NCBI RefSeq assembly: GCF_900200035.1
Contig: NZ_FZTC01000012.1
Span: forward strand, 62,001-126,000
DNA length: 64,000 bases
Direction: 5' to 3'
DNA from: Klebsiella grimontii
GTDB taxonomy: Bacteria; Pseudomonadota; Gammaproteobacteria; Enterobacterales; Enterobacteriaceae
Shown one piece after another: positions 1 to 64,000 of the stretch. The notes under the pieces are model-generated. The model was not told where the DNA came from. It made no database searches and worked only from the letters and a program-made list of their open reading frames with translations. Position numbers and translations under genes: made by a program. Position 1 is the stretch's first letter. Each line of letters begins with the position of its first letter.

Positions 1-34
1 CCGATGCGCTGATTATCTTCCGCCAAACCCGCAT
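1..34 (-). CDS. 5' end of an unidentified gene (cut by window edge)
   Basis: An ATG on the minus strand at 34-32 opens a frame that runs off the window and reads MRVWRKIISAS. An AAAGG ribosome-binding site lies at 45-41, six bases upstream. The ATG is only 17 bases after the stop of the PheC-like gene, so it is probably the next gene of the same operon. Eleven residues are too few to name a family; the basic start is compatible with a membrane or exported protein, but that is a guess. Confidence 0.35.
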   Translation of the reverse strand, partial: MRVWRKIISAS

Positions 35-51
35 AGAAAACCTTTATTGCA

Positions 52-825
52 CTATGGTTTTACCTGGTCATGAATGCGCCACTTCTGCTTAAGCACATTT
101 TTATCCTGGCTGGCCAGCCACTGGTTTACCTTCTCCAGCAGCTGCGGGTTATCTTTATTCATCATGTAGACTTTAAAGCTGGCGGTGCCCGGGAACGGCG
201 TCTCGTTAGCCACGCAGAATACGCCCGGTTCATTGCTCTGGTAATAGACGCCTTCAATCAGGTCGGTCACCATCATATCCGCCGTTTTCTGCCGCAGCGC
301 TTCAAGGTTATCGATATTGTTTTTCACCCGGATAATTTGCGCATGCTTGATATGTTCATCGACAAAGCTTTGGTTGGTTCCCCCCGGATTCACTACCACC
401 TTCACGTTCGGCTGGTCGATTTTTTCCAGGCTACCGAGGGCTGGCGCCGACGCGCAGTTAGCCAGCGCAATCTTGCCGTTCGGCACCACCGGCTGGCTTA
501 ACGCGAAATCCTTCGCCCGCGCCGCGGTTTCCGTCACCCCGCCCATGGCGATATCAAACTTATCGGCCTGCAGATCGGCGGAGAGCGTTGGCCAACTGGT
601 CGGCACGAAGCGCACCTTCAGGCCAAGCCGCTTGCCGAGATCTTTCGCCATATCCACATCGTAGCCCAGCAGTTCTCCGGCTTTATTGTGAAACGCCAGC
701 GGCGCGTAGTCTCCCGGCACACCGACTTTAAGTTCGCCGCTTTGTTGGATGCTGTTCATGTCGCGCGCCTGGGCGCCAAAGGCGATGGCGGCAATGATGA
801 AAGCAAGACCTGACTTCAACTTCAT
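52..825 (-). CDS. PheC-like periplasmic cyclohexadienyl dehydratase / solute-binding-fold protein
   Basis: This 257-residue protein has a signal peptide (cleavage likely after AQA, residues 18-20) and a type II periplasmic binding fold. It resembles the periplasmic cyclohexadienyl dehydratase PheC of Pseudomonas, an enzyme that evolved from amino-acid-binding proteins and makes phenylpyruvate or phenylalanine from prephenate or arogenate. Shared segments, recalled from PheC, are VPTSWP (74-79), the DKFDIAM region (88-94), VVNPGGTN (144-151) and TDLIE (187-191). The Glu at 191 aligns with the PheC active-site segment TDAIE. It could instead be an ordinary ABC amino-acid-binding protein. It follows the acetyltransferase gene by 35 bases and probably shares its transcript. 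Confidence 0.75.
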   Translation of the reverse strand: MKLKSGLAFIIAAIAFGAQARDMNSIQQSGELKVGVPGDYAPLAFHNKAGELLGYDVDMAKDLGKRLGLKVRFVPTSWPTLSADLQADKFDIAMGGVTETAARAKDFALSQPVVPNGKIALANCASAPALGSLEKIDQPNVKVVVNPGGTNQSFVDEHIKHAQIIRVKNNIDNLEALRQKTADMMVTDLIEGVYYQSNEPGVFCVANETPFPGTASFKVYMMNKDNPQLLEKVNQWLASQDKNVLKQKWRIHDQVKP

Positions 826-860
826 CTTTATATCCTTGTCCTAATGTGAACCGCTTTTGA

Positions 861-1655
861 TTAAACCGCGCTGCGCAGCGGGTTCTGTTTATTCGCCATA
901 AAATCTTTAATCATGGTCGCCGTCAATACCGGCGGCGAAAAAGCGGACAGCGTCCCTTCGGCGGCGCGCCCGGCGAGCAGCTCGCAAAAGCGTTCAACCT
1001 GATTAACCGGACAAGCGGCAATATCCTGGGCAGAGTAACGCCACCAGCGTAGCGCCAGCAGCTGCGCGATAATCGCCTCGCTAAAGCGCATGCGGATGAC
1101 CTTCGCCGGATTACCACCGACGATAGCGTACGGCGCGACGTCTTTGACCACCAGCGCGTTGGCGGCAATAACGGCCCCATCGCCAATCGTGATGCCCTGC
1201 GCCAGGGTGACATTCTGACCAATCCACACATCGTTGCCGATGGTGATTGGCCGGGGTGTTTTCTCAAAAGGGTAAAACTGGTTGGGCCTGCCGCTGTCGG
1301 CCGCCAGCGTCGCCATAACGCCGGAGTGATGGGCATAAAAAACCGGGCTGGCGCTGGCCCACTCCAGCGGATGCCGGTCGCCCAGCACCTGGAGCCGATC
1401 GGCAATCGAGGTGTAGCGCCCTACCCTGATGAGCGCCGGCAGCAGGGTTCGCGTATAGCTAAAAGCGCCCAGTGAGGCCAGCCGTTCGCCGCAGCGCCCC
1501 CAGTAGGTGGTATAGGCCTCGGTAGCTAAATTTTCCGGTACGTCGATCGGCAGATCATCACGGTAAAAGGCGTGGGCGCAGACCAGCTTCTGCCCGCCGA
1601 CAAAAACGCGCTGCGCCTGCAATAGAGGCTTAAGATCACCAAAGGCGATTTTCAT
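861..1655 (-). CDS. CatB-related hexapeptide-repeat O-acetyltransferase
   Basis: The 264-residue protein has left-handed beta-helix hexapeptide repeats at roughly residues 130-190 (ITIGNDVWIGQNV, then ITIGDGAVIAANALV, then YAIVGGNPAKVIRMRF), the hallmark of xenobiotic/CatB-type acetyltransferases that transfer acetyl from acetyl-CoA to a hydroxyl group. The central HPLEWASASPVFY segment is also typical of this family. The acceptor cannot be predicted. It heads a minus-strand unit with the PheC-like gene and the cut gene at the window edge; no clear promoter was found in 1656-1790. Confidence 0.8.
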   Translation of the reverse strand: MKIAFGDLKPLLQAQRVFVGGQKLVCAHAFYRDDLPIDVPENLATEAYTTYWGRCGERLASLGAFSYTRTLLPALIRVGRYTSIADRLQVLGDRHPLEWASASPVFYAHHSGVMATLAADSGRPNQFYPFEKTPRPITIGNDVWIGQNVTLAQGITIGDGAVIAANALVVKDVAPYAIVGGNPAKVIRMRFSEAIIAQLLALRWWRYSAQDIAACPVNQVERFCELLAGRAAEGTLSAFSPPVLTATMIKDFMANKQNPLRSAV

Positions 1656-1790
1656 TTTCGATTTTCCCGCACAAAAGTACTCCCGGCCAGCCGCTTAATC
1701 TCTCGATCATTGATAGCGTACCGATCCGCTCACCGTGCGAAAAATCGTTATGACATCTCTTTTTTGTGAGCCACAGCGCGAAAGCGACGG

Positions 1791-2891
1791 TCAGTTATAC
1801 TCCAGCGCAAACGTCACCATGCTATTGGCGGTGCCGGCGGTTACCGCGTCATCCGTCTGTACGTACTGGGCGTTGAAGTTGATATTTTCCGCCGCGCCGG
1901 CGCTGCTGGCGGTAATCCGCTTGAGCACAGGTAAGTTGCTGGCCTCGTTAATTTTGACGCCGGTTCCGGCTGCCGGCGCCGGGGCGCTGTTATTGCCGTA
2001 GGTGAGCCTGACGCCCACCCCGCTCGCGGAGGCATTGTCTTTGCTGAGCGCCAGGGTATCCGTTCCCCCGCTTTGCGTCGTCACGCCAAAAAAACCAATA
2101 CGGATATCGGTCGGCGTGGAGCAGAAGACCGGAATGGAGAAGCTCCTGGCGCTGCCGCCGACGGTATTTTTGCCTTTAAACTCCGCTTTATTTACCGCGC
2201 CGAGGCTGACGTGAATATTCGCGGTTGAGACCTGACAGCTGCCGCTGCTGCCGATATCGACATTCAGCGCGGCCATATCGAGAGTGACCGGCGGGCTGGC
2301 GACAAAAGCGGCACTGCTGTCGGCCTGCTGCTGAATAGTCAGTTCGCCAATCTGCGGCTGCGCCGGAACGTTAGCGTGGTTACCGCTGGCCAGGGCGACC
2401 TCGCCGGTCTTATAAAACGTCACGAAGACTTTCACCACAATCTGCTGCTGCGTCAGCAGGTTAGCTATTTCATTGCTGTCGCAAACCGTCACGGACTCCG
2501 CGCTACCGGCCGCATGGCTGCCATCAATCACGCGAATGGCGCCGCCGCTGCACTGAAAACCCAACGTGTAGCCCATGCCGTCCAGCGCGGAGGGAAAAAC
2601 GTGCTGGCCGCCGATCGACAGGGGCGATGAGGCGGTTTTAAGCTGCCGATACACCAGACGTTTAGCCGCCGCTTTCGGCAGCTGAAGATCGCAGGTGAAA
2701 TGAATTCCGCTGCCGTTATCCGCCATCACGCTGGTCATCTGCGTATTCAGCGGCAGCGTAGGCAGGTACTTGATATTCTGGACGTTAACGGTCATCTGAC
2801 CGATATCCACTTTGCAGGTTTCCGCCCACCCGCCGTGGCTATAAATCCCGGCCATTAGCAGCAATAAAAACGATACTATGCGCAAAATCAC
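1791..2891 (-). CDS. Fimbrial tip adhesin (two-domain, chaperone/usher type)
   Basis: Last gene of the fimbrial operon, 366 residues. It has a hydrophobic signal peptide ending near residue 23 (GGWAE), an N-terminal receptor-binding domain (about 24-205) with paired cysteines, and a C-terminal pilin domain (about 206-366) starting with a Cys-containing strand (SGSCQV) and ending in the pilin-like penultimate-aromatic motif (TFALEYN). The position directly downstream of the usher (12-base gap) and the size fit a tip adhesin rather than a shaft subunit. The receptor is unknown. A short Ala/Pro-rich loop (NNSAPAPAAG) lies in the pilin domain. Confidence 0.82.
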   Translation of the reverse strand: MILRIVSFLLLLMAGIYSHGGWAETCKVDIGQMTVNVQNIKYLPTLPLNTQMTSVMADNGSGIHFTCDLQLPKAAAKRLVYRQLKTASSPLSIGGQHVFPSALDGMGYTLGFQCSGGAIRVIDGSHAAGSAESVTVCDSNEIANLLTQQQIVVKVFVTFYKTGEVALASGNHANVPAQPQIGELTIQQQADSSAAFVASPPVTLDMAALNVDIGSSGSCQVSTANIHVSLGAVNKAEFKGKNTVGGSARSFSIPVFCSTPTDIRIGFFGVTTQSGGTDTLALSKDNASASGVGVRLTYGNNSAPAPAAGTGVKINEASNLPVLKRITASSAGAAENINFNAQYVQTDDAVTAGTANSMVTFALEYN

Positions 2892-2903
2892 CTCTGTGCT
2901 GAC

Positions 2904-5504
2904 CTACTGGCAGACGCCAGAGACGGTTTTTACCGGACTCTGCCCCTGCTGTACGGTATCGGTAAGATGGAAATGCAGCGCGCATTTCCGCGAGATATTG
3001 TCGGCGTTCCAGGCGACATCAAGCGTCCCTTCTTGCGGGATACCGCTCAGATAGACCTGCCCGCCATCGGCCACCATGCCGCCCGGAGCCGCGCCTTGCT
3101 CGTCTTCAGCCTTATGCAGGCGAACGCTGGCACCAAACGGCAGCGGGCCGCGGCTGTCGCTGAGCGTAAACAGTACGCGGTTGCCGATATGGGTCTGATA
3201 GTTTGCCTGCACCACCGCCCCGCCGCCGGGGATCACCGTCTGTCCTTCCAGCTCAACATCGGCATCGTCGGCCAGCGATTCGGTATCGAGCGTAATGGTG
3301 TTTTTGCGATACGCCGTCAGCGAGGGCACCACCGCATACCCCCGCCAGTCGGTGTGCACGTTGCTGCCGTTTTGAATCGCCACATCGGCGGCTCCCGGCG
3401 CGCGTACGATGGCAAAGCTTTCGCCGACGGTCTGCCCCAGCGTCACGCCATGAGGATGGGCGACGATGGAGCCCGATGCGCCCCAGGTCAGCTGATGGCT
3501 TGCGCTATCCTGGCGATAGCCGAGCTGCGCGGTTCCGTAGCCGCCATGGTAATCTAGCGATGCGCTGCTGTTACTCCCCTGGCCGCCGTTAGCGTAGCCC
3601 TGCTGCAGGGAATAATAGAGATTGGGATTACGCGGAATCGAACCATACAGCGACGCCTGCTGCGAGGTGCGTCCGTTATTGCCGGAGGTAGTGCTGTAGC
3701 TAATCGCGCTCTCGGCAAGCGGGCCGCCAAGCGGAATGCTCAGGTTGAAGGACCACGAGCGATCGGCTTTTTGGCGATCGGAAGACTGGGTGTAGTAATA
3801 ACCCACGCCCCACGAAACGCCTCGCCAGGCGCTGTAGAATCCGAGATGGATTGTTTCATCGCGGCTTTGGCGGTGCCAGTATTCCTGCGACCAGGCGGAA
3901 ATCGCCAGGCTGCTCATACCGCCAAACGCCTGCGATACAGAGATTTCCTCGCGGCTGCGCTTGTTGTCCACGAGACCATTGCGGCTCTCAAGCGCGTTGG
4001 CCTCGCTAAAGTCGTAATAACCGCCAGAAGAGTAGCGATAGCTGGCGAGGCTAAATGAGGTGCCGGTTCCGGCAAAATCCTTCTGGTACTGCACGCGCAG
4101 CGAGTGGCCCGCCGAGCGCTTTCCCGACGGCGTCGTGGTGTTGGCCCATGTCGCATCGCCCCCAAGCGAGCCCAGCTCGCCAAAGCCGCGTCCGACGCCG
4201 AGCGCCCAGGACTGGTAATCCTGCGCCAGCTGGCTACCGCCGTAGAGCGTGAACTCAGCCGGCAGCCCATAAAATAGCGTCCCCTGTAAAAACGTCGGCG
4301 ATGGCGTCCGGCTCTGCCCCGAATGGTAGCGCCCGGCGCTCAGGCTGAATTTCACCCGTCCTTCGCGCAGCATAAACGGTACGGCTGAAAAGGGTTGGGT
4401 AAAGGTCCGCACCGAACCGTCGCTCTCTTTTACCTGGACTTCGAGGTCGCCGCTTTGCGCCGTCGGATAGAGATCGCTTATGGCGAACGCCCCCGGCGAA
4501 ACGAACGTTTCATAGATAACGTAGCCATGCTGGGAGATGGTGACTTTCGCATTGCTGTGCGCCATCCCGCGGATCGTCGGGGCGAAGCCGCGCTGGCTAT
4601 CCGGCAGCATTTCATCATCGGACATCAGCTGGACGCCGCGAAACTGCACGCTGTCGAAAACGTCGCCGCTCGTAAAGGTATCGCCCATCCGCAGCAGGCT
4701 TTTGAGTGACTTCAGGTCGCGCTGCAGCCAGGTGCTCTGTGAATTCCAGCGCCGGGTCCGGTCATACTCCATCGACGAGACGTTACGCAGTCGCCAGGCG
4801 CCAAAGTTCACTCCGCTGCGTAAATTCAGATAGCTGGAGCGGCTGTTGTCATCCGACTGCCGGGTTTGCGACCCGGTCAGGTTGTAGTTAACAAACGCCG
4901 CCGGAATCCCCTCATCCCAGCGCGCCGGATCGACGTACCCGCGGCTTTGCACGTTCATTGCCGCCTGGGGAATGCTTAAGTTCAGGCGCTGAGTGGCAAA
5001 GTCAAAACGGCTGCTGGCATCGGGGATATAGCGTTCGATGTGGGTGAACGGCTCTCCCTCATGCAGGGTATTAAACGCCGGGAAAGCGCTGACGTTGACG
5101 CCATATTCCGCCAGCTGCGCCGGGGTTAACTGCGGCTGCAGCGCGCCGTTGCTGTCGACAAATGTCACCTCGCTCTGGGCTATTTCCTGGTTATTTACCC
5201 AGATGCTGACCGGATATGTCCCGGGCTGCTGGCCGCCTGATTTAGCAAAATAGTGTAAATCAGCGGTCTTTTGCTGCGGATTGGCAAATTCTAATGCCGC
5301 CGGATCAAAGTAGTCCTCCGCCCGCGCGATACCGCTTTGGCACAGCAGAAAAATCGCCGTCGGCAATAAGAAAATCCCGCCGGTTGGCGCCGCGATCGCC
5401 GAATAAACGGAAGTCATATCAGAAGTGTTATTTTTCACAATATCCCGACCAGGCGAAGCAAAATAATTACTGTTGCGCGTAATCCGTAATACCACCGAAG
5501 TCAT
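2904..5504 (-). CDS. Outer membrane fimbrial usher (PapC/FimD family)
   Basis: The 866-residue protein fits the outer membrane usher family that pairs with the periplasmic chaperone to assemble and secrete pilus subunits. After the signal region (ends GIARAEDYFDP near residue 66) come the N-terminal chaperone-binding domain, a 24-strand pore with a plug, and C-terminal domains. Usher hallmarks such as RGMAHSNAKVTI, SPGAFAISDLYPT and GDLEVQVKE are present around 310-370. The longest frame starts at an ATG inside the chaperone gene (38-base overlap) without a good ribosome-binding site. A GTG at 5438 (M-KNNTSD, 29 bases after the chaperone stop) is an equally plausible and more typical start. 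Confidence 0.93.
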   Translation of the reverse strand: MTSVVLRITRNSNYFASPGRDIVKNNTSDMTSVYSAIAAPTGGIFLLPTAIFLLCQSGIARAEDYFDPAALEFANPQQKTADLHYFAKSGGQQPGTYPVSIWVNNQEIAQSEVTFVDSNGALQPQLTPAQLAEYGVNVSAFPAFNTLHEGEPFTHIERYIPDASSRFDFATQRLNLSIPQAAMNVQSRGYVDPARWDEGIPAAFVNYNLTGSQTRQSDDNSRSSYLNLRSGVNFGAWRLRNVSSMEYDRTRRWNSQSTWLQRDLKSLKSLLRMGDTFTSGDVFDSVQFRGVQLMSDDEMLPDSQRGFAPTIRGMAHSNAKVTISQHGYVIYETFVSPGAFAISDLYPTAQSGDLEVQVKESDGSVRTFTQPFSAVPFMLREGRVKFSLSAGRYHSGQSRTPSPTFLQGTLFYGLPAEFTLYGGSQLAQDYQSWALGVGRGFGELGSLGGDATWANTTTPSGKRSAGHSLRVQYQKDFAGTGTSFSLASYRYSSGGYYDFSEANALESRNGLVDNKRSREEISVSQAFGGMSSLAISAWSQEYWHRQSRDETIHLGFYSAWRGVSWGVGYYYTQSSDRQKADRSWSFNLSIPLGGPLAESAISYSTTSGNNGRTSQQASLYGSIPRNPNLYYSLQQGYANGGQGSNSSASLDYHGGYGTAQLGYRQDSASHQLTWGASGSIVAHPHGVTLGQTVGESFAIVRAPGAADVAIQNGSNVHTDWRGYAVVPSLTAYRKNTITLDTESLADDADVELEGQTVIPGGGAVVQANYQTHIGNRVLFTLSDSRGPLPFGASVRLHKAEDEQGAAPGGMVADGGQVYLSGIPQEGTLDVAWNADNISRKCALHFHLTDTVQQGQSPVKTVSGVCQ

Positions 5505-6126
5505 TAATAGCGCGCCATTTAACTACCCCGGAATGAGTAATCGGCCACTCTTTATGGTCAAGGGGGCCAATCATGCCGGGTTCAGGAATGTCTGTCGCGC
5601 CAACCGAAATAACAAAAAAGGAGACAAAATAGGGCGTCGGGTTTTGGGCAACCAGTCTGGAACCTTCGATTTTAAACGTCACCTTGCGCCATGCATCGGC
5701 AGGCTCCCCCGGGAGACCATTCGGACGATAGAAAATCTTAAATTTTGATTTAATATTAACCTGAAGCTTATTCGCTTCATCTTTTTTCGTGGGCGCAATG
5801 CTTTTTACGTTGAGCCAAAAAACGGATTCGCGATCGGTGGGCAGCGTTCCGCCAATATAGTTAATACGCAATACGTTCTGCTGTTCGGGATCGAGACGGA
5901 AAAGCGGCGGCGTCACAATAAAAGGCACGCGGCTTTTATTGTTTTCCGCATAGTTTTCCACCCACGATTGCACCAGATAAGGTGAATGAGTATCCGCGTT
6001 GGTGACCGATATTGCGGCTTCACGTTTCCCTTCCTGATAAACAACACGGGTTCCTCCCATGACAATACCGGCCTGTGCCGCAGTTGATAGCAATAAAAAG
6101 GCTATCGCGGCGATCGTTCGTTTCAT
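5467..6126 (-). CDS. Periplasmic fimbrial chaperone (PapD/FimC family)
   Basis: 219 residues with a signal peptide (cut after AAQA, residue 19) and two Ig-like domains. The family motif around residues 85-105 (LFRLDPEQQNVLRI) is the G1-strand region used to donate a strand to pilin subunits, and RVVY with the basic cleft residues lies near the N terminus. It binds subunits in the periplasm and delivers them to the usher encoded just downstream. The order pilin-chaperone-usher-adhesin is the common type 1-like arrangement. Confidence 0.93.
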   Translation of the reverse strand: MKRTIAAIAFLLLSTAAQAGIVMGGTRVVYQEGKREAAISVTNADTHSPYLVQSWVENYAENNKSRVPFIVTPPLFRLDPEQQNVLRINYIGGTLPTDRESVFWLNVKSIAPTKKDEANKLQVNIKSKFKIFYRPNGLPGEPADAWRKVTFKIEGSRLVAQNPTPYFVSFFVISVGATDIPEPGMIGPLDHKEWPITHSGVVKWRAINDFGGITDYAQQ

Positions 6127-6149
6127 AATGACTACCGTCCGGGAATAAT

Positions 6150-6269
6150 AAAAGCGGGTATCACGACCTGAAGCTGATAAAAAATTTGCAGTAATGCTGC
6201 AGCCCGTATTTCAGCCAGGCGGCGGCTCGGTCTGGGAAGCCATGAATAACCGCAGCTTTACCCGCTTTT
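6150..6269. repeat. Long-range 11-bp inverted repeat between pilin and chaperone genes
   Basis: AAAAGCGGGTA at 6150-6160 is the exact reverse complement of TACCCGCTTTT at 6259-6269. The pair frames almost the whole 149-base pilin-chaperone spacer. In RNA it would close a stem around smaller internal hairpins immediately after the pilin stop codon. Such a structure could terminate part of the transcription or protect the pilin message, giving more pilin than usher. The pairing is seen; the role is inferred. Confidence 0.5.
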
Positions 6270-6275
6270 AGGGTA

Positions 6276-6872
6276 TTAGTTGTAAACCATATTGAAGTTG
6301 GCCGTACCGTTGGCAGAACCGGCGGAAACCGCGCTGGTTGAGACATAGTCGGCAAAGAATTCCAGATCGGCGGTACCTGTCGCCGCCCCGCTCGCGCCAG
6401 CGGTAACGCTGTGGCCGCGTGACACGGCGCCGAGATCAACCGGCGTTGACTTGTCGTCTTCGTAAAGCTTTATCGCCACCCCGCTTGCGGTACCGTTAAT
6501 CGCCAGCAGATCGCTATTGTTGGTATCGCGGGTACCGTCAAACAGTACCGAGACGGTGGTAACGGTGGAAGGACAATCTTTTACTTTGATGTGGAAGGCG
6601 GTTTTCGTCGTTTCAGAACCAGCGCCGGTAAAATAGCTGCTCGCCCATTTCCCCAGATCGACGCTTTGGTTCGCGCTGGTGCTATCGACATTACAGGAGG
6701 AGTCAGTAATGGAGCCGGTAAATTCTACCTGGCCGCCCGTGCCCTGGGTTCCCGCATTAGAACCGGGGTTAACGGTCATTGCTGAACTGGCCGGTTGTGA
6801 AGGACTGGATAATGCGCTAGCGGAAGCCAGAGCACCGACAAACATTGCCATAATACGAAATTGCGTTTTCAT
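6276..6872 (-). CDS. Major fimbrial subunit (type 1-like pilin)
   Basis: 198 residues: a signal peptide ending near ASASA, a low-complexity Ser/Gly/Thr stretch (about 25-46), then a single pilin domain with the two conserved cysteines (SSCNV and KDCPS, forming the family disulfide) and a C-terminal beta-zipper motif (NFNMVYN). It is the first gene of the operon, as expected for the most abundant product. A 0.6-kb AT-rich leader lies upstream. Confidence 0.9.
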   Translation of the reverse strand: MKTQFRIMAMFVGALASASALSSPSQPASSAMTVNPGSNAGTQGTGGQVEFTGSITDSSCNVDSTSANQSVDLGKWASSYFTGAGSETTKTAFHIKVKDCPSTVTTVSVLFDGTRDTNNSDLLAINGTASGVAIKLYEDDKSTPVDLGAVSRGHSVTAGASGAATGTADLEFFADYVSTSAVSAGSANGTANFNMVYN

Positions 6873-7480
6873 TATTCATCTCATCTCTAACTTATATTTT
6901 CGGCAGATTGAGCGCGAGGGCTTAAGCCTCGTACAAATCTGCGTACAGATCCTCCATGTTAATAATATTCGCGTTCCGTCCGCAGGATAGCAGGCAGCAA
7001 AAAATCTGAGCTGCTTATTTGACTCTTTTATTAAAAAGAAAGTTACTTCGGCGTAATTGATAAACCATTCATTAAGGGAACAAATAAATACTATCCTTAC
7101 CCATTACAATTCGCAATATTTTGTTATGTTAATGAAATGCTGTTTTATTTTACATATGAAAATAATATTCAAAACATTGCTCTGTTTGTTAATTAACGCA
7201 ACCAAAAATCACGAGACAACAACATTAAAAATCAACATCAGACAGTGTAATTTAACAATCACACTTAAATTTACCGCGATTTTTCGGCAATCATTCTGTG
7301 AGCGGACCGTGAATTTACACAATATTAGGATAAATCCTAGATTGGTTTTAATCTTATTTTCGTAACCAAATAAACAATAATCACCTGAGTAATTATATAT
7401 AGGGGATATCAATGGCAAGGGTATTTCATGTGAAAGTAAGGAAGGCAAAACGAATAACAGCACTTTCTTTGTGGAATAAT
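6873..7480. other. AT-rich intergenic leader of the fimbrial operon
   Basis: About 600 bases without a convincing gene. Base composition is much more AT-rich than the flanking genes (for example 7070-7480), which is typical of H-NS/StpA-silenced fimbrial promoters. Short frames on both strands here show no family features. I looked for paired inverted repeats that could mark a phase-variation switch and saw none that was convincing. Promoter and regulator sites for the minus-strand fimbrial operon should lie here but cannot be pinned down by eye. Confidence 0.5.
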
Positions 7481-7481
7481 A

Positions 7482-7512
7482 AACCCGCAATCCGTGCTGA
7501 AGATTGCGGGTT
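7482..7512 (-). terminator. Terminator of the aldehyde dehydrogenase gene
   Basis: AACCCGCAATC (7482-7492) pairs perfectly with GATTGCGGGTT (7502-7512). On the minus strand the hairpin is followed by TTTATTATT. It lies 30 bases past the stop of the dehydrogenase gene. Confidence 0.8.
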
Positions 7513-7541
7513 TTCCTAAAATAAATAGCTGACGGCGCCGA

Positions 7542-9062
7542 TCAGAACAGACCCAGCGGCGCCGTGCCGTAGCTCACCAGCAGGTTCTTCGTCTGCTGAT
7601 AGGCGTTAAGCGCCATCTTATGGGTTTCGCGCCCTACGCCGGACTGTTTGTAACCGCCGAACGCGGCGTGCGCAGGGTAAATATGATAGCAGTTGGTCCA
7701 CACTCGGCCGGCCTTAATGCCGCGCCCCATGCGATAGGCCAGATTGGTATCCCGCGTCCACACCCCGGCCCCAAGGCCAAACTGGGTCTGGTTAGCAATA
7801 GACAGCGCCTCGGCTTCATCTTTAAAGGTGGTGACGCCGATAACCGGGCCAAAGATCTCCTCCTGGAAGCTGCGCATATCGTTGCGCCCCTGAATCAGCG
7901 TCGGCTGAATATAGAAACCGTTATCCAGTTCGGCAGAGATACTGGCGCGTTCGCCGCCGGTCAGGATCTTACCGCCTTCATCGCGGGCGATCTTAATATA
8001 GGAAAGGATCTTATCGAACTGCTGACGCGACGCCTGCGCGCCGATCATCGTGTCGGTATCAAAGGGGTCGCCGCGGCGAATTTGCGCTACCTTATCCATG
8101 ACCCGCGCCATAAAGGGCTCGTAGATAGACTCCTGAATCAGCGCGCGGGACGGGCAGGTGCAGACCTCGCCCTGGTTAAAGAAGCCCAGCACCAGGCCCT
8201 CTACCGCCTTCTCGATATACTCTTCTTCGCCTTCCATCACGTCGGCAAAATAGATATTCGGCGACTTCCCGCCCAGCTCAACGGTACAGGGGATAATATT
8301 TTCCGCCGCGCAGGCCATAATATGCCGGCCTACCGGCGTGGAGCCGGTAAAGGCGATTTTGGCGATGCGTTTACTGGTTGCCAGCGCTTCGCCCGCCTCT
8401 TTGCCAAAACCCTGCACCACGTTAAGCACGCCCGCCGGGAACAGATCGCCAATAATCTCCAGCAGCAGCGTAATGCTAAGCGGCGTCTGCTCCGCCGGTT
8501 TAAGTACCACGCAGTTGCCAGCCGCCAGCGCCGGAGCCAGCTTCCAGGCGGCCATCAGCAGCGGGAAGTTCCACGGAATTATTTGCCCGACCACGCCGAG
8601 AGGCTCATGGAAATGGTAAGCCACCGTCGTTTCATCAATCTCCGCCGTGCTTCCCTCCTGCGCGCGCAGGCAGCCGGCGAAATAGCGGAAGTGATCGACC
8701 GCCAGCGGCAGATCGGCGTTAAGGGTTTCGCGGATCGGCTTGCCGTTATCCCAGCTCTCCGCCACCGCCAGATATTCCAGATTGGCTTCAATACGGTCGG
8801 CAACCTGCAGCAGCAGATTCGCGCGATGCTGAGCCGACGTTTTACCCCAGGCGTCGGCGGCCCGGTGCGCCGCATCAAGGGCGAAGTCGATATCTTTGGC
8901 ATCAGAACGCGGAAACTGCCCGATGTTGCTACCGTCGACCGGGGAGGTATTCATAAAGAATTCACCGCCGATCGGTTCGACAAATTTACCGTCAATAAAG
9001 TTACCGTAGGCTGACTTCAGTGCAACCAAAGCGCCCGGCGTGCCAGGATGTGCATAACGCAT
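7542..9062 (-). CDS. NAD(P)-dependent aldehyde dehydrogenase, AldB/AcoD type
   Basis: 506 residues, usual length for the family, and very close along its length to E. coli AldB (acetaldehyde and other short aldehydes to acids). Visible motifs are the cofactor segment [19 protein letters not shown], the catalytic Glu in VELGGKSPN, and the nucleophile Cys in [14 protein letters not shown] near residue 300, followed by the C-terminal FGGYKQSG. The gene is monocistronic, with a sigma-54 promoter upstream and a divergent AcoR-type activator, so expression is probably induced by an aldehyde, alcohol or acetoin-like effector. E. coli aldB itself sits elsewhere and is not sigma-54 dependent, so I leave the symbol blank. 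Confidence 0.9.
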
Positions 9063-9139
9063 CGCGAATCTCCTTCATGTAGGGTTGAAGCGCAGCGGCG
9101 TATTAGTTTTGTACGGCTGCTCGCTGCGCCTCTCCTCCA

Positions 9140-9156
9140 TTGCAGGGGTTATGCCA
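9140..9156 (-). promoter_or_regulatory. Sigma-54 (-24/-12) promoter of the aldehyde dehydrogenase gene
   Basis: Read on the minus strand this is TGGCATAACCCCTGCAA: GG and GC are separated exactly as in the consensus TGGCAC-N5-TTGC. It lies 78 bases upstream of the dehydrogenase start and points at it. The activator encoded divergently carries the GAFTGA loop needed for sigma-54 contact. Confidence 0.75.
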
Positions 9157-9238
9157 TTTTTCCAGGTTTAAAATAATTATTTATTTTCAATTACTTAATA
9201 AATTCACTTTTCGTTCTGTCGCACGGAATGTCTCTTAT

Positions 9239-9257
9239 GTGTCGCAAATCGCAACAC
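9239..9257. promoter_or_regulatory. Candidate upstream activator site (AcoR-type)
   Basis: GTGTCGC-AAATC-GCAACAC is a palindrome with one mismatch, centred about 100 bases upstream of the -24/-12 element, where enhancer-binding proteins usually sit. Two related half-sites flank it: TGTCGCA near 9217 and GCAACAC at 9284-9290. The cluster ends about 20 bases before the regulator start, so autoregulation is possible. Confidence 0.5.
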
Positions 9258-9312
9258 TACAAAAACCTTATAGCTACAATATTGCAACACAAATAAAACC
9301 ACGAGGTGTCCC

Positions 9313-11097
9313 GTGCCAGGAAATCCGTTTGCCCTGACGCCAGAGATCGAAGCGAGTCCGCTGCTGAGCGACTCCTGGTGCCGCAGCCAGCGCTATGGCC
9401 TCGACCCCGCCACGGATGACTTCCCTCGCCTGCACGCCAGCGAACTGGCCGAGAGGCTCGCCAGCCACAGCCGCCTGCAAACGCTGGCCCAGCCGGTCGT
9501 CAATGCGCTTTCCCGCAAAGTCAACGACCTGCAATCCGTCGTGGTTCTCTCCGACGCCAGCGGTCTGGTTTTGCAAACCTTTGGCGATACGCACGCCATG
9601 CAGAAAGCGCAGCGCTTCGCTTTAGCGCCGGGCAATCTGTGGAGCGAAAGCGGACGCGGAACCAACGCCATTGGCACCGCGCTGGCGATTGACGACAGCT
9701 GCGAAATCGATGGCCGCCAGCATTTCCTGACCAGCAACCGGGGACTTTATTGCGCCGCCGTGCCGCTGCAAAGCCCCGATGGCAATATCGCCGGGGTGCT
9801 GGATATCTCCGGCCCGGCGCACTATCCGCACGCGCGAACGCTGGCGTGGGTGAAAGGCGCCGCGAAGCAAATAGAATATCTGTGGTTTAAGCAGAGTCTG
9901 CATCCGCAGCAGTGGCTGATGAGCCTGCATCCTCAGCCGGAGAAACTCGACGGCGTCGACGAACTGCTGCTGGTGTTTACGGACACGGTTCTGACGGCCG
10001 CCAACCGGCTGGCGATGCGCGAATTCTCGCTCAACGCAGAACAGTTCGGCCATCTCACCTTCCAGCAGCTTTTTCCACGGCTGCGGCAAACCGCCGTCAG
10101 CATACCGCTGCCGCTCGCCGCCGGGGATCGGCACTACTATTACCGTCTGCGCGCGCCCGCTACCGCAAGCGTCGCGGTGACCCCACGCCCAGGTATCGAT
10201 CTGCCCTTCTCCAGCCAGCGCGAAGGGGAGAAGCTGCTGCGTCTGCTTAACGCCGGGATCGGTTTGTGTATCGAAGGCGAAACCGGCTGCGGCAAAGAGT
10301 ACGTCAGCCGCACCCTGCACCGGCACAGCCGCTGGAGCGGCGGCAAGTTCGTCGCCATCAACTGCGCCGCCATTCCGGAATCGCTGATTGAATCCGAGCT
10401 GTTTGGCTACCAGCCCGGGGCGTTTACCGGCGCAAACAAAAACGGCTATATCGGCAAAATTCGCGAGGCCGACGGCGGCGTGCTGTTTCTTGACGAGATC
10501 GGCGATATGCCGTTAACGCTGCAGACCCGGCTGCTGAGGATCTTACAGGAGAAAGAGGTCACGCCGCTTGGCGCCAGCCGGAGCTCGCCGGTTAACTTCG
10601 CTGTGATTTGCGCCACCCACCGCAACCTGGCGCAGCGCGTCGCGGAAGGTACCTTCCGCGAAGATCTGCTCTACCGCCTGCGCGAGTTTGCTCTGACGCT
10701 GCCGCCGCTGCGCGAGTGGCCTGAACTCCCGGCGTTTATCCAGCGATTGTGGCGCGATCTTGGCGGAGAAAAGCGTCGCGTCGCGCTGGGCCCGGCGCTT
10801 GTGCAACACCTGGCGACTCAGCCCTGGCCAGGCAACGTCCGCCAGCTGCAAAGCCTGATGAGGGTACTGCTGGCGCTCGCCGAAGAGGGTGAAACGCTGA
10901 CAGTGGGTGATTTGCCCCAGGAATACCGAAGTTCGCCCGCCCCCCGCCCGCCGCGTGGGCTTCAGCAGCACGATGCGCAGCTGATTGCCGATACGCTGGC
11001 AAGCTATAACGGCAATATCAGTAAGGCCGCGCAGGCTTTAGGCGTCGCGCGCAGCACGCTGTATCGCCGCGCCGCTCGTCGCGGAAGCCGCTTCTGA
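9313..11097 (+). CDS. Sigma-54-dependent activator, AcoR/DhaR-like
   Basis: 594 residues. The N-terminal half (about 60-190) is a GAF-type sensor region with the ESGRGTNAIGTAL motif common to AcoR/DhaR regulators. The central AAA+ domain (about 300-520) has Walker A GETGCGKE (322-329), the sigma-54 contact loop GAFTGA (369-374) and Walker B LFLDEIGD (391-398). The C terminus is a Fis-type helix-turn-helix (NISKAAQALGVARSTLYRR). The start is a GTG preceded by GAGG at 9303-9306. Divergent placement from the dehydrogenase and the sites between them make that gene its likely target. Confidence 0.92.
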   Translation: MPGNPFALTPEIEASPLLSDSWCRSQRYGLDPATDDFPRLHASELAERLASHSRLQTLAQPVVNALSRKVNDLQSVVVLSDASGLVLQTFGDTHAMQKAQRFALAPGNLWSESGRGTNAIGTALAIDDSCEIDGRQHFLTSNRGLYCAAVPLQSPDGNIAGVLDISGPAHYPHARTLAWVKGAAKQIEYLWFKQSLHPQQWLMSLHPQPEKLDGVDELLLVFTDTVLTAANRLAMREFSLNAEQFGHLTFQQLFPRLRQTAVSIPLPLAAGDRHYYYRLRAPATASVAVTPRPGIDLPFSSQREGEKLLRLLNAGIGLCIEGETGCGKEYVSRTLHRHSRWSGGKFVAINCAAIPESLIESELFGYQPGAFTGANKNGYIGKIREADGGVLFLDEIGDMPLTLQTRLLRILQEKEVTPLGASRSSPVNFAVICATHRNLAQRVAEGTFREDLLYRLREFALTLPPLREWPELPAFIQRLWRDLGGEKRRVALGPALVQHLATQPWPGNVRQLQSLMRVLLALAEEGETLTVGDLPQEYRSSPAPRPPRGLQQHDAQLIADTLASYNGNISKAAQALGVARSTLYRRAARRGSRF

Positions 11098-11246
11098 TTC
11101 GCTCGCGGCGTGAAGCGCAGCGGCCATATTACCGTCATTACCGTTACCAGGTTTCAGCCGCGCCATTTTGTCACTGCAGCATTCAGTGCTGGCGCACTGC
11201 GGCTTTTTATTTTAGACTTCACTAAATTTAGAAAAGACTAAAATAA

Positions 11247-11546
11247 ATGAATACACCCGAACAGCTACAGGCCAGCGCCGGGGAAGCCGCCGCGCTGCTG
11301 AAAGCCATGAGCCACCCCAGTAGGCTATTGATTCTGTGCATGCTATGCGATGCGCCGGGCACCAGCGCCGGCGAACTGGCGCGCATCACCGGGCTGAGCC
11401 CCTCCGCAACCTCCCAGCATCTGGCGCGAATGCGCGATGAAGGCCTGATCGGCTGCGAACGTCAGGCGCAGCGCATCCACTACTTCATTACCCGGCCAGC
11501 GGTTCGGCACATCGTCACCACGCTGAAGTCAATCTATTGCCCTTAA
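11247..11546 (+). CDS. ygaV: ArsR-family repressor YgaV
   Basis: 99 residues with a winged helix (about 15-85) and the recognition stretch SPSATSQHLARMRDEGL. It matches E. coli YgaV closely, including Cys31, Cys34 and the C-terminal YCP. YgaV represses its own operon and responds to tributyltin and, by later reports, sulfide/redox signals through cysteines. It is 9 bases upstream of ygaP with a GGAG ribosome-binding site for the latter, so the two are co-transcribed. Confidence 0.93.
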   Translation: MNTPEQLQASAGEAAALLKAMSHPSRLLILCMLCDAPGTSAGELARITGLSPSATSQHLARMRDEGLIGCERQAQRIHYFITRPAVRHIVTTLKSIYCP

Positions 11547-11555
11547 GGAGCGTTT

Positions 11556-12077
11556 ATGACTATTGCTACTCTTTCTCCTGCCGAAGCCCGGGCCCTCATC
11601 GACCACGGCGCGCGGCTGATCGATATCCGCGATGCCGATGAATACGCCCGCGAGCATATTCCCGGCGCGGAACTCGTGCCGCTGGCAACCCTGACGAATG
11701 GCGCGGCGCTGCGCGCCAGCCCTGAAGAGACGATCGTTTTTCACTGTCAGGCGGGTTCGCGCACGCAGAATAATGCCGCCCGTCTGGCGCAGGCCGCCGC
11801 ACCGGCGCAGGCAAAGCTGCTGGCTGGCGGAATTCAGGCGTGGAAAGCGGCGGGTCTGCCGGTGAAAGAGGATAAATCTCAGCCGCTGCCGCTGATGCGC
11901 CAGGTCCAGATCGTCGCCGGGGTTCTGATCTTGCTTGGCGTCGCTTTAGGTTACGCTTTTAACAGCGGCTTTTTTCTGCTTAGCGCCTTCGTCGGCACCG
12001 GATTAACCTTCGCCGGGATCACCGGTTTTTGCGGTATGGCGCGTCTTTTGGCTTTGATGCCGTGGAACCGCCTCTAG
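11556..12077 (+). CDS. ygaP: Membrane-anchored rhodanese YgaP
   Basis: 173 residues. An N-terminal rhodanese domain (about 1-105) carries the persulfide-forming Cys64 in FHCQAGSRT. Two hydrophobic helices follow (about 124-168: [12 protein letters not shown] and [15 protein letters not shown]). Domain order and length match E. coli YgaP, an inner-membrane sulfurtransferase. Its partner YgaV lies immediately upstream. Confidence 0.93.
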
Positions 12078-12168
12078 CCTCTACCTCTTTTGCTCAGTTG
12101 TTGGTAACGCTTTTGCTGAGCTATGGTTATTGTCAGCGAAAGATTTATCAGCACACAGGAGAAGCAGT

Positions 12169-12348
12169 ATGTTTTCAGTCGGTGACCTGGTACAACCGCG
12201 CGCGGGTGGGCCAAAACTTAAAGTCGTTGAAGTCGAGGACGATCGCATTATTGCCGTTCAGGCAAGCAACGAGCAGGGCGAGAAATATACGCTGAAGGCA
12301 GCCGATGTGACGGCATATAAAGAAGACGGCGATTTTGGCGTATGCTGA
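12169..12348 (+). CDS. YodC-family (DUF2158) small protein
   Basis: 59 residues beginning MFSVGDLVQPRAGGPKLKVVEVE, the usual pattern of the DUF2158/YodC family (VGD-V-x-x-x-x-GGP). The ATG at 12169 follows AGGAGAAG, a good ribosome-binding site; the longer upstream frame has none. Function is unknown. It is followed at once by a strong terminator, so it is the end of its own short unit. Confidence 0.8.
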   Translation: MFSVGDLVQPRAGGPKLKVVEVEDDRIIAVQASNEQGEKYTLKAADVTAYKEDGDFGVC

Positions 12349-12365
12349 TTAAGCCGGGTAACGAT

Positions 12366-12389
12366 AACGGTGGGTTTCCCCACCGTTTT
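12366..12389. terminator. Bidirectional terminator between yodC-like gene and stpA
   Basis: AACGGTGGG (12366-12374) pairs with CCCACCGTT (12379-12387) around a 4-base loop, with T residues following. It serves the plus-strand gene and probably the converging stpA. Confidence 0.8.
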
Positions 12390-12394
12390 AACGA

Positions 12395-12796
12395 TTAGAT
12401 CAGGAAACTATCAAGGGATTTTCCCTCAGCCACCGCTTTCGCAAGCGGCTTCGGCATACGTCCCTGCCCGGTCCACGTTTTCTCGGCGCCGGTATGATCG
12501 GTAAAACGATATTTAGGCGGACGCGGCTGGCGCTTTTTGTTGCCTTTCGAGGAAGCGCTATTGTGGCCCACTAATTGTTCAGGCGTAATACCATCAGCAA
12601 TCATTAATTCCAGCCAGGTATTTAGTTTCTCCTGATGTTCTGCCCGCAGTGCCTGAGCAGCCTGCTCTTCAGCACGTTTTTCTTCAGTGACGGTCCTTAG
12701 CTTTGCCAGCATATCTTCAAGCACGTCAATGGAGAATTCACGGGACATGGCGCGGAGTGAACGGATATTATTCAATTTCTCTAATAGTAATGACAT
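12395..12796 (-). CDS. stpA: H-NS paralog StpA
   Basis: 133 residues, from the internal start MSLLLEKLNNIRS. The open frame extends 12 codons further, but those match nothing in StpA/H-NS and this start gives the expected length. The N-terminal dimerization helices (LRAMSREFSIDVLEDMLAKL) lead to a charged coiled-coil linker and the C-terminal DNA-binding domain with the core TWTGQGRMPKPL. It is a nucleoid protein and RNA chaperone that binds AT-rich DNA. StpA rather than H-NS is chosen on sequence and on its position next to alaE, as in E. coli. Confidence 0.92.
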   Translation of the reverse strand: MSLLLEKLNNIRSLRAMSREFSIDVLEDMLAKLRTVTEEKRAEEQAAQALRAEHQEKLNTWLELMIADGITPEQLVGHNSASSKGNKKRQPRPPKYRFTDHTGAEKTWTGQGRMPKPLAKAVAEGKSLDSFLI

Positions 12797-13502
12797 ATAA
12801 TTCAAAAAATTCCCAAATAGCAAATGAAACAAAGATTACGGCGCTAGTTTAATTGATACGATTATTTATTTCCAGCCTTTCACTAATTGCGGATATAGCA
12901 TCCGCTATATTTGACAATAAATAAGATAAACAAATCGATAAAAGCGAAATTTCACGCAGTGAATAAACCTGGGCGAAAAGAAAAATATCAACCAGCCACT
13001 ACCTTTAGCTTATTTCCTGCATGCTCAGCAGGTTATCCGTATATCCACGCCAGGCCATCACAAGGCGGCACTGACGCTGGCGGAATAGTCATGCAAAAAA
13101 TCTGAATGCTCACCCAGCGAATAAATCAGCATATCATGCTGACATTTTGCTTTTTGACGAGTAAAAAATGCCAAAAGTGACGCTACGCCCGCCGCGACGC
13201 GATTCTGTCGCGCAATCGCCCTCTCTCGCCCCGGCCTCCCGCCGATCCCTACGGCGCACAAATCAACTATCTATTTGAAATGTATTATAAAAATAAACAA
13301 TGGCAACAAAAGTAGCGTAACGAACAAAAAACAGCCTGAAGCAGAGTATTTTATCGACCAAAAGCCTTTAAATAAAAATTTATAGCTAGTTGCCTCTTTT
13401 AATGCAGAGATATAATCTACGCACATCAAAACAGGCACCCAAAAACGCTGATTTCCCGCCAATCTTCTGGCATTATCGACTTCATTTTCGAGGAGCACAC
13501 CG
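12797..13502. other. Intergenic region stpA-alaE
   Basis: About 700 bases between divergent genes. Most is AT-rich and must hold the stpA and alaE promoters. Inside it, 13165-13262 is abruptly GC-rich, with a small inverted repeat (GCGAC/GTCGC). A 7-bp stem-loop (TCAGCAT-ATC-ATGCTGA, 13126-13142) with a T-rich tail looks terminator-like. Short frames here, including a 75-codon minus-strand frame ending in a hydrophobic stretch, show no family features, and I do not call them. Confidence 0.5.
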
Positions 13503-13958
13503 ATGTTCTCTGCGCAGTCCCGCTTGCGTCATGCGGTAGCAGACACCTTTGCGATGGTGGTTTACTGCACCGTTGTAAACATGATGATCGAAATTTTTCT
13601 CTCCGGAATGACTTTTCAGCAGTCGTTATCTTCGCGACTGGTGGCGATTCCGGTGAACATTATTATTGCGGTGCCTTACGGCTTTTATCGCGATTTCGCG
13701 ATGCGCCAGGCGCGTCGCATCAGCGCGTCCGGCTGGATGAAGAACATTGCCGATGTGGTGGCCTATGTGACGTTCCAGTCACCGGTATACGTGGCGATTC
13801 TGCTGGTTGTCGGCGCCGACTGGCATCAGATAGCCGCGGCGGTGAGTTCCAATATCGTGGTATCAATGATGATGGGCGCCGCGTACGGCTATTTCCTCGA
13901 CTACTGCCGTCGCCTGTTCCGCGTCAGCCCCCTGCCCGCAGGCCAAAGCCTGAGTTGA
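13503..13958 (+). CDS. alaE: L-alanine exporter AlaE
   Basis: 151 residues, almost collinear with E. coli AlaE (149 residues): [20 protein letters not shown] at the start and a conserved [21 protein letters not shown] segment. It has about four membrane helices. It exports L-alanine and is induced by alanine via Lrp in E. coli. A GAGGAG ribosome-binding site lies 8 bases upstream of the ATG. Confidence 0.95.
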
Positions 13959-13962
13959 TGCA

Positions 13963-13993
13963 AAAAAGCGACTGGTTCCGCCAGCCGCTTTTT
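13963..13993. terminator. Shared terminator for convergent alaE and ygaC
   Basis: AAAAAGCG-A-CTGG pairs with CCAG-C-CGCTTTTT around TTCCG. The A and T runs on both sides make it work in either direction. Confidence 0.85.
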
Positions 13994-13994
13994 G

Positions 13995-14351
13995 TCAGCT
14001 ATACTGCGTTTCGCCAAACAGGCCGCTCAGAAAACGCTCAAGCGCCATTCGCGAACTGAACCCGTGTGGAATACCATAATGCTGTTGAGCATCCCCCGCT
14101 AAATAGAGCGGGAACTGCTCATAATGATCGCAGGTTTTGATATCCGACGCGGGCTCCGCAAGCGTTGTGCTGCGCTCTTTTAAAGCCGGATGAATAATTA
14201 ACGCGGTACGCCCCATACGAGCTTCACGGTTCACATAAACATAATTATCGCCACGGCGATAGCCGTACGCTTTTTGCGTCACAACATCCATGGTGAAGCC
14301 GGCTTTTTCAAGAACACGCGCCACCTCATCGGGTCTTAAATACATACTCAT
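13995..14351 (-). CDS. ygaC: DUF2002 family protein YgaC
   Basis: 118 residues opening [19 protein letters not shown], the start of the enterobacterial YgaC family. No catalytic motif is evident. In E. coli the gene is reported to be Fur-regulated; I did not find a clear Fur box. It lies between alaE and ygaM as in E. coli. Confidence 0.88.
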
Positions 14352-14494
14352 TCCTCATTATCTTTTACCGCACGTTAACCTTACCTTATTCATTAAAGGC
14401 AACGCTTTCGGAATATTCCATAAAGGGCTATTTACAGCATAATTCAAAATCTTGTCCTACACTTATAGACTCAATGGAATTAAGGGAGAAACCA

Positions 14495-14821
14495 ATGGCC
14501 AACCGAGCAAACCGCAACAACGTAGAAGAGAGCGCTGAAGATATCCATAACGATGTCAGCCAATTAGCGGATACGCTGGAAGAGGTGCTGAAATCGTGGG
14601 GCAGCGACGCCAAAGACGAAGCGGAGGCCGCGCGCAAAAAAGCGCAGGCGCTGCTGAAAGAGACCCGCGCCCGGCTTAACGGCAACAACCGCGTCCAGCA
14701 GGCGGCGTGCGACGCCATGGGCTGCGCTGACAGCTACGTGCGCGACAAACCGTGGCAAAGCGTCGGCGCCGCAGCAGCCGTTGGGGTATTTATTGGCGTA
14801 TTACTGAATTTACGTCGATAA
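14495..14821 (+). CDS. ygaM: ElaB/YqjD-family inner-membrane ribosome-associated protein YgaM
   Basis: 108 residues from the ATG at 14495, which follows TAAGGGAG; the longer frame (start 14474) has no such site. It has an N-terminal charged amphipathic coil (LADTLEEVLKSWGSD, then repeated Ala/Lys/Glu helices) and a C-terminal glycine-zipper membrane helix (VGAAAAVGVFIGVLLNL). Family members (DUF883) bind stationary-phase ribosomes or guard the membrane under RpoS control. Confidence 0.9.
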   Translation: MANRANRNNVEESAEDIHNDVSQLADTLEEVLKSWGSDAKDEAEAARKKAQALLKETRARLNGNNRVQQAACDAMGCADSYVRDKPWQSVGAAAAVGVFIGVLLNLRR

Positions 14822-14860
14822 TAAAACTGCCAGACCCATGAAGATAACAAATACGCGTCG

Positions 14861-14883
14861 ACCCCTGCTCTGCAGGGGTTTTT
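14861..14883. terminator. Terminator for ygaM and the convergent MocR gene
   Basis: CCCCTGC-TCT-GCAGGGG followed by TTTTT on the plus strand. It lies 40 bases past the ygaM stop and immediately past the stop of the MocR gene. Confidence 0.85.
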
Positions 14884-14884
14884 G

Positions 14885-16246
14885 TTATCTCTTCGCGTAA
14901 AGCGCGGCATCAAGCTTACGCACGGCCTCGTTGGCCATTTCCGCCGACGTCAGATTAGTGAAGCTCATGATCAGCCCCCCATCTCCCCGACTCTCCATCC
15001 GCCAGTCGCTCAGCGCCTGGACGGCCAGACCGGCCCGCCTGGCGCGCTGCGCCAGAAGGCGATCGTCACCGGCCACCCTGACCACCATCTGGATCCCCCC
15101 CGCTTGAGGCACCACGGTAAAGCCCTGCGCGCGTAGCGCCGACTCAAGCCACAGGCGGCGCTGGGCATAGCTGGCGCGCATTTTCTTCAGATGTCGCCAG
15201 AAGTGGCCTTCGCGAATAAAATCCGCCAGCGTCTGCTGCCACAGCGTCGGCACGCTACAGCTCATTAGCGCGGCCTGTTCACGAAACTGCGCCACCAGCG
15301 GTTCAGGCACCACCAGCCAGGCAGCGCGCAATGCCGGAAACAAAGACTTGCTGAACGCCCCGGCATAGATGACCCGCTGCGGGGCGTCGAGGCTTTTCAG
15401 CGGCGGCAGCGGCTTACCGTGATAGCGGAATTCGCTATCGTAATCATCTTCGATAATCCACGCGTTATTCTGCGCCGCCCATAGCAGGAGCTGTCTGCGC
15501 CTGGACAGCGAGAGCGCCACGCCGAGCGGGCTCTGATGAGCCGGGGTCAGCAGCGCGAAATGGGCAGTCGGGTAATGCCGCTGCGCCCAGGCAATATCCA
15601 TCCCGTCGTCGTCGACCGGAACGGGGTTGATCGCTACCCCCTCGTCGTTCACTACCGGGCGGATCAGCGGAAACCCCGGATCTTCCATCCACATTTGCTG
15701 GCCAGGCCGCGCCAGCGTGCGCAATATAAGGCGCATCGAGGCCGCGTAGCTACCGGTGATCAAGACCTGCTCAGGCCGACATTCAATGCTGCGCGACAGG
15801 CGCAAATAATCGGCGATCGCCCGGCGAAGCGTCAGTTCTCCGCAGGGATCGCCTGGCGCAAGGTCAAAACGCGTTTGCGTACGCAGACGCCGCCCCATCA
15901 CGCGCGCCCACAGGCCGCGTGGAAACAGATCCAGCGCGGGCAGCCCCAGCTGAAACGGCAGCGGCGCCGCGGGCTCATCGCCCGCGACGGGCTGAACGGG
16001 CGCGTTTTGCTGCGGAATAAGCCGCTCGCTAACAAAGGTCCCCGCCTGTCCGCGCCGCTCCAGCCACCCCTGCGCCACCAGCTCGCCCCAGGCGTTCTCA
16101 ACCGTCGCCCGCGATACGCCAAGCTCCTGAGCATATACCCGGCTCGCAGGCAGCCTGCTGCCGGGAGCCAGCTCGCCGCGCTCAATCGCCTGCTTAAGCT
16201 GCCTGGCAATGCGTCGGTAATGGGGGATTTTTTGGGCGTCCATCAT
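14885..16246 (-). CDS. MocR-type (GntR-aminotransferase fusion) transcriptional regulator
   Basis: 453 residues. The N-terminal GntR winged helix (about 8-75: LPASRVYAQELGVSRATVENAW) is fused to a fold-type I aminotransferase domain (about 100-445). The PLP lysine is K300 in YAGAFSK, and the PLP-ring Asp lies in IIEDDYDSEFRY. Such proteins (PdxR, GabR) bind PLP and repress or activate an adjacent divergent gene. Here that gene is the AhpD-like protein 84 bases away, so a linked regulator/target pair is likely. The ligand is unknown. Confidence 0.9.
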   Translation of the reverse strand: MMDAQKIPHYRRIARQLKQAIERGELAPGSRLPASRVYAQELGVSRATVENAWGELVAQGWLERRGQAGTFVSERLIPQQNAPVQPVAGDEPAAPLPFQLGLPALDLFPRGLWARVMGRRLRTQTRFDLAPGDPCGELTLRRAIADYLRLSRSIECRPEQVLITGSYAASMRLILRTLARPGQQMWMEDPGFPLIRPVVNDEGVAINPVPVDDDGMDIAWAQRHYPTAHFALLTPAHQSPLGVALSLSRRRQLLLWAAQNNAWIIEDDYDSEFRYHGKPLPPLKSLDAPQRVIYAGAFSKSLFPALRAAWLVVPEPLVAQFREQAALMSCSVPTLWQQTLADFIREGHFWRHLKKMRASYAQRRLWLESALRAQGFTVVPQAGGIQMVVRVAGDDRLLAQRARRAGLAVQALSDWRMESRGDGGLIMSFTNLTSAEMANEAVRKLDAALYAKR

Positions 16247-16330
16247 GGTCTGCTTTTTTCATCACAATATGGCTATCTTATGCAGTCCATTATAGTGCTA
16301 TTTTCCTCGCGTCTTAATGAGGAGAGTAAA

Positions 16331-16762
16331 ATGAACACACTACGTCAGCCGTACAATGAACTGAGCCCGGAAGTCTATAACGCCCTGGTTCAGGCCAAAA
16401 TTGCGCTGGAAAAAAGCGAGCTGGATGGCGCGCTGATCGAACTGGTGTATTTGCGGGTGTCGCAAATCAACGGCTGCGCCTTCTGCCTGGAGATGCACAG
16501 CAAAGCCCTGCGTAAATCCGGTGTGGCGCAGAACAAGCTGGACGCGCTGGCAGGCTGGCGGGTGAGCGCCCATTTCAGCGATGCCGAACGCGCGGCGCTG
16601 GCGTGGGCGGAATCGGTCACCCATATCGCCGAAAGCCATGCGCAAGACGATGTTTATCTGCCGCTGCTGGACCATTTTAGCGCCCGCCAGATTAGCGATC
16701 TGACCTTCGCCATCAGCCTGATGAATGCCTTTAACCGCCTGGCGGTGAGCATGCGCCTGTAA
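16331..16762 (+). CDS. Carboxymuconolactone decarboxylase / AhpD-like protein
   Basis: 143 residues, started at the ATG after GAGGAGAG. The longer upstream frame runs antisense through the MocR gene and is discarded. The AhpD signature C49-x-x-C52-x-x-x-H56 (CAFCLEMH) is intact, pointing to a thiol peroxidase/disulfide-type activity rather than true carboxymuconolactone decarboxylation. Proteins of this size (YciW/AhpD branch) are alkylhydroperoxidase-like. Expression is probably controlled by the divergent MocR regulator. Confidence 0.88.
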   Translation: MNTLRQPYNELSPEVYNALVQAKIALEKSELDGALIELVYLRVSQINGCAFCLEMHSKALRKSGVAQNKLDALAGWRVSAHFSDAERAALAWAESVTHIAESHAQDDVYLPLLDHFSARQISDLTFAISLMNAFNRLAVSMRL

Positions 16763-16783
16763 TTTCACGTTACAAAGTCCCGC

Positions 16784-16808
16784 CCCCCGCAGAATCCTTT
16801 TGCGGGGG
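16784..16808 (+). terminator. Probable terminator after the AhpD-like gene
   Basis: CCCCCGCA (16784-16791) pairs with TGCGGGGG (16801-16808). The T tract that follows is weak, so termination may be partial. Confidence 0.6.
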
Positions 16809-16823
16809 CTAATCTTTACAAAA

Positions 16824-16872
16824 ACCATATATATTGCGTTGTTGAACTTTTAAATAACTACATCTAGTATTT
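16824..16872 (+). promoter_or_regulatory. Candidate NrdR boxes upstream of nrdHIEF
   Basis: ACCATATATATTGCGT (16824-16839) matches the 16-base NrdR consensus at about 13 positions. A weaker copy, ACTACATCTAGTATTT, starts 33 bases downstream (16857), the three-turn spacing usual for NrdR pairs. NrdR represses ribonucleotide reductase operons when dATP is high. The first box is persuasive; the second is marginal. Confidence 0.5.
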
Positions 16873-16945
16873 CCTTTATCGGTAACCCATAGCACGCGAC
16901 GTCAGTTTTAGCGCCGTACTGCTATTTTAAATGGAAATACGAATC

Positions 16946-17191
16946 ATGCGCATTACTATTTACACTAAAAACGACTGCGTACAGTGCCATGCCACTAAGC
17001 GGGCCATGGAAACCCGCGGGTTTGAATTCGACACGATCAATATCGACCACCATCCTGAAGCCGTCGATCTGCTGCGCGAGCAAGGTTTCCGCCAGCTGCC
17101 GGTGGTCATTGCCGGAGAGACCCGCTGGTCCGGCTTTCGTCCCGACATGATCAACCGCCTGCGCCCGACAGTTACAGCGGCCAGCGTATGA
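16946..17191 (+). CDS. nrdH: Glutaredoxin-like electron donor NrdH
   Basis: 81 residues from the ATG at 16946 (the in-frame ATG at 16931 would add five residues absent in NrdH). The thioredoxin-fold active site is C11-V-Q-C14, and the C-terminal WSGFRPD motif is diagnostic of NrdH. It reduces the class Ib ribonucleotide reductase, receiving electrons from thioredoxin reductase. It overlaps nrdI by four bases (ATGA). Confidence 0.95.
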
Positions 17192-17570
17192 GCCTGATCG
17201 TCTACTTCTCCAGCAGTTCGGAAAACACGCACCGGTTTGTCCAGCGTCTGGGGCTGCCCGCCGTGCGTATTCCGCTTAACGAGCGCGAGCGCATCCAGGT
17301 AGACGAACCCTACATTCTCATCGTCCCCAGCTATGGCGGCGGCGGCACGGCGGGCGCGGTCCCTCGACAGGCGATCCGCTTTCTTAACGATCCGCACAAC
17401 CGCCAGCTCATTCGCGGCGTCATCGCCGCGGGCAACCGCAATTTTGGCGAGGCCTATGGCCGGGCTGGCGACGTCATCAAGCAGAAATGCGGCGTACCGT
17501 ATCTCTATCGTTTTGAACTGATGGGCACCCCGCAAGATGTCGACAACGTGCGTAAAGGAGTAAGCGAATT

Positions 17571-17598
<28 letters not shown>
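17188..17598 (+). CDS. nrdI: Flavodoxin-like NrdI
   Basis: 136 residues with a flavodoxin fold. The FMN-phosphate loop is [10 protein letters not shown] near residues 8-17, and the characteristic PSYGGGG loop follows near 50. NrdI supplies an oxidant to assemble the dimanganese-tyrosyl radical cofactor of NrdF. Its start overlaps nrdH and its end overlaps nrdE by 28 bases, so translation of the three is coupled. Confidence 0.95.
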
Positions 17599-20688
<3,090 letters not shown>

Positions 20689-20696
20689 CCTTACTT

Positions 20697-20729
20697 TCAC
20701 CAGGAATATATCAGCATATTTCCTGGTGA
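20697..20729 (+). terminator. Terminator of nrdHIEF
   Basis: TCACCAGGAA (20697-20706) pairs with TTCCTGGTGA (20720-20729), with an AT-rich inner stem, followed by TTTATTTC. It starts 9 bases after the nrdF stop. Confidence 0.75.
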
Positions 20730-20937
20730 TTTATTTCACATTATTTGTTTTCACCTCACTCAATATCTTTCGGTCATCACCGTGTCATATTCAACAACAT
20801 GCCCTCGATTTTCACCTGAATTAAGGCAACATAACTAAAAAATATCGACCACAAGTCATTCGCGCTCAGCCCTTATATCACGGGGGATGTACCGGAATTC
20901 TCTCCCGCGCATTTCCCTGGCAACGCCACATAAAGGG

Positions 20938-20965
20938 TTGTCACAGATTCTCAGTATGTTAGGGT
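20938..20965 (+). promoter_or_regulatory. Osmoregulated proU promoter (P2-like)
   Basis: TTGTCA (20938-20943), a 16-base spacer, and TAGGGT (20960-20965) match the arrangement I recall for the main osmotically induced proU promoter of E. coli. The rest of the 345-base nrdF-proV gap (20730-21033) is AT-rich and holds no gene; in E. coli the corresponding region and the early proV coding sequence bind H-NS. The site assignment is by recall and pattern. Confidence 0.6.
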
Positions 20966-21033
20966 GTAAAAAAACAATTATCACCACCGGGTACCATATC
21001 GATATTAATAAATAACAGGAAACACTCTCTTGC

Positions 21034-22236
21034 ATGGCAATTAAATTAGAAATCAAGAATCTCTATAAGATATTTGGCGAGCACCCGCAGCGGGCTTTCA
21101 AATATATCGACAAAGGACTATCGAAAGAACAAATACTGGAAAAGACGGGGCTATCGCTTGGCGTTAAGAACGCCAGTCTGACCATTGAAGAAGGCGAGAT
21201 ATTCGTCATCATGGGACTCTCCGGTTCGGGGAAATCCACCATGGTTCGCCTTCTCAATCGCCTGATTGAACCCACCCGCGGCCAGGTCCTGATCGACGGC
21301 GTCGATATCGCTAAAATCTCTGACGCCGAGCTCCGCGAGGTGCGCAGAAAAAAGATTGCGATGGTTTTTCAATCCTTTGCGCTTATGCCGCATATGACCG
21401 TGCTCGACAACGCCGGTTTCGGCATGGAGCTGGCCGGCGTGCCGACTCAGGAACGCCAGGAAAAAGCGCTGGAGGCGTTGCGTCAGGTCGGCCTGGAAAA
21501 TTATGCTCATGCGTACCCGGACGAACTCTCCGGGGGCATGCGCCAGCGCGTTGGTCTCGCCCGCGCGCTGGCGATTAACCCCGATATTCTGTTAATGGAT
21601 GAAGCCTTCTCAGCGCTCGACCCATTAATTCGTACCGAAATGCAGGATGAGCTCACTAAATTACAGGCCCGGCATCAGCGTACCGTGGTATTTATTTCCC
21701 ACGATCTCGATGAAGCCATGCGGATTGGCGATCGTATTGCCATTATGCAAAATGGTGAAGTGGTTCAGGTCGGCACGCCGGATGAAATACTCAATAATCC
21801 GGCCAATGATTATGTCCGAACCTTCTTCCGCGGCGTCGATATTAGCCAGGTGTTCAGCGCTAAAGATATTGCCCGCCGCAGCCCGGTGGGGCTGATTCGT
21901 AAAACGCCTGGTTTCGGCCCGCGCTCCGCGCTGAAATTATTGCAGGATGAAGACCGCGAATATGGCTACGTCATTGAACGCGGGAATAAGTTTGTTGGCA
22001 TTATCTCCATTGATTCTCTGAAAGCCGCGCTGAGCGAAGGCCAGGGAATCGATGCGGCGTTAATCGACTCCCCGCAGGCGGTGGATGCGCAAACGCCGCT
22101 CAGCGAGCTGCTCTCTCACGTCGGCCATGCACCGTGTGCGGTGCCGGTTATCGATGAAGGGCAACAGTACGTCGGCATCATTTCCAAACGCATGCTGCTG
22201 CAGGCTTTAGATCGCGAGGGGGCAAACAATGGCTGA
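21034..22236 (+). CDS. proV: Glycine betaine/proline ABC importer ATPase ProV
   Basis: 400 residues. The ABC domain (about 30-265) has Walker [10 protein letters not shown], the signature [10 protein letters not shown] and Walker [13 protein letters not shown]. The C-terminal part (about 280-395) holds tandem CBS domains that act in osmosensing. It powers the ProU importer for glycine betaine and proline betaine. It overlaps proW by eight bases, so the two are coupled. Confidence 0.97.
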
Positions 22237-23293
22237 TCAATCTAACCCGTGGGACACCGCGCCGGCGGCGGATAGCGCAGCGCAATCCGCCGATGCCTGG
22301 GGCACCTCTACGCCAGCGCCGACCAACGGCGGCGGCGCCGACTGGCTGAGCAGCGCGCCCGCGCCGCAGCCGGAACACTTCAATATTATGGACCCGTTCC
22401 ATAACACGCTGATCCCGCTCGATAGCTGGGTCACGCACGGCATCGACTGGGTGGTGATGCATTTCCGTCCGCTATTCCAGGGAATACGCGTACCGGTGGA
22501 TTACATCCTGAGCGCCTTCCAGCAGCTGCTGCTGGGCATGCCGGCGCCGGTGGCGATTATTATTTTCTCGCTGATTGCCTGGCAGATTTCCAGCGTCGGC
22601 ATGGGTGCGGCGACGCTGATTTCGCTGATCGCCATCGGCGCTATCGGCGCCTGGTCGCAGGCGATGGTAACCCTGGCGCTGGTGCTGACCGCACTGCTGT
22701 TTTGTATGCTGATCGGGCTGCCGCTTGGGATATGGCTGGCGCGCAGCCCGCGGGCGGCGAAAATCATCCGTCCGCTGCTCGACGCGATGCAGACCACGCC
22801 GGCGTTTGTCTACCTGGTGCCCATCGTGATGCTGTTCGGTATCGGCAACGTTCCGGGCGTGGTGGTCACCATTATCTTCGCCCTGCCGCCGATTGTCCGC
22901 CTGACCATTCTGGGGATTAACCAGGTGCCGGCGGATCTGATTGAAGCATCGCGCTCCTTCGGCGCCAGCCCGCGTCAGCTGCTGTTTAAGGTTCAGCTAC
23001 CGCTGGCCATGCCGACTATTATGGCCGGGGTCAACCAGACGCTGATGCTGGCCCTGTCGATGGTGGTCATCGCCTCGATGATTGCCGTTGGCGGTCTCGG
23101 CCAGATGGTACTGCGCGGCATCGGTCGCCTTGATATGGGCCTGGCCACCGTTGGCGGCGTCGGGATTGTTATCCTCGCCATTATTCTTGACCGTCTGACT
23201 CAGGCCGTAGGACGGGACTCGCGCAGTCGCGGCAACCGCCGCTGGTATGCAACCGGCCCACTGGGGCTGATAACTCGCCCTTTCTGTAAATAA
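22229..23293 (+). CDS. proW: Glycine betaine/proline ABC importer permease ProW
   Basis: 354 residues. A long hydrophilic, Ala/Pro/Ser-rich N-terminal tail (about 1-65), typical of ProW, precedes a BPD-type permease domain. The ATPase-coupling EAA loop is [20 protein letters not shown]. It forms the membrane channel of ProU with ProV and the binding protein ProX. Confidence 0.96.
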
Positions 23294-23355
23294 GAGCCCA
23301 TCCCCCCGGCAATCGGGGGGATAGACTCCCCTTCTGATAAGTAAAAGGAACAACG

Positions 23356-24351
23356 ATGCGACATACAGCGATCCTTGCCACAGCGTTAACCGCCCTCATT
23401 TCCACCACCGCCTTCGCGGCGGATCTGCCTGGCAAAGGCATTACCGTTAAGCCGATTCAGAGCACTATTTCGGAAGAGACCTTCCAGACCCTGCTGGTCA
23501 GCCGCGCGCTGGAGAAGCTCGGTTATACCGTCGATAAGCCGAGCGAAGTGGATTACAACGTCGGCTATACCTCGCTCGCCTCCGGCGACGCCACCTTTAC
23601 CGCCGTCAACTGGCAGCCGCTGCACGACGATATGTACGCTGCCGCCGGCGGCGATAAAAAGTTCTACCGCCAAGGCGTATTTGTGAACGGCGCGGCGCAG
23701 GGCTACCTGATTGATAAGAAAACCGCCGAGCAGTACCACATCAAATCTATCGACCAGCTAAAAGATCCGAAAATCGCCAAACTGTTCGACACCAACGGCG
23801 ACGGCAAAGCCGACCTGACCGGCTGTACGCCTGGCTGGGGCTGTGAAGCGGTAATTAACCATCAGCTTGATGCCTATGGTCTGAATAACACCGTCACCCA
23901 CAATCAGGGGAACTATGCCGCCATGATGGCCGACACCATTGCCCGCTATAAAGAGGGCAAGCCGGTCATCTACTACACCTGGACGCCTTACTGGGTCAGC
24001 GATGTGCTGAAACCGGGTAAAGACGTCGTCTGGCTGCAGGTACCGTTCTCCTCCCTGCCGGGCGTGCAAAAAAATATCGACACGAAGCTCTCTAATGGCG
24101 CCAACTACGGCTTCCCGGTCAGCACCATGCATATCGTCGCCAACAAAGCCTGGGCCGAGAAAAACCCGGCGGCGGCGAAGCTGTTTAGCATCATGAAGCT
24201 GCCGATTGCCGATATCAACGCCGAGAATGCCATGATGCACGAGGGGCATGGTTCGGAAGCGGATATTCAGGGCCACGTCGACGGCTGGATCAAAGCCCAC
24301 CAGCAGCAGTTTGACGGCTGGGTGAACGAAGCGCTGGCCGCGCAGAAATAA
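23356..24351 (+). CDS. proX: Glycine betaine-binding periplasmic protein ProX
   Basis: 331 residues with a signal peptide ending TTAFA (about residue 21). The mature OpuAC-type binding protein has the aromatic cage residues that trap the quaternary ammonium group (Trp in [10 protein letters not shown] and [10 protein letters not shown]). It delivers glycine betaine and proline betaine to ProVW. The 62-base gap after proW contains a GGGGGGAT-type inverted repeat that may trim the message. Confidence 0.97.
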
Positions 24352-24373
24352 TCTCCCGCTTTTATCGCGTTTC

Positions 24374-24399
24374 CCCGGAAAGGCTCCCGCCTTTCCGGG
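24374..24399 (+). terminator. Hairpin after proX
   Basis: CCCGGAAAGGC (24374-24384) pairs perfectly with GCCTTTCCGGG (24389-24399). There is no T tract, so it may act as an mRNA-stabilizing end or a Rho-assisted terminator. Confidence 0.6.
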
Positions 24400-24592
24400 C
24401 CATCAGAACGTACAGACTCCACCTTCGCTATCATCGCCCCGCCTTTCCCGTCCGATGGGTTTATATGCAAAAAATGTGCATAACTTTAACCATCAGCCTC
24501 TTAGCGGCTGTTAAGCCGCACGGCTCTCTGCTAAGGTAAATCTACCTGTTTAATCATGTGATTTTCACGTGAGTGATTAATAAGCAATTCCT

Positions 24593-25339
24593 ATGGAAAA
24601 TTCTGACGCATTGACGCATACCCCTCCCGCCGCTGAGGCCACGCTGTCTGAAGGCCTGAAAGACAGCCTGCCTATCGTCATTAGCTATATTCCCGTGGCC
24701 TTCGCCTTCGGCCTCAACGCCACGAAGCTCGGCTTCACTCCCCTGGAAAGCCTGTTCTTCTCCTGCATTATTTACGCGGGCGCCAGCCAGTTCGTGATCG
24801 TCGCGATGCTGGCGGCGGGAAGCTCGCTGTGGGTCGCCGCGCTCACCGTCATGGCGATGGACGTTCGTCACGTTCTCTACGGCCCTTCCCTGCGCAGCCG
24901 CATCCCGCGCGCGCTGAGCAACAAAAAAACCGCGATCTGGGCGTTCGGCCTGACTGATGAGGTGTTTGCCGCCGCCACCGCTAAACTGGTACGCGACGGT
25001 CGACGCTGGAGCGAAAGCTGGATGATCGGTATCGCTTTTCTGTCCTGGGCGTCGTGGGTCTTCGGCACGCTGATCGGCGCGTATTCAGGCAGCGGCCTGC
25101 TGACCGACTTTCCGGCGGTGGAGGCGGCGCTGGGCTTTATGCTTCCCGCGCTGTTTATGAGTTTTTTACTGGCTTCTTTCCAGCGCAAGCAGTCGCTTAG
25201 CGTGACCGCCGCGCTGGCAGGGGCGCTGGGGGGAATGATTCTGTTTTCCATACCCGCCGCCATCCTGGCCGGGATTGTCTGCGGCTGCCTGACCGCTCTG
25301 GTACAGGCCAGCCTACAGGGGATGCCCGATGAACAGTGA
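24593..25339 (+). CDS. ygaZ: L-valine exporter large subunit YgaZ (AzlC family)
   Basis: 248 residues with the AzlC-family start ([23 protein letters not shown]) and several membrane helices. Together with YgaH it exports branched-chain amino acids such as valine. It overlaps ygaH by 11 bases, as expected for a two-subunit exporter. No adjacent regulator is present; in E. coli it responds to Lrp. Confidence 0.94.
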
Positions 25340-25664
25340 TGTCCTGACGATCGGCGTTGTGGTCGGCTGCGTAAACTATCTGTTTCGCTATCTGCCGTTG
25401 CGCCTGCGCGCCGGCAACGCGCGTCCGACGCGTCGCGGTCCGATCGGCGTGCTGCTCGATACCATCGGCATCGCCTCTATTTGCGCGCTGCTGGTGGTCT
25501 CCAGCGTGCCGGAAATTCTCCACGACGCCCGCCGCCTGCTGCCTACACTGGCTGGCTTCGCCGTGCTGGGCCTGGCCTTCTGGAAAACGCGCAGCATTAT
25601 TTTGCCTACGCTTCTAAGCGCCCTAACCTACGGTGTTGTCTGGAAAATCGGCCTATGGCTATAA
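25329..25664 (+). CDS. ygaH: L-valine exporter small subunit YgaH (AzlD family)
   Basis: 111 residues and about four membrane helices. The start ([23 protein letters not shown]) is typical of AzlD/YgaH. It is the obligate partner of YgaZ, whose gene overlaps it. Confidence 0.93.
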
Positions 25665-25755
25665 GCCTAAAGTATCAATTTTTGTCAATAATTCATTTGA
25701 TTTATTTGTCACAATAGTTATTATATCGACTGTAATTAATGAGGTCATAACCAAA

Positions 25756-26286
25756 ATGGATAGTTCGTTTACTCCCATTGAGCAAATGCTCAAGTTCCGC
25801 GCCAGCCGTCACGAAGACTTTCCTTTTCAGGAAATTCTGCTCACCCGCCTTTGCATGCATATGCAGGGAAAGCTGCTGGAAAACCGTAACAAGATGCTGA
25901 AAGCGCAAGGGATTAACGAGACATTGTTTATGGCGCTGATCACGCTTGAGTCTCAGGAAAACCACAGCATTCAGCCTTCTGAGCTGAGCTGCGCGCTGGG
26001 CTCTTCCCGTACCAACGCCACGCGCATTGCCGACGAGCTGGAAAAACGCGGCTGGATTGAGCGCCGCGAAAGCGATAACGATCGTCGCTGCCTGCATTTA
26101 CAGCTCACCGAAAAGGGGCATCAGTTCCTGCGCGAAGTGTTACCGCCGCAGCACAACTGCCTGCATCAGCTCTGGTCTTCTTTAAGCACCAGCGAAAAAG
26201 ATCAGCTCGAGCACATCACCCGTAAGCTGCTTGGTCGCCTCGACCAAATGGAAGAGGATGGCGTGCTTGCGGAGTCTCTGCGCTAA
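25756..26286 (+). CDS. mprA: MarR-family repressor MprA (EmrR)
   Basis: 176 residues from the ATG at 25756; the longer frame starting at 25633 runs through ygaH and is not used. The MarR winged helix shows the recognition region [18 protein letters not shown] and the wing [17 protein letters not shown]. It represses emrAB and is released by uncouplers and phenolics such as CCCP, nalidixic acid and salicylate. It lies directly upstream of its target operon. Confidence 0.96.
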
Positions 26287-26337
26287 GCGCGGAACCAACC
26301 GCTCAACGCTTTTTCTGGATTGACAAGGAAACGAACA

Positions 26338-26360
26338 GGCCAGCAGATCTTCTGCTGGCC
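26338..26360 (+). terminator. Hairpin between mprA and emrA
   Basis: GGCCAGCAGA-TCT-TCTGCTGGCC followed by TTTCT. It may reduce the read-through from mprA into emrAB rather than fully block it, since the genes are usually co-transcribed. Confidence 0.65.
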
Positions 26361-26417
26361 TTTCTGATAAACAGGTCGGCTCAGCCGATGTGAAATAATA
26401 AGATCGTGGAGAATAAC

Positions 26418-27590
26418 ATGAGCGCAAATGCGGAGAGCCAAACCCCGCAGCAACCGGGCAGCAAAAAAGGGAAGCGTAAAGGCGCCCTGCTGCTGCTGAC
26501 CTTGCTCTTTATTATTGTTGCCGTGGCATACGGGATTTATTGGTTTTTAGTACTGCGTCACTTCGAAGAGACCGATGACGCGTACGTGGCAGGGAATCAG
26601 GTGCAAATTATGGCGCAGGTGTCCGGCAGCGTGACGAAAGTCTGGGCCGACAACACCGACTACGTGCAAAAAGGCGATCCGCTGGTCACCCTCGACCAGA
26701 CCGATGCCCAGCAGGCGTTTGAAAAAGCGCAGACCCAGCTGGCCGCCAGCGTACGTCAAACGCGCCAGCAGATGATCAACAGCAAGCAGCTGCAGGCCAG
26801 CATTGAGGTTAAAAAAACCGCACTTTCCCAGGCGCAGACCGACCTTAACCGCCGTATTCCGCTGGGGGCCGCCAACCTGATTGGCCGCGAAGAGCTGCAG
26901 CACGCCCGCGACACGGTTGCCAGCGCCCAGGCCGAACTGGACGTGGCGATTCAGCAGTACAACGCCAACCAGGCAATCGTGCTGGGTACGAAGCTGGAAC
27001 AGCAGCCTGCTGTGCTGCAGGCGGCCACCGAAGTGCGTAACGCCTGGCTGGCCCTGCAGCGGACAAAAATCGTCAGCCCGATTAGCGGCTACGTATCGCG
27101 TCGCTCCGTACAGCCCGGCGCGCAAATCAGCAGCACCACGCCGCTGATGGCCGTCGTTCCGGCGACCAACCTGTGGATTGACGCCAACTTTAAAGAAACG
27201 CAGCTGGCGCATATGCGTATCGGTCAGCCGGCCACCGTGATCAGCGATATTTACGGCGACGATGTGAAATACACCGGTAAAGTGGTCGGCCTCGATATGG
27301 GTACCGGTAGCGCCTTCTCGCTGCTGCCCGCGCAGAACGCCACCGGCAACTGGATCAAAGTGGTTCAGCGCCTGCCGGTACGTATTGAGCTGGATGAAAA
27401 ACAGCTGGCGGAGCACCCGCTGCGCATCGGCCTGTCGACCCTCGTTGAGGTGAACACCACCGACCGCGGCGGCGAGATGCTGGCAAGCCAGGTGCGTAGC
27501 TCCCCGGTTTACGAAAGTAATGCCCGCGAAATCGGCCTCGAGCCGGTCAATAAGCTGATAAACGACATCATCCAGGCCAACGCCGGATAA
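26418..27590 (+). CDS. emrA: Multidrug efflux membrane fusion protein EmrA
   Basis: 390 residues, same as E. coli. The ATG at 26418 has GGAG upstream; a GTG at 26406 overlaps that site and is not used. A cytoplasmic tail (1-28) is followed by a membrane helix (ALLLLTLLFIIVAVAYGIYW), a biotinyl-lipoyl domain and a long alpha-helical hairpin (about 90-200). It links EmrB to TolC so that hydrophobic toxins are exported directly out of the cell. Confidence 0.97.
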   Translation: MSANAESQTPQQPGSKKGKRKGALLLLTLLFIIVAVAYGIYWFLVLRHFEETDDAYVAGNQVQIMAQVSGSVTKVWADNTDYVQKGDPLVTLDQTDAQQAFEKAQTQLAASVRQTRQQMINSKQLQASIEVKKTALSQAQTDLNRRIPLGAANLIGREELQHARDTVASAQAELDVAIQQYNANQAIVLGTKLEQQPAVLQAATEVRNAWLALQRTKIVSPISGYVSRRSVQPGAQISSTTPLMAVVPATNLWIDANFKETQLAHMRIGQPATVISDIYGDDVKYTGKVVGLDMGTGSAFSLLPAQNATGNWIKVVQRLPVRIELDEKQLAEHPLRIGLSTLVEVNTTDRGGEMLASQVRSSPVYESNAREIGLEPVNKLINDIIQANAG

Positions 27591-27605
27591 TTCGGGGTGA
27601 GCGTA

Positions 27606-29144
27606 ATGCAACAGCAAAAACCGCTGGAAGGCGCGCAGCTGGTCATTATGACCATTGCGCTGTCGCTCGCGACCTTTATGCAGGTGCTGGACTCCACCAT
27701 CGCCAACGTGGCCATCCCCACCATCGCCGGTAACCTTGGCTCATCGTTGAGCCAGGGCACCTGGGTTATCACCTCGTTTGGGGTGGCGAACGCTATCTCC
27801 ATTCCGATTACCGGCTGGCTGGCAAAGCGCGTTGGCGAAGTGAAGCTGTTCCTCTGGTCGACGGTGGCGTTCGCCATCGCCTCCTGGGCCTGCGGCATGT
27901 CAAACAGCCTGACGATGCTGATTTTCTTCCGCGTGATTCAGGGGATCGTCGCCGGTCCGCTGATCCCGCTGTCGCAAAGTCTGCTGCTCAGCAACTACCC
28001 CCCCGCCAAGCGCTCTATCGCGCTGGCGCTGTGGTCAATGACGGTGATCGTCGCGCCGATTTGCGGCCCTATCCTCGGCGGCTATATCAGCGACAACTAC
28101 CACTGGGGCTGGATCTTCTTTATCAACGTGCCGATTGGCATCGCCGTGGTGGTGATGACGCTACAGACCCTGCGCAACCGCGAAACCCGCACCGAGCAGC
28201 GGCGGATCGACGGCGTCGGCCTGGCGCTGCTGATCATCGGTATCGGCAGCCTGCAGGTGATGCTCGACCGGGGTAAAGAACTGGACTGGTTCGCCTCGAA
28301 CGAGATCATCATCCTGACCATTGTCGCAGTGGTGGCGATAAGCTTCCTTATCGTCTGGGAGCTAACCGACGACAACCCGATAGTCGACCTGTCGCTCTTT
28401 AAGTCGCGAAACTTCACCATCGGCTGCCTGTGTATCAGCCTCGCCTATATGCTCTACTTTGGCGCTATCGTGCTGTTGCCGCAGCTATTGCAGGAGGTAT
28501 ACGGCTATACCGCCACCTGGGCCGGTCTGGCCTCGGCGCCGGTCGGGGTGATCCCGGTTATCCTGTCGCCGATTATCGGCCGCTTCGCGCATAAGCTGGA
28601 TATGCGTCGGCTGGTCACCTTCAGCTTTATCATGTACGCGGTCTGTTTTTACTGGCGCGCGTGGACCTTCGAACCGGGTATGGACTTCGGCGCCTCGGCG
28701 TGGCCGCAGTTTATCCAGGGCTTCGCGGTGGCCTGCTTCTTTATGCCGCTGACGACCATTACGCTTTCCGGCCTGCCGCCGGAAAGGCTGGCGGCGGCAT
28801 CGAGCCTGTCGAACTTTACGCGTACCCTGGCGGGCTCCATCGGCACCTCGATTACCACCACCATGTGGACGAACCGCGAGGCGCTGCACCATGCTCAGCT
28901 TACCGAGTCGGTGACGCCGTATAATCCCAACGCCCAGCAGATGTACGACCAGCTGCAGGGATTAGGGATGACGCAGCAGCAGGCGTCCGGCTGGATCGCG
29001 CAGCAGATAACCAACCAGGGGCTGATTATCTCCGCCAACGAAATTTTCTGGTTCTCGGCGGCGATATTTATCCTTCTGCTCGGGCTGGTGTGGTTTGCCA
29101 GACCGCCGTTCAGCGCTGGCGGCGGCGGTGGCGGCGCGCACTAA
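27606..29144 (+). CDS. emrB: Multidrug efflux MFS transporter EmrB (14-TMS DHA2)
   Basis: 512 residues from the ATG at 27606, matching E. coli length; an in-frame GTG at 27597 would add three residues. The DHA2 family motif VLDSTIANVAIPTI (motif D1) and motif C region (IVAPICGPILGG) are present. It is a proton antiporter exporting CCCP, nalidixic acid and similar drugs with EmrA and TolC. The Gly-rich C terminus (GGGGGGAH) is also present in E. coli. Confidence 0.97.
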   Translation: MQQQKPLEGAQLVIMTIALSLATFMQVLDSTIANVAIPTIAGNLGSSLSQGTWVITSFGVANAISIPITGWLAKRVGEVKLFLWSTVAFAIASWACGMSNSLTMLIFFRVIQGIVAGPLIPLSQSLLLSNYPPAKRSIALALWSMTVIVAPICGPILGGYISDNYHWGWIFFINVPIGIAVVVMTLQTLRNRETRTEQRRIDGVGLALLIIGIGSLQVMLDRGKELDWFASNEIIILTIVAVVAISFLIVWELTDDNPIVDLSLFKSRNFTIGCLCISLAYMLYFGAIVLLPQLLQEVYGYTATWAGLASAPVGVIPVILSPIIGRFAHKLDMRRLVTFSFIMYAVCFYWRAWTFEPGMDFGASAWPQFIQGFAVACFFMPLTTITLSGLPPERLAAASSLSNFTRTLAGSIGTSITTTMWTNREALHHAQLTESVTPYNPNAQQMYDQLQGLGMTQQQASGWIAQQITNQGLIISANEIFWFSAAIFILLLGLVWFARPPFSAGGGGGGAH

Positions 29145-29155
29145 GGTTTGACCTG

Positions 29156-29180
29156 AAGGGATCTGCGGATCCCTTTTTTT
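29156..29180 (+). terminator. Rho-independent terminator of emrAB
   Basis: AAGGGATC-TGCG-GATCCCTT followed by seven T residues, 12 bases past the emrB stop. Confidence 0.9.
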
Positions 29181-29197
29181 ATGGCCGCCGCGCAGGT

Positions 29198-29230
29198 TGT
29201 CCAGTTTGCGCTAGTTTATGTCCAGTTCGC
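29198..29230 (+). promoter_or_regulatory. Paired 12-bp direct repeats upstream of leuA (AraC-type site)
   Basis: TGTCCAGTTTGC (29198-29209) is repeated as TGTCCAGTTCGC (29219-29230). The start-to-start distance of 21 bases is two helical turns, the usual geometry for tandem AraC-family half-sites. The second copy ends 58 bases before the leuA start, next to where a -35 element would lie. The AraC gene at the other end of leuA is the likely ligand. Repeats are seen; the regulator link is inferred. Confidence 0.55.
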
Positions 29231-29288
29231 TGGAGATGCCTTTTCGCCTTGTCATGCACGATAAAGACTCGCTTAGAAGGAGAAAATC

Positions 29289-30965
29289 ATGCTGACTCAA
29301 CCTGGTGAAAAATACCGTCCCTATCCGCCGATTGCCCTGCCCGACCGCCGCTGGCCGGAGCAGCAAATTACCCGCGCCCCGCGCTGGCTCTCCACCGACC
29401 TGCGCGACGGCAACCAGGCGCTGGCCGAGCCGATGGACAGCGCGCGCAAACTGCAGTTCTGGGACTTGCTGCTAGAGTGCGGATTTAAAGAGATCGAGGT
29501 GGCCTTTCCCTCGGCTTCGCAAACCGATTTCAACTTTGTGCGTCAACTTATTGAAGAACGGCGCATCCCGCAGGACGTGACGATTCAGGTGCTGACCCAG
29601 GCGCGGGAAGATTTAATCCTCAGGACCTTCGAATCGCTGCGCGACGCCCACCGCGCCACCGTTCACCTCTATAACGCCACCGCTCCGCTGTTCCGCGAGC
29701 GGGTTTTTGGAATGAACAAAGCGCAGGTCGTCGAGCTGGCGACCCGCGCTACCCGGCTTATCCGCCAACGGTGCGAACAGCAGCCGCAGACCCGCTGGCA
29801 ATACGAGTACTCTCCGGAAACTTTTTGTTTTACCGAGCCGGAATTCGCGCTGGAGATTTGCGAAGCGGTGGCGGAAATCTGGCAGCCCTGCGCCGAACGG
29901 CCGATGATTATCAACCTGCCCGCGACGGTAGAAGTGAACACGCCTAACGTTTATGCCGATCAAATTGAGTATTTTTGTCGTCACTTCTCGCGCCGCGCCG
30001 ATGTGTGCATTAGCGTTCATCCGCATAACGACCGGGGAACCGGCGTCGCCAGCGCGGAGCTGGCGGTGATGGCCGGCGCCGACCGCGTCGAAGGCTGCCT
30101 GTTCGGCAACGGCGAGCGCACCGGTAACGTCTGTCTGGTGACGCTGGCGATGAATCTCTACAGCCAGGGCGTCGATCCCCGGCTCAGGTTCGCTGAGATG
30201 AACCGGGTGGTCGAAATCGTCGAAAGCTGCAACCAGATCCCGGTTCATCCGCGCCACCCGTGGGCGGGAAGCCTGGCCTATACCGCCTTTTCCGGCTCGC
30301 ATCAGGATGCGATCAAAAAAGGGTTCGACGCCCGCCGGCCCGGCGATCGCTGGGAAATGCCCTACCTGCCTATCGACCCGCAGGATATCGGCTGTAGCTA
30401 CGAGGCGGTGATCCGCGTTAACAGCCAGTCCGGCAAAAGCGGGAGCGCGTGGCTGATTGAACAGAATCATGGCCTGAAGCTGCCGCGCGCGCTGCAGCAG
30501 GATTTTAGCCTGCACGTCCAGCGCGAAACCGATACGCATGGTAAGGAGATGACCCACAACGCGCTGTGGCAACTGTTTCGCGCACGCTACGGGCTGGTCC
30601 CCCAGCCGCCGCTGGCGCTGCTGGATTACCAAAGCGATAGCCAGCAGGACGGCCAGCTTTCTCTGCAGGCTTCCCTGCGCATCGCCGGCGAAACGCGACG
30701 TTTGCAGAGCCGCGGCAACGGCCTGCTGTCCGCAGCCGCCAGCGGGCTGAGCGGCCTGTTAAAGCAAAACATCGTGATTAAGGATTATCACGAGCATACC
30801 CTCGGCGAACGTAGCGACAGCCGTTCAGTCGCCTATATTCGCTGCGTCTTCCCGAATGGCGACAGCCGCTGGGGGGTGGGAATTGATAACGACGTGGCGC
30901 GCGCCTCGCTGCAGGCGCTGTGCAATGCGATGAGCGCAGGCCATTACTCCGGCGAACGGAAGTAG
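29289..30965 (+). CDS. leuA: 2-isopropylmalate synthase, long (LeuA type 2) form
   Basis: 558 residues. The catalytic TIM barrel (about 30-310) has the substrate/metal motif LRDGNQAL (38-45), metal-binding HPHNDRGTG and GNGERTGN. The C-terminal allosteric LeuA domain (about 430-550) is present. Length and the start match the long LeuA form common in actinobacteria, not the roughly 520-residue LeuA of the enterobacterial leuABCD operon. No other leucine genes are nearby, so this is an extra, probably acquired copy. It overlaps the AraC gene tail to tail by 22 bases. An AGAAGGAG ribosome-binding site precedes the ATG. Confidence 0.9.
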   Translation: MLTQPGEKYRPYPPIALPDRRWPEQQITRAPRWLSTDLRDGNQALAEPMDSARKLQFWDLLLECGFKEIEVAFPSASQTDFNFVRQLIEERRIPQDVTIQVLTQAREDLILRTFESLRDAHRATVHLYNATAPLFRERVFGMNKAQVVELATRATRLIRQRCEQQPQTRWQYEYSPETFCFTEPEFALEICEAVAEIWQPCAERPMIINLPATVEVNTPNVYADQIEYFCRHFSRRADVCISVHPHNDRGTGVASAELAVMAGADRVEGCLFGNGERTGNVCLVTLAMNLYSQGVDPRLRFAEMNRVVEIVESCNQIPVHPRHPWAGSLAYTAFSGSHQDAIKKGFDARRPGDRWEMPYLPIDPQDIGCSYEAVIRVNSQSGKSGSAWLIEQNHGLKLPRALQQDFSLHVQRETDTHGKEMTHNALWQLFRARYGLVPQPPLALLDYQSDSQQDGQLSLQASLRIAGETRRLQSRGNGLLSAAASGLSGLLKQNIVIKDYHEHTLGERSDSRSVAYIRCVFPNGDSRWGVGIDNDVARASLQALCNAMSAGHYSGERK

Positions 30966-31711
30966 TCGCTGGGGGCGACGCCTGTTACCCGGCGAAACAT
31001 AGCGCTAAAAGCGCTGTGGCTACCGTAGCCGAGATCCAGCGCCACCCGCAGTACCGACTGCCCCTGCGCCAGGCGAACCAGCGCTTCCATCAGCTTCGCC
31101 CGGCGCACCCATTCACTCCAGGTGAGCGTGGTCTGCTGCTGAAAATGACGATTCAGCGTGCGCTCGCTCATGCTGCTCTCTTTCGCCGCCTCGGCGCTGC
31201 TCCACGAGTCGCCGGGCGCTTCTCTTACCTTCTGGCATAAACGGCGCAGCGCTTCGCTTTGCGGCTCCGGCAGGCCAAACGGCAGCACCGCCATGACGCG
31301 AATTTCATCAAGGATCAGTTCGTAGATGCGTTCATCGCGGCTGCCCGGCGCGTAGGATTCCGCCAGCGTCAGCGACGCGACAATCAGTTCACGCAGCAGC
31401 GGAGTCACCTGCACTATCTGGCAGGCAGCGGGAAGATCGGCGCGCGCGAGGGGATCGATAAACAGGGTTCGCGCAGCCGCAGCGCCGGTAACCCGTAGGG
31501 TGTGCGGGGTACCGGCGGGCAGCCAGACGCCTCGCCCCGGCGGCACGACCCAGTAGCCATGCGCAGTTTCCACCCGCACCACGCCGCTGAGAATTTGCAG
31601 CAGCTGGGCGCAATCGTGCTGATGCCAGGGTTCGCTATCGCCATGAGCGTAATCATGGGCAAAAGGCACCAGCGAACGGTGTTGAAAATTGAAGGTTAAA
31701 GTCGTCGACAT
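30944..31711 (-). CDS. AraC-family regulator with N-terminal cupin (NimR-like)
   Basis: 255 residues. An N-terminal cupin domain (about 10-90: WHQHDCAQLLQILSGVV) probably binds a small ligand. The C-terminal double helix-turn-helix (about 160-250) has the conserved end VALDLGYGSHSAFSAMFRR. It belongs to the NimR/YdeO-like group of cupin AraC regulators. Tail-to-tail overlap with leuA and paired direct repeats upstream of leuA suggest that it controls leuA; the effector is unknown. Confidence 0.88.
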   Translation of the reverse strand: MSTTLTFNFQHRSLVPFAHDYAHGDSEPWHQHDCAQLLQILSGVVRVETAHGYWVVPPGRGVWLPAGTPHTLRVTGAAAARTLFIDPLARADLPAACQIVQVTPLLRELIVASLTLAESYAPGSRDERIYELILDEIRVMAVLPFGLPEPQSEALRRLCQKVREAPGDSWSSAEAAKESSMSERTLNRHFQQQTTLTWSEWVRRAKLMEALVRLAQGQSVLRVALDLGYGSHSAFSAMFRRVTGVAPSDYFRSPE

Positions 31712-31768
31712 CGCCGCGGCGTCAGGGAATAGCGGCCCGACGGGGTTCGCCGGGCCGTGGCAGAAGCA

Positions 31769-32284
31769 CTAGATGTGCAGTTCTTGCAGTTTTTCTTTCG
31801 GCAGCGCCAGCTCATCGTTGCTATTGACGCGGACATCGCGCTCGATGATATGGCGAGCGATTTCCTGAGCTTCTTCCAGCGAGTGCATGGTGTAGGTTCC
31901 GCACTGGTAAACGTTCAGCTCCGGGATCTGGTTCTGATCTTTCACCTTCAGCACGTCGGCCATCGCCGCTTTCCAGGCATCCGCGACGCGCTGCTCGTCC
32001 GGCGTACCGATCAGGCTCATATAAAACCCGGTGCGGCAACCCATCGGAGAGATATCGATAATTTCCACACCATTGCCGTTCAGGTGATCGCGCATGAAGC
32101 CGGCAAACAGGTGCTCGAGGGTATGAATGCCTCTTTCCGGCATCACTTCCTGGTTTGGCACGCAGAATCGCAGATCGAAAACGGTGATTTCATCGCCGTG
32201 AGGCGTGTTCATTTTCTTCGCGACACGCACCGCAGGCGCTTCCATTCGGGTATGGTCGACTGTGAAACTATCTAACAACGGCAT
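31769..32284 (-). CDS. luxS: S-ribosylhomocysteine lyase LuxS
   Basis: 171 residues. The metal-binding HTLEH motif (residues 54-58) and the second-site Cys in [10 protein letters not shown] are intact. It splits S-ribosylhomocysteine to homocysteine and DPD, the autoinducer-2 precursor, so it serves both methyl-cycle recycling and quorum signalling. It lies between leuA-araC and gshA; MicA is transcribed from the opposite strand in its upstream gap. Confidence 0.97.
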
Positions 32285-32322
32285 TCTTCACCTCCGATAG
32301 TGATTTTTTTTTAAAAATAAAA

Positions 32323-32350
32323 TGAACTCTTTTTGAGGCAGCGAGTCTGA
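32323..32350 (+). promoter_or_regulatory. Sigma-E promoter of micA
   Basis: TGAACT (32323-32328) and TCTGA (32346-32350), 17 bases apart, match the sigma-E pattern GAACTT-N16/17-TCTGA. The expected start point lies six to seven bases further, at the first base of MicA. Confidence 0.75.
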
Positions 32351-32356
32351 GTATAT

Positions 32357-32432
32357 GAAAGACGCGCATTTATTATCATCATCATCCCTGAATCAGAGAT
32401 GAAAGTTTGGCCACAGTGATGTGGCCGTTTTC
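32357..32432 (+). ncRNA. micA: Small RNA MicA
   Basis: The 5' end GAAAGACGCGCATTT, the AU-rich middle with repeated ATC, the CCCTGAATCAGAGATGAA stretch and the terminal hairpin GGCCAC-AGTGAT-GTGGCC with a T tail reproduce E. coli MicA in the same luxS-gshA gap and orientation. It differs by one extra ATC and by the hairpin loop. MicA is an Hfq-dependent RNA that represses ompA and other outer membrane protein messages during envelope stress. The 3' end is placed within the T run (32430-32437). Confidence 0.9.
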
Positions 32433-32451
32433 TTTTTTACGGCCCGGAAAG

Positions 32452-34008
32452 CTACGCGTGCCTTGCCAGCAGCGCTTCAAACGGCTCGCTATCCGCCGCT
32501 TCCACCTTCTTCTGACGCTGTAGCGATGCTTCACGCTCGGCAACAAAATCCGCCTCGCTTAAAATTTCCAGCGGCTCTTCGCGCAGCATCGTCCGATAGC
32601 GATCGGCCAGCTCTCTGCCGGTACCGCCAATCCCCTCTTCAAGCATAGAACGCAGAATGCGCGCCGAGAAGGTTAATTCGGGATTGTCGAAGCAGGCGAC
32701 CAGCTCATCGCAGGCCTGCTGATAGGCCTGGCATCCGTGGATGCTATCCAGCGTTTGCGCCACGCGGCGTAAATCGCGGAACAGATCTTTACCGACCTGA
32801 GCCAGCGGGAACTGCGCGGTTTCGCAGCCAATACCGAGCGTCAGGCCCGGCTTACGGCCTTCCAGAATCACCCGATTCCAGTTGGTGCGCGTACACAGCA
32901 GCTCGTCGCTGCTCATCTCCGGCGCATCGGCCAGCACGCACCAGACCATAAACAGATCGAGGAAACGCACCTGCTGCTCGTCAACGCCAATCGGTGAGAA
33001 CGGATTGATATCCAGGGAGCGCACTTCAATGTATTCAATACCGCCGCGCAGCAGCGCGTCGGAAGGCGTTTCGCCGCTGCGGGTCACGCGTTTCGGGCGA
33101 ATCGGCGCGTACAGCTCGTTTTCGATCTGCAGCACGTTGCTGTTGATTTGCAGACGCTTCCCGTCTTTCTCCAGCCCGATAGTTTCATACTCTTCGGAAG
33201 GCGTTTTAATCGCCCGCTTCAATCCTGCCACATACTCGTAGAGATCGTTAAACGTAATTCCGAGATTGCTTTGCGATTTATTGGTATAGCCCAGATCGCT
33301 CAGACGCAACGAGGTCGCGTAAGGCAGGTAGTACATGCCGTTGCTGGCTTCCTGAAAAGGCAGCGACGTCGGTTTGCCCTGCAGGAACGACGAGCAGATC
33401 GCCGGGGAAGCGCCGAACAGGTATGGGATCACCCAACCAAAACGGTAGTAGTTGCGAATGGAGCGGAAATAGCCCGCTGAGATCGCTTCTTTACCGCTTT
33501 CGGCATCCTCAACGCCGCACTTAGCCTGCCAGAAAGCCATCGGCAGCGAGAAGTTATAGTGCACGCCGGAGATAGTTTGCATCAGCGCGCCGTAGCGATT
33601 TTTCAGCCCTTCGCGATACAGCGTTTTCAGGCGGCCAATATTAGAGGTACCGTACTGCGCCAGTTCAATATCCTGGCCGGGCGCGATATAGCAAGGCATG
33701 CTCAGCGGCCACATGCGCTCGTCGCCAATATGACGTGCGGTATAGCGATGAACATCGCGCATAAAGGTGAGCATATGCTGGATATCACCATCAACCGGCG
33801 TAATAAATTCCAGCAAAGCTTCGGCAAAATCGGTGGTAATCCATTTATGAGTCAGCGCTGAACCCAGTGCCTGCGGATGACCGGTAGTGGCCAGCGTGCC
33901 GTCAGCATTGACGCGCAGCGTTTCGCGCTCAAGACCACGTTGAATACCCTGCAGCGCCTGCGGATTTTTTTCCAGCCAGGCCAGCGCCTGTGATACGTCC
34001 GGGATCAA
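32452..34008 (-). CDS. gshA: Glutamate-cysteine ligase GshA
   Basis: 518 residues when started at the TTG at 34008, which gives [14 protein letters not shown] and the exact E. coli length. A perfect GGGAGG site lies just upstream (34013-34019). The longer frame to 34065 would add 19 unrelated residues. It catalyses the first, ATP-dependent step of glutathione synthesis. Family segments such as [13 protein letters not shown] and [18 protein letters not shown] are conserved. The rare start may limit expression, as in E. coli. Confidence 0.97.
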
Positions 34009-34074
34009 TTTGACCTCCCGCCTGTCGAAATCGTTTGAATTAGCATAATTGTAATGGTTGAACAATCAGTCCAA

Positions 34075-34503
34075 TTAGTGCCACCACGTCATGCCCTGAA
34101 GCGTTATCGCCGCAACGACGATATAGCGTATTGCTTTGCCAAGGCATAAAAAAAAGAGCACTGGTCCCCAGGAAATACGCATCCATCCCGCCAGTAAACA
34201 CAGCAAATCGCCTATAACAGGCGCCCAGCTTAATAATAGCGCGGCCGCGCCGTAGCGCCTCAGCCAGCCGGACGCCTTCTCCTGCCAGCGCGATGTTTTG
34301 CGCAGCGGAAACAGGCGCCCCAGAATAACGTTAGTTACCCCTCCAAGGCTATTACCGATTATTGCTATTAAAACCAGTAACCAGGGCTGGCTCACCCCCG
34401 CCAGCAGCATGGCAATCAACACCACTTCCGAATTGCCGGGAAGCAGCGTGGCGCTCAAAAAGCTGCTGGCAAACAGCGATATCAGCGACAGCGAGTCGCT
34501 CAC
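34075..34503 (-). CDS. yqaA: DedA-like inner membrane protein YqaA
   Basis: 142 residues with about four membrane segments and the SNARE-associated/DedA-type loop PGNSEVVLIAMLLAG. Its function is not established. It overlaps yqaB by four bases (ATGA) and lies 67 bases upstream of gshA, as in E. coli. Confidence 0.92.
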   Translation of the reverse strand: MSDSLSLISLFASSFLSATLLPGNSEVVLIAMLLAGVSQPWLLVLIAIIGNSLGGVTNVILGRLFPLRKTSRWQEKASGWLRRYGAAALLLSWAPVIGDLLCLLAGWMRISWGPVLFFLCLGKAIRYIVVAAITLQGMTWWH

Positions 34504-35066
34504 AGCAACCGCACGTCCACGGCATCCATTCCGGCGCGCTTCGCCGCCTGCAGACCAAAGTCCGCATCTTCAAAGACCACGCATTTCTCCGCCGCAACGC
34601 CCATGCGCTCAGCGCAGAGTAAGAAAGTATCAGGCGCGGGTTTATGGTTGGCGACATGATCGGCGGCAACTACCGCCGAGAAGTAGTGACGCAGGCCCAG
34701 ATGGGCCAGCAGCGCTTCAGCAACGGCGCTCTCGCTGCCGGTACCGACCGACATCGGACGACGACCGTGCCACTCCTTAACCACCTCAATCAGCGGTAAG
34801 GGGCGGACGCTATCAAGCAGCATCGCTTTCACGGCGTCCGTTTTTTCCTGCGCCAGAGAGTGAGGATCTAAATCAGCCTGATTTAATTCGATAATGGCCT
34901 GAGCGATCCGCCAGGTTGGAGAACCGTTAAGCGCGACCATGGCCTGCATATCAAAACGCATACCGTAACGTCCCAGAACCTCGTTCCATGCCTTACGATG
35001 CGTCGGCTCGGTATCGAGGATCGTGCCATCCATATCAAAAATCAGTCCTGCGTAACGTTCGTACAT
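34500..35066 (-). CDS. yqaB: HAD-family phosphatase YqaB (fructose-1-phosphatase)
   Basis: 188 residues. The catalytic motif I is DMDGTILDTEP (residues 11-21), motif II is near VGTGSESA, and motif IV is FEDADFGLQAAKRAGM. E. coli YqaB dephosphorylates fructose-1-phosphate and 6-phosphogluconate. It is first in the yqaB-yqaA unit. Confidence 0.95.
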   Translation of the reverse strand: MYERYAGLIFDMDGTILDTEPTHRKAWNEVLGRYGMRFDMQAMVALNGSPTWRIAQAIIELNQADLDPHSLAQEKTDAVKAMLLDSVRPLPLIEVVKEWHGRRPMSVGTGSESAVAEALLAHLGLRHYFSAVVAADHVANHKPAPDTFLLCAERMGVAAEKCVVFEDADFGLQAAKRAGMDAVDVRLL

Positions 35067-35142
35067 CGTCTTCTCACCAACCGGTTAAGGAGGAGTTACT
35101 GTAACGCAAAAGGTCTGCTTTGTCGCTGCCAGCGGTAGATGC

Positions 35143-35170
35143 AACAAGGGCGCTCGATGGCGCCCTTGTT
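35143..35170 (-). terminator. Hairpin downstream of the BON lipoprotein gene
   Basis: AACAAGGGCGC (35143-35153) pairs perfectly with GCGCCCTTGTT (35160-35170). It lies 24 bases past the BON gene stop; the T tract on the minus strand is weak. Confidence 0.65.
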
Positions 35171-35193
35171 GATACAGATGCAGTGTGGTGCGT

Positions 35194-35508
35194 TTATTTG
35201 ATTCTTAAATCGTTCTCAACCATACGAACGCCCTGCACTTTACGCGTCACTTCTACCGCTCGTTTAGCGCTATCGGCGGATGAGACAAAGCCGCTGAGCT
35301 GTACACGACCTTTAAAGGTCTGGACGCTAATTTCCGAAGACTTAATCTCTTTGTCATTGAAGAGCGCGGTTTTGACTTTGGTGGTCACGACGGTATCGTC
35401 AATATACCCACCGGTACTTTCCTTTGTGGATGAACCTGCGCAGCCCGCAAGCGTGGCGGCGACCAGAAGCGTCGCGCAACACGCAGATATTGCTTTGAAC
35501 CATTTCAT
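35194..35508 (-). CDS. BON-domain lipoprotein
   Basis: 104 residues started at MKWFKA (35508); a longer frame begins six codons earlier with no clear ribosome-binding site. It has a signal sequence with lipobox L20-A-G-C23, so it is lipid-anchored, and one BON domain (about 38-104, ending VRMVENDLRIK) of the OsmY/DolP type that binds phospholipid. An Asp is absent after the lipidated Cys (CAGSS), so sorting to the outer membrane is expected. It is not in the E. coli K-12 order at this spot. Function is unassigned. Confidence 0.85.
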   Translation of the reverse strand: MKWFKAISACCATLLVAATLAGCAGSSTKESTGGYIDDTVVTTKVKTALFNDKEIKSSEISVQTFKGRVQLSGFVSSADSAKRAVEVTRKVQGVRMVENDLRIK

Positions 35509-35841
35509 GGATTTCTCTCCTTGCACTTATCCCACCCAGGATCAGGTCGGTTAACAGGAATAAATTATAGTGGAAAGAGGGAGTTGCCAATGAAAAAAGT
35601 GCTGAAGGACAAGGTGAATTATTGCGTTTAAGAGGTTTTGAGACAAAGAGAGTGGCTGGAGATTATCTCGCAGACCATGAAACAACAGCGTGGCTGCTAT
35701 CTCGGAGAAGATGGTGCATCCGGGAGGATGACTCACTCGGTTCGCCCTTCGGGCCGTTGCTGAAGCAACGTTATCCTCCCTGGTGCTGGCGATTATCTCG
35801 CAGACCATGAAACAACAGCGTGGCTGCTATCTCGGAGAATA
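35509..35841. other. Spacer between BON gene and the tRNA operon
   Basis: The stretch 35712-35841 is a copy of the tRNA-Arg spacer sequence (matches 35981-36110). The stretch 35527-35711 contains the BON gene promoter region and the end of the tRNA transcript. I see no gene here; short frames are chance openings through the repeats. Confidence 0.6.
35712..35841 (-). repeat. tRNA-tail repeat, copy 1 (after last tRNA-Arg)
   Basis: This 130-base copy is nearly identical to 35981-36110. It begins (plus strand) with an 18-base copy of the tRNA-Arg 3' end, TGGTGCATCCGGGAGGAT (35712-35729). A closing stem GGGAGGAT (35722-35729)/ATCCTCCC (35773-35780) encloses two hairpins: GCCC-TTC-GGGC (35744-35754) and CGTTGC-TGAA-GCAACG (35755-35770). 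On the transcribed minus strand the structure ends with CCGGATGCACCA, like a tRNA acceptor end. Confidence 0.85.
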
Positions 35842-35918
35842 TGGTGCATCCGGGAGGATTCGAACCTCCGACCGCTCGGTTCGTAGCCGAGTACTCTATC
35901 CAGCTGAGCTACGGATGC
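35842..35918 (-). tRNA. argQ: tRNA-Arg (anticodon ACG), copy nearest the operon end
   Basis: 77-base tRNA with an encoded CCA, identical to the three other copies. The anticodon loop reads CTACGAA, so ACG, read as ICG after A34 deamination. By order from serV this is the argQ position. It decodes CGU/CGC/CGA arginine codons. Confidence 0.97.
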
Positions 35919-35980
35919 ATCGGGAAACTTGCTTTACTGCCGATATTGATACCGCTGCTGAAGCCGTATCAAGTAAGAGA

Positions 35981-36110
35981 TGGTGCATCCGGGAGGATGA
36001 CTCACTCGGTTCGCCCTTCGGGCCGTTGCTGAAGCAACGTTATCCTCCCCGGTGCTGGCGATTATCTCGCAGACCATGAAACAACAGCGTGGCTGCTATC
36101 TCGGAGAATA
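35981..36110 (-). repeat. tRNA-tail repeat, copy 2
   Basis: Contains the 18-base tRNA-Arg 3'-end copy (35981-35998), closing stem GGGAGGAT (35991-35998)/ATCCTCCC (36042-36049) and the same two inner hairpins as copy 1. Together with the tRNA it makes a 269-base unit (35842-36110) repeated in tandem. Confidence 0.85.
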
Positions 36111-36187
36111 TGGTGCATCCGGGAGGATTCGAACCTCCGACCGCTCGGTTCGTAGCCGAGTACTCTATCCAGCTGAGCTACGGATGC
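36111..36187 (-). tRNA. argZ: tRNA-Arg (anticodon ACG)
   Basis: Second identical 77-base copy with encoded CCA; argZ position by order. It sits in a nearly perfect tandem repeat of tRNA plus spacer, so the copy number may change by recombination. Confidence 0.97.
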
Positions 36188-36249
36188 ATCGGGAAACTTG
36201 CTTTACTGCCGATATTGATACCGCTACTAAAGCCGTATCAAGTAAGAGA

Positions 36250-36383
36250 TGGTGCATCCGGGAGGATGACTCGCCTTGCGGCTCGCCCTTCGGGCCGTTG
36301 CTAAAGCAACGTTATCCTCCCTGGTGCTTGCGGCTAATACCGCCACCTCATCCACATCTTCGTTGCTGAAGGTACGGAGAATA
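36250..36383 (-). repeat. tRNA-tail repeat, copy 3 (diverged)
   Basis: Starts with the same 18-base tRNA 3'-end copy (36250-36267), closing stem GGGAGGAT (36260-36267)/ATCCTCCC (36314-36321). The linker before the first hairpin differs (CGCCTTGCGGCT, about four bases longer) and one loop is TAAA instead of TGAA, but both stems are intact. Beyond 36330 the spacer is unrelated to copies 1 and 2. Confidence 0.8.
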
Positions 36384-36460
36384 TGGTGCATCCGGGAGGA
36401 TTCGAACCTCCGACCGCTCGGTTCGTAGCCGAGTACTCTATCCAGCTGAGCTACGGATGC
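36384..36460 (-). tRNA. argY: tRNA-Arg (anticodon ACG)
   Basis: Third identical 77-base copy with encoded CCA; argY position. The following 60-base spacer to the next tRNA lacks the tail repeat. Confidence 0.97.
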
Positions 36461-36520
36461 ATCGGGAAACTTACTTTACTGCAGATTTTGATACTGCTGC
36501 TAAAGCCGTATCAAGTAAGA

Positions 36521-36597
36521 TGGTGCATCCGGGAGGATTCGAACCTCCGACCGCTCGGTTCGTAGCCGAGTACTCTATCCAGCTGAGCTACGGATGC
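36521..36597 (-). tRNA. argV: tRNA-Arg (anticodon ACG), promoter-proximal copy
   Basis: Fourth identical copy, only four bases from the end of the tRNA-Ser gene, so the two are cut from one transcript. argV position. Confidence 0.97.
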
Positions 36598-36601
36598 AAA
36601 A

Positions 36602-36694
36602 TGGCGGTGAGGCGGGGATTCGAACCCCGGATGCAGCTTTTGACCGCATACTCCCTTAGCAGGGGAGCGCCTTCAGCCTCTCGGCCACCTCACC
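36602..36694 (-). tRNA. serV: tRNA-Ser (anticodon GCT)
   Basis: 93 bases with encoded CCA, a long variable arm (TGCGGTC...GCTGCA) and anticodon loop CTGCTAA, so GCT for AGC/AGU codons. It is the first gene of the serV-argVYZQ operon. Confidence 0.97.
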
Positions 36695-36756
36695 ACACGC
36701 CTCTTACGAGTGCTTCGAAGAACTTGTTTCTGCTCTTCGTCGCTGCGATGGCGCAC

Positions 36757-36784
36757 ATATTACTTTCTGGTACTTATAAGTCAA
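36757..36784 (-). promoter_or_regulatory. Promoter of the serV-argVYZQ operon
   Basis: On the minus strand TTGACT (36784-36779), 16 bases, then TAATAT (36762-36757), followed by a GC-rich discriminator (GTGCGCC) typical of stringently controlled stable RNA promoters. It points at serV about 60 bases away. The rest of the 36695-37017 gap shows no gene. Confidence 0.75.
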
Positions 36785-37017
36785 ACCTTTTTTCGAGACC
36801 TTTTTTTCGTTTGCACACTTCCCGCGCAATTAGCCTGTGAAAACGGCAAAAAGAGTATTTTATCAACAAGAAATTGGCGATTACGCCGCTGCTAACGCAA
36901 AAGATAATTGTCGCGGACGCGGAGAAAGAGACAAAAAAGAGGGGCTATCGTAGAGGAAAAGTGGCAAAAACGGGGGATGGAAGGAGGCGCCTCACCGAAT
37001 AGCGAGGCGCGAAAACC

Positions 37018-37203
37018 TTAGTAACTGGACTGCTGGGATTTTTCAGCCTGGATACGCTGGTAGATCTCTTCACGATGCACGGAGACTTCTTTAGGGGCAT
37101 TAACGCCAATACGTACCTGGTTACCCTTCACCCCTAAAACTGTCACAGTGACCTCATCTCCAATCATGAGGGTCTCACCAACTCGACGAGTCAGAATCAG
37201 CAT
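37018..37203 (-). CDS. csrA: Carbon storage regulator CsrA
   Basis: 61 residues, apparently identical to E. coli CsrA ([18 protein letters not shown]...). It is a dimeric RNA-binding protein that blocks translation at GGA motifs; RNA-contacting residues L4, R6, R7 and R44 are present. It lies between alaS and the tRNA operon. An AAGGAG ribosome-binding site precedes the ATG. Confidence 0.98.
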
Positions 37204-37397
37204 TCTTTGCTCCTTGAAAGATTAAAAGAGTCGGGTCTCTCGTATCCCGGCATTATCCATCATATAACGCCAAAAAGTAAGCGATGACAAACACCCTACG
37301 GTGTAAGCAGTCACGGCATCACATTCTGTTAAACCTAAGTTTAGCCGATATACACAACTTCAACCCGACTTTATCGTTATCAGTGCTTCTCGCGCAA

Positions 37398-37425
37398 GAT
37401 GCTGTAATCCGAGAATCACAGCATC
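37398..37425 (-). terminator. Possible terminator downstream of alaS
   Basis: GATGCTGT (37398-37405) pairs with ACAGCATC (37418-37425), with partial pairing inside. It lies 17 bases past the alaS stop. The T tract is poor. Confidence 0.45.
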
Positions 37426-37441
37426 TATGCAATTATAGTTA

Positions 37442-40069
<2,628 letters not shown>

Positions 40070-40199
40070 AATTATCCTGAAATCAAGCTAACGAAATGTC
40101 GCTGGCAGCCACTACCCAGTATCGACCGGCAGGCTACTCACGAAAATAAAGTGGGAATAAGATAAGTTTTCTTCACGGGGAAGTAAAATCCCGGATGGG

Positions 40200-40700
40200 T
40201 CAATCTGCAAAATTTCGCCAGATTTCCTGAATATCTTCCATCAGATAACCGCGATAGAGCAAAAAGCGCTGAATTTTGACTTTTTCGGCAAATACGGTGG
40301 GCAGGGGTTCGCCATATTTTCGCTGCGCCTGCTCTTTGGAAAGCTGCGCCCAGTCGATTTCGCACTCGCGCATGGCTGCCTCTATCGTCTCGCGGGAAAT
40401 CCCCTTCTGCTTTAGCTCCTGGCGGACGCGCGCCGGGCCGTATCCCTTGCGGCTGCGGCTGGCAATAAACTGACGAACAAAGCGTTCGTCGTCCAGATAG
40501 CGGTTCTCAATACACCATTCAACGACGTTATCGACCTCTTCCGGCGTCACGTTTAACGCTTCCGGGCCGTTTTTACTCATAACCGGCGCGGCCAGTTTGC
40601 GCCTTAGCTCCTGTTCGCTGTGGTCGCGCATTGCCAGAATGCGAATCGCGCGATCCAGCAGCCTGGCGTAGTCAGAGCGGCGGGATGAAGTTTCAGTCAC
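40200..40700 (-). CDS. recX: RecA inhibitor RecX
   Basis: 166 residues, same as E. coli, using a GTG start at 40700 ([18 protein letters not shown]). Three helical repeats end in the conserved [16 protein letters not shown]. RecX caps RecA filaments. It lies 70 bases downstream of recA, behind a terminator that lets only part of the recA transcript through. Confidence 0.96.
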
Positions 40701-40729
40701 GGGCAGCCTCGCTAATCAAAAAAGCAAAA

Positions 40730-40747
40730 GGGCCGCGTAAGCGGCCC
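40730..40747 (-). terminator. recA-recX intergenic terminator
   Basis: On the minus strand GGGCCGC-TTAC-GCGGCCC is followed by TTTTGCTTTTTT. It is placed between recA and recX, as in E. coli, where it limits recX to a fraction of recA expression. Confidence 0.85.
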
Positions 40748-40770
40748 CTTGTTAGTCTGTTCAGACGATA

Positions 40771-41886
<1,116 letters not shown>

Positions 41887-41889
41887 TTA

Positions 41890-41909
41890 TACTGTATAGT
41901 CATACAGTA
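41890..41909 (-). promoter_or_regulatory. LexA (SOS) box of recA
   Basis: TACTGTATAGTCATACAGTA: the consensus CTGT-N8-ACAG is complete and the palindrome is nearly perfect. It lies 60-80 bases upstream of the recA start. Confidence 0.93.
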
Positions 41910-42407
41910 TCAAGTATTTTGTAGAAATTGTTGCCAGAGGAGATTTAGCGCATAGGCCGTGGCCTGGCGGCGTACCGACTCGCGGTCTCCAGCGAAGCAT
42001 TCGCGCCGGGTCACGCCCTGTCCGCTGGCGCTGGCGACGCCAAACCAGACGGTTCCCACCGGCTTTTCCGCGCTGCCGCCATCCGGTCCGGCAATGCCGC
42101 TGACCGAAATCGCATAGTCCGCGCGGGCCGCGCGCAGGGCGCCAACCGCCATCTCCACGACCACCGGTTCACTCACCGCGCCATGCTCAAGCAGCGTCGC
42201 TTCGCTGACGCCAATCATCTGCGATTTCGCTTCATTGCTGTAGGTCACAAAACCGCGCTCAAACCATGCCGAACTACCGGCGATATCGGTAAGGGTTTTG
42301 GCGACCCAGCCGCCGGTGCAGGACTCCACCGTGGTCACCGTCGCGCCGCGCGCTTTCAGCGCCTGCCCCACCTGCTCGCTCAGCTGCATTAATTCGGAAT
42401 CTGTCAT
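41910..42407 (-). CDS. pncC: Nicotinamide-nucleotide amidase PncC (YgaD, CinA C-terminal type)
   Basis: 165 residues from MTDSELMQLSEQVG, matching E. coli; an ATG four codons earlier is less well supported. Motifs TVESCTGGWVAK and SGIAGPDGGS are typical of the CinA C-terminal amidase. It deamidates NMN to nicotinic acid mononucleotide. Its stop lies at the recA LexA box. Confidence 0.95.
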   Translation of the reverse strand: MTDSELMQLSEQVGQALKARGATVTTVESCTGGWVAKTLTDIAGSSAWFERGFVTYSNEAKSQMIGVSEATLLEHGAVSEPVVVEMAVGALRAARADYAISVSGIAGPDGGSAEKPVGTVWFGVASASGQGVTRRECFAGDRESVRRQATAYALNLLWQQFLQNT

Positions 42408-42860
42408 TCGTCGCCCCACGTAAGCTGTACAACCAGGCCATCAAAGATAGCACTTTCAGCAGAGATATGGGGATGAGGTAACGAATTTACGAGTCGGCTT
42501 CCGAAAAACATCGACCGCGCCCGACGGCGTATTTTCGGATAGCCGCCAGGGGGCGCCGGTATACAATTCATCGCACGTATAAGGAAGAGTGAAATACGAG
42601 GTTACCAGGAATGGCCAAAGCAGCGATGACCTCCGAGCAGAACGTGAATACGCCTGCGTCTGTTTATCTGCGGCGTCGTGTCACTGTTTACCGCGCTACT
42701 GCCTATGTTTACCCGCTCATTTAACTCGCTGTACCAAGGCGTACAGATCCTGCTGGGGGTGAGCAGTATTGTCTGTGGATTGACATTAATTAAAAAAATT
42801 CAAACAGATACTTGCAGAATAATAAGGTCAGTTAACCGGCCCGCGGCGGGCCGGCTTCAT
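42408..42860. other. Gap pncC to metal-binding protein gene, with a possible gene remnant
   Basis: About 450 bases. The part 42678-42820 reads, in one plus-strand frame, as a short hydrophobic protein end (SLYQGVQILLGVSSIVCGL, then a Lys-rich stop-transfer-like stretch). This looks like the last helix of a membrane protein whose upstream part is missing. The frame then runs on antisense to the binding protein gene, so I do not call it a gene. A remnant left by the insertion of the zinc ABC genes is a possibility. Confidence 0.3.
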
Positions 42861-43742
42861 TTATTTCATACTCGCCGCAATCAGCTCCACGTTGTGGCGC
42901 AGCATTTTCACGTAGCTGTCCGCCACGCCGCCCGGTTTAGAGAGCGCTTCAGGGTAGAGCTCTCCTCCCGGCTGCGCGCCCGTTGCGCTGGCAATCTGTT
43001 TAACCAGTCTTGGATCAAGCTGATTTTCCATAAACCAGGTATGCACATCGTCGGCTTTAATTTGCTTGATTAAGGCCGCCACCTGCGCCGCGCTGGCTTC
43101 ACTTTCCGAAGACAATCCCTGCGGCGCGAGGAAGGTCACGCCATAAGCGCGGCCAAAATAGCCGAACGCGTCATGGCTGGTCAGCACCTTACGCTTTGCC
43201 TGCGGAATGGCGCTGAACCGATCTTTTGCCCAGCGATCGATCTCATTGAGCTGGCTGATATAGCGCTGACCGGAGGCCTCCAGCGCCGACTTATCCTCCG
43301 GGTCGGCTTTCACCAGGCCGTTGAGGATATTCTGCGCATACAGCGCACCGTTCGCGGCGCTGTTCCACGCGTGCGGATCGGTTACCGTTGCGCCATCTTC
43401 TTCCAGCGTATGGGTTTTTACGCCGCCGGAAGCCACCACCAGCTCGCCTTTAAACCCCGATGCCTTAATCAGCCTGTCCAGCCAGCCTTCCAGTCCCAGG
43501 CCGTTCACCACCACCACATCGGCTTTGCTCAGCAGCGCGCTGTCTTTCGGCGAGGGTTCAAAGGTGTGCGGGTCGCCGTCCGGCCCCACCAGCGTATCTA
43601 CATGCACATGTTCGCCGCCAATCTGCTGCGCCATATCGCCTAATACGGAAAAACTACTCACCACGTTTAGCGTTTTCGCCATCACCCCGTGCGATGCCAG
43701 ACCCAACGCCAGCGCCAGCCATATCCCGGTACGTTTCATCAT
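42861..43742 (-). CDS. Zinc-type ABC transporter binding protein (ZnuA/AztC-like)
   Basis: 293 residues with a signal peptide ending GVMA (residue 22) and a cluster A-I metal-binding fold. Likely ligands are His in DPHTFEPSP, His in DPHAW and His in TSHDAFGYF, with a possible acidic fourth ligand near GGELYPEALS. A His at the third site fits zinc proteins; manganese binders such as PsaA/SitA have Glu there. It lacks the His-rich loop of ZnuA. Last gene of the three-gene operon, five bases after the permease. Zinc over manganese is supported by the Zur-like box upstream. Confidence 0.88.
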   Translation of the reverse strand: MMKRTGIWLALALGLASHGVMAKTLNVVSSFSVLGDMAQQIGGEHVHVDTLVGPDGDPHTFEPSPKDSALLSKADVVVVNGLGLEGWLDRLIKASGFKGELVVASGGVKTHTLEEDGATVTDPHAWNSAANGALYAQNILNGLVKADPEDKSALEASGQRYISQLNEIDRWAKDRFSAIPQAKRKVLTSHDAFGYFGRAYGVTFLAPQGLSSESEASAAQVAALIKQIKADDVHTWFMENQLDPRLVKQIASATGAQPGGELYPEALSKPGGVADSYVKMLRHNVELIAASMK

Positions 43743-43747
43743 GTTCC

Positions 43748-44611
43748 TTACCCCATTAATTTACGCCAGCCGACAACCAGCCGGCTGCGCGTGCCAAAAA
43801 ACACCGATATAAAAAAGATACCGCTGGCGGTCAGCACAATAGCGGGCCCGGCTGGCAGGTTTGCCGCCCACGACAGGCTCAGCCCCATCCATGCGCAAAA
43901 GCCGCCGATGAGCGCCGCCAGCAGCAGAATGCCCGGCAGCGTCCGCGCCCAGCAGCGAGCCGCGATCGCGGGCAGCATCATGACTCCCACCGCCATCAGT
44001 GTGCCGAGCACCTGAAACCCGGCCACCAGATTGAGCACCAGCAGGGCGAGAAACAGGCCGTGCAGCAGCGCAGGCAATCTTCGCGCGTTTACCTGAAGCC
44101 AGACGCTGTCGAAGGCTTCGCTGACCAGGCCGCGATAAAACAGGGCGATGCCGATCAGCGTCAGGCTGGCGACGCCGCTCACAAACACCGCCGAATCGCT
44201 GTCCACCGCCAGAATCGAGCCGAACAGCAGATGCAGCAGGTCGACGTTAGAGCCGCGCAGCGAGACCAGCGTGACGCCCAGCGCCAGGGAGCCGAGATAA
44301 AATCCGGCAAAGCTGGCATCCTCTTTTAAAGGCGTGCGTCGGCTGACCCACCCCGCCACCAGCGCGACCGCGATGCCGGCGATAAAACCGCCGACGGTCA
44401 TCGCCAGCAGCGACATCCCGTTGAGCAGATAGCCCGCGGCCACGCCGGGCAAAATTGCATGCGAGAGCGCATCGCCCATCAGGCTCATGCGGCGTAAAAG
44501 TAAGAAGACGCCGAGCATGGTGGTGCTCAGGGACAACGCCAGGCACACCAGCAGCGCGCGGCGCATAAAGCCAAATTCGATAAAGGGCTGAATGAACGTA
44601 TGCCAGATCAT
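43748..44611 (-). CDS. Metal ABC transporter permease (ZnuB/AztB-like)
   Basis: 287 residues with about eight membrane helices, of the ABC-3 family. The conserved MSLMGDALSHAILPGVAAGYL segment (about 46-67) is the ATPase-coupling region of zinc/manganese permeases. It overlaps the ATPase gene by four bases and precedes the binding protein by five. Confidence 0.93.
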   Translation of the reverse strand: MIWHTFIQPFIEFGFMRRALLVCLALSLSTTMLGVFLLLRRMSLMGDALSHAILPGVAAGYLLNGMSLLAMTVGGFIAGIAVALVAGWVSRRTPLKEDASFAGFYLGSLALGVTLVSLRGSNVDLLHLLFGSILAVDSDSAVFVSGVASLTLIGIALFYRGLVSEAFDSVWLQVNARRLPALLHGLFLALLVLNLVAGFQVLGTLMAVGVMMLPAIAARCWARTLPGILLLAALIGGFCAWMGLSLSWAANLPAGPAIVLTASGIFFISVFFGTRSRLVVGWRKLMG

Positions 44612-45285
44612 GCCAGCCTCGCGCCGTGAAAGGCGGGAAGCACATCAGGCGTACTGCCCCAGCGGGCGCGCTGCGGCGTCAGCAGCATCGTTTCCGGGAA
44701 ATAGTCGGCGACCCGCTGGTTATCGTGCAGCACCGCCAGAATCGTCTGCCCCTGCTGATACATTTCCAGGATCAGCGCCATCAACTCGCGGCAGGTGGCT
44801 TCATCGATGCCGGTAAACGGTTCGTCGAGCATCACCAGCGGCGCGCGCTGCACCATCACCCGCGCGAAGAGCATGCGCTGAAACTGGCCGCCGGAGAGCT
44901 CCTCAATCGGCGTTTTCGCCAGCGTTAACAGCCCCACCCGCTCTATGGCTGCGACGATGCGCTGACGCACCTCTCCGCCGAGCCCACGCAGCAGCGATAC
45001 GCGCGGCCAGGCGCCCTGGCTGACGACATCCCGCACCGTGAGCGGAAACTGCGACTCCAGCGCGTGCCGCTGCGCCAGCCAGCCGATAACCGGCCGTCCC
45101 TCGCGCCAGTTCAGGCGGCCGCTGACCGGCGGAATAAACCCGGCCAGCGTCTTTAACAGCGTCGATTTCCCACAACCGTTCAGGCCGACGATCGCGGTCA
45201 TACTCCCCGTTGCAAGCGTGCCGCTAAGCGACGGCGTAATCGCCAGGCCCTCATAGCCCGCCACCAGGTGATCGAGCTCAATCAT
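44608..45285 (-). CDS. Metal ABC transporter ATPase (ZnuC/AztA-like)
   Basis: 225 residues from the ATG at 45285 (MIELDHLVAGYEG). Walker A GLNGCGKST, signature LSGGQFQRM and Walker B LVMLDEPFTGID are intact. The start codon overlaps the stop of a small upstream ORF (ATGA), so translation is probably coupled to it. Longer in-frame starts would run through that ORF. Confidence 0.93.
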   Translation of the reverse strand: MIELDHLVAGYEGLAITPSLSGTLATGSMTAIVGLNGCGKSTLLKTLAGFIPPVSGRLNWREGRPVIGWLAQRHALESQFPLTVRDVVSQGAWPRVSLLRGLGGEVRQRIVAAIERVGLLTLAKTPIEELSGGQFQRMLFARVMVQRAPLVMLDEPFTGIDEATCRELMALILEMYQQGQTILAVLHDNQRVADYFPETMLLTPQRARWGSTPDVLPAFHGARLA

Positions 45286-45386
45286 GGCAGCGATACCGCC
45301 CACCAGGTTGCCAGCCACAGAGCGGCCAGCAGCACGCAGGCCATCCCCAGCCGGGCGATGCCTGAAGTCATCAATAAGGAAGTCAA
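45282..45386 (-). CDS. 34-codon small membrane peptide upstream of the zinc ATPase
   Basis: A frame starting at TTG 45386 (or ATG 45371) reads MTSLLMTSGIARLGMACVLL and continues through a Trp-rich hydrophobic helix to end AVSLP. The stop TGA shares bases with the ATPase ATG. GAGG at 45398-45395 is 8 bases upstream of the TTG. It is predicted as one membrane helix with a basic residue before it. It could be a translational coupler, a leader peptide or a small transporter subunit. The frame is seen; coding status is inferred. Confidence 0.45.
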   Translation of the reverse strand: MTSLLMTSGIARLGMACVLLAALWLATWWAVSLP

Positions 45387-45406
45387 TGTTTACGCCTCAA
45401 TAAAAC

Positions 45407-45419
45407 GTTATAACATAAC
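45407..45419 (-). promoter_or_regulatory. Zur-like operator
   Basis: GTTATAACATAAC matches the Zur core GTTATA-N-TATAAC at 12 of 13 positions, and lies about 20 bases upstream of the small ORF. Zur with zinc would repress the ABC operon in zinc-replete cells. The flanks match the full 23-base consensus only partly. Confidence 0.65.
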
Positions 45420-45521
45420 AATATTAAAGGAGGCGCGAAATGTAAATTGGCGTCAACAAAAGGAAATGCTGCAAAATGTTACAGACTTCTCTCCGGACGG
45501 AGAGGAGCGCAGAAGGCGGGA

Positions 45522-46598
45522 TTACTGCATGCGGGCCTGAGAAACCGCCAGACCCAGCTGCCAGACGGCCATCGCGTAATGGGTGCTGTGGTTATAGCGG
45601 GTAATGGTGTAGAAGTTCGGCAGGCCGTACCAGTACTGGTAGCCAGTGCCGACGTCCAGACGCAGCAGGCTCGCCTGCTGATGGTTACCCAGCGGCTGAG
45701 TCGGGGTAAGTCCTGCCGCCGCCAGCTGCGAGACGCTGTATTTGGTTTTGAACCCATTGTTCAGCCCAGGCGCCTGGCCTAGCGCCTGTACCGCCACGAG
45801 ATCGCCGCTCACCCAGCCGTGCTGCTTGAAGTAGTTCGCCACGCTGCCGATCGCATCGACCGGATCCCACAGGTTGATATGCCCGTCGCCGTTAAAGTCC
45901 ACGGCGTACTGCTTATAAGAAGAGGGCATAAACTGACCGTAGCCCATCGCGCCGGCGAAGGAGCCTTTCAGATCGAGCGGGTCGTCCTGTTCGCTGCGGG
46001 CCATCAGCAGGAACGTTTCCAGCTCGCTGGAGAAGTACTCGGCGCGGCGCGGATAGTTAAACGACAGCGTCGCCAGCGCATCAAGGATGCGGGTTTTCCC
46101 CATCACCCGGCCCCAGCGGGTCTCGACGCCAATAATCCCGACGATAATCTCCGGCGGCACGCCGTATACCTGGTACGCGCGGTTGAGCGCATCCTGATAC
46201 TGGTTCCAGAACGCCACGCCGTTCTGCACGTTATCCGGGGTAATAAACTGCTTTTTGTAGCGCAGCCAGGCGCCGTTTGGCCCTGACGGCGGCAGCCCGG
46301 TGGGCGCCTGACGGTCCATCAGACGCAGCACGTAATCCAGGCGTTTGGCCTGGGAGAGGATTTGATGCAACTGCTGTCGGTCGAAGCCGTGCTTGCTCAC
46401 CATTTTATCAATGAACTGTTCCGCCGCCGGGTTATTGGCGAAATCGCCGCTCATCTCCATCACATTATGCTGCGGCTCGAGTAAAAAACCGCCCGTACCG
46501 CCCGCCATTTCCTTTTCCGCAGGAGTTTGAGGTTTGCTGCTGCAGGCAGCGAGGAGAACGCACAGGGGGAGTAAAGCCAGGGAACGACGCTTCAACAT
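45522..46598 (-). CDS. mltB: Membrane-bound lytic murein transglycosylase B
   Basis: 358 residues from MLKRRSLALLPLC (46598). The lipobox LLAAC gives lipidation at Cys19 for outer membrane anchoring. The GH103 catalytic Glu lies in GVETRWGR near residue 160, with the MGYGQFMPSSY motif following. It cleaves peptidoglycan glycan strands to 1,6-anhydromuropeptides. It normally abuts recA-pncC; here the zinc operon lies between. Confidence 0.95.
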   Translation of the reverse strand: MLKRRSLALLPLCVLLAACSSKPQTPAEKEMAGGTGGFLLEPQHNVMEMSGDFANNPAAEQFIDKMVSKHGFDRQQLHQILSQAKRLDYVLRLMDRQAPTGLPPSGPNGAWLRYKKQFITPDNVQNGVAFWNQYQDALNRAYQVYGVPPEIIVGIIGVETRWGRVMGKTRILDALATLSFNYPRRAEYFSSELETFLLMARSEQDDPLDLKGSFAGAMGYGQFMPSSYKQYAVDFNGDGHINLWDPVDAIGSVANYFKQHGWVSGDLVAVQALGQAPGLNNGFKTKYSVSQLAAAGLTPTQPLGNHQQASLLRLDVGTGYQYWYGLPNFYTITRYNHSTHYAMAVWQLGLAVSQARMQ

Positions 46599-46812
46599 GG
46601 GACATCCATTTAACAAATCGGCAAGGGGTAATTATGGTAAAGCATGCGCCCGCTCACAAGGAAGCGGCGGCAATGTAAATTCTTTTTTATCGCTCTTTTT
46701 CCTCCCACCCCGCCGGATCCTTCGCTCATTTCAGCCACAATCTTTCAAAATAAAATATTTATCTTTCATTTTGCGATCAATATAACAATTTCAAACCTTT
46801 TAAAATGATTAA

Positions 46813-48398
<1,586 letters not shown>

Positions 48399-48411
48399 GA
48401 GGTGCCTGAAG

Positions 48412-48774
48412 ATGACCGTGATTTACCAGACCACCATTACCCATATCGGCGCCAGCGCGGCGATGGCGCTGGACGAGCAGATGCTGATCACCTTCCGCGA
48501 AGGCGCCCCGGCCGATATCGAAGAGTACTGCTTTATTCACAACCACGGCGAGCTCTCCGGCGCGCTGGTGCCGGGCGCTGAGCTCCAGCTTGGCGAGCTG
48601 CGCTACCCGGTCACCGCCGTCGGCGACGTCGCCGAGCAGAACCTGCGCGAGCTGGGCCATATCACGCTGCGCTTTGACGGTCACCGCGAAGCGGAATTCC
48701 CCGGAACCGTACACGTGGCGGGCCCGGTGCCGGAAGGCATCGCCGCCGGCTGCGTACTGAAATTTGTTGCTTAA
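48412..48774 (+). CDS. srlB: Sorbitol PTS IIA component SrlB
   Basis: 120 residues. It is phosphorylated by HPr on a His near residue 42 (CFIHNHGELSG) and passes phosphate to SrlE. It lies 13 bases after srlE. Confidence 0.95.
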   Translation: MTVIYQTTITHIGASAAMALDEQMLITFREGAPADIEEYCFIHNHGELSGALVPGAELQLGELRYPVTAVGDVAEQNLRELGHITLRFDGHREAEFPGTVHVAGPVPEGIAAGCVLKFVA

Positions 48775-48791
48775 GCTGTAAGGAGAAAAGT

Positions 48792-49571
48792 ATGAATCAG
48801 GTTGCTGTTGTCATTGGTGGGGGACAAACCTTAGGGGAGTTTCTGTGTCGCGGGCTTGCTGCAGAAGGCTATCGCGTGGCGGTGGTCGATATTCAGAGCG
48901 ATAAAGCGACCCGCGTCGCACAGTCGATTAACGCGGAATATGGCGAAGGAACGGCGTGGGGCTTCGGCGCGGACGCCACCAGCGAAGCCAGCGTCGTCGC
49001 CCTCGCCCGCGGGGTGGACGACATTTTTTCCCGCGTCGACCTGCTGGTCTATAGCGCCGGGATCGCTAAAGCGGCGTTTATCAGCGATTTCGCGCTGGGG
49101 GATTTCGACCGCTCGCTGCAGGTGAATCTGGTGGGCTACTTCCTTTGCGCCCGCGAGTTTTCCCGCCTGATGATCCGCGACGGCATTAAAGGTCGCATCA
49201 TTCAGATCAACTCTAAATCCGGCAAAGTGGGCAGCAAGCATAACTCCGGCTATAGCGCGGCGAAGTTCGGCGGCGTGGGGCTGACGCAGTCGCTGGCGCT
49301 GGACCTCGCGGAGTACGGGATTACCGTGCACTCCCTGATGCTCGGCAACCTGCTGAAGTCGCCGATGTTCCAGTCTCTGCTGCCGCAGTACGCCACCAAG
49401 CTGGGGATCCCGGAGGAGCAGGTCGAGCAGTATTACATCGACAAAGTCCCGCTGAAGCGCGGCTGCGATTACCAGGACGTACTTAACGTGTTGATGTTTT
49501 ACGCCAGCCCGCAGGCTTCCTACTGCACCGGCCAGTCCATTAACGTCACCGGCGGACAGGTGATGTTTTAA
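48792..49571 (+). CDS. srlD: Sorbitol-6-phosphate 2-dehydrogenase SrlD
   Basis: 259 residues, short-chain dehydrogenase. The cofactor loop is VIGGGQTLGEFL (8-19) and the catalytic Ser/Tyr/Lys lie in INSKSGKVGSKHNSGYSAAK. It oxidizes sorbitol-6-phosphate to fructose-6-phosphate with NAD. It ends the enzyme part of the operon, just before a REP-type palindrome. Confidence 0.96.
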   Translation: MNQVAVVIGGGQTLGEFLCRGLAAEGYRVAVVDIQSDKATRVAQSINAEYGEGTAWGFGADATSEASVVALARGVDDIFSRVDLLVYSAGIAKAAFISDFALGDFDRSLQVNLVGYFLCAREFSRLMIRDGIKGRIIQINSKSGKVGSKHNSGYSAAKFGGVGLTQSLALDLAEYGITVHSLMLGNLLKSPMFQSLLPQYATKLGIPEEQVEQYYIDKVPLKRGCDYQDVLNVLMFYASPQASYCTGQSINVTGGQVMF

Positions 49572-49589
49572 AACGTTGCGCACTGTTTT

Positions 49590-49675
49590 CCCGGAGGCGA
49601 TGCTGCGCATCTGTCCGGGCTACCGATTATGCGGCTTTCTGGTAGCCCGGACAGGCGCAACGCGCCGCCTCCGGG
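49590..49675. repeat. BIME/REP palindrome between srlD and gutM
   Basis: CCCGGAGGCG and TCCGGGCTACC (49590-49624) are answered by GGTAGCCCGGA and CGCCTCCGGG (49641-49675), with complementary arms. This is a REP pair in head-to-head orientation. It probably stabilizes the upstream srl message relative to gutM-srlR. Confidence 0.85.
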
Positions 49676-49704
49676 GGAATTTTCCCACACTTTAAGGAGA
49701 TTTT

Positions 49705-50064
49705 ATGGTTACCGCGCTCATCACCGTCGCCGCCATCGCCTGGATAACCCAGCTTGCCTTTGGCGGCTGGCAAATCCGCCAGTTCAATCGCGCGTTCGAT
49801 CGGCTGTGCCAGCAGGGCCGCGTCGGCGTGGGCCGCTCCTCGGGGCGGTTCAAGCCGCGGGCCGTCGTCGCCATCGCCGTCGACGAAGACGACCGCATCC
49901 GCGATACGCTGTTAATGAAAGGCCTCACCGTCTTCGCCAGGCCGCGAAAAATCCCCGCTCTCCACGGCAAACATCTTAAGGAATTGCAGCCTGATGTGAT
50001 CTTTCCCAATGATCCGCTCTGTCAGAATGCACTATCATTAGCGCTTAATCCGAAACATGGATAA
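49705..50064 (+). CDS. gutM: Glucitol operon activator GutM
   Basis: 119 residues, same as E. coli GutM: an N-terminal membrane helix (MVTALITVAAIAWITQLAF) and a soluble part beginning GWQIRQFNRAFDRL. It is reported to activate the sorbitol operon, although the mechanism is unclear. It lies between the REP element and srlR. Confidence 0.94.
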   Translation: MVTALITVAAIAWITQLAFGGWQIRQFNRAFDRLCQQGRVGVGRSSGRFKPRAVVAIAVDEDDRIRDTLLMKGLTVFARPRKIPALHGKHLKELQPDVIFPNDPLCQNALSLALNPKHG

Positions 50065-50098
50065 TTTCGTTGTGAACGTTAATATCTTGCGAAATTAT
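50061..50098. promoter_or_regulatory. 9-bp inverted repeat upstream of srlR (possible DeoR-type operator)
   Basis: ATAATTTCG (50061-50069) is the exact reverse complement of CGAAATTAT (50090-50098). It overlaps the gutM stop and lies 35 bases before srlR. It could be an SrlR site giving autoregulation, or a small hairpin; evidence is only symmetry and position. Confidence 0.3.
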
Positions 50099-50132
50099 CA
50101 TTTCGAAACTTTAAACGCAGGATACAACGCCT

Positions 50133-50906
50133 ATGAAACCACGTCAGCGCCAGGCAGCCATTCTCGAGCACCTGCAATCGCAGGGCAAATGCTCGGTCGA
50201 AGAGCTGGCGCAACACTTCGACACCACCGGCACGACCATCCGTAAGGATCTGGTGATCCTTGAGAATGCCGGTACCGTTATCCGCACCTACGGCGGCGTG
50301 GTGTTAAATAAAGACGAGGCCGACCCGCCCATCGACCACAAAACGCTGATCAACACCCATAAAAAAGAGCGGATTGCCGAAGCCGCGGTCAGCTTTATTC
50401 ACGATGGCGACTCGATCATTCTTGATGCCGGCAGCACCGTACTGCAAATGGTGCCGATGCTCAGCCGCTTCAACAACATCACCGTGATGACCAACAGCCT
50501 GCATATCGTCAACGCCCTCTCCGAACTGGATAATGAGCAAACCATCCTGATGCCGGGCGGCACATTCCGCAAGAAATCGGCCTCTTTTCACGGCCAGCTG
50601 GCGGAAAACGCCTTCGAACAATTCAGCTTCGACCGCCTGTTTATGGGCACCGACGGGATTGATTTAATCGCCGGCGTCACCACCTTTAATGAGGTTTATA
50701 CGGTCAGCAAAGCGATGTGCAATGCCGCCCGCGAAGTTATCCTGATGGCCGACTCGTCAAAGTTTGGCCGTAAAAGTCCCAATATCGTCTGCGGCCTCGA
50801 GAGCGTGGACAAACTGATTACCGATGCCGATATCAGCCCGGAATTTAAGCAGGCGCTGGAAGACAAAGGCATCGAAGTCATTATTACTGGAGAACATCAT
50901 GAGTAA
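50133..50906 (+). CDS. srlR: DeoR-family repressor SrlR (GutR)
   Basis: 257 residues. The N-terminal DeoR helix-turn-helix ([39 protein letters not shown]) precedes the sugar-phosphate-sensing domain. It represses the sorbitol operon in the absence of inducer. It overlaps gutQ by eight bases. Confidence 0.95.
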
Positions 50907-51864
50907 CTTTCTGTTAGAAGCCGGACGCCAGACCCTAATGCTGGAGCTTCAGGAGGCGAGCCGCCTGCCTGAACGCCTGGGCGACGACTTCATCCGCGCG
51001 GCGGAAACCATCATCCACTGCGAGGGCAAACTGGTGGTCTCCGGTATCGGCAAATCGGGCCATATTGGTAAAAAGCTGGCCGCCACCTTCGCCAGTACCG
51101 GCACCCCGGCATTTTTCGTCCACCCGGCGGAAGCGCTGCACGGCGATCTCGGGATGCTCGACAGCCGCGACGTGATGCTGTTTATCTCCTACTCCGGCAG
51201 CGCCAAAGAGCTGGATCTTATCGTCCCGCGCCTGGAGGAAAAGTCGATTCCGCTGCTGGCGATGACCGGTAAATCCACGTCGCCGCTGGCGCTGGCGGCG
51301 AAAGCGGTGCTCGATATCGCGGTGGAACGCGAAGCCTGCCCGATGCACCTCGCCCCAACCTCCAGCACCGTCAATACCCTGATGCTCGGCGACGCGCTGG
51401 CGATGGCGGTGATGCAGGCCCGCGGCTTTAACGAAGAAGATTTTGCCCGTTCGCACCCGGCTGGGGCGCTGGGCGCGCGGCTGCTGAACAAGGTTCACCA
51501 TCTGATGCGCCGTGACGGCGACGTGCCGCGCGTAGACGTCGACACCAGCGTGATGGACGCGATGCTCGAACTCAGCCGCACCGGCCTGGGGCTGGTGGCG
51601 GTCTGCGATGAGCGCAATCACGTGCAGGGCGTGTTTACCGACGGCGACCTGCGCCGCTGGCTGGTGGGCGGCGGCAGCCTGCAGGATATCGTCAGCCAGG
51701 CGATGACCCGCAACGGCGTCACCCTGCAGGCGGAAAGCCGCGCGATAGAAGCCAAAGAGCGCCTGATGAAGCACAAAATCAGCGCCGCTCCGGTGGTGGA
51801 TGAAAACGGCCAGCTGGTCGGCGCGATTAACCTGCAGAACTTTTATCAGGCCGGGATCCTTTAA
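50899..51864 (+). CDS. gutQ: D-arabinose-5-phosphate isomerase GutQ
   Basis: 321 residues from [12 protein letters not shown]. The N-terminal SIS domain ([19 protein letters not shown], about 45-190) converts ribulose-5-phosphate to arabinose-5-phosphate. Two C-terminal CBS domains (about 210-320) follow. It is a paralog of KdsD. The longer frame starting in srlR is not used. Its end overlaps norR tail to tail by 38 bases. Confidence 0.95.
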
Positions 51865-53371
51865 GGCCCAGACGCTTCGCCAGCCGGTGCAGGTTGGCGA
51901 CGTCGAGCCCCAGCGCGCGGGCGGCGGCGGCCCAGCTGCGGCCATTAGCCGCCAGCGCGCTGGCTATCGCTTCGCGCTGGAACGCCTCCGTCGCCTCGCG
52001 CAGGCTCACCGCTTCCGCCGCCGGCTGCGGGCTGACGCCCGGCAAGGCAGGCGCTTCCCCGGCCAGCTGAAAATGCTGCGGCTCCAGCACGATGTCATTA
52101 CCCGCCTGCGTCGCCCGCGCCAGCACCACCGCCCGATGAATCGCGTGCTCCAGCTCGCGCACGTTGCCCGGCCACGGCCAGGCCAGCAGTCTGGCCCGCG
52201 TCGCCTCGCTTAAAATCACCTGCGCCAGCCCCATGCGCAAACGGCACTGTTCGCAGAAATAGCCGGCCAGCAGCACCACGTCATTTTCCCGCTCGCGCAG
52301 CGCCGGAACCGATAGCGGAAACACGCTCAGACGATGATACAGATCGGCGCGAAAACGCCCCTCCACCACCTCCTGACGCAGGTCGCGGTTGGTGGCCGCC
52401 AGCACCCGCACATCAACCCGCAGACTGCGATCGTCGCCGACGCGCTGAATATCGCCATACTGCAGCACCCGCAGCAGCTTGGCCTGCAGCGCCAGCGACA
52501 GCTCGCCGATTTCATCGAGGAACAGCGTCCCGTTGTCCGCCATTTCAAATTTACCGCTGCGGTTGCTGATCGCCCCGGTAAACGCCCCTTTAACGTGACC
52601 AAACAGCTCGCTCTCCGCCACGCTCTCCGGCAGGGCCGCGCAGTTAAGGTACACCAGCGGATTGGCCGCCCGCGGCGATCCCTGATGGACCGCTTTCGCC
52701 ACCAGCTCTTTGCCGGTCCCGGTCTCGCCGCTAATCAGCACGTTTAAGTCGGAAGCCGCGACGATGTCGATCTCCTTCTTCAGCTGCAGCATCGGCGCCG
52801 ACAGGCCAATGATCTCCTGACGTTCGGCTGGCGGATATACGATAGCCTGCTCCGGCAGCACGTTTTGGCTCTCCAGCCGGGCGATCAGCAGCGCGTTATT
52901 CAGCGCCCCGGCCACCAGCGCGGCAATCAAGCGCAGCTCCTCGTCGCTGAAGCTGTCAAAACGGTCCGCATCCATGCCGTCGAGGGTCAGCGCGCCGATC
53001 AGGGTTTGCCCGGCAAACAGCGGCAGGCCGACGCAGGCGTGCACCTTCAGGCTCTCCTGACCGGGGATCAGCCCATCATAGGGGTCCGGCAGGCTGCTAT
53101 CCGCCGGGAAACGCACCACGTCCCCCGCGCGGGCAATCGCCTCCAGCCGCGGGTGGCCTTCAAGGGCAAAGCGCCGGCCAAGCACGTCCTGGGCCAGGCC
53201 ATCAATCGCCAGCGGCACAAACTGGTGCGCTTCGTAACGCAGCAGCGCCGAAGCATCGCAGCCAAGTATCTGCCGCAGGGTGGTAATCAGCCGGGAAAAA
53301 CGGTCGGCGTGGCCGAGATCGCTTTGTAAATCAATGGCGATTTTCGCCAGGGCCTCGACGGAGAAACTCAT
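51827..53371 (-). CDS. norR: Nitric oxide-sensing sigma-54 activator NorR
   Basis: 514 residues from [16 protein letters not shown]. An N-terminal GAF domain (about 1-180) binds NO at a non-haem iron. The central AAA+ domain (about 190-420) has Walker A GETGTGKE, the GAFTGA loop ([10 protein letters not shown]) and Walker B LFLDEIGE. The C terminus is a Fis-type helix-turn-helix ([25 protein letters not shown]). It activates norVW, which is divergent. Confidence 0.96.
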
Positions 53372-53383
53372 TGTCGCCTCATA

Positions 53384-53439
53384 GTCATTCTGACAATCCA
53401 CATAGTCATATCGACTATTTTAACCATTGTCATTTTGAC
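53384..53439 (+). promoter_or_regulatory. Three NorR binding sites in the norR-norV gap
   Basis: GTCATTCTGAC (53384-53394), GTCATATCGAC (53405-53415) and GTCATTTTGAC (53429-53439) match the NorR core GT-N7-AC. Three tandem enhancer sites upstream of norVW are exactly what is known for E. coli NorR, where all three are needed for activation. Confidence 0.88.
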
Positions 53440-53494
53440 ATCAACAGATTTATCGAAAAATAAAAAACACATTAAATTCAATAAATTAAAAACA

Positions 53495-53510
53495 TGGCAC
53501 GCATCTTGAT
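53495..53510 (+). promoter_or_regulatory. Sigma-54 promoter of norVW
   Basis: TGGCACGCATCTTGAT: the -24 element TGGCACG is perfect and the -12 element is TTGA instead of TTGC, at the right spacing. It lies 49 bases before the norV ATG and about 60 bases after the last NorR site. Confidence 0.7.
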
Positions 53511-53558
53511 ATAAGCAAAATATCTTTTTTGAACAACGCTGAATTAATTGAGGTTGCT

Positions 53559-55004
53559 ATGTCTATTCTGGTTAAAAATAACATTCATTGGGTTGGCCAA
53601 CGCGACTGGGAAGTGCGTGATTTCCACGGGACTGAATACAAAACGCTGCGCGGCAGCAGCTACAACAGCTATCTCATCCGGGAAGAAAAAAATGTGCTGA
53701 TCGATACCGTCGATCATAAATTCAGTCGCGAATTCGTGCAGAACCTGCGCGGTGAAATTGACCTCGCCGATATCGATTACATCATTATCAACCATGCGGA
53801 AGAGGATCATGCCGGCGCGCTGACCGAACTGATGACGCAAATCCCGGATACCCCGATCTACTGCACCGCCAACGCTATCGACTCCATTACCGGCCACCAC
53901 CATCACCCGGAGTGGAACTTTAAGGTGGTGAAAACCGGCGACAGCCTGGATATCGGCAACGGCAAACAGCTGATTTTCGTCGAAACCCCGATGCTGCACT
54001 GGCCGGATAGCATGATGACCTATATGACCGGCGACGCGGTGCTGTTCAGCAACGACGCCTTCGGCCAGCACTACTGCGATGAGCATCTGTTTAATGATGA
54101 AGTTGACCAGGTTGAGCTTTATGAACAGTGCCAGCGCTACTACGCCAACATTCTGACCCCGTTCAGCCGCCTGGTGACGCCGAAAATTAGTGAAATCCTC
54201 GGCTTCAACCTGCCGGTAGATATGATTGCCACCTCCCACGGCGTGGTCTGGCGCGATAACCCGACGCAGATCGTCGAAAAATATCTCGAGTGGGCGGCGG
54301 ATTATCAGGAAGACCGCATCACCATTTTCTACGACACCATGTCCAACAACACCCGCATGATGGCCGACGCGATCGCCCAGGGCATTACCGACGTGGACCC
54401 CCGCGTAGCGGTGAAAATTTTCAACGTCGCCCGCAGCGATAAAAACGACATTCTGACCAACGTGTTCCGCTCGAAGGGCGTGCTGGTCGGCACCTCCACC
54501 ATGAACAACGTGATGATGCCGAAAATAGCAGGGCTGGTGGAAGAGATGACCGGCCTGCGTTTTCGTAACAAGCGCGCCAGCGCTTTTGGCTCCCACGGTT
54601 GGAGCGGCGGCGCGGTTGATCGCCTGTCCACGCGTTTACAGGATGCAGGCTTTGAAATGTCCCTGAGCCTGAAGGCCAAATGGCGCCCGGACCTTGACGC
54701 GCTGGAATTGTGCCGCGAACACGGTCGTCAGATCGCCCGCCAGTGGGCCCTCTCCCCGCTGCCGGCGAGCGAGGCGCAACCAGCCGCGCCTGAGGCAACG
54801 CCCTGCGCCGCGCCCGCGGTAGCCGATCTCGGCCCGAAAATGCAGTGCAGCGTTTGCCAGTGGATTTACGACCCCGAACAGGGCGAACCGAACCAGGACG
54901 TTCAGCCGGGTACACCCTGGAGCGAAGTCCCGGATAACTTCCTCTGCCCTGAATGTTCGCTGGGTAAAGATGTGTTTGATGTGCTGGCGTCGGAGGCAAA
55001 ATGA
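53559..55004 (+). CDS. norV: Flavorubredoxin NorV (nitric oxide reductase)
   Basis: 481 residues from the ATG at 53559 (an upstream TTG start adds ten unrelated residues). A metallo-beta-lactamase domain holds the diiron site, H79-x-E81-x-D83-H84. A flavodoxin domain (about 255-395) and a C-terminal rubredoxin domain with [10 protein letters not shown] and CPECSLG follow. An Ala/Pro-rich linker (about 400-425) joins the last two. It reduces NO to N2O anaerobically. It overlaps norW by four bases. Confidence 0.97.
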
Positions 55005-56134
55005 GTGATGGCATCGTCATCATCGGCTCGGGCTTCGCGGCCCGTCAGTTGGTGAAAAATATTCGCAAGCAGGACCCGAACATCCCGCTGACCCTGATCG
55101 CCGCCGACAGCATGGATGAGTACAACAAGCCGGATCTCAGCCATGTGGTCAGCCGCGGGCAGAACGCCGACGATCTGACCCTGCAAACGGCGGGCGAGTT
55201 TGCCGAGCAGTACAATCTGCGCCTGTTTCCGCATACCTGGGTCAGCGATATCGACGCCGATAATCAGGTTGTGAAGAGCCAGGACCGCGAGTGGCGCTAT
55301 GACAAACTGGTGCTGGCCACCGGCGCGACGCCGTTTATCCCGCCGGTGCCGGGCCGCGAGCTGATGCTGACCCTCAACAGCCAGCGGGAATACGGCGCGG
55401 CGCAAAGCCAGCTGCGCGATGCAAAAAGGGTGCTGATCGTCGGCGGCGGGCTGATTGGCTGCGAGCTGGCGATGGATTTCTGCCGCGCCGGCAAAGCGGT
55501 GACGGTGGTGGATAACTCCGCCAGCGTGCTGTCGGCGCTGATGCCGCCGGAAGCCAGCAGCCGACTGCAGCATCGTCTGACCGACATGGGCGTGGATCTG
55601 ATGCTGAAGTCGCAGCTGCAAAGCCTGGCGCAGAACGCCGACGGAATTCGCGTCACTCTTGACCGCCAGCGTACGCTGACGGTGGATGCGGTGGTCGCCG
55701 CCGCCGGTTTGCGCCCGGAAACGGCGCTGGCGCGGCATGCGGGTCTGCAGACGCACCGCGGCGTGGTGGTGAACAGCCAGCTACAAACCAGCCATCCGGC
55801 AATTTACGCCCTCGGCGATTGCGCGGAAATCAACGGCATGGTCCTGCCGTTCCTGCAGCCGATTCTGCTGAGCGCCATGTGCCTGGGGAAAAATCTGCTG
55901 ACTCAGCAGGGAGAACTGAAGCTGCCGCCGATGCTGGTGAAGGTTAAAACGCCGGATTTACCGCTGCACCTGGCGGGCGATACCCGGCGCGAGGATCTGA
56001 CGTGGCATATCGTTGCCGCCAAAGACGGCCTGGTCGCGAAAGGCGTTGACGCCGAAAACCAGCTGCGCGCTTTTGTGGTCAGCGAGGATCGTATGAAAGA
56101 CGCCTTTGCGCTGCTCAAGCAGTTGGTGAGTTAG
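55001..56134 (+). CDS. norW: NADH:flavorubredoxin reductase NorW
   Basis: 377 residues. The FAD-binding motif is [12 protein letters not shown] at the N terminus, and the NAD-binding motif is [17 protein letters not shown] near 140-160. The C-terminal [10 protein letters not shown] segment closes the FAD site. It passes electrons from NADH to the rubredoxin domain of NorV. Confidence 0.96.
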
Positions 56135-56155
56135 CCTGTATGAACTGACGTTATT

Positions 56156-56371
56156 CCCGGGTCGCGGCGTAAACGCCTTACCCGGGCTACCCAGATTCAC
56201 AGCAGCCTGCGGTCCTGTAGCCCGGGCAGGCGCTTTGCGCCGCCCCCGGGAGCAGCGCGCAGAGTGGCATAATTTCCCGGAGGCGATGCTTGCGCATCTG
56301 TCCGGGCTACCGGCCAGCAGATGGCCATTAACCTGTAGCCCGGCTAAGCGCAGCGCGAGCCGGGGAAATGC
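56156..56371. repeat. Cluster of REP/BIME elements between norW and the nickel permease gene
   Basis: Four GC-rich palindromic units with the CCGGGCTAC / GTAGCCCGG cores occur at about 56156-56192, 56212-56251, 56274-56314 and 56332-56367, in alternating orientation. They separate the converging norW and permease genes and would act as transcript ends. No gene is present. Confidence 0.8.
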
Positions 56372-56376
56372 CCAAC

Positions 56377-57390
56377 CTACCGCGCCAGGTTATCGTATCC
56401 GCGCCAGCGGTAGTTGAGTACCGACAGCACCCAGCAGGCCACAAACAGCCCGACCACCACAAAACCGGCGTCGCCGAGATGGTCATTCAATGCGCCGATC
56501 CAGCGCCAGACGCCGCCGCTGAGGGAAAACTTATTCATCACCAGTCCCAGCGCTTCCAGGCCGCCGATAAACAGCGCCACCACCACCGAGGTGCCGGTAA
56601 TGGTCATATTGTAATAGAGCTTACGCTGCGGCTTACTGAACGCCCAGCCGTAGGCGCCGACCATCAGCACGTTATCAAGCGTATCCACCAGCGCCATCCC
56701 GCTGGCGAACAGCGCCGGAAAAACCATAATCGACCAAATCGACATCCCGCTCGACGCGCTGGCGGCTGAGATCCCCAGCACGCCGATTTCCGTCGCCGTA
56801 TCAAAACCGAGGCCAAACAGAAAGCCCACCAGATACATCTGCCAGCTGCGGTTAATCAGGCGGAAGGTTTTCCCGAACACCCAGCTCATCATGCCGCCGC
56901 CGGTCATGACCTCATCGCTCACCTTTTCGCCCTGCTTCCACGCCCGAAAGCTGCGCCAGACGCTGCGCAAAATGACCAGATTGATAAACGCCATAGCCAG
57001 CAGGAACAGCGCCGACACGGCAGTGCCGATAACGCTGCCGGTCTCGTGAAACCAGCTCATCTGCTGGCCAAACGCGGTGGCGGTCGCGGCAATCGCCGCC
57101 GACGCCAGCACCACAATCGACGAATGTCCCAGCGAGAACCACGCGCCAACGGCAAAAGGCCGCTTCCCCTGCTGCATCATTTTGCGGGTCACGTTGTCGA
57201 TCGCCGCGATATGGTCGGCGTCCACCGCGTGGCGCAGACCGTAACCCCAGGCCAGCAGGCTGGCGGCCATCAGCGCGCCGCTGCCGCCGAACGCCGCAAA
57301 CGCCCAGCCCCAGGCCAGCAAATTGGCGGCAATCAATGCCAGCACCAGCGCCGCTGCGCGCGGCTGCTGACGCAAAATCGTCACTATCAT
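56377..57390 (-). CDS. Nickel/cobalt permease, NiCoT (HoxN/NixA) family
   Basis: 337 residues with about eight membrane helices. The family signature RHAVDADHI (residues 53-61) holds the metal-selectivity residues, and further motifs FSLGHSSIV and LGFDTATE are intact. It imports nickel (and possibly cobalt) with high affinity. It follows hypF on the same strand by 11 bases, so it is probably co-transcribed with hydN-hypF. That would tie nickel import to [NiFe]-hydrogenase maturation. E. coli has no such gene here. Confidence 0.92.
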   Translation of the reverse strand: MIVTILRQQPRAAALVLALIAANLLAWGWAFAAFGGSGALMAASLLAWGYGLRHAVDADHIAAIDNVTRKMMQQGKRPFAVGAWFSLGHSSIVVLASAAIAATATAFGQQMSWFHETGSVIGTAVSALFLLAMAFINLVILRSVWRSFRAWKQGEKVSDEVMTGGGMMSWVFGKTFRLINRSWQMYLVGFLFGLGFDTATEIGVLGISAASASSGMSIWSIMVFPALFASGMALVDTLDNVLMVGAYGWAFSKPQRKLYYNMTITGTSVVVALFIGGLEALGLVMNKFSLSGGVWRWIGALNDHLGDAGFVVVGLFVACWVLSVLNYRWRGYDNLAR

Positions 57391-57401
57391 GTCGGTGTCC
57401 T

Positions 57402-59621
57402 TTAAGCCTGCAGGCGGGCCGCAGCGATAACCGCCTGGCCGAGGGCAATCGCGCCATCGCCTGCGGGCAGCTGCTGCGGAAGGAGCAGAGTAAAATCGGC
57501 CAGATAAAAGGTCAATCGCGCCGTCAGCAGGCGGTTGTGCAGTACCCCACCGCCGAAGGCGAGCGTGTGAATATTGCGCGCGTTCGCGTAATCGCGCATC
57601 ATCGCCGCCAGCCCGCGGGCCAGCGCATCATGAAAGGCCCAGGCTTTTTGCGCCGGACTCGCCTGCCAGCTCAGCCACCGCTGCCAGAACGTCGCCAGAT
57701 CCAGTTTTCCATCGCGCCACGGCAGCGTCGCCGGATGATCAACCCCTTCGCAGGTCGCCGCCAGCGTTTCCAGACGGCACGCCGCTTCCCCCTCATAGCT
57801 CAGGGTGAGCGGGGCGCAGCCCAGCGCGCAGGCGACGGCATCAAACAACCGTCCGCACGACGACGCTTTGGGCGCATTTATGCCGCGCTCAATCGCTCGC
57901 GCCAGCAGCGGCCAGTTTTGCTGACGCAGTGCGGCGGTTGCAGGATAATCTTGCCAGTCAGGGACAAATGCCAGGCAGTGGGCGAGCAGATTGCGCCACG
58001 GCTGACGCGCCGCGAGGTCGCCGCCGGGCAGCGCCACCGCCGGCAGCCCGCCAAGACGCTCGCACTCGCGATAGTTGACCCGCAGGCATTCGCCGCCCCA
58101 CAGCTCGCCGTTCTCCCCCATCCCGATGCCGTCGAGGGTCAGGGCAATCACGTCGCCGCCGTCCAGCGGCCAGCGATGCTCGGCCAGGCAGGCGGCAGCG
58201 TGGGCATGATGATGCAGCACGCGCTCCACCGGTAGCGCCAGCGACGCCGCCCACCGCGAAGCGCGGTAGCCGGGATGGGCGTCAGCCACCACCCGCTGCG
58301 GGGTAAAAGCGTAAATCTCCTGCATCAGACGCAGCGCCTGTCGCCACTGTTCTTCGACGCCCTCGTCGTCGAGATCGCCAAAATGCTGGCTGAGCACCGC
58401 TTCATCGCCGCGCAGCAGGCAGAAGGTATTTTTCATCTCCGCGCCGAGGGCCAGCAGCGGCGGCGCGTCGCAAAAGCCCGGCGGCAGCGCCAGCGCGTCC
58501 GGCACGTAGCCGCGGGCGCGGCGCAGCATCTCGCCGCTTTGCCGCACCACCGAATCATCCATCCGCTGCACAATCTCGCGGTTATGCAGCAGAAAACCGT
58601 CGGCAATCGCGGCTAAATCCGCCAGCGCGTCTTCATTAGTCAGCGCTGGCGGGCGGCCGCTAAGATTGCCGGAGGTCATCACTAATGGGCGCGCCAGCGC
58701 CTGCGAAAGTAAATGCTGCAGTGGATTAGACGGCAGCATCCCCCCTACTTCCGCAAGCCCTGGCGCAATCAGGTCGCACAGGCCAGCCACCTGCGCTTTG
58801 TCCAGCAGCACGATCGGCGCGGCGGGAGAGGTCAGCAGCGTCACCGCTGGTCCGCTGAGCCCTGCCGTCGTCGCCAGCATCACCGCCAGCGGTTTCGCCG
58901 GGCGATGCTTGCGCGCCCGCAGCGTCGCCACGGCAGCGCGATTTCCGGCATCGCACACTAGATGAAAACCGCCCAGCCCCTTCACCGCCACGATATCGCC
59001 CGCCCGCAGGCGAGCAATCGCCGCGTCTAAAGCGGCCTCACCAAATAAATGCCCCTTCGGGCCGCGCCACTCCAGCCGCGGGCCGCACTCGGCGCAGGCC
59101 ACCGGCTGCGCGTGAAAGCGGCGATCGGCGGGATGGCGATACTCCGCCGCGCAGGCGGGGCAAAGAGGAAACGGCGACATAGCGGTCAGCGGGCGGTCGT
59201 AGGGCATGGCGCGAATAATGGTAAAGCGCGGCCCGCAGTGGGTGCAGTTGATAAACGGATAGCGGTAGCGGCGATCCTGCGGGTTGTTCATCTCCGCCAG
59301 GCATGCCGGGCAGGTGGCGGCATCGGGCACGATCTGCGTGCGCATGCTCCCGGCCCCGCTCTGGCGGATGGTGAAATCCAGCGGCGCGACGGCCCAGACA
59401 AACGGCTGAGTTTCGGTGCTATCGATACGCGCCAGCGGCGGGCAGCGGCGGGTTAACGCGCTGAGAAAGGCCGCATCATCGCCGACAAGGCGCACCAGCA
59501 CGCCGTCGCCGTCGTTGCACACGTCGCCGCGCACTCCCAGCTGCTGCGCCAACTGCCAGACGAAGGGGCGGAATCCCACCCCCTGCACTTTACCGCGAAT
59601 GCGGATCTGCACCCCGTTCAT
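57402..59621 (-). CDS. hypF: Carbamoyltransferase HypF ([NiFe]-hydrogenase maturation)
   Basis: 739 residues. Domains in order: acylphosphatase ([19 protein letters not shown], about 5-90), two Cys4 zinc fingers ([33 protein letters not shown], about 105-185), YrdC-like (about 195-380) and Kae1-like (about 385-735, with [13 protein letters not shown]). It makes the thiocarbamate that becomes the cyanide ligands of the Ni-Fe site, working with HypE. hydN lies 12 bases upstream. Confidence 0.96.
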
Positions 59622-59633
59622 TGCGCGGCCGGA

Positions 59634-60161
59634 TTACCAGGCCAGCGCGGTGCGGCGGCGTTTTTCGATATTCATCTGTTCGAGCCTGTTGCGGTCGACG
59701 CAAATCAGCGCGTGGGTCGGACAGGCGTCCATACATGCTGGGCCTTCCTCACGGTGATAGCACAGGTCGCATTTGTTGGCTTCGGCTTTTTCCGCTATCA
59801 CGTTCAGCCCCGCGCCGCTGTGGCGAATAACCGGGCGCACCACCACTTCCATGGCGCCGTACGGGCAGGCCACCACGCAGGTTTTGCAGCCGATGCAGCG
59901 CTCCTGCATCACGTGGACGAAGCCCTGGTCGCGGCTGATGGCGCCGTTCGGGCAGACGTTGGCGCACGGGGCGTCCTCGCACTGACGACAGGCGGTGGCC
60001 GTCGACACGTTGACGCCTTTGATCACGTGAATACGCGGTAAAAAGGTTTTTGGCGTCAGCGCGGCGCAGTCCTGATTTTCCTGATGAGAGACCACGCAGG
60101 CCACTTCACAGGTGCGGCAGCCGATGCATTTGCTCGCGTCGGCGATAATGAAACGGTTCAT
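59634..60161 (-). CDS. hydN: 4Fe-4S ferredoxin HydN
   Basis: 175 residues with four Cys clusters (CIGCRTCEVAC, CRQCEDAPCANVC, CIGCKTCVVAC and CDLCYHREEGPACMDAC), each fit to hold a [4Fe-4S] centre. It is the electron-transfer partner linked to formate hydrogenlyase. It starts the hydN-hypF operon, behind a sigma-54-type promoter. Confidence 0.95.
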   Translation of the reverse strand: MNRFIIADASKCIGCRTCEVACVVSHQENQDCAALTPKTFLPRIHVIKGVNVSTATACRQCEDAPCANVCPNGAISRDQGFVHVMQERCIGCKTCVVACPYGAMEVVVRPVIRHSGAGLNVIAEKAEANKCDLCYHREEGPACMDACPTHALICVDRNRLEQMNIEKRRRTALAW

Positions 60162-60199
60162 CCATTTCTCCAGCTGTAAGAAGGTTACGCGCCGGAGTA

Positions 60200-60215
60200 T
60201 GCATAATGCGTTCCA
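60200..60215 (-). promoter_or_regulatory. Sigma-54 promoter of hydN-hypF
   Basis: On the minus strand TGGAACGCATTATGCA matches TGGCACG-N4-TTGCA with two changes and exact GG/GC spacing, about 40 bases before hydN. In E. coli hydN-hypF is switched on by FhlA with sigma-54, so this is the expected promoter. Confidence 0.72.
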
Positions 60216-60259
60216 ACTTTTATCATACTGATATTAAAGGGGGTAATTACGGGAGAGAC

Positions 60260-60285
60260 TGTCATCGTCAGTTGTGACGATGACA
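60260..60285. terminator. Perfect 11-bp stem-loop after ascG
   Basis: TGTCATCGTCA (60260-60270) pairs perfectly with TGACGATGACA (60275-60285) around GTTG. It lies 11 bases past the ascG stop and upstream of the hydN promoter. There is no T tract, so it could be an end hairpin for ascG or a protein site. Confidence 0.5.
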
Positions 60286-60295
60286 GCTGACGACG

Positions 60296-61309
60296 TCAGG
60301 CGTGCGGGCCGGGCACCATTGAGTCGCGTTCGATCAGCTCGCCGGGGAAGGTTTGCTGAAATTTTAAATCGCCGCCGTCGAGCATAAAGATCAGCCGGTT
60401 GATGCTCTCTTTGATCATCTCCGTCACCGGCACTTTGACGCTGGAGAGCGCCGGCACCATATACGGCGCCAGCACGATATCGTCAAAACCCACCACCGAG
60501 ACCTGCTCCGGAACCTTAACGCCGAGCTGATGCAGCTGTTTCATCGCGCCAACCGCCATATCGTCGTTGCTCGCCACCAGCGCGCTGTAGCCGACGCGGC
60601 GCTGGCGCAGCGTTTCGACCCCCGCCGCGCCGGTTTCCGGCGTCCAGCGCCCTTCGACGATCAGATCGTTATTCACCGCAATGCTGTGGCGGGCCAGCGC
60701 GTCTTTATAGCCCGAGAGCCGCTCAACGCCGGTTGGCGAATCCAGCGAACCGGTAATAAACGCGATATCGCGATGGCCGAGCGCGATAAGCTTTTCCACC
60801 GCCATCGTCGCCGAGGCCTTTTGATCGGACCAGACGCAGTGGCTGGCGTTGCGGCGCAGGCGGCGGTTGAGCACCATGATCGGCCGCTCATGATTTTCGA
60901 TAATCTCGTCCATCTCATCAACGCTGAGAAAGCGCGGATAGATAATAATCGCATCGCAGCGCAGATCGAGCAGATACTGAATCGCCTCGCGCTCCTCCTC
61001 CGCGCTGTGCTTGCCGTCGGCGAGGATCAGCTGCCGCCCTTTGTCTTCTGTCATCCGCGCCACGTGGTAAAGCAGTTCGCTGAAATAGACGCCGTGATAA
61101 AGGGTGTTGGTCACCACCAGCCCGAGGGTCTGCGTCTTTTTCGTCGCCAGGTTGCGCGCCAGCAGATTCGGCCGGTAGCCGCTTTCGGCCACCGCCTGGA
61201 AGACGCGATCTTTGGTCTCCTGACTGACATAGCCGTTACCCGACAGCACCCGCGAAACGGTGGCCTTCGACACCCCCGCGCGCTTCGCTACCTCCAGCAT
61301 CGTTGCCAT
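60296..61309 (-). CDS. ascG: LacI-family repressor AscG
   Basis: 337 residues from MATMLEVAKRAGVSKATVSRVLSGNGYVS (helix-turn-helix and hinge, 1-60), then a periplasmic-binding-like sugar domain. Longer frames to 61396 add unrelated residues. It represses the asc (arbutin, salicin, cellobiose) genes, which are divergent. Length and order match E. coli AscG. Confidence 0.94.
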   Translation of the reverse strand: MATMLEVAKRAGVSKATVSRVLSGNGYVSQETKDRVFQAVAESGYRPNLLARNLATKKTQTLGLVVTNTLYHGVYFSELLYHVARMTEDKGRQLILADGKHSAEEEREAIQYLLDLRCDAIIIYPRFLSVDEMDEIIENHERPIMVLNRRLRRNASHCVWSDQKASATMAVEKLIALGHRDIAFITGSLDSPTGVERLSGYKDALARHSIAVNNDLIVEGRWTPETGAAGVETLRQRRVGYSALVASNDDMAVGAMKQLHQLGVKVPEQVSVVGFDDIVLAPYMVPALSSVKVPVTEMIKESINRLIFMLDGGDLKFQQTFPGELIERDSMVPGPHA

Positions 61310-61476
61310 GTGGTTATTCCTGTTGCCAATGTTGCCCGCAGTGTACTGCACGCGCGGCGCTTTTTCAGCATTTGCGCGTATCCCGCGCTGACGCACACTC
61401 CGCGATCAAAATCACAAAATCGAGATCTTATTTTTTTATTTCTTGTATACACTCATGAAACTAATCATGATTTTGT

Positions 61477-61489
61477 GGAACCGGTTTCC
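61477..61489. promoter_or_regulatory. AscG operator in the ascG-ascF gap
   Basis: GGAACCGGTTTCC contains the palindromic core AACCGGTT (61479-61486), the usual LacI/GalR-type operator centre. It lies 77 bases before ascF. A half CRP-like site (on the minus strand TGTGATTTTGATC) is near 61402-61415, less certain. Confidence 0.6.
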
Positions 61490-61565
61490 TATATATGCAT
61501 CATGCCGCTCCGCTTTCCGGCGCGGTGACAAGCCAGTACCCCATTGATAAACAGGATAAAATCCG

Positions 61566-63008
61566 ATGTCTAAAAATTATGCAGCTCTGGCGCAGCAGGT
61601 TGTGGCGGCAATTGGCGGCGCAGATAACGTGGCCGCCGTCACCCACTGCATGACCCGCCTGCGTTTTGTGGTCAAAGACAACGAGCGGGTCGACAGCGCC
61701 ACCCTCAAAGGGCTGAAAGGCGTACTCGGCGTCGTGCGTAGCGATAACCAGTGTCAGGTCATCATCGGCAATACCGTCTCCCAGGCCTACCGCGAGGTGG
61801 TCGCCCTGCTGCCGGGGGATCTGCGCCCTGTCGAACCGCAGGGGAAACCGCCGATCACCCTGAAGCGCATCGGCGCCGGGATCCTCGACGCGCTGATCGG
61901 CACCATGTCGCCGCTGATCCCGGCGATTATCGGCGGATCGATGGTCAAGCTGCTGGCGATGATCTTAGAGATGACCGGCGCGCTGCCGAAAGGCGCGCCA
62001 ACGCTGACCATCCTGACGGTTATCGGCGACGGCGCGTTCTTCTTCCTGCCGCTGATGGTCGCGGCCTCCGCGGCGGTGAAATTTAAAACCAATATGTCGC
62101 TGGCGATTGCGATTGCCGGGGTGCTGGTGCACCCGAGCTTTATCGAGCTGATGGCCAAAGCCGCCCAGGGCGAGCACGTGGAGTTCGCCTTTATTCCGGT
62201 GACGGCGGTGAAATATACCTATACCGTGATCCCGGCGCTGGTGATGACCTGGTGCCTCTCTTATATCGAACGCTGGGTCGACCGTATCACCCCGGCGGTG
62301 ACGAAAAACTTCCTTAAACCGATGCTGATCGTGCTGATTGCCGCCCCGCTGTCGATTCTGCTGATTGGCCCGCTCGGTATCTGGATCGGTAGCGCCATTT
62401 CCGCGCTGGTCTATACGATCCACAGCTACCTCGGCTGGCTGTCGGTGGCGATTATGGGCGCCCTGTGGCCGCTGCTGGTGATGACCGGGATGCACCGCGT
62501 CTTCACGCCGACTATCATTCAGACCATCGCCGAAACCGGCAAAGAGGGCATGGTGATGCCGTCGGAAATCGGCGCCAACCTGTCGCTGGGCGGCTCATCG
62601 CTGGCGGTGGCATGGAAAACCAAAAACCCTGAGCTGCGCCAGACGGCGCTGGCGGCCGCGGCTTCCGCGATTCTGGCGGGGATTTCCGAACCGGCGCTGT
62701 ACGGCGTGGCGGTGCGGCTGAAGCGACCGCTTATCGCCAGCCTGATCAGCGGCTTTATCTGCGGCGCGGTGGCCGGGATTGCCGGGCTCGCCAGCCACTC
62801 GATGGCGGCGCCGGGCCTGTTTACCAGCGTCCAGTTTTTCGACCCGGCCAATCCGATGACCATCGTCTGGGTCTTTGGCGTCATGGCGCTGGCGGTCGTG
62901 CTGTCGTTTGTTCTGACGCTGATGCTCGGCTTTGAAGATATACCGGTTGAAGAAGCCGCCGCCGACGCCAGACAGCGTCAGGCCGGCGCCCAGGCTTCTC
63001 ACGCCTGA
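61566..63008 (+). CDS. ascF: Aryl-beta-glucoside PTS permease IIBC AscF
   Basis: 480 residues. The N-terminal IIB domain has the phosphorylated Cys in AVTHCMTRLRFVV (Cys near residue 28). About ten membrane helices of the IIC domain follow. There is no IIA domain, so phosphate is supplied by the glucose IIA (Crr). It imports and phosphorylates arbutin, salicin and cellobiose-like sugars. It is followed 26 bases later by ascB. Confidence 0.95.
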   Translation: MSKNYAALAQQVVAAIGGADNVAAVTHCMTRLRFVVKDNERVDSATLKGLKGVLGVVRSDNQCQVIIGNTVSQAYREVVALLPGDLRPVEPQGKPPITLKRIGAGILDALIGTMSPLIPAIIGGSMVKLLAMILEMTGALPKGAPTLTILTVIGDGAFFFLPLMVAASAAVKFKTNMSLAIAIAGVLVHPSFIELMAKAAQGEHVEFAFIPVTAVKYTYTVIPALVMTWCLSYIERWVDRITPAVTKNFLKPMLIVLIAAPLSILLIGPLGIWIGSAISALVYTIHSYLGWLSVAIMGALWPLLVMTGMHRVFTPTIIQTIAETGKEGMVMPSEIGANLSLGGSSLAVAWKTKNPELRQTALAAAASAILAGISEPALYGVAVRLKRPLIASLISGFICGAVAGIAGLASHSMAAPGLFTSVQFFDPANPMTIVWVFGVMALAVVLSFVLTLMLGFEDIPVEEAAADARQRQAGAQASHA

Positions 63009-63031
63009 ACACCATTTTATTAACGAGGTAA

Positions 63032-64000
<969 letters not shown>

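Follow-up and report, generated by a model that had tools for sequence, protein, structure and literature searches.

tRNA-linked repeats in the serV-arg operon of Klebsiella grimontii are probably maintained by recombination with their tRNA genes

Why should a tRNA gene be followed by a stretch of DNA that ends in a copy of that same tRNA's 3' end? The question is raised by a tRNA-Arg operon of Klebsiella grimontii within the 64,000-nucleotide stretch of contig NZ_FZTC01000012.1 (positions 62,001 to 126,000) that we analyzed, called the window here. Its minus strand carries an E. coli-type operon in the order csrA, serV and four arg genes, with the following features.

37018..37203, minus strand: 61-aa open reading frame in the csrA position and orientation of E. 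coli, named by synteny only
36602..36694, minus strand: tRNA-Ser(GCU), the operon's first tRNA
36521..36597, minus strand: tRNA-Arg(ACG), upstream of the empty spacer
36461..36520, minus strand: empty inter-tRNA spacer with no repeat unit; its sequence is like that after units A and B
36384..36460, minus strand: tRNA-Arg(ACG), the resident of unit A
36250..36383, minus strand: unit A (134 nt), with a tRNA-Arg gene on either side; it holds a leader, a 5' arm (36321-36314), hairpins (36311-36296, 36295-36285 and 36282-36273) and the tRNA-tail copy (36267-36250)
36111..36187, minus strand: tRNA-Arg(ACG), the resident of unit B
35981..36110, minus strand: unit B (130 nt), with a tRNA-Arg gene on either side; its 5' arm starts at 36049 and its tail copy spans 35998-35981
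35842..35918, minus strand: tRNA-Arg(ACG), the resident of unit C
35712..35841, minus strand: unit C (130 nt), behind the operon's final tRNA-Arg; its 5' arm spans 35780-35773 and its tail copy 35729-35712
35655..35711, minus strand: second copy of the unit C leader, without an element, immediately behind the unit C tail; it belongs to a 75-nt direct repeat (97%)

All but one of the four tRNA-Arg genes are thus followed by a unit of 130 to 134 nt. The unit begins right after the CCA of its tRNA-Arg, and its final 18 nt repeat the 3' end of that tRNA. Each unit consists, in order, of a leader, a 5' arm GGGAGGAT, a CGTTGC-N4-GCAACG hairpin, a (G)CCC-GAA-GGG(C) hairpin, a linker and ATCCTCCCGGATGCACCA. 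The initial annotation had reported three copies of the tRNA-Arg 3' end (18 to 19 nt) together with the stems GGGAGGAT/ATCCTCCC, GCCC/GGGC and CGTTGC/GCAACG, all of which are present in the sequence. It had the copies begin with the tRNA tail; because the operon lies on the minus strand, they actually end in it. It had also spoken of three spacers, which holds for the two units between tRNA genes (tails at 35981 and 36250) but not for the copy at 35712, which trails the last tRNA. One inter-tRNA spacer (36461-36520) is without any copy. The third copy does have the altered linker and loop ascribed to it, and this linker, in unit A, is itself a hairpin (GCC-GCAA-GGC). The observation of tRNA-tailed repeats in the arg operon is therefore confirmed, while the interpretation that accompanied it is, overall, partly supported.

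The folds of units A and C, the two units compared with dinucleotide shuffles, exceed chance, with z-scores of -3.49 for unit A (36250) and -2.84 for unit C (35712). Since the first two 269-nt periods of the operon are 97% identical, the two copies within them are not independent evidence. The sequence after units A and B resembles what follows the CCA in the empty spacer; the unit therefore reads as an exact insert or an exact loss.

The units belong to a known kind. In both features that define tRNA-linked repeats (TLRs) according to PMC8144298, they fit: they lie in a tRNA operon downstream of the gene, and their last 18 to 19 bp are the 3' end of the upstream tRNA. We therefore take the window units to be TLRs. 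For E. coli K-12, the same source gives 22 TLRs at ten loci, with tails identical to the upstream tRNA or rRNA, and it includes in this kind rtT/RttR of tyrT, citing Egan and Landy 1978 and Rudd 1999 as earlier sources on TLRs including rtT/RttR of tyrTV. It also states that an early functional claim for rtT was withdrawn and that TLRs had no known function as of 2021 (PMC8144298). The likeness to the rtT repeats of tyrT that had been suggested for this operon is borne out, since the Rfam RtT model (RF00391) matches all three copies (E-values of 2.7e-5, 2.7e-5 and 2.8e-4) and the published TLR description fits both. The scores of 37.2, 37.1 and 33.1 bits stay below the gathering score of 45 bits, and two of the three matches need a long stretch running into the upstream tRNA. 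K-12 has three corresponding units in its arg operon, which are also below the cut-off (31 and 29.2 bits, with the third not listed). Like the K-12 TLRs, including rtT/RttR of tyrTV, the window units lie behind a tRNA gene and combine a hairpin core with an 18- to 19-nt tail copy. In contrast to tyr-type TLRs, the arg units of the window and of K-12 are short forms without T-arm copies. For the TLR-type unit behind tyrV, E. coli rttR, the annotated end is exactly the CCA of its tail.

The RrA, RrB and RrF elements behind 5S rRNA share the hairpin pair CGTTGC-GCAACG and CCCGGAGGG, as well as an 18-nt copy of the upstream gene's 3' end (rrnB sequence; PMC8144298). In rrnB, the core is present behind 5S rRNA with a 5S tail, and so the host need not be a tRNA. 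These siblings differ in sitting between two terminators, whereas no terminator-like site was found in 35200-37200 of the window. RrB lies inside the rrnB dual terminator, which is much used on cloning vectors (PMC8144298). In the genome of the window, the five matches to the RtT model lie near tRNA genes or, at one contig edge, have a tRNA-Tyr tail; besides the arg units and the contig edge, the model matches twice in the tRNA-Lys operon, over the cut-off, and behind tRNA-Ser(GGA), below it. At the tRNA-Lys (L011, 1059-1320) and tRNA-Ser (L012, minus strand, 941-590) loci, the TLR follows a terminator-like stretch that is repeated behind the element, as described for rrnB T1-T2. The RtT survey gave a match in 33 of 60 genomes. 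With the exact pattern, 14 of 398 genomes in a broad sample matched; the window's own family, represented by 18 genomes, accounts for 11 of these, and a reversed control pattern had no match in the 398. Two elements from a distant family (L202 and L203, genomes G105 and G160) are on the same strand as a nearby tRNA-Ser gene and have Ser-like tails.

For the comparisons that follow, a broader regular expression yielded a set of 243 elements, drawn from at least 120 collection stretches, the RtT survey (up to 30 loci from 60 genomes), E. coli K-12 and the window's genome; tallies from the collection scan are counts among the matches listed and not frequencies. Strains and elements are related, so counts are not independent events.

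The tail follows the resident tRNA, that is, the one directly upstream. We left out 38 of the 243 elements, which had no tRNA upstream within 2 kb on the (cut) loci. Among the remaining 205, the tail agreed with the resident's last 18 nt at 16 or more positions in 178 and at all 18 in 159, with 27 falling below 16; the search pattern had fixed only the first four tail letters. The mean match was 17.1 for the resident and 11.1 for other types, and in 196 of the 205 none of the 26 anticodon types matched better than that of the resident. Tails matching at 16 or more positions span 12 anticodon types. The agreement extends to variants within one type, most of which differ by one or two letters at the 3' end: the tail was closer to its own variant in 164 of 167 cases, and it followed the resident's own form in 29 of 29 cases in which that form was the rarer one (both counts among the 178 good matches only). 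Three tails follow another tRNA variant than the resident's. This equality of tail and tRNA is kept up either by selection or, more simply, by recombination with the tRNA gene.

The hairpins change in letters while their pairing is maintained. In 27 distinct arg copies, 96.1% of pair cells were standard, compared to only 30 to 59% in slid registers. Five pairs had changed on both sides, which 1 of 500 shuffles equaled, and none of 500 shuffles was as high on cells paired or on covariation score; the number of pair types in these copies was not above shuffles (117 of 500 as high). Across all elements, the first hairpin varies from CGTTGC/GCAACG to forms such as CAACGC/GCGTTG and CAGCGC/GCGCTG. 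The last hairpin, in 108 distinct strings, had a mean of 3.24 closing pairs compared to 0.59 in shuffles. The stems are thus kept in relatives, and the covariation backs the selection on structure that had been proposed from the window. It is less clear that the pairing maintained is RNA pairing, because G-T pairs are hardly commoner than A-C in the core (22 and 15 of 1800), unlike in tRNA stems (40 and 8 of 1092). The 5' arm is strongly complementary to the tail in arg and tyr elements, but not universally. Its strictly longest match was its own tail in 82 of 178 elements by exact strings and in 110 of 158 distinct upstreams by alignment, with none of 3 for Ser(gga) and none of 6 for Pro, and no matching 5' arm was evident by eye upstream of the 5S sibling in rrnB. 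We therefore rejected a universal closing stem against the tail.

How stable are the units between strains? We compared the window with ten E. coli strains that had been chosen from hit lists. Of 35 inter-tRNA spacers, 16 held a unit, as did 8 of the 11 trailing sites; strain DG343-1 was scored from its annotation and its full-length match. Four of the 10 E. coli strains had no inter-tRNA unit and 3 had no trailing one. In three strains, alignment to the K-12 trailing-region query begins precisely with the tail copy, and the 133-nt unit is therefore missing. In two strains, a spacer of 102 nt contains an imprecise remnant. Junctions between occupied and empty states at the 3' sides of the tRNAs are mostly exact and lie at the tail copy. 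The units are thus present-or-absent modules with mostly exact edges. Such clean empty sites are what is looked for in a mobile element, but presence and absence cannot separate insertion from deletion. Because four strains do without any inter-tRNA unit and three without a trailing one, no single unit seems to be needed for tRNA processing. The pattern fits recombination between tail and tRNA and speaks against an essential RNA role. In XL1-Blue (L181), the arg operon extends past the first TLR unit but breaks off within the second tRNA-Arg, where a 5S-annotated stretch adjoins it.

Taken together, we believe that the TLRs of the serV-arg operon are probably repeats maintained by recombination, and that any RNA released from them would be mostly a by-product. 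Each unit, about 133 nt long, immediately follows a tRNA gene and closes with a repeat of the final 18 nt of that tRNA. In the proposed model, this tail would recombine with the 3' end of the tRNA gene and units would thereby be removed, duplicated and homogenized. The tRNA would be unharmed by such gain or loss, because either product still ends in an intact tRNA tail. The unit, being co-transcribed, would be cleaved at the tail by the same nucleases that act on the genuine tRNA during its maturation, and the cut may yield a short RNA. A role of the tail as an RNase E signal has been suggested for the 5S sibling TLRs (PMC8144298).

The initial annotation had instead suggested that the units are released as tail-bearing small RNAs acting as sponges or tRNA-like decoys. 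The covarying stems are consistent with this idea, as is the finding that 5118 of 5426 E. coli genomes contain one arg unit or more. The 5S sibling TLRs are reported to give processed RNAs, about 173 and 115 nt long, which interact with Hfq and CsrA (PMC8144298), and in Actinobacillus pleuropneumoniae two RNAs of the RtT family were detected by RT-PCR, with Northern signals for most of the set to which they belong (PMC4986893). We consider a functional RNA of this sort unlikely. A CsrA sponge in particular was set aside for the arg units on the published score of a CsrA predictor, which is below 0.01 for the 19 tRNA-operon TLRs (PMC8144298).

A second alternative concerns where the core came from. 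The core could be a single-strand hairpin cassette, still mobile or mobile in the past, whose entry point is 5' of ATCC in palindromic hosts, either the tRNA T-loop (between TTCGA and ATCC) or REP-like repeats (between GGA and ATCC), with TLRs as the tRNA-resident branch; we regard this as quite improbable. The related and more specific proposal that TLRs are the tRNA branch of a gammaproteobacterial cassette moving as single-stranded DNA, with one short target 5' of ATCC in T-loops and REP-like palindromes, strikes us as rather unlikely too. Its tail copy would be the displaced tRNA 3' end, and for that reason insertion and later excision would do no harm.

Several features point in this direction. 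A GTTCRA-like string lies 30 to 80 nt upstream of the CCCGNAGGG hairpin in 168 of the 243 elements (GTTCGA in 141 of them), and the insert measures 63 to 68 nt in 113 of those 168. Many long forms have GGTTCGA before the core, and their core and tail resemble a cassette set between TTCGA and ATCC of a T-loop. However, part of the 168 are inserts of about 100 nt that merely start at the resident tRNA's own T-loop, the CCCGNAGGG loop and ATCC were fixed by the search pattern, and no T-arm copy precedes the core in the short arg units. Photorhabdus has tRNA-Lys genes that would be whole but for the core lying within them. These T-loop interruptions were seen in tandem arrays of tRNA-Lys and in one tRNA-Tyr-like gene (L056, 6960-7400, plus strand; L077, minus strand, 2450-4300; L080, 7700-8000, plus strand). 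When flanks were joined, 28 read as tRNA; 15 of these (85 to 101 nt) only rejoin the intact resident tRNA and were not counted, leaving 13 with a 63- to 64-nt insert, 12 of them in Photorhabdus loci. Crossing-over between TLR and tRNA could, however, be the source of the Photorhabdus chimeras.

The REP-like link rests on dispersed palindromes (GTCAT..ATCCAG) of some Gammaproteobacteria, in which core hairpins stand directly before ATCC as in TLRs, but which are not linked to tRNAs. All 14 stretches retrieved from four genomes (L187-L200) have the core inside a hairpin repeat, with GGA on one side of it and ATCC on the other. Eight are from Thiohalobacter (G060, L187-L194), being 8 of its 11 pattern matches, and L195-L200 come from three other genomes. 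Uninterrupted repeats were counted in three of the four genomes, with 344 in Thiohalobacter at up to 2 mismatches. Other dispersed copies, however, have a different left flank (L043, L045, L073 and L110). The last hairpin is closed by C(GNA)G in 81 of 123 triloops counted, and GNA was found in 59 of 85 upstream-hairpin loops parsed (158 elements were not parsed). C(GNA)G loops give very stable DNA hairpins. One survey table enters rttR as REP-containing (PMC12306157). All 10 genomes examined that have dispersed copies also have a Y1 transposase (above the cut-off in 8), as do 5 of 14 control genomes, but no core stood beside it in the 4 loci inspected. No plainly recent jump was seen.

Carriage by phages or plasmids was rejected as the main route. 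Three of 4 phage records are Salmonella records of 0.5 to 0.7 Mb, and all 16 plasmid records were called non-mobilizable; 14 of these measure 243 kb to 5.4 Mb and the others 121 kb and 14 kb. Six viral-contig stretches have an element, two of them with tRNA genes on the contig piece.

Pure tandem-duplication debris of the tRNA 3' end, with neither function nor mobility, is highly unlikely: the direct repeat does often extend past the CCA into the flank or terminator (75 nt in the window; also at Lys, Ser and Glu loci) and the K-12 spacer unit is found at 1 to 6 places per E. coli genome having any, but this reading is already weakened by covariation, as debris would hardly keep its stems, and the core is common to elements behind 12 tRNA types and to REP-like hosts.

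Strains that carry all, some or none of an operon's units are natural deletions, and they make the function of TLRs testable. If the cassette were mobile, it would explain the tail copies in tRNA operons and would represent an additional type of tRNA-targeting element, one that spares the tRNA.
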